Virus record (IMG/VR): IMGVR_UViG_3300020179_000214
Span: 1-21,319 of that record
DNA length: 21,319 nucleotides
Source of the DNA: a virus
Strand: one strand, 5' to 3'
The notes below the pieces were generated by a model that was given only the letters and a program-made list of their open reading frames with translations, made no database searches and was not told the DNA's origin. Position 1 is the first letter of the stretch. Each line of letters starts with the position of its first letter. Position numbers and translations under genes: made by a program. Of the stretch, positions 1 to 21,319 are shown one piece after another.

Positions 1-126
1 TGCCTTGTATACCCTGAATGCCTTGTATACCCTGAATGCCTTGTATACCCTGAATGCCTTGTATACCCTGAATGCCTTGTATACCCTGAATGCCTTGTAT
101 ACCCTGAATGCCTTGTATACCCTGAA
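1..126. repeat. Seven perfect copies of an 18-bp tandem repeat in the collagen-like gene
   Basis: The unit tgccttgtataccctgaa is repeated seven times without a mismatch and reaches the left edge, so the array may be longer. On the minus strand it encodes GIQGIQ using two alternating codon sets (GGC ATT CAG, then GGT ATA CAA). The period is a multiple of three, so gain or loss of a unit keeps the reading frame. Confidence 0.97.
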
Positions 127-2014
127 TTCCAGCCGGATTAAATGCAACTATAACTTTATTATTATCTAGTGGCGGGCTACCATCACTATCCATAAAGAAA
201 ACATCTAGTTTAAAATAACCAGTGCTGTCTTCTTGAACATTTATTAGTTTACCATACCAACGCCTGTCTGAATAGGTCTCATCTATTAAAGTTATTGTAC
301 CAAAATATGCTCCTGGTGAACCAAATTTATTTAAATGATTTAACCAAGAATAACTTGAATTTAATGCTGCATCTGTAAAATTAATATATATTTGAGCAAT
401 ATCAGGAGTAACATCTGTCCACGGACGACTTAGTTTAACAATTCCAGTACCAGGATTACTAGTTGCAGTATTTGAGCTCCAAAAGTATGGTTTACTACTT
501 CCACCAGGTATACCTATAATACCTTGAATACCTTGAATACCTTGAATACCTTGAATACCTTGAATACCTTGAATACCTTGAGTACCGCGATCACCTGTTC
601 TATAAAATTCTACAGCACAGGGCTCGTCATTATCTGGTAGATCACCACTTCTATATGTTACATCTAATTCTAAATGTTGGCTATAATTTACTAAACTTGT
701 TACAGTAAATACTAAAAGCGTATCATCTTGTAAATTATTGCTTTTAATTATTACTTCGCCTTTTTCTACAGAAGAACTATTATCCCAAGTTAATATATAG
801 CTTTGTACGTCTGTAGCTTCTGAAGTATATTTACTAATATATATTTTGCTAATAGAAGCAACATCTATATGATTAAATTTTATTCTTCCAGAACCAAGAG
901 GAATTCCAGATGCTAAAACTAGAGTAGTATCATCATTAAATATATATGGCATGCCGCCATTATTTCCATGAATACCTTGAATACCTTGAATACCTTGAAT
1001 ACCTTGAATACCTTGAATACCTGCTGGTGCAAATGTAACTGCAAGAATTTGATCAAAATTAGGTGCCCCACCACTATTTGATAAAAATTCTACTTCTACT
1101 TCTACATAATTATTTGTACCAATAGTATTAGTATATATATTCTTAACTTTACCTTGCCATCTATCCTGTGGCGCATCAAGTTTAGCTAACGATATTATAC
1201 CTCGTATATTTCCTGCGGTACCAAAATTAAGAAATGAATTAAAGAAATCAGCACTATTTACTAAGTCGTAATCAAGTCTAGAAATTATTAACGATACGAT
1301 TCCACCTGTAATATCAACCCAATTTCTAGTAACTAATTTAATATACCCCGATCCAGGGTCTGCACCAGTCATTGAGTTTGTAAATTTCCATCTACGCGTA
1401 TATCCGCCAGCTATACCCCAGGTGCCTTGCAGTCCTTGAATTCCTTGAATTCCTTGAATTCCTTGAATTCCTTGTGGTCCTTGAATTCCTTGTATACCTT
1501 GGATACCTTGAAAACCTTGTATACCTGGAAAACCTTGAATACCTTCTCTTCCTTGAATACCTTGAATACCTTGAATACCTTGAATACCCTGTGGTCCAAC
1601 AATTCTACCACTATTTTTAAATAAGCCAGGAAAAACCCAAATATATAGATTAAAATCACTATCGACTATATATGCATCGCCATAATTATTACCAACTATA
1701 GGAAGGGCTGCAACTGTAGCAACATTTCCCAGAACTTTTATACTTACACCTTGAGGTCCAACAATACCTTGTATACCTGAAAATCCTTGTATACCTTGTA
1801 CACCTTGCCCAATAAGTCCTTGTATACCCTGATCGCCTTGTATACCTTGTGGTCCTTGTGGTCCTTGTGGTCCTTGTAGTTGATCAAAGCCACCACCTTG
1901 TATGCCTTGAAGACCTTGTAAACCTTGCAGTCCTCTGACACCCATTAAACCAGCAGTTATTACTATTGTAGAGTCTCGCTCAACAACTACGCTTGTTTCA
2001 CTAGTTGTTGTCAT
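1..2014 (-). CDS. Collagen-like phage tail fibre protein (partial, C-terminus beyond the left edge)
   Basis: The frame is open from ATG at 2014 to base 1, giving about 671 residues with the C-terminus missing. The start overlaps the upstream stop (ATGA at 2014-2011) and has AAGAGG just upstream. After a short N-terminus (MTTTSETSVVVERD) come five Gly-X-Y tracts, mostly GIQ with some GPQ and GLQ, at about 1932-1750, 1599-1422, 1026-965, 584-508 and 129-1. The first interval holds about 50 residues with GDAYIVDSDFNLYIW, a motif common in phage fibres. The next three intervals each hold a domain of about 120-130 residues; the first and third are clearly related (PGSGYIKL/PGTGIVKL near the start, VTFAPAGIQG/VAFNPAGIQG at the end). 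Gly-X-Y tracts normally form trimeric triple helices. By inference this is a trimeric side or tip fibre contacting the host surface, with its receptor-binding end probably outside the window. Confidence 0.88.
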   Translation of the reverse strand, partial: MTTTSETSVVVERDSTIVITAGLMGVRGLQGLQGLQGIQGGGFDQLQGPQGPQGPQGIQGDQGIQGLIGQGVQGIQGFSGIQGIVGPQGVSIKVLGNVATVAALPIVGNNYGDAYIVDSDFNLYIWVFPGLFKNSGRIVGPQGIQGIQGIQGIQGREGIQGFPGIQGFQGIQGIQGIQGPQGIQGIQGIQGIQGLQGTWGIAGGYTRRWKFTNSMTGADPGSGYIKLVTRNWVDITGGIVSLIISRLDYDLVNSADFFNSFLNFGTAGNIRGIISLAKLDAPQDRWQGKVKNIYTNTIGTNNYVEVEVEFLSNSGGAPNFDQILAVTFAPAGIQGIQGIQGIQGIQGIHGNNGGMPYIFNDDTTLVLASGIPLGSGRIKFNHIDVASISKIYISKYTSEATDVQSYILTWDNSSSVEKGEVIIKSNNLQDDTLLVFTVTSLVNYSQHLELDVTYRSGDLPDNDEPCAVEFYRTGDRGTQGIQGIQGIQGIQGIQGIQGIIGIPGGSSKPYFWSSNTATSNPGTGIVKLSRPWTDVTPDIAQIYINFTDAALNSSYSWLNHLNKFGSPGAYFGTITLIDETYSDRRWYGKLINVQEDSTGYFKLDVFFMDSDGSPPLDNNKVIVAFNPAGIQGIQGIQGIQGIQGIQGIQGIQGIQGIQGIQGIQGIQGIQG
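521..583. repeat. 9-bp tandem repeat (accttgaat) in the collagen-like gene
   Basis: Six perfect copies of accttgaat are followed by a seventh with one change (accttgagt). On the minus strand each unit adds one Gly-Ile-Gln triplet using GGT ATT CAA. The reading frame is kept whatever the copy number. Confidence 0.95.
974..1018. repeat. 9-bp tandem repeat (accttgaat), second array
   Basis: Five perfect copies of the same 9-bp unit as the 521-583 array encode Gly-Ile-Gln triplets between the first and second large interrupting domains of the fibre. Confidence 0.95.
1422..1600. repeat. Imperfect 9-bp repeat array (GIQ/GPQ/GFQ tract) in the collagen-like gene
   Basis: A degenerate array of 9-bp units mixes ccttgaatt, ccttgaata, ccttgtata and ccttgtggt. 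On the minus strand it encodes Gly-X-Gln triplets with one break (GREGIQG) and one GFPG. It is more diverged than the arrays nearer the left end, which suggests it is older or expanding less. Confidence 0.9.
1750..1935. repeat. N-terminal imperfect Gly-X-Y repeat array
   Basis: Degenerate 9-bp units (ccttgtggt, ccttgtata, ccttgaaga) encode GLQ, GPQ, GIQ and GVQ triplets with interruptions such as GGGFDQLQ. This is the first collagen-like segment of the fibre and the most varied in codons. Confidence 0.88.
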
Positions 2015-2637
2015 CTTGTAACCTCTTTAATTAGAGTAACATTACCTTGAATAAAAGTAATGGTTTTTCCACTACTGTCAGTTAATTCTAAGCTATAAAC
2101 ACCTGTAAGAAAATTCATAGAAGTAGTTATACTTTTAGGTATAAGTATTTGTATATGTTTATCTACATCATCTAAAATAATTTCGCCACCAGCAGAAGTT
2201 AATTCTACTTCATAAGCTGTGTCAGATATGCTTTTTCTTATTTGCATTACAGCAGTATATCCAGCTAATGGAATAGGTTCAAACCAACTTAATGCTCCAT
2301 TACTCGTATACGTACCATAGTTTAAACTATTAATTTCATTAATAGTTACTTCCCACGCTGCATATAATCCTGATCCTGTTAAAAACGTATTAGTAACAAT
2401 ATAATAAGCATCTGGTAAAGTATCTAAATTTATATCTTTCATGCCTTGAGCACCAGTTACTCTAACTCTCCAAGATGGTGGAGGCACTGGTTGACCCGGA
2501 TATAATGTAATAACGCAAGGAGCTGATTTTTGAATCATTTGAATGGTAGCATAAGTTATTGATTTAGATTCCCATCTAAACATTTGACTAAACGTGCTAC
2601 CTTGATATATTCTTAAGTTAACTCTACCAGGAGTCAT
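2011..2637 (-). CDS. Phage tail fibre-associated structural protein, unnamed family
   Basis: This 208-residue protein begins with MTPGRVNLRIYQGSTFSQMF and later has PIPLAGYTAVMQIRKS (about residues 120-135). This layout (a YQGxTF start, then a 'Pi.LtGYtA.mQiR' segment followed by short beta strands) recurs in small phage baseplate or fibre-adjacent proteins; I recognise the pattern but cannot name a specific family. The C-terminal part (VYSLELTDSSGKTITFIQGNVTLI) looks like an all-beta domain. There is no signal peptide or membrane segment. The start overlaps the upstream stop as ATGA (2637-2634), with AAAGGA upstream, and the stop overlaps the collagen-like start in the same way, so translation of all three is probably coupled. 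By inference it attaches or folds the collagen-like fibre, or forms a base for it. Confidence 0.7.
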   Translation of the reverse strand: MTPGRVNLRIYQGSTFSQMFRWESKSITYATIQMIQKSAPCVITLYPGQPVPPPSWRVRVTGAQGMKDINLDTLPDAYYIVTNTFLTGSGLYAAWEVTINEINSLNYGTYTSNGALSWFEPIPLAGYTAVMQIRKSISDTAYEVELTSAGGEIILDDVDKHIQILIPKSITTSMNFLTGVYSLELTDSSGKTITFIQGNVTLIKEVTR

Positions 2638-2972
2638 AGTTTTTGTCCTTTATTAGTTAACAATTTTATACTGTCTAACTCTATAGTTAATTTAGAAATT
2701 TCTTCTTGTAGCTTATTGTTTTCTATATTAAGCTTAGTAATTAAACCGTTTAATCTAATTATCTCTTCTTGTAATTTTCCTAGCTCTGTACTTAATGTAG
2801 TATTTTGTAGACTCATACGTTCAATTTCTGTATGCATTACAGATATTATGTTAGTTTCTGCATTAGTAGTTTTCCAATCTCTAATTAGTTTTTGAATTCC
2901 TACTAATAAACCTATAATTGCAAGGGATAGGAGTGAGATAGTTTGCAAAAAACCATCTTTATCAATTTCCAT
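2634..2972 (-). CDS. Membrane-anchored coiled-coil protein, function unknown
   Basis: This 112-residue protein has one hydrophobic segment at about residues 9-27 (LQTISLLSLAIIGLLVGI), then a short basic stretch and a long heptad-rich helix (about 45-105, with repeated LQEEI and IxxLN patterns) that should form a coiled coil. It is the first gene behind the promoter at 3021-3049 and has AGGAG eight bases before ATG. Its stop overlaps the next start (ATGA). A single N-terminal membrane segment followed by a coiled coil resembles an inner-membrane spanin or a small holin-like protein. However, no endolysin or outer spanin lies nearby, and the coupling to fibre genes equally allows a structural or assembly role. 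The product is real on layout and translation signals; the function is unassigned. Confidence 0.75.
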   Translation of the reverse strand: MEIDKDGFLQTISLLSLAIIGLLVGIQKLIRDWKTTNAETNIISVMHTEIERMSLQNTTLSTELGKLQEEIIRLNGLITKLNIENNKLQEEISKLTIELDSIKLLTNKGQKL

Positions 2973-3020
2973 CTAGCTTTCTCCTATCTATAAAATAAAT
3001 TTTACGGTATTTTAATTGCT

Positions 3021-3049
3021 ATTATACAAGAAAAGATAACCAAAGTCAA
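3021..3049 (-). promoter_or_regulatory. Near-consensus sigma70 promoter driving the collagen-fibre operon
   Basis: On the minus strand the -35 box TTGACT (3049-3044) is followed by exactly 17 bases and then the -10 box TATAAT (3026-3021). This is one mismatch from consensus with ideal spacing. It lies in the only sizeable gap between genes (2973-3101), upstream of the 112-residue gene. Predicted transcription start is near 3014, leaving a leader of about 40 bases with AGGAG at 2985-2981. The -35 lies inside the 3' arm of the inverted repeat at 3036-3071. Confidence 0.8.
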
Positions 3050-3071
3050 TATAAAAATTGACTTTGGTTAT
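3036..3071 (-). terminator. Perfect 15-bp inverted repeat: probable terminator of the upstream genes and/or operator
   Basis: Arms 3036-3050 (ataaccaaagtcaat) and 3057-3071 (attgactttggttat) are perfectly complementary around a 6-base loop (ataaaa). In the minus-strand transcript it begins about 30 bases after the stop of the 72-residue gene and is followed by CTTTTCTT. That fits an intrinsic terminator, although the stem is AT-rich (5 G-C pairs of 15) and the U-run is broken. Its 3' arm also contains the -35 of the leftward promoter, so the DNA palindrome could instead be a repressor or activator site. Confidence 0.6.
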
Positions 3072-3101
3072 AAAAATTTTAAATCTATATTTATATGAAT
3101 A

Positions 3102-3320
3102 TTATAGTCTTTCAGGAAACGGCTCAACACCATATTCCCGCAATTTATCATATAAAACTTCTAAAAATGCTTGATTAATTGAAGTAAATATACCATCTAC
3201 TAATAGTGTATAAGTATCTTTTACTCTTGTTAAGTTTCCTGTGCGTTCCAATAACTGCAATGTTACTTCAGTTTTGCCTGATACATTATCACTACCAAAT
3301 GATACTATTTTAATTGCCAT
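3102..3320 (-). CDS. Small hypothetical phage protein (72 residues)
   Basis: This short protein (begins MAIKIVSFGSDN, ends EPFPERL) is predicted as mixed beta strands and one helix, with no membrane segment or cysteine. It starts eight bases after the Gly-rich gene; its ribosome site AGGAA overlaps the TAG stop of that gene, so the two are probably co-translated. It is the last gene before the inverted repeat, making it the end of the long tail operon. I do not recognise a family. Size and position allow a small tail-fibre chaperone or a capping subunit, but nothing in the sequence shows this. Confidence 0.65.
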   Translation of the reverse strand: MAIKIVSFGSDNVSGKTEVTLQLLERTGNLTRVKDTYTLLVDGIFTSINQAFLEVLYDKLREYGVEPFPERL

Positions 3321-3328
3321 TTTGTTTC

Positions 3329-5146
3329 CTATTTTCTAATTTTAACACGTTCATATTCTGTTTGTGTTTCTGTTATTTTATAAATATTATATCCGCCAGC
3401 ACTGATATGTTGATATATAACGCCTTCTGAAAAAGTAGCTATATATGGGGTTGGCAATTTTAATACTATTATTCCATCGCTACCATCACCACCTATACTA
3501 CCTGCACTTCTTGTTAAGTTTATGGCAGCAGTGCCTTGTGTAAAAGCAGGATTAAATGGTTTGTCTACAGTTGCAATATTATTATCAGTTATACCAGCTA
3601 TAGTTCTAGTTTGCCCATCAACAAAAATTTTATCTCCAACTGATAAATCAGTTGTAAATGAGGTACTATAAACATTGCTAAAAAAAGTATGTGGTAAATT
3701 AACTGTTGCTCCTGATAGAGTAACTCCATTTCCTGTTACATTACCAGTAATAGTAATTGGTTTTATTAGTTCGCCTGGTTGACATCCTTTACCTCCTCCA
3801 CCACTACCTGTATTTGCTCCAATAGCATTAAGTCCTGGTTTAGCCGTAGAAGACCCTCCTATTCCCCCAACTCCATCCGCTGATATTGTAGGTGTAGCAC
3901 CTACAGTTCCACCGCCGCCTCCGGCAGCATATTTAGTAGGAGTTCCTGTTATACTACTAGTATATCCAAGTCCTCCTACTCCACCTACATTTGTTACAGG
4001 ATCATCTCGACTACTATTAGAAGGTAGTAATCCATTTCCACCTGCACTACCCGCACCACCTCCTCCACCAGCATTATACCAAACTCCGCTGCCACCAGCA
4101 TTAACGAGTCCTACAGGTAATGTAGGATTAGTTACTAAAGCCGAGGGAGTATATTGTCTATTTACACTGCCTCCTGCAACACCTCCAGGTATAGGATCAT
4201 CAGAATCTATTATAGGCGTAATAGTATCAATTCTAAACTTTTTTCGGGAATAATAATCGCCTACTATAGTGCCAGTATTAGTTAAGTTAGTTTTAAACCA
4301 TTCCTGGTCACTTCCACTAGCTCCACTACCACTACCAAATGCACCAAATCCTCCCTGCCCTGGGTAGTGTCCACCAACATTTCCCGGAGAACCTCCAGCA
4401 CCGCCTAGCGCTGTATAAGAATAAAATCTTGTAGTTTGCCCACGTTCACCATTTGCCTCTGTGTAAATATCTTTACCACCTTTACCAGCTTTACCTACAT
4501 ATATATTATAGCTTCTATTTAGCTGAATAACAGTAGTAAACTCTTTTACTTCTCCAGCACCGCCCCCTCCTGCAACCATTCCAAGAGTACCGCCGCCACC
4601 ACCGCCTCCACCACCTACTAATAGGCAGTTTGCTGTAAATGGTTCTTCTGGTATAGGTGTAGGCACTAGATTACTAGCAAATCTGCAATATTGAACGGCG
4701 TATTGTATAAGTATAGATGGAGCACTAGAATGATTAGTTCCAGACCAATCTATCTTTGCTCCATCTTTTACATTTTTACTAATCTTTGCTTTTAAAATTC
4801 CTGGTTCCGATATAAAATCTAATATTATTGATCCGGCAAAAAAACCGTCTATATCTTTATATACACCTAATAAAACAGAGCCCATTCCGTTAACACTTTC
4901 AAATTCGCTGTTAATATCACCACCAAAAATATTATAGCTAATAAACATAAAATATTTTTGTGGATCATCAACTATAGCTGGATGTTCTTTTATTATTATA
5001 GGCGCTTGAAAACTATAATCTGTAACGTTTATAGTTCCACTTTGTCGAAATACAATACTAGATAATAATCTATTAGTTGTAAATTTTAATGCTCCACCAG
5101 ATCTTATTTCAATTATATTGTTTTTTAATTCAAAAGTATTAGGCAT
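3329..5146 (-). CDS. Glycine-rich phage tail adhesin / receptor-binding protein
   Basis: This 605-residue protein has a beta-rich N-terminal domain (about 1-165), then a glycine-rich domain from about residue 172. That domain opens with LLVGGGGGGGGGTLG, continues with GGGGAGEVKEF and NIYVGKAGKGGKD, and has many GGxGG blocks to about 460. It matches the layout of the phage Gly-rich adhesin family (LVVGGGGGG..GGGGAG.., then VGxGGxGG, ending GGxGSGIVIIRY). Here the expected end motif (GGDGSDGIIVLKLPTPY) is displaced to about residue 545 by roughly 80 residues rich in Thr and beta strands (SVGDKIFVDGQTRTIAGI). Such Gly-rich folds act as receptor-binding tips in some phages, for example T-even gp38-type adhesins. 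The start overlaps the upstream stop (TAATG) and lacks a strong ribosome site, suggesting coupled translation. By inference it is a tail-tip or fibre adhesin. Confidence 0.8.
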   Translation of the reverse strand: MPNTFELKNNIIEIRSGGALKFTTNRLLSSIVFRQSGTINVTDYSFQAPIIIKEHPAIVDDPQKYFMFISYNIFGGDINSEFESVNGMGSVLLGVYKDIDGFFAGSIILDFISEPGILKAKISKNVKDGAKIDWSGTNHSSAPSILIQYAVQYCRFASNLVPTPIPEEPFTANCLLVGGGGGGGGGTLGMVAGGGGAGEVKEFTTVIQLNRSYNIYVGKAGKGGKDIYTEANGERGQTTRFYSYTALGGAGGSPGNVGGHYPGQGGFGAFGSGSGASGSDQEWFKTNLTNTGTIVGDYYSRKKFRIDTITPIIDSDDPIPGGVAGGSVNRQYTPSALVTNPTLPVGLVNAGGSGVWYNAGGGGGAGSAGGNGLLPSNSSRDDPVTNVGGVGGLGYTSSITGTPTKYAAGGGGGTVGATPTISADGVGGIGGSSTAKPGLNAIGANTGSGGGGKGCQPGELIKPITITGNVTGNGVTLSGATVNLPHTFFSNVYSTSFTTDLSVGDKIFVDGQTRTIAGITDNNIATVDKPFNPAFTQGTAAINLTRSAGSIGGDGSDGIIVLKLPTPYIATFSEGVIYQHISAGGYNIYKITETQTEYERVKIRK

Positions 5147-5427
5147 TACTGTATATCAAAATGTATAAAATACGGTTGAATATATGTTGGGTCGCCATTA
5201 TTTCCTATTGTCATACTTACGGTAGGAGTAGTATATCTAAGCTTTGGTGTTAGAGATAGCACATTACCAGAATCGTTATATAATGTAGGCCCGCTAACTA
5301 TCTTTATAGGACTAGTATTAGTAATATCTTTGTACATATACTTATTTCTAGTAGTAAATAAAGTAAGATCTTGATTGCCTCTTGCTCGTTGAATTTCTAC
5401 TACATGAGGTTGAATATTTAAATACAT
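5146..5427 (-). CDS. Small hypothetical phage tail-region protein (93 residues)
   Basis: This 93-residue protein (MYLNIQPHVVEIQRARGNQD... ending FIHFDIQ) lacks a membrane segment, signal peptide and cysteines, and looks mostly beta-stranded. It sits eight bases after the 1078-residue gene and overlaps the Gly-rich adhesin start by one base (TAATG), so it belongs to the same transcription and probably translation unit. I do not recognise the family. A small connector between the propeller-like protein and the adhesin is possible, but that is only positional inference. Confidence 0.65.
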   Translation of the reverse strand: MYLNIQPHVVEIQRARGNQDLTLFTTRNKYMYKDITNTSPIKIVSGPTLYNDSGNVLSLTPKLRYTTPTVSMTIGNNGDPTYIQPYFIHFDIQ

Positions 5428-5435
5428 AATTTTCT

Positions 5436-8400
5436 CTATAAAAGATTTACTTCTGATGAAATAATATGGTGAGCGTATGGAATAGCTCCATTAAACAACG
5501 TTGACCAGCTATTACCGTCTGCACTGTTAAAAACTCTGCCGCGAGATAGTTTAAACAATTCTTCAAATTTGCTTATGAGATACTGTTTACCAGTTCTTTC
5601 TATTGGATAGCCTGTTGTATTTGTATAGTCAAGTGAGTTAGAAACTGGTGCTGTATATACACTATTAGTTACTGCTAAAACATATTTAACAGTATGAGAT
5701 AATATTGGCAGCGTTCCTACAGAAATACTATAGGTATATGATTTTGAAGCGTCATTTGTGCCCAATGTAAATCCACTGGCTAAATTACCTAGTAATAATT
5801 CGCCTTTATCATTTGCTGCAGCGGTAAAAGTATATCCAGCTGCGTCACCAGATCCAGTAACAGTATAATTTGTTCCTGCACGTAATCCAGTTACTTTTAA
5901 CCAACAAGCTTCTCCAGAGTAAACAACATTTGGTCCTGAAAATTTAGGCTTAGCAATATTAACTTCCCCACCAGCTGCAAATATTGTTCCACCAGCTGTG
6001 TTAGCTGCCATACTATGAATATAAGTACCAGCAATACTATACACCTGTGACCAACTACTACCGTTACTAGATTTAATTATATACGAAGTTGCATTATTAA
6101 ATCCGCAACAAAAATAATGACTTTTTGCGTATATTACTTTTTGCCAGTGTACTTGTTTATCAAATGCGCTAGGAGATACATCAGTCCAGCTACTACCATC
6201 TGAAGATTTCATTATAAGATTATTGTGACCTACAGCAATAAAACCTCCAGCTGCATCATATACAACATCACATAATCCACCATAATCTATAGTAGGCAAT
6301 GTTGATGCTATCCAGTTTAAACCAAAATCAGTAGAGTAGGCTGCGCTTGGTTGTTTACCTCTACCATTAGTAAGAATTGCTACTGCTGTTCCAATAACCT
6401 CAGTACCATTATCAGTATCAGCAAGTGTAGCGGTAATTGTAGGTGCGCTGGCTGAGGGACCAATCTCACTGCCTTGATTAGTTATTGCAATAGCTGTAAC
6501 GCTACCATTAACAAAAGTTAGGTCGGCCGTAGCACCGTTACTAAATGTTATAGTTGTAGTTCGCTTGTGTAGCCAATTTGTACCGCTTGCTGTAGCAGAT
6601 CCTACTTTCCAAAATTTTTGTTCTGGTGTTAACAAATTACCCAAGCCGTCGTAAGTTGCTGCTACAGTTCTAGTATTTGCTGCCGTTACAGTTACGGTGC
6701 CTAGTACAGGTGTTAAATCCGTATCTGTAATAGTTACTATTGGTGGCTCAATATATCCGCTTCCACGATTGATCATGCTAATACCAACTAATTTTTGAAA
6801 TTTATCAATAATTGGTTCGCCTGTAGCAGTTACTCCACCGCTAATTTCTGGTGCACTAAAAGTTACTGTAACAGTTTTTGGTGTAAAATTTTCATTATCA
6901 AATCTTTCCCAGCTGCCTACAAGATCTACTTTTTCTACTTGTTCTCCGCCAATCATTGAAGCTACAGCAACTGCAGTACCACTAGGACTACAGGCTATAC
7001 CGGCTCCACCAGCTCCATGTTCATGTAGTGCTGGACTAGATAATGTTGCACTACATATCCAGGTTTTTCCTTTATCGTTACTTTTATAAATTTTATAAGG
7101 TATTGCTTTAACAAATCCAAAACCTACCGTATTATCATCATCATCAATTACTTCCACTTTAGCCGGAGGATTAGTGCTTAAGCTAATTCCTAAACAATTT
7201 GTGGTATTACCTGCTTGTGGTACTAAAATAGCATTTTGCATTGGATAAACACTGGGATCTTCAATATCTAAAGCATTCCAACCACGAGCTCTATTTTCGC
7301 TGTACCAGCCGTCCCAGTATTGTGAGTCATATTCAGTAGATCCTATCATTACTGGAGCATCTGGTTCCATATGATATGCATAATATATTCCGTTTAAATT
7401 ATACAAAGACACTATATTATTTATATAATAGATATCAGGTGTTTCTTCAACAACTATACCTGTTAATCCTGCAAACCACGTATCTGTACTAACTGTTGGA
7501 TCTTTAATTGCATATATATTTCCAATATCAGTGCCAAGTACAAATGGTTGGCCTGGATCATATACTATTGGTACTGGACCTCCAGTTACTACTTTTGCAG
7601 GTTCATTAAATATATAAGCATTAAGAGTAAGCGTTAGTGGACTAAGCGTTGATTTATAAGTATACCAACGTTCATTTAAATATAGTTTATCTTGATCGGC
7701 ACTAATCCAAGCAGTTCTAAAACTATTTGCGCCGCCACTATCTTCTTTTTGAATAATAGTAGTTCCGCCAAAGTAAGCACCGATACTACCTACATCATAA
7801 GCTATAACAATCGGTATTTTTCCTAAATTATGTGTTAGTATATGTGTTTTGCTATATCCACTAATAGGAATATCTACCCATCGCTTCTTTCTGGTTCTGC
7901 CCGGCTTTTTTCTACGCCTTATTCTTCTAGTTGGGCGATTACCTAAATTTACTACTAAATTAGTTACAAAGCTAGCGCTACCTTCTGGAATATTAAAGTA
8001 GTCAAATCTACTGTCAAAATAAATATTTTCGTAGTTTGTAAATGGATCACGTAGTGGATGATCTCCATCTAGTGTAGTTGAGGATTTAAAAATACTTATT
8101 ATTGTTTCTTCTCTGTTTAACCGTAAATCGTCTAACCAAATTTGTATAGGATTAACTGGTGGATTTATTATTTTTATTCTTATTTGGTTTGGATTACCAT
8201 CGTCTGTTGTGCTATGCGCTGGTGGATTAGGTGTAGTATTTGTAAAACTAAATGTTCTCCTAGTCCACGGACTAAGATCAGTAGTACTACCAGGAGAAGT
8301 TCCTAGTATATTTATAGTATGTTGTGCACTTTGTAGTACAGTTCCGCTATAATCAGTAACAGATATTTCTATTTTCATACTAGTAGACGTAGGAGTATTA

Positions 8401-8672
8401 GTAGCTACATAAACACTGCCTTGCCAAGTATCGCCTTGAGTAGTTTGATATAAGTTTATGGGTAAGTCTATAGAAGAACTAATTGCACTTGTAGTAATCT
8501 TAACTGGTACGCCTTTTGCATTACTACGTTTTTTAACTAGTGGATCTCTAGCAACTACGCAGCCACTAGCAACTGCTGGACTAGCAGCTAAATATTCACC
8601 TAAATCTCTGGAACTAGGTATTACATTTAATATACCTGCAAAAAATGTAGTTTTTTCTTCTTGTATGGGCAT
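5436..8672 (-). CDS. Large accessory tail protein with carbohydrate-binding-like domain and Asp-box (BNR) repeats
   Basis: The product is 1078 residues. Residues about 45-190 look like a jelly-roll sugar-binding domain (GDTWQGSVYVATN near 80, IWLDDLRL near 176, resembling CBM4/9-type modules). At about 245-265 there is a very basic patch (RRIRRRKKPGRTRKKR), followed by ILTHNLGKIPIVIAYDV, a phage structural motif. Asp-box motifs (S-x-D/N-x-G-x-x-W) occur near 528 (SNDKGKTW), 780 (STDFGLNW), 822 (SSDGSSW), 867 (SSNGSSW) and 1046 (SADGNSW), which usually mark beta-propeller blades. Between the first and second is an insert with the phage motif INRGSGYIEPPIVTI (about 634-648) and a second related stretch. 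An Ig-like segment (about 920-990) separates the last two. I see no sialidase-type arginine triad signature, so a binding rather than a cleaving role is likelier. By inference it decorates the tail tip or side fibre and binds surface glycan. Confidence 0.75.
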   Translation of the reverse strand: MPIQEEKTTFFAGILNVIPSSRDLGEYLAASPAVASGCVVARDPLVKKRSNAKGVPVKITTSAISSSIDLPINLYQTTQGDTWQGSVYVATNTPTSTSMKIEISVTDYSGTVLQSAQHTINILGTSPGSTTDLSPWTRRTFSFTNTTPNPPAHSTTDDGNPNQIRIKIINPPVNPIQIWLDDLRLNREETIISIFKSSTTLDGDHPLRDPFTNYENIYFDSRFDYFNIPEGSASFVTNLVVNLGNRPTRRIRRRKKPGRTRKKRWVDIPISGYSKTHILTHNLGKIPIVIAYDVGSIGAYFGGTTIIQKEDSGGANSFRTAWISADQDKLYLNERWYTYKSTLSPLTLTLNAYIFNEPAKVVTGGPVPIVYDPGQPFVLGTDIGNIYAIKDPTVSTDTWFAGLTGIVVEETPDIYYINNIVSLYNLNGIYYAYHMEPDAPVMIGSTEYDSQYWDGWYSENRARGWNALDIEDPSVYPMQNAILVPQAGNTTNCLGISLSTNPPAKVEVIDDDDNTVGFGFVKAIPYKIYKSNDKGKTWICSATLSSPALHEHGAGGAGIACSPSGTAVAVASMIGGEQVEKVDLVGSWERFDNENFTPKTVTVTFSAPEISGGVTATGEPIIDKFQKLVGISMINRGSGYIEPPIVTITDTDLTPVLGTVTVTAANTRTVAATYDGLGNLLTPEQKFWKVGSATASGTNWLHKRTTTITFSNGATADLTFVNGSVTAIAITNQGSEIGPSASAPTITATLADTDNGTEVIGTAVAILTNGRGKQPSAAYSTDFGLNWIASTLPTIDYGGLCDVVYDAAGGFIAVGHNNLIMKSSDGSSWTDVSPSAFDKQVHWQKVIYAKSHYFCCGFNNATSYIIKSSNGSSWSQVYSIAGTYIHSMAANTAGGTIFAAGGEVNIAKPKFSGPNVVYSGEACWLKVTGLRAGTNYTVTGSGDAAGYTFTAAANDKGELLLGNLASGFTLGTNDASKSYTYSISVGTLPILSHTVKYVLAVTNSVYTAPVSNSLDYTNTTGYPIERTGKQYLISKFEELFKLSRGRVFNSADGNSWSTLFNGAIPYAHHIISSEVNLL

Positions 8673-8673
8673 T

Positions 8674-9357
8674 TTAACCTACTGTAACGTGATCACCATT
8701 AGCTTCTAGTAATCTTGTAACTTGTGGAACACGATAAATTGCAAATATTTTTGTTTTCATATAGATAGATAGTTCTTCTATACACGAAAATCTATCTAGA
8801 TATTGATGCATAATTTTATTATTACCTAGGTAAACAGCAATATGATCTGGCTGTCCCATAAACTCATCTTGTGTACTAAAAGTAATAATATCATGTCGTT
8901 GAAAACCTTGATAGTCTATAGAAATTCCTGCTTCGTCTACACCTTGACCATTACTATCTAAGTACGTATAAATTGGATGATCTAAGTTATCCGAAATCCA
9001 TACATTCCATTCACGGTGAAAATAGTCAGCAATTAGTGTAAATGAATCAAACACTCCACATATATAAATTCTGTTTAAATATGGATGATCTTCTGCATAC
9101 CTATCAGGAATAAAAACGTGGCTAAGTCGCCGAAAGTTACCTACACAAAGTATAGGTAACTTTAACGTATTTAGTTCTTGTCTTTCTGTTTCTGATAATT
9201 GATATACATCATTATTAGAACGATGTATTAATATAATTGCAGAATTATTATTAGGTGTTAAATTTGTTTGTGGTTTACCTTGATTATTGGAAATATATAA
9301 TTTGCCATGTTCCTTTAATCTAGTATACATATATGTTGGTATTTCTTCGCCTAACAT
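8674..9357 (-). CDS. Degenerate gpK-like tail protein: remnant JAMM domain plus NlpC/P60 domain with the catalytic Cys replaced
   Basis: Lambda gpK-type tail proteins have an N-terminal JAMM/Mov34 metallopeptidase followed by NlpC/P60. Both are recognisable here in 227 residues, and both look dead. The JAMM 'HSHP...PSxxD...LPw.iV' region reads LIHRSNNDVYQLSETERQ then LKLPILCVG (about 43-73), with HxH changed to H45-x-S47 and the Asp changed to Glu58. The earlier Glu-containing half is missing. The NlpC/P60 'GVxDCFTL' motif reads GVFDSFTLIADYF (101-113), so the nucleophile Cys is Ser105. The His motif is kept (PDHIAVYLG, His172; then KIMHQYL, His184). It follows the J-like gene at TAAAATG, whereas gpK normally precedes gpI and gpJ. 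An intact NlpC/P60 is fused to the J-like protein, so this copy probably has a structural role in the tail tip. A less likely alternative is catalysis using Ser105 or Cys100. Confidence 0.72.
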   Translation of the reverse strand: MLGEEIPTYMYTRLKEHGKLYISNNQGKPQTNLTPNNNSAIILIHRSNNDVYQLSETERQELNTLKLPILCVGNFRRLSHVFIPDRYAEDHPYLNRIYICGVFDSFTLIADYFHREWNVWISDNLDHPIYTYLDSNGQGVDEAGISIDYQGFQRHDIITFSTQDEFMGQPDHIAVYLGNNKIMHQYLDRFSCIEELSIYMKTKIFAIYRVPQVTRLLEANGDHVTVG

Positions 9358-9358
9358 T

Positions 9359-12300
9359 TTATATTGTCTCTATTCTAATAAATTTGTCATCAAAATCAAT
9401 AATAAACTTATTGTCTGCGCTTTGAGCTTTTCCAGCAGTTATTGTGCCTAAATTACTTTCAATGGCAGATAAATCAGATACACTTATCTGAGCAGCGGTA
9501 ATACTACCAGCTTCAATTCTACCTGCATTTATAAAACCAGCATTTATTTTTCCTGCATGTAAATCAATTATATTAGCATCGCTTATAGAAGCGTTACCTA
9601 TTTTTGCTCTGGTAATAGTAGCGTTTCTAATAAATGCATCACTAATATATACACCAGTAGGTAAATCTACACCATTATTGTTTGCAGCTGTTTCTGGTTG
9701 AGTAACTACTACAAATGGAAATGGTACTCTAGTCGCATCAGTAACCCAATGATAGTGGTTTGAATCGGTTACATCTAAATCTTTATCTGGTGTTGAAAGA
9801 GCGGGTCCGTATTCTGGATGGCCCGGTAATTTGCGTACCCAGTATTTAGTTGTACCAGTTGCTGGACTAACAATACCTGGACCCGCTAGCCTAGTACTCA
9901 ATGAAAATTTAGTACCATCAGGAGCTGGTGTTTTAATATCTGGAGTATTTTGAGCACCAGTTACATAGTAGAAGGTACCTAATGGATTGTAGCTGTAGCC
10001 TAAATATCCATTATAAGTTCCTGTGGTACTTTGTACTGCATATATAGTTTTACCAGCTGCTACCGTAGTTAAAGCCGGTGTTGTACTACCACTTGGTGGG
10101 GTATGAGTAAAAATAAATCTATGACCAGTTGAACTAGCTAGTGCTGTTTCTACTGAAGTTCTTGTTTCTGCTCCGTCGCCGGCAGGCGCAACTGCTGGCA
10201 GTGTACTAACTGAAGTTAGTTTTGTAGGTTCATAAGCTATCATACATTCAAAAAATTCTTGGCCTACTCTAACTACATCTTTTAGTGCATAGCTGTCATC
10301 TGGTTCCCACCTATCTTTATAGACTAAACCACTATCACCTGTTAAACCAGTACCAATTAAACCAGTAGTATCGTCTAAAAGCTTTTCCCAGTAAGTAGTA
10401 GCAAGATAAGGTTCTGTTCCTTGTCCATATAATAGTGTGTCCATGCCGGGAGCGATAAGATTAACTTTAAAATAATATACGTCTCCGCTAGAATCTATTA
10501 CTATATCGTTCTGTTGATAACCTTGTGTTGCTAACCAGGTTCCACGCCATCTAAATCCTGCAAGCCTCCATAAATCTTCGCTAGGATATTGTTTCCAGTA
10601 TTGTAGACTAGGTTGATTGGGAAATATTTGTGAATTATGAATATCTGGTTTATATGTATTATAGTAAAAATCTACGCCAGTAATTGTACCTATTTTTGCT
10701 TCCTCTTTTTGAGCAGTAGTTTGAGTTATTCCGGTATCTACCCATACGTAACCTGAATATCTAACATTGGCTGGTGGTTCTGAATCACTAACATGGCTTA
10801 CAGGGGCTACCCAAAAACGATCTGCACGTATACCAAATTGACTTCTAGCTTGATCAATTCCGCTGCCAGTACTAGATAATCCAAAACCAGCAATGTTACC
10901 ACCATTGTCAATTTTAACACTATACTGACCTTCTAGTTGTTCTACTTTTGTAACTATAGGGCGATCACCTCTATCTACTGCATCTATACGAGCACCTAGT
11001 GTATTGTAGAGTTGACCTGCGGCTATTTGACCTGTTAGAGTTTTTAGCATTTTTTCAACATCTGCTCCAGTTTCTACAATAAAAGGTCCTAGGGCCGCAA
11101 TACTTTGTATTCCGGCTACACTTAAATTTTTAAACCATATATAGTAAATAGTTCCAGGTTGAGCAGGTACACTTGTAACATATTCTTGTTCACCAGATAA
11201 GTGATGTACTTCTGGTTTACCATGAGCTCCAAAAATCATACTTTCAAATGTTAAAATATCAGTTTTATTTCTTCTTTCCAACATATACATTATAGTTGCT
11301 TTATGTGAAGAACTACTATTAACTATGTCGTTTACATTTCTGCTTAAATTATAAGATGGTTTTTGTTGAAATCTAACTAATATAGCTGCCATTGCTCCTA
11401 TAACAATGATGCCTGTTGGTGTAGGAGGCGGTAAATTGTCAACTACTGTTCCTTCTGAGCTATTTACGGTTATTTGTCCCTCAGGGCTATAGTAGTAATC
11501 TTCAAGGTAGTCTGGATCAGGATCTGGAGCTAGCTCGCTTACTATAGCATGTCTATAATAAAATTTCTTTTCAGGATAAACATTAGCAATATAAGCTAAA
11601 AAGCTATCTGCATTATATACTCTGTTTGAATATGCTTTTATATTGGTTCCAGAAGGAATAGTTTGCTGTATACTAACAGTATATGTTCCCGGTAAAGTAG
11701 GAGGTGGAGTACTGCCATATTTAATTACGGATCCAGCCGTTATACTAACGGCTATATCTGAGAAACTACTTATTCCACTAGATATACTAAAATTAATTAG
11801 GCCTTCAGTAGGAGAAGTAGTTGATGTAGCATTAGTATTTACTTGTACTTTTACACTAATCCGGTCAGTACTATCTAGGGTATCAATAACTGCTAAAGCT
11901 GGCTGAGCTATACCGCCTGGAGCTGTAACTGTTCCAAAATTACCTACACTACCTGCTTCTAATTTTATATATTGTCCAGGGCGTAAATCTAATATCTTAT
12001 TTAAACCCGTAACGTATATTACTCCGGCTTTAGTGACTACTGGTACTCCAGATGCGTCGAGTGTTGAGGTACTAGCCTGTAAAATTGATCCAGTATATCC
12101 ACTAAATGCAGGAGCTATTCCAGCTCCTTGAAGTATAGCTCCAGGAGCAAGTCTGCCATTAGTAATACTAGTTACCGTAAGTGTATTTGTATTAATACCG
12201 CCTACAATTTCGGCATAATCGTTATTAGGAATAAATCCTTGTTGATCACTTAAATATACACGTAATTTAGTAGCATCTGTACGTCTAATTATTCCAGTTG

Positions 12301-15300
12301 TCGGATTAGGAACTTCTAGTGTAAATGAACCAATTCCTGGCTTTACTGTACTTGGGCCTGGAGGAATATTAGTTACTATTACATGATCAATACCTGAAAA
12401 TTTACTATAAATATTCGTCTTAGATACTACTCTTGTATTTACTCTATATCTAACTCCTGCTTGATTTAATCTAGGTCTTTCAAATTGCATTAAATCCTGA
12501 GAATAAGTACCTGTGCTAGTAGCAATTGCTAATATTTCTTTATCAAGGGTAAATACTATATTACCCGTAACTGTACTAGCTGCGCTCATAGTAATAGAAT
12601 TAGAAGTAACGTTAGTTACTGTTGCAGTAAGTTCAAATGCTCCTGTTCCACTAATTTTTTGTGGAGTTTTATAAAGTCTTAATAAGCTAGTATCTCCACC
12701 GGTAAGATTAATTGTGCTACTACCACTTGTAGTTGTGCCTATAAAAGTTGTTGGATCCCAAAAATCTCCTGTTCCAGTAGTTAACTGTACACCACCATTT
12801 TTCCAAATTCTTATCTCATAATGTTTAAAGTCTTTAGGAGTAGGTATTACAACAGGTGTAATCTCTAAAAATCTTCCTTTTTGAACAACTACTAGCTCAT
12901 CTATTTCTCCATAATTAGCGTCTCGGCCTACTATTTTCATTTGAGGAAATTGAGCTGTAGTAATTGTAGGTGTCCAAGGCCCCGCTATGCCTTCACGAGT
13001 AATATAGCGTAATCTAGCTTGATACTCTTCACCGATTTGTACGTCATCAATATCTATAACGGTATGCTCATAAGGAACTCTAATAGACCTTTCATTTGTT
13101 GCGGTGTAGGAGGTGGTTGCGAATGGGGATCCGACTACTCTATACTCACACTCTACAGATTGTATATTAGTTTGAATAGCTGTTCCTTGTTTTACAGTTC
13201 CTGCAACATTTATTGCTCCTGGAACTGGAGTAATAGTTACTGGTGAAGTATTATCTAATATAAAATTAGCATATACTATGCGTAATTTATATTTCCAAAC
13301 ATCATTTGATAGTAGCACAGATACTCTGTCGTCACTTATAACTTCTAGTACTGTTGGAGTATCTTTTATTACAAAACCAGATAAACTCGGAGGAAGTGTA
13401 ATACTAGTCTCAAATCTTGATGGATCTGTTTCGTTTCTGTATTGGGTAAAAATATTTTCAGCATAGTCTGTAAAAAATATTCTAGCGTTTTTATTACTAG
13501 TTGTTTCTATTCCTAGAACTATTAAATCATTAGTTTTTTGTACACTATTACCTATTAAAAATAGATCTCCTTGTGTTGGCGATGGTACAGGAGTATTTAA
13601 AGTTAATTTTCTAAATAAACCTTTAGATAAATCTATAGTTCCTGAGCCATGTGTAGCCGGAGTTGTTGAATTTGTTTTATATTTAATATATCCTGTACCA
13701 ATCTCTGTTACACGCCGCGGATTTGGACCAGCACCTATATTAGGACTTATAGTTAATAAGTCATCTACACTGAATGGGTTATCAGTCATAGGAATTGTAA
13801 GCGTAACTACACCGTCTGCGGCTAAAGCGGCACTACTATAAGTAAATCCTGTTTTTTTAATTGTTGATTCTACACCTACTGGAGCTAGTGGTAGTAAACC
13901 AGCAGCTGCTGCCTCCTTGTCTCTAACTCTAATTATATAATTTATGGTAGGGTCTATTAATACTGCATCATCTACTTCTATAAGAGTGGTTGAAAGTGCA
14001 TTTTTTATTCTGCCACTACCTAAACCCCACATAGGAACATCATGTGAAACCGTCACTCTATCTCCACGATTACACACTAAATATTCCATGTCAGTATTTA
14101 GGCTATATGTTTCTCTGCGAAGAACTGCTTGAGCCATATGCCAGCGTGCATGATCTATTGCCAATGCAGTAGTAGTAATTCCTGGCAAACTTATGGTTTC
14201 GTAAAGTTCACTGTTAGTTTGATTTTTTCCATATCTAAAAACAATAACTTCTGCTTCTTGATATTCATTGGCTTCGTCAAAAAACGTAACTCTTAAACCG
14301 TCTGGCAATCTATTTAAATTTCTAACACTTTCAAAACCCCAACTATTATGTGGACTAAAAAATTGTACTATATTTGGTTTTGCTCTATCTATAGTAACTG
14401 TCCATTTGCCGTCAATTTGTGTTGGACTTGCTCGGCCGGCTGCACAAATATCTTTTAATACATCTAGTACGCTGGTAGCACCATTTACTAATTTGTTAAA
14501 TCTAAATTTTGGACTATGTGCCTCGCAGTAGTCATACCAGTCTCCTAGTTCTGCTAAGTTTAGTCTTGTAGACATTTCAGCAGCAGGTATTTTTCTAGGA
14601 TTAGCGGGGCTCATTAATACTTTAATAAACAAACTAGCAGGATTACTTGTAGGGGCAAGTGTATTCCAATTACCGCCGCTCCAAATAGGTGCTATAGTTT
14701 GAACAATAGCATTAATACCTTCTAATTGTCCGTTAATTTGTTTACTACTTATTAGTCTAATAGCTGTTCTAGCTATTTGTGTATTTAGTGGGGATATAAA
14801 AGGTTTTGCTTGACGTCTTGCAGTAACACTTAATAGATTAACTCTAGTAGCATAACGCCATTTTTTAGCTTCTTCATTATTACTACCATGAGAAGTTCTC
14901 CAAGTACCTCCTGCGTTCTGACATGCTATTTGATTTTGAAGAAGTGGATTAGTTCTGGGTTGATCTTGTTTGGTCAATACACGAATATTCTCAATTCTAC
15001 CGTCACCATTATCATACGGTTGCGTAGTTTCTACATCTACAACATCAACGCACTGACCCGACGCGGCTGATATTGCATTAAAAGATGCATCACTTGATTC
15101 AGGAGCTTCACTAGCTCCACCAGTAAGCCTTCTTGCTTTTACTACTATAGCCGATTTAGTACCTGCTGGTAAATTATATGATCTTGTTATGGTAAATGCA
15201 TCCTTTCGCTTACCAATAGTACCAAATTGTTCACCAGGACCATTTAAAGGTATCCACGAACCTGCAGCACCATTATTAAGACTATATTCAAGCGTTATTA

Positions 15301-16798
15301 AAGGTCCTTGACTATTTACTTCATAGTCATTACCTGCGTTTTCATCTTTAACTTTAATTTTTCGCATACCTTCTGGAAAATGTAGTGCTATTTCTAAGCT
15401 GGTATATGGTGCAACAGATGGATCTGTTGAAAGAGCAGGAATACTACCAGTCATTACTAACTCAGGTGCAACAGTTGTATTTAAGATTGGACTAGGTTCG
15501 TCAGGATGTAATTGATTTATTATTTCTGCGTTCATGAACACCTGAGCAATATCACTACCATAAATTGTGTCAAACGCAGTTTGTCCGTTACTATTTCTAA
15601 ATAGTGTTCCACCACCAGTAGCAGGACTAGTATCGTAGTCTCTAAATTCTAATTCTAGATGTTCTATTGCATCAATCGTATATCTGTCCAGATTTACATT
15701 ACCTACTCTAAGTGAATCAGTATTCATTGCTAGCGGGCCGTATCCCCAACATAGAAATAATGTTAGTGCAGTATCAACTTCTGATTGATAGGTAATAAAG
15801 TTTTGAGCTCCTAGTGGAGGAGTTATGCGCATTTTACCTAATACCATTGGTATAGTTTCGTACTTAAGTAATTGGTTCGCTACTCCGGTAGCGATCATCT
15901 GTGCTTGAGTCTGTCCAGGATCTTTTGCCGCATCAGGAGGTCTTATAGGAGCAATAGCATTAATTAAATAACTGCCAGCTAACATTACTCCTGTTGTAAG
16001 AGCATATCCAGTAGCACCTGCAGCATAGGCAAAAGTAGTTCCAAATAATGTACCAGTAGTTGCAGCAGTTGTTATTACACCTGCACTAAATAAAGATGCC
16101 TGTATATACCCTGCTATATATGGTGCAAGATATATTAGCGCAATAAATGCTATGATTCTTCCTACTTTGCCTTTTGGAACAGCTCTGTACTCAATTTTAT
16201 CATTTTTCTGTACGGTAAAATGTTTCCAAGATTCTTTTTCTATAAGTCGGCCATTAACTATAATAATTAAATTTTGTAATAATTCTTTGCTAACACTGTA
16301 CTTTTCAGTAACTAGATTTACTATTTCTATTAGCTTAGTACCGGGCGAAATAGGAAAAGAAAAATTTTGAGTTTTAAGCGGATTTGGACGACCACTTAAT
16401 ATAATCTGACTTTCTGGACTATAACTATTAAACCCAACTATTCTATTTCTCCACCGTATACTATCCAAATTTTCTACTGCTGCTGGAGTTTTATAGTTTA
16501 CATGCAAAAACTGTTTATCATTAATTAAAACGCCTACATGCGATTCTTCACCTAATAGGCGTAATAATACTACATCACCTTCTTTAGGATTTTGCTCTAT
16601 CGCCCAGCCTTCTCTATACTGATTAAACAGCTCGTTAACACGTTCTCTGTCTGTTATAATATATTCATTGTTAAAACTAGGTAATTCAATACCATACTCA
16701 TTCTTATATACAAGGCGAACTAATCCCCAGCAATCTAAACCGTTTATATCTCTGCCGCCATCTTTGTAAGGTATTCCTATATATTTATTTGCCCACAT
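9359..16798 (-). CDS. Giant tail-tip fusion protein: NlpC/P60 peptidase + gpI-like segment + gpJ-like central fibre/host-specificity protein
   Basis: The product is one uninterrupted 2479-residue reading frame. Residues 1-125 are an intact NlpC/P60 domain: GLDCWGLVRLVY (Cys23), ESHVGVLI (His87) and FLHV (His99) give the expected triad. Residues about 131-208 resemble the lambda gpI / ubiquitin-like segment (IIVNGRLIEKESW, then KNDKIEYRAVPKG). Residues 213-286 are strongly hydrophobic. From about 290 it is gpJ-like: LKYETIPMVLGKMRI, FLCWGYGPLAM, ICAAGRASPTQIDGKWTV (about 780-800), fibronectin-III-like segments (about 1212-1285 and 1790-1900), and the hallmark YSVKIDNGGNIAGFGL near 1958-1973 with IRADRFWVAPV. 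Two CBM5/12-like modules follow (about 2081-2139 and 2158-2193). The C-terminus (2385-2479) has AKIGNASISDANI and FIIDFDDKFIRIET, typical of J-family ends. Lambda encodes K, I and J separately and gpJ is about 1130 residues. The protein would form the central tip, with a peptidoglycan-cutting head domain for DNA entry or tail assembly. Confidence 0.88.
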   Translation of the reverse strand: MWANKYIGIPYKDGGRDINGLDCWGLVRLVYKNEYGIELPSFNNEYIITDRERVNELFNQYREGWAIEQNPKEGDVVLLRLLGEESHVGVLINDKQFLHVNYKTPAAVENLDSIRWRNRIVGFNSYSPESQIILSGRPNPLKTQNFSFPISPGTKLIEIVNLVTEKYSVSKELLQNLIIIVNGRLIEKESWKHFTVQKNDKIEYRAVPKGKVGRIIAFIALIYLAPYIAGYIQASLFSAGVITTAATTGTLFGTTFAYAAGATGYALTTGVMLAGSYLINAIAPIRPPDAAKDPGQTQAQMIATGVANQLLKYETIPMVLGKMRITPPLGAQNFITYQSEVDTALTLFLCWGYGPLAMNTDSLRVGNVNLDRYTIDAIEHLELEFRDYDTSPATGGGTLFRNSNGQTAFDTIYGSDIAQVFMNAEIINQLHPDEPSPILNTTVAPELVMTGSIPALSTDPSVAPYTSLEIALHFPEGMRKIKVKDENAGNDYEVNSQGPLITLEYSLNNGAAGSWIPLNGPGEQFGTIGKRKDAFTITRSYNLPAGTKSAIVVKARRLTGGASEAPESSDASFNAISAASGQCVDVVDVETTQPYDNGDGRIENIRVLTKQDQPRTNPLLQNQIACQNAGGTWRTSHGSNNEEAKKWRYATRVNLLSVTARRQAKPFISPLNTQIARTAIRLISSKQINGQLEGINAIVQTIAPIWSGGNWNTLAPTSNPASLFIKVLMSPANPRKIPAAEMSTRLNLAELGDWYDYCEAHSPKFRFNKLVNGATSVLDVLKDICAAGRASPTQIDGKWTVTIDRAKPNIVQFFSPHNSWGFESVRNLNRLPDGLRVTFFDEANEYQEAEVIVFRYGKNQTNSELYETISLPGITTTALAIDHARWHMAQAVLRRETYSLNTDMEYLVCNRGDRVTVSHDVPMWGLGSGRIKNALSTTLIEVDDAVLIDPTINYIIRVRDKEAAAAGLLPLAPVGVESTIKKTGFTYSSAALAADGVVTLTIPMTDNPFSVDDLLTISPNIGAGPNPRRVTEIGTGYIKYKTNSTTPATHGSGTIDLSKGLFRKLTLNTPVPSPTQGDLFLIGNSVQKTNDLIVLGIETTSNKNARIFFTDYAENIFTQYRNETDPSRFETSITLPPSLSGFVIKDTPTVLEVISDDRVSVLLSNDVWKYKLRIVYANFILDNTSPVTITPVPGAINVAGTVKQGTAIQTNIQSVECEYRVVGSPFATTSYTATNERSIRVPYEHTVIDIDDVQIGEEYQARLRYITREGIAGPWTPTITTAQFPQMKIVGRDANYGEIDELVVVQKGRFLEITPVVIPTPKDFKHYEIRIWKNGGVQLTTGTGDFWDPTTFIGTTTSGSSTINLTGGDTSLLRLYKTPQKISGTGAFELTATVTNVTSNSITMSAASTVTGNIVFTLDKEILAIATSTGTYSQDLMQFERPRLNQAGVRYRVNTRVVSKTNIYSKFSGIDHVIVTNIPPGPSTVKPGIGSFTLEVPNPTTGIIRRTDATKLRVYLSDQQGFIPNNDYAEIVGGINTNTLTVTSITNGRLAPGAILQGAGIAPAFSGYTGSILQASTSTLDASGVPVVTKAGVIYVTGLNKILDLRPGQYIKLEAGSVGNFGTVTAPGGIAQPALAVIDTLDSTDRISVKVQVNTNATSTTSPTEGLINFSISSGISSFSDIAVSITAGSVIKYGSTPPPTLPGTYTVSIQQTIPSGTNIKAYSNRVYNADSFLAYIANVYPEKKFYYRHAIVSELAPDPDPDYLEDYYYSPEGQITVNSSEGTVVDNLPPPTPTGIIVIGAMAAILVRFQQKPSYNLSRNVNDIVNSSSSHKATIMYMLERRNKTDILTFESMIFGAHGKPEVHHLSGEQEYVTSVPAQPGTIYYIWFKNLSVAGIQSIAALGPFIVETGADVEKMLKTLTGQIAAGQLYNTLGARIDAVDRGDRPIVTKVEQLEGQYSVKIDNGGNIAGFGLSSTGSGIDQARSQFGIRADRFWVAPVSHVSDSEPPANVRYSGYVWVDTGITQTTAQKEEAKIGTITGVDFYYNTYKPDIHNSQIFPNQPSLQYWKQYPSEDLWRLAGFRWRGTWLATQGYQQNDIVIDSSGDVYYFKVNLIAPGMDTLLYGQGTEPYLATTYWEKLLDDTTGLIGTGLTGDSGLVYKDRWEPDDSYALKDVVRVGQEFFECMIAYEPTKLTSVSTLPAVAPAGDGAETRTSVETALASSTGHRFIFTHTPPSGSTTPALTTVAAGKTIYAVQSTTGTYNGYLGYSYNPLGTFYYVTGAQNTPDIKTPAPDGTKFSLSTRLAGPGIVSPATGTTKYWVRKLPGHPEYGPALSTPDKDLDVTDSNHYHWVTDATRVPFPFVVVTQPETAANNNGVDLPTGVYISDAFIRNATITRAKIGNASISDANIIDLHAGKINAGFINAGRIEAGSITAAQISVSDLSAIESNLGTITAGKAQSADNKFIIDFDDKFIRIETI

Positions 16799-17403
16799 TA
16801 GAATAATCCTGGAAAATAAGCTGGTGTAAACTTATGGTAAGGAAAAGGTTCTCTGTCTAAGTTTATCATGTTTAACTCCGCTTGAACAGAATCTCTAGTA
16901 TAAGTTATATTAGTTAGAAAAAAATCTGTAAAAGTAATTTCTACAACACTAGGGTTACTTGCTAATACTAGCTGTAATTTTACTAGCGGAGGACCATTTA
17001 TTTCGCGAATAAGCGGCGTTAAATATCCTGCAACATCATACAATGTAAGAACACATCTAGGACTTTGTCCTGCAGTTTCATCCGGCAGTGTAATTCCCAA
17101 GGGTATAAATATAAATTTTTCACTGCTTGGACCAATTACACCATAGATAATTTCTTCTGCATCGGTTTGCAAAGAACTTAGTGGCATACTAGATCCACTT
17201 ACTAGTTTGTTCAAACCTTGGTTACCAATTATTACTGGACTTGCAAAATGAGTAGTATAATTATCGGCAACTCGAACAACAGCTCTTGTCTCATCCTCAG
17301 GATCGTAGATAGTAATTAAAGTTATTAATGTATCATCTGAGTCTGGACTATACAATGCTTTAAGTACTGCTGCCTTATTAGTAAATGAATTTAATCTGCT
17401 CAT
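16798..17403 (-). CDS. DUF1833-like minor tail protein (lambda gpL position)
   Basis: This 201-residue protein ends in DREPFPYHKFTPAYFPGLF, the characteristic end of DUF1833-type phage tail proteins ('EPFPxxxFtPxxFPGLF'). It carries the preceding 'ITFTDFFLTNITYTRDSVQAE' type of strand pattern (about 155-175). It sits where lambda has gpL, between the M-like protein and the NlpC/P60 protein. Lambda gpL binds an iron-sulfur cluster through conserved cysteines. Here only one Cys is present (CVLTLYDVAGY, about residue 117), so an iron-sulfur cluster is not expected. The start overlaps the upstream stop (ATGA, 17403-17400) and the stop overlaps the next start (TAATG). By inference it is a distal-tail or tip hub subunit. 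Confidence 0.82.
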   Translation of the reverse strand: MSRLNSFTNKAAVLKALYSPDSDDTLITLITIYDPEDETRAVVRVADNYTTHFASPVIIGNQGLNKLVSGSSMPLSSLQTDAEEIIYGVIGPSSEKFIFIPLGITLPDETAGQSPRCVLTLYDVAGYLTPLIREINGPPLVKLQLVLASNPSVVEITFTDFFLTNITYTRDSVQAELNMINLDREPFPYHKFTPAYFPGLF

Positions 17404-18200
17404 GGTATTACTTCTAAATTTAAATTAACTGTATAATAGCTAGTATCTTTTGTATATGCACCTCCAGTACCAGATCCTGTTCCGATATGTGTAATTGTAC
17501 ATAAGGTTCCGCCGTTATCAACAATTCTGACTTGTTCTTGATTACCTTTTCTTGGATGTGGAAAATTAAAACGCCTTACTCCTTTTAATGTAACAGTAAT
17601 AAAATTTATTAATGTTTCTACTTGAGTACCTGTTAATATATAACTTAAACCCAAATTACCTGGAAGTTCCCCTAATCTACGCTGTTTCATTCCGTCTTCT
17701 GTTCTAGCTATATTTACGCTGCCAGTTTCAGTATATCCACGTAATGGTAATTGTGGTAGTGTACTAGGCCAAGTGTATGGTCCTGTAGTATATTCTCCAA
17801 ATACATCGTTATTTATGTTAGGATCAACAAACTCTGGCATAATCTGAAGTACTAAAGTTGCAGTAAAATATTTATCTATTCTATAAGCAATATCAATATA
17901 AGCTTTTTCATTAACGGGGATTATCCTAGCCTCAACATTTTGAAATGTTCTAGGGTGTTGATAATTAAATCTAAGCGTACCCTTTATCTCATTGTAAATA
18001 AAATTTTCTAGTTCTAGTACTTGATAATCTTCTAAGATATAGCTTAGTTTTAATACTGTCTGTACCACACCATTAGTTCTTAGTTTAGATATACCCTTAT
18101 CCATAGAAGTTCTAAGGATATTCATCTTTATTTCTTCTTCGAATCCTACTTGTGGCCAAATAGGTAAATCTAATGGCCAAGTATGAACTGCTCCTGGCAT
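17400..18200 (-). CDS. Tandem-duplicated WPxxLP-type minor tail protein (lambda gpM position)
   Basis: The 266 residues consist of two copies of one domain. Copy 1 (about 7-122) begins TWPLDLPIWPQVGF, contains KLSYILEDYQVLELENF and RFNYQHPR, and ends LVLQIMP. Copy 2 (about 143-266) begins TWPSTLPQLPLRGY, contains GLSYILTGTQVETLINF and RFNFPHPR, and ends NLEVIP. The WPxxLPxxPxxGY opening with a later RFxFPHPR is a recurring small tail-protein family, usually a single domain of about 110-140 residues. Position directly after the tape measure matches lambda gpM. It has a good ribosome site (AAGAGG, eight bases before ATG at 18200). By inference each subunit supplies two pseudo-equivalent positions in a tail-tip ring, so fewer chains could build the same ring. 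Confidence 0.82.
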   Translation of the reverse strand: MPGAVHTWPLDLPIWPQVGFEEEIKMNILRTSMDKGISKLRTNGVVQTVLKLSYILEDYQVLELENFIYNEIKGTLRFNYQHPRTFQNVEARIIPVNEKAYIDIAYRIDKYFTATLVLQIMPEFVDPNINNDVFGEYTTGPYTWPSTLPQLPLRGYTETGSVNIARTEDGMKQRRLGELPGNLGLSYILTGTQVETLINFITVTLKGVRRFNFPHPRKGNQEQVRIVDNGGTLCTITHIGTGSGTGGAYTKDTSYYTVNLNLEVIP

Positions 18201-18205
18201 AGTTA

Positions 18206-21200
18206 TTACCTCTTAATTAATTGGGGCTTCATACCAAAAGTATTACCTATTGAATTTTGCATACTACTATTATTTCTAGCTACTTCTCCACTTATCATAT
18301 CTCCAATAGTAATCTCTATATTTCTATTGCCACGACTATCTGTTGTTTCTTTTTTACTTGCTTGCTGTCCGGTATAATTATTAATTTTAATGTCTACTAC
18401 AGTACCTCCACCGCCCTCTACTCCTAAATTTCCGCTGCTCATGCGTTTTAGAGGCATAATAGCTTCTGGTCCTGCTTCACCCATAACTCCAAGGCGATTT
18501 GGCATGCCACCTCGACCAAATTTGAATACTGTAGGAGTATCTACTACTTTGTTAGTAAAACTACCACCTCTAGCATAACCTTCTAAACTAAATGCTGCTC
18601 CTGTGGCTGTGAATATAATGTCTCCACCAGGATTTTGTCCAGGAATTGGAGCACTTCCAGGTACTATAGGAGCACCTCTACCTCCTGTAAGAATCGATAT
18701 TGCCGCATTAAGCGTTGCTGCTGCCGCTCTCTTCATTGCCATTTGTACTAACATGCGAGCATAATCTTCTAGTATACTAGCCATGAAATCTTTAAAGCTT
18801 CCTTTACCAGTTTTTATAAATTCTAGAAGAGAAGTGCCCATTTTATCAAAAGAACTAACCCAAAAATCACTAAATCTTTGTACTTCATCAGGTACAAATG
18901 CAGCATCTATCCGCTCTTTAGCCTCTGTAGCAGCTCTACCTAAATCTTCCGTTCTTTGTGTTGCAACTGCTAAGTTTTGTTGAGCTTCTAATACAGCAGG
19001 ACTAATATTTTGTGCTTTAGTAACTGGATCGACACCTGCAGCTCGTTTTGCATTATCTAACCTTTGTTGTGCTGCTAGTTCATCTCTCTTCGCTTGTACT
19101 AGATCTCGCTCTAATTGTACATCTATTCTTCTTTTTTGAATACTTAATTGTCTTTTTGCTAAATCATCACCAGTTAAACTACCTAATCGTCCTTGAATGT
19201 TTAAGCTAATTTCTTCTAGTTCTAGTTGATGTTCTAATTCTCTTGTCTCTCTTTGTTTAGCTATAACCAAATTATCTGCTTTAATTAGTTCTCTTGTTTG
19301 ACCTAATTCTCTTTCTTGTAGTTTATTAATAGATACAAATCCATTGACTAATATCTCTATTAGTCGTTGAGCAACAGGAGCTAAGTTGCTATACCTAGCT
19401 CTTAATTCCTCTAAAAGTTTTACCTGTTTTTCAATTTCCTCATTAGTATTTTGTATAGTAATTGTTCCGCCATAGCTACCAGGCGTGGCACCAGGCCGCG
19501 TCTCAGTCCTTGTACCTGCAAGACCTCTTAATCGCGCTAATTCTCTTTCTGCTCTAGCAATCTCTGCAGCTGCAACGCTTTGATCTTGTTGAAGATTATT
19601 CTCTATTCTAAGAATATCTAATTTCTGTTTTGCAAGCGCTAACTCATCACCAACTATATTGCCTAGTCTTGCCTGTATATCTAGCCTAGTTTCATCTAGT
19701 TTTATCTGATGTTCTTTTTCTGTTGTCAATTTTTGCGCATTTCTAATTTGTAGATCTTCTGCAGCTTGTGTTTTTGTCTCTGCTATAGCTCTGGCTTGTA
19801 ATACTTCCTGTGGTACAAATGCAGCTTTTGTTTGCTCCTTTGACCTACGTGCTGCAATGCCTGCGGCCTTCAACTGCTCTTCAAGAGATCTAACCTTGGC
19901 TTCTAGTTCTATTCTAGCAGCAGTCTCATTTATTCTAAAAGCTCCACCATAAGGATCACCAACTATACGACTACCCGAAACTGCTTCTTCTTTCTCTAGT
20001 GCTGCTCGCGCTTGCAATAGTTGCTCTTGAATATTTAGTTCATCAGCTTTAAGGTTATTATCAATTTGTTGTAATCTTATAGCCATTTGTGCTTTAGCTA
20101 AATTATCTCCTCCTATATTACCCTTTTGCTCTTCAATGCTTAACCTAATTTCTTCTAGCTTTAGCTCGTGTTCTACTGTTCTTATTTTAGCTGTTTCAAT
20201 TCTAAGAATCTCATCAGCTGCAGCTTTTCGCTTTTCTTCATTTATAGTTAACTGTTTAACAATACGATCTTGATCAGTTAGTGTTTTATTAGTACCAGTT
20301 TGTAACATATGCAAAGCTTTAAGAGCATGTACTCTTGCTTGATCTTCATCTGCTACAACTTGCAATAATTTTAGCTGTTCTTTTAATTCTTCTGTCATTA
20401 AAGTAGTTGGATCACCATCTATTCCTGGTCTAGCATTTTCCTTTAGAAATTTATTAACATTTGCTTTAGATATTGCTGCAGTTCGCTCAAGATCCGCTGA
20501 TTCTATTGCTTGCTGTGCTGCTACTATCTGCCTATTCATTTCAGCAAGCCTATCAAATGCTTCTAGAGATTCTCCACGTACTAATTGTTTTTGTATTTCA
20601 ATCCTTTTTATTAATAGTTCATTAGTTTGCTTTGTAGTTAAAGCAGTTAGATTAGCAACCATATTAATATTTTCATATTCTGTTTTTGACTTAGCTAATG
20701 TTTCGAGTCTTTGAGCTTCTAAATTTACTTTAGTTCTTAGCTCATCAGCTGTCTCTTTATCAGTTCCCCCTTTTTGTGCTACATCTATTGCATCTAATTT
20801 TTCCTTTGCACTACTTTTAATTATCTGTAGTTGACGACTAAGTGATCTATTAGCAAGATCAATTTGAGCTTGTAATTTTCCAGGAGTATCACTACCAATC
20901 TGTGAAATTATTTGTGAAGCTTTTTGTTGTTCAAATTCTAGTTCTGCTCTAGTTTGCTCTCCTCTAACTTTTATGGTATCAACTAATTCCTTATCTCCTA
21001 CTTTTCTTTTATCTGAAGCAGCCTTTGCGTCAACTTGTGTCATTCTCAGTCTACGCATCATAGCATCAAATAATTCTGGAAAATCTCCAAGAAGATTTTG
21101 TATTTGTTTAATTGTTCCCTTATCTAGTGCTTCTAATGCCCTTTCACTATTACTTCTACGAGTTACAAGTCTTGATAACATTGAAATATCAGCGGTCGAT

Positions 21201-21319
21201 AAAAATCCCTGTTTTGTCTCTTTGGCAGCTAATTCTTGAATTTTTTGATCATCACGCATCAGTTCTATTGATAAACGTAATTTATCAGTAGAATTAGCTA
21301 AATTCATTTGAGATTTAAT
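18206..21319 (-). CDS. Tail tape measure protein, lambda gpH type (5' end open at the window edge)
   Basis: The frame runs to TAA at 18208-18206. An ATG exists at 21307 (1033 residues from there), but there is no ribosome site before it and the frame stays open to the edge, so the true start is probably outside. Numbering from that ATG: residues 1-810 are long charged coiled-coil helix, with a region repeated three times (anchors at 380, 533 and 693). Residues about 810-880 (FWVSSFDKMGTSLLEFIKTG, then DFMASILEDYARMLVQMAM) match the lambda-type tape measure C-terminal domain. Residues about 912-970 carry the hallmark PTVFKFGRGG...LGVMGEAGPEAIMPLKR...LGVEG. It forms the extended ruler inside the tail tube and usually contributes to DNA entry. 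At about 1.5 angstrom per helical residue, the visible part alone implies a tail of roughly 150 nm or more. Confidence 0.93.
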   Translation of the reverse strand: MKSQMNLANSTDKLRLSIELMRDDQKIQELAAKETKQGFLSTADISMLSRLVTRRSNSERALEALDKGTIKQIQNLLGDFPELFDAMMRRLRMTQVDAKAASDKRKVGDKELVDTIKVRGEQTRAELEFEQQKASQIISQIGSDTPGKLQAQIDLANRSLSRQLQIIKSSAKEKLDAIDVAQKGGTDKETADELRTKVNLEAQRLETLAKSKTEYENINMVANLTALTTKQTNELLIKRIEIQKQLVRGESLEAFDRLAEMNRQIVAAQQAIESADLERTAAISKANVNKFLKENARPGIDGDPTTLMTEELKEQLKLLQVVADEDQARVHALKALHMLQTGTNKTLTDQDRIVKQLTINEEKRKAAADEILRIETAKIRTVEHELKLEEIRLSIEEQKGNIGGDNLAKAQMAIRLQQIDNNLKADELNIQEQLLQARAALEKEEAVSGSRIVGDPYGGAFRINETAARIELEAKVRSLEEQLKAAGIAARRSKEQTKAAFVPQEVLQARAIAETKTQAAEDLQIRNAQKLTTEKEHQIKLDETRLDIQARLGNIVGDELALAKQKLDILRIENNLQQDQSVAAAEIARAERELARLRGLAGTRTETRPGATPGSYGGTITIQNTNEEIEKQVKLLEELRARYSNLAPVAQRLIEILVNGFVSINKLQERELGQTRELIKADNLVIAKQRETRELEHQLELEEISLNIQGRLGSLTGDDLAKRQLSIQKRRIDVQLERDLVQAKRDELAAQQRLDNAKRAAGVDPVTKAQNISPAVLEAQQNLAVATQRTEDLGRAATEAKERIDAAFVPDEVQRFSDFWVSSFDKMGTSLLEFIKTGKGSFKDFMASILEDYARMLVQMAMKRAAAATLNAAISILTGGRGAPIVPGSAPIPGQNPGGDIIFTATGAAFSLEGYARGGSFTNKVVDTPTVFKFGRGGMPNRLGVMGEAGPEAIMPLKRMSSGNLGVEGGGGTVVDIKINNYTGQQASKKETTDSRGNRNIEITIGDMISGEVARNNSSMQNSIGNTFGMKPQLIKR
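19112..20170 (-). repeat. Region of about 155 residues repeated three times within the tape measure protein
   Basis: Three related segments begin at residues 380 (HELKLEEIRLSIEEQKGNIG), 533 (HQIKLDETRLDIQARLGNIV) and 693 (HQLELEEISLNIQGRLGSLT). Each continues GD.LA..Q..I...rId.nL. A second shared landmark, AAFVPxEV, follows the first (residue 496) and third (residue 803) copies. Spacings are 153 and 160 residues. The stated interval covers the first anchor to the end of the third anchor; flanking helix probably belongs to the units too. Confidence 0.85.

Follow-up and report, generated by a model that had tools for sequence, protein, structure and literature searches.

The window analysed here, a stretch of 21,319 nucleotides (IMG/VR record IMGVR_UViG_3300020179_000214, taken as a whole), derives from an uncultivated phage and carries a tail module on the minus strand. 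The genes coding for a tape measure protein, a 266-aa tail protein, a DUF1833/gpL-like protein and the host-specificity protein J are followed by a small gene, termed K', and by a gene for a 1078-aa protein (Table 1). The K' open reading frame is full-length, begins with ATG and is separated by a single base pair from both the J stop (position 9358) and the next start (position 8673), in agreement with a previous sequence-only reading of the locus, which had described the gene as complete, in frame and tightly spaced. The gene order around K' is common to the window and two further IMG/VR contigs, L006 and L007, and in all three diverged phages the frame is intact and lies 1-6 bp from both neighbours. 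No terminator-like sites were found around K', and promoter-like sites occur there at a frequency not above chance. Together with the one-base spacing, this places K' most simply within one transcription unit.

Table 1. Features of the K' locus and its surroundings (window coordinates)
Feature	Positions	Strand	Basis
Tape measure	18206-21307	(-)	
DUF1833/gpL-like protein	16798-17403	(-)	
J host-specificity protein (2479 aa), a fusion of NlpC, I/ThiS-like and J parts	9359..16798	(-)	phrog_31 2.6e-50, phrog_329; Pfam
Intact NlpC/P60 domain of J, residues 8-123 (C23, H87, H99)	16430..16777	(-)	Pfam, alignment
gpI/ThiS-like stretch of J, residues 131-210	16169..16408	(-)	ThiS 8.2e-4, Lambda_tail_I 0.04, below Pfam cut-offs
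K' gene	8674..9357	(-)	227-aa ORF; relatives L006/L007 in same place; NLPC_P60
N-terminal 92 residues of K', place of JAMM in canonical gpK	9082..9357	(-)	model pLDDT about 57-72
His45-Arg46-Ser47 of K' (earlier read as HxH changed to HRS)	9217..9225	(-)	not conserved in alignments
NlpC/P60 domain of K', residues 93-209	8731..9081	(-)	Pfam, hhalign, model
Ser105 codon TCA at catalytic Cys position	9043..9045	(-)	codon and homologue alignment
His172, catalytic His, kept in 3/3 K'	8842..8844	(-)	alignments
His184, third catalytic position, kept in 3/3 K'	8806..8808	(-)	alignments
Gene for 1078-aa protein directly after K', also in L006 and L007	5436..8672	(-)	ORF

Elsewhere in the window, positions 3329-5146 code for a 605-aa protein with a Gly_rich_2 match (E 1.1e-8), which probably is a tail or fibre part, and positions 2634-2972 for a protein of 112 aa that combines a coiled coil with a single likely membrane segment; L006 and L007 carry almost the same protein, and relatives about 120 aa long occur in J-related phages. 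Further downstream in their tail regions, from about position 16255 on, L006 and L007 harbour a gene containing extended collagen-like repeats (QGIQGIQG); repeats of this type give spurious open reading frames on both strands, also at window positions 1411-1941.

The NlpC/P60 domain of J retains all three catalytic residues, as had been assumed previously. An NlpC domain fused N-terminally to J is a widespread arrangement, present at 39 IMG/VR loci with J proteins from about 1500 to 2700 aa in length. In the J-core search the N-terminus of J is covered at 39 loci, L006 and L007 included; all of these carry the DCWGL motif of this domain, and 38 of them also the His motif as judged by pattern, the exception being L133.

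Residues 93-209 of K' are a true NlpC/P60 domain. The Pfam family NLPC_P60, which matches 20/20 members of our alignment A7, covers residues 102-205 (E 5.6e-6, 26.7 bits vs a cut-off of 23), and a profile-profile comparison (hhalign) of this half with a canonical gpK profile, built from 17 proteins without K', yields a probability of 99.1 and an E value of 1.5e-18. PHROGs assigns K' to minor tail protein families. The AlphaFold2 model, obtained from an alignment that included canonical gpK, is of moderate quality overall (pLDDT 70.5) and mostly reaches 82-90 in the core and the C-terminal sheet. Its fold is NlpC-like, and its best PDB matches in Foldseek are NlpC enzymes such as MepS.

The motif GVFDSFTL, in which a serine had been noticed in place of the NlpC/P60 cysteine, indeed spans residues 101-108, and Ser105 occupies the position of the catalytic cysteine at the helix start. 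This cysteine is missing in all three K' proteins, where codon 105 reads TCA (window), ACT (L006) and TCA (L007), i.e., Ser/Thr/Ser, and each of these codons is at least two base changes away from any Cys codon. A sequencing error or a fresh mutation is ruled out, since two other contigs carry Ser and Thr and two base changes would be needed. Among the gpK and NlpC relatives surveyed, all canonical gpK rows covering the catalytic site have Cys, and departures at the site are confined to K'. The Asp preceding the lost Cys, the His-bearing sheet and both histidines are kept; His172 had been listed by the sequence-only reading, His184 had not. The conserved C-terminal tail of K' (NGDHVT) reaches past that of most canonical gpK proteins.

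The N-terminal region presents a different picture: K' retains 15/20 of the near-invariant canonical residues in the NlpC part vs 2/15 in the JAMM region (Fisher p 5e-4). His45-Arg46-Ser47 and Glu58 stand at the places of H-x-H and Asp, and these letters had been taken for the remnant of a JAMM domain without its N-terminal half. The letters are there, but homology is unsupported. The JAMM motif E...HxH...S..D is absent from K', as its E is missing, residues 45-47 read H-R-S (window), Y-R-S (L006) or H-K-P (L007), and Glu replaces Asp. Residues 1-92 score no higher against the gpK profile than a shuffled sequence and show no profile-profile match to JAMM (hhalign probability 0.1), and Prok-JAB (PF14464) matches 0/3 K' vs 17/17 canonical gpK proteins. 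No JAMM structure is found among the 50 best Foldseek rows of the K' model, while the model of a canonical gpK, used as a control, matches JAMM1 5lda at 6.3e-5. In the survey canonical gpK proteins possess the complete JAMM H-H-S/T-D set wherever the region is present. The order of helices and strands in the N-terminal K' model is loosely JAMM-like, at a pLDDT of 57-72 and with canonical gpK in the input alignment. A recognisable JAMM remnant is therefore not supported, and the earlier statement that both peptidase sites are lost is exact only for NlpC, since a JAMM domain as such goes undetected. Judging from these comparisons, the N-terminus may have arisen either by erosion of a JAMM domain or by its replacement. 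In the lambda genome (NC_001416, L033) the JAMM N-terminal half (ESCGF...) is found in another frame at about 14112-14380, just upstream of K, and the annotated lambda K (199 aa) looks frameshift-split compared with the full-length gpK of relatives.

Two close relatives of K' were found in IMG/VR, L006 (77% identical) and L007 (84%), and the sample thus comprises three sequences, all metagenomic. Scans of IMG/VR with further profiles and with the J-core profile revealed no K' beyond the window, L006 and L007, and neither did a profile scan of cellular genomes. Among the matches listed, isolated phages contribute canonical gpK genes or unannotated records, and those examined precede I and J. 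Apart from L006 and L007, the J-core search retrieved 53 J relatives; all of these are devoid of K' matches, and about 39 of them have sequence following J, which holds other genes. In L133, whose J is the nearest (61% in the core), J is followed directly by a 1086-aa gene without K', and in the isolate Curvibacter phage P26059A, whose J is related, K' is absent from the 29 kb examined. Given these J relatives without K', the most plausible reading is that a single lineage gained the gene.

As to its origin, the NlpC tree groups K' with lambda-type gpK, split (100/100) from every NlpC domain that is fused or adjacent to J, and on a stem branch of 3.03 changes per column. On these sequence grounds, K' descends from the NlpC half of lambda-type gpK, not from the J-fused NlpC. 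Tree and hhalign results agree for this half, and a recent duplication of the J NlpC domain as the source of K' is ruled out by the tree. The designation of K' as a second gpK-like protein calls for caution: a full gpK between L and J is absent from the window, and the NlpC domain of J belongs to a clade separate from K'.

Compared with lambda-type gpK, which combines JAB/JAMM and NlpC/P60 domains, K' is homologous in its NlpC half along about 115 residues, including the Asp and His residues named above, and keeps the motifs Y-x-R, GVFD, DYxxRE and D-H-x-A-x-Y. In contrast to gpK, it has Ser/Thr for Cys, a shorter N-terminal region and no detectable JAMM, and its gene follows J, whereas the gpK gene lies between L and I. 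Accordingly, K' has a gpK-clade NlpC domain, but neither two peptidase domains nor the place between L and I/J. The J-fused NlpC domains of the window and of relatives such as the freshwater Curvibacter phage share superfamily and tail module with K', but their catalytic residues are intact, they form a separate clade, and no K' follows J in those relatives.

Selection on K' was estimated by the Nei-Gojobori method for the three pairs, giving dN/dS values of 0.17/0.93, 0.10/1.14 and 0.16/1.14, that is, ratios of about 0.09-0.18, which are rough since dS is near saturation; the N-terminal region of J has higher ratios (about 0.18-0.24). These values indicate purifying selection and disfavour decay. 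A relic that heads for loss and is kept only by its late-operon position would account for the long stem and for the loss of nearly every JAMM feature, both of which attest to a past phase of fast change. However, an intact frame spaced 1-6 bp on both sides in three diverged phages and the low dN/dS ratios render this very improbable. Ser/Thr/Ser at position 105, both histidines in all three proteins and the low ratios rather point to a maintained change. The hallmarks of a pseudoenzyme, i.e., loss of a catalytic residue across relatives under purifying selection, are thus found here, in three sequences only.

Constraint is unevenly distributed along K'. Residues 169-209, which contain both His, are among the most conserved stretches (5/41 variable columns vs 63/186 elsewhere, p 0.005, for a segment chosen after looking), and the N-terminus is more variable (33/92 columns vs 35/135 in the remainder). 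This distribution bears on the notion that K' might have taken on a new function independent of the gpK ligand and link J to the 1078-aa protein as an adaptor of the tail or fibre, which only reuses the NlpC fold and makes contact through its N-terminus. The location of the gene, with J on one side and the next tail gene on the other, the lack of detectable relatives for the 92 N-terminal residues and the extended NGDHVT tail would suit such a role, but the presumed contact is the more variable half and the His-bearing groove side ranks among the most constrained parts, and we regard an adaptor as unlikely.

We rather favour, with some confidence, the view that K' is a former gpK kept as a non-cutting, ligand-binding protein, which would function in tail assembly or cell-wall contact. 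A phage lineage would have acquired a lambda-type gpK between J and the following gene; as sequence comparison shows, the Cys nucleophile disappeared from its NlpC half, and of its JAMM half nothing recognisable is left, through either replacement or erosion. K' is still under selection and has kept the NlpC groove without the thiol, and hence most likely binds without cutting, while cutting would be left to the intact J-fused NlpC. During assembly of the tail, the ligand may be the gpI part of J, which is ubiquitin-like; for lambda, gpI with its ubiquitin-like domain has been put forward as the substrate of gpK (PMC1779556), and gpK was undetected in virions and judged non-structural (PMC10721106). 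Another candidate is the peptidoglycan stem peptide at infection, as with RipD (Rv1566c), a non-catalytic, peptidoglycan-binding NlpC/P60 protein that is inactive because of catalytic-site changes (PMC6628586). K' resembles RipD in having an NlpC fold with such changes, and RipD structures (4lj1, 4jxb) are among the weaker Foldseek matches of the K' model (E 0.023, 15% identity); yet, RipD is a cellular mycobacterial protein remote from K', and peptidoglycan binding is a feature of RipD that for K' is putative. The kept pseudo-enzyme envisaged by the sequence-only reading therefore stands as to the nucleophile, lost in all known close relatives, as to the intact NlpC in J and as to selection against decay, but not as to its JAMM part, and the structural job that it envisaged is putative. 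Of the two findings that would have spoken against that reading, an unrelated fold and a close homologue with Cys at the site, neither turned up.

The conserved Ser/Thr hydroxyl at position 105 together with both histidines could still be catalytic, which counts against a pseudoenzyme, and the retention of most canonical-invariant NlpC residues is equally expected of a working enzyme. K' might hence be a Ser/Thr-type hydrolase, in which the hydroxyl replaces the thiol within an otherwise intact S/T-His-His triad. The low pI of the K' NlpC domain (4.7-5.0 vs 5.6-7.5 in canonical gpK) weakly favours this, although a whole-domain pI is not a pocket charge. The Thr in L006 fits poorly, since for both steric and mechanistic reasons threonine makes a difficult internal nucleophile in this fold. 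Papain-fold families with a conserved Ser for Cys beside two other active-site residues are known (menin, DUF2272, DUF2145 and DUF3750), and the C-to-S forms of bleomycin hydrolase and congopain retain some activity, aided by a negatively charged pocket (PMC10318531). However, the activity of the Ser-for-Cys families is itself unproven (PMC10318531), and they are other families than K', which matches none of them in Pfam. Silicatein was dropped as a Cys-to-Ser precedent, since its triad mechanism is disputed (PMC6233156). Overall, a hydrolase of this type appears rather unlikely, and it is doubtful that the tail module pairs a natural Ser/Thr-His-His NlpC enzyme with a Cys-His-His NlpC; if true, this would amount to a nucleophile switch inside one peptidase family and one operon.

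The role of gpK in tail assembly and the need for its peptidase sites are an unsettled question in the field. If K' is indeed a binding protein of gpK descent, its lineage, which has no nucleophile and no detectable JAMM in K' and an intact NlpC in J, would separate gpK binding from cutting and thereby make this question testable.
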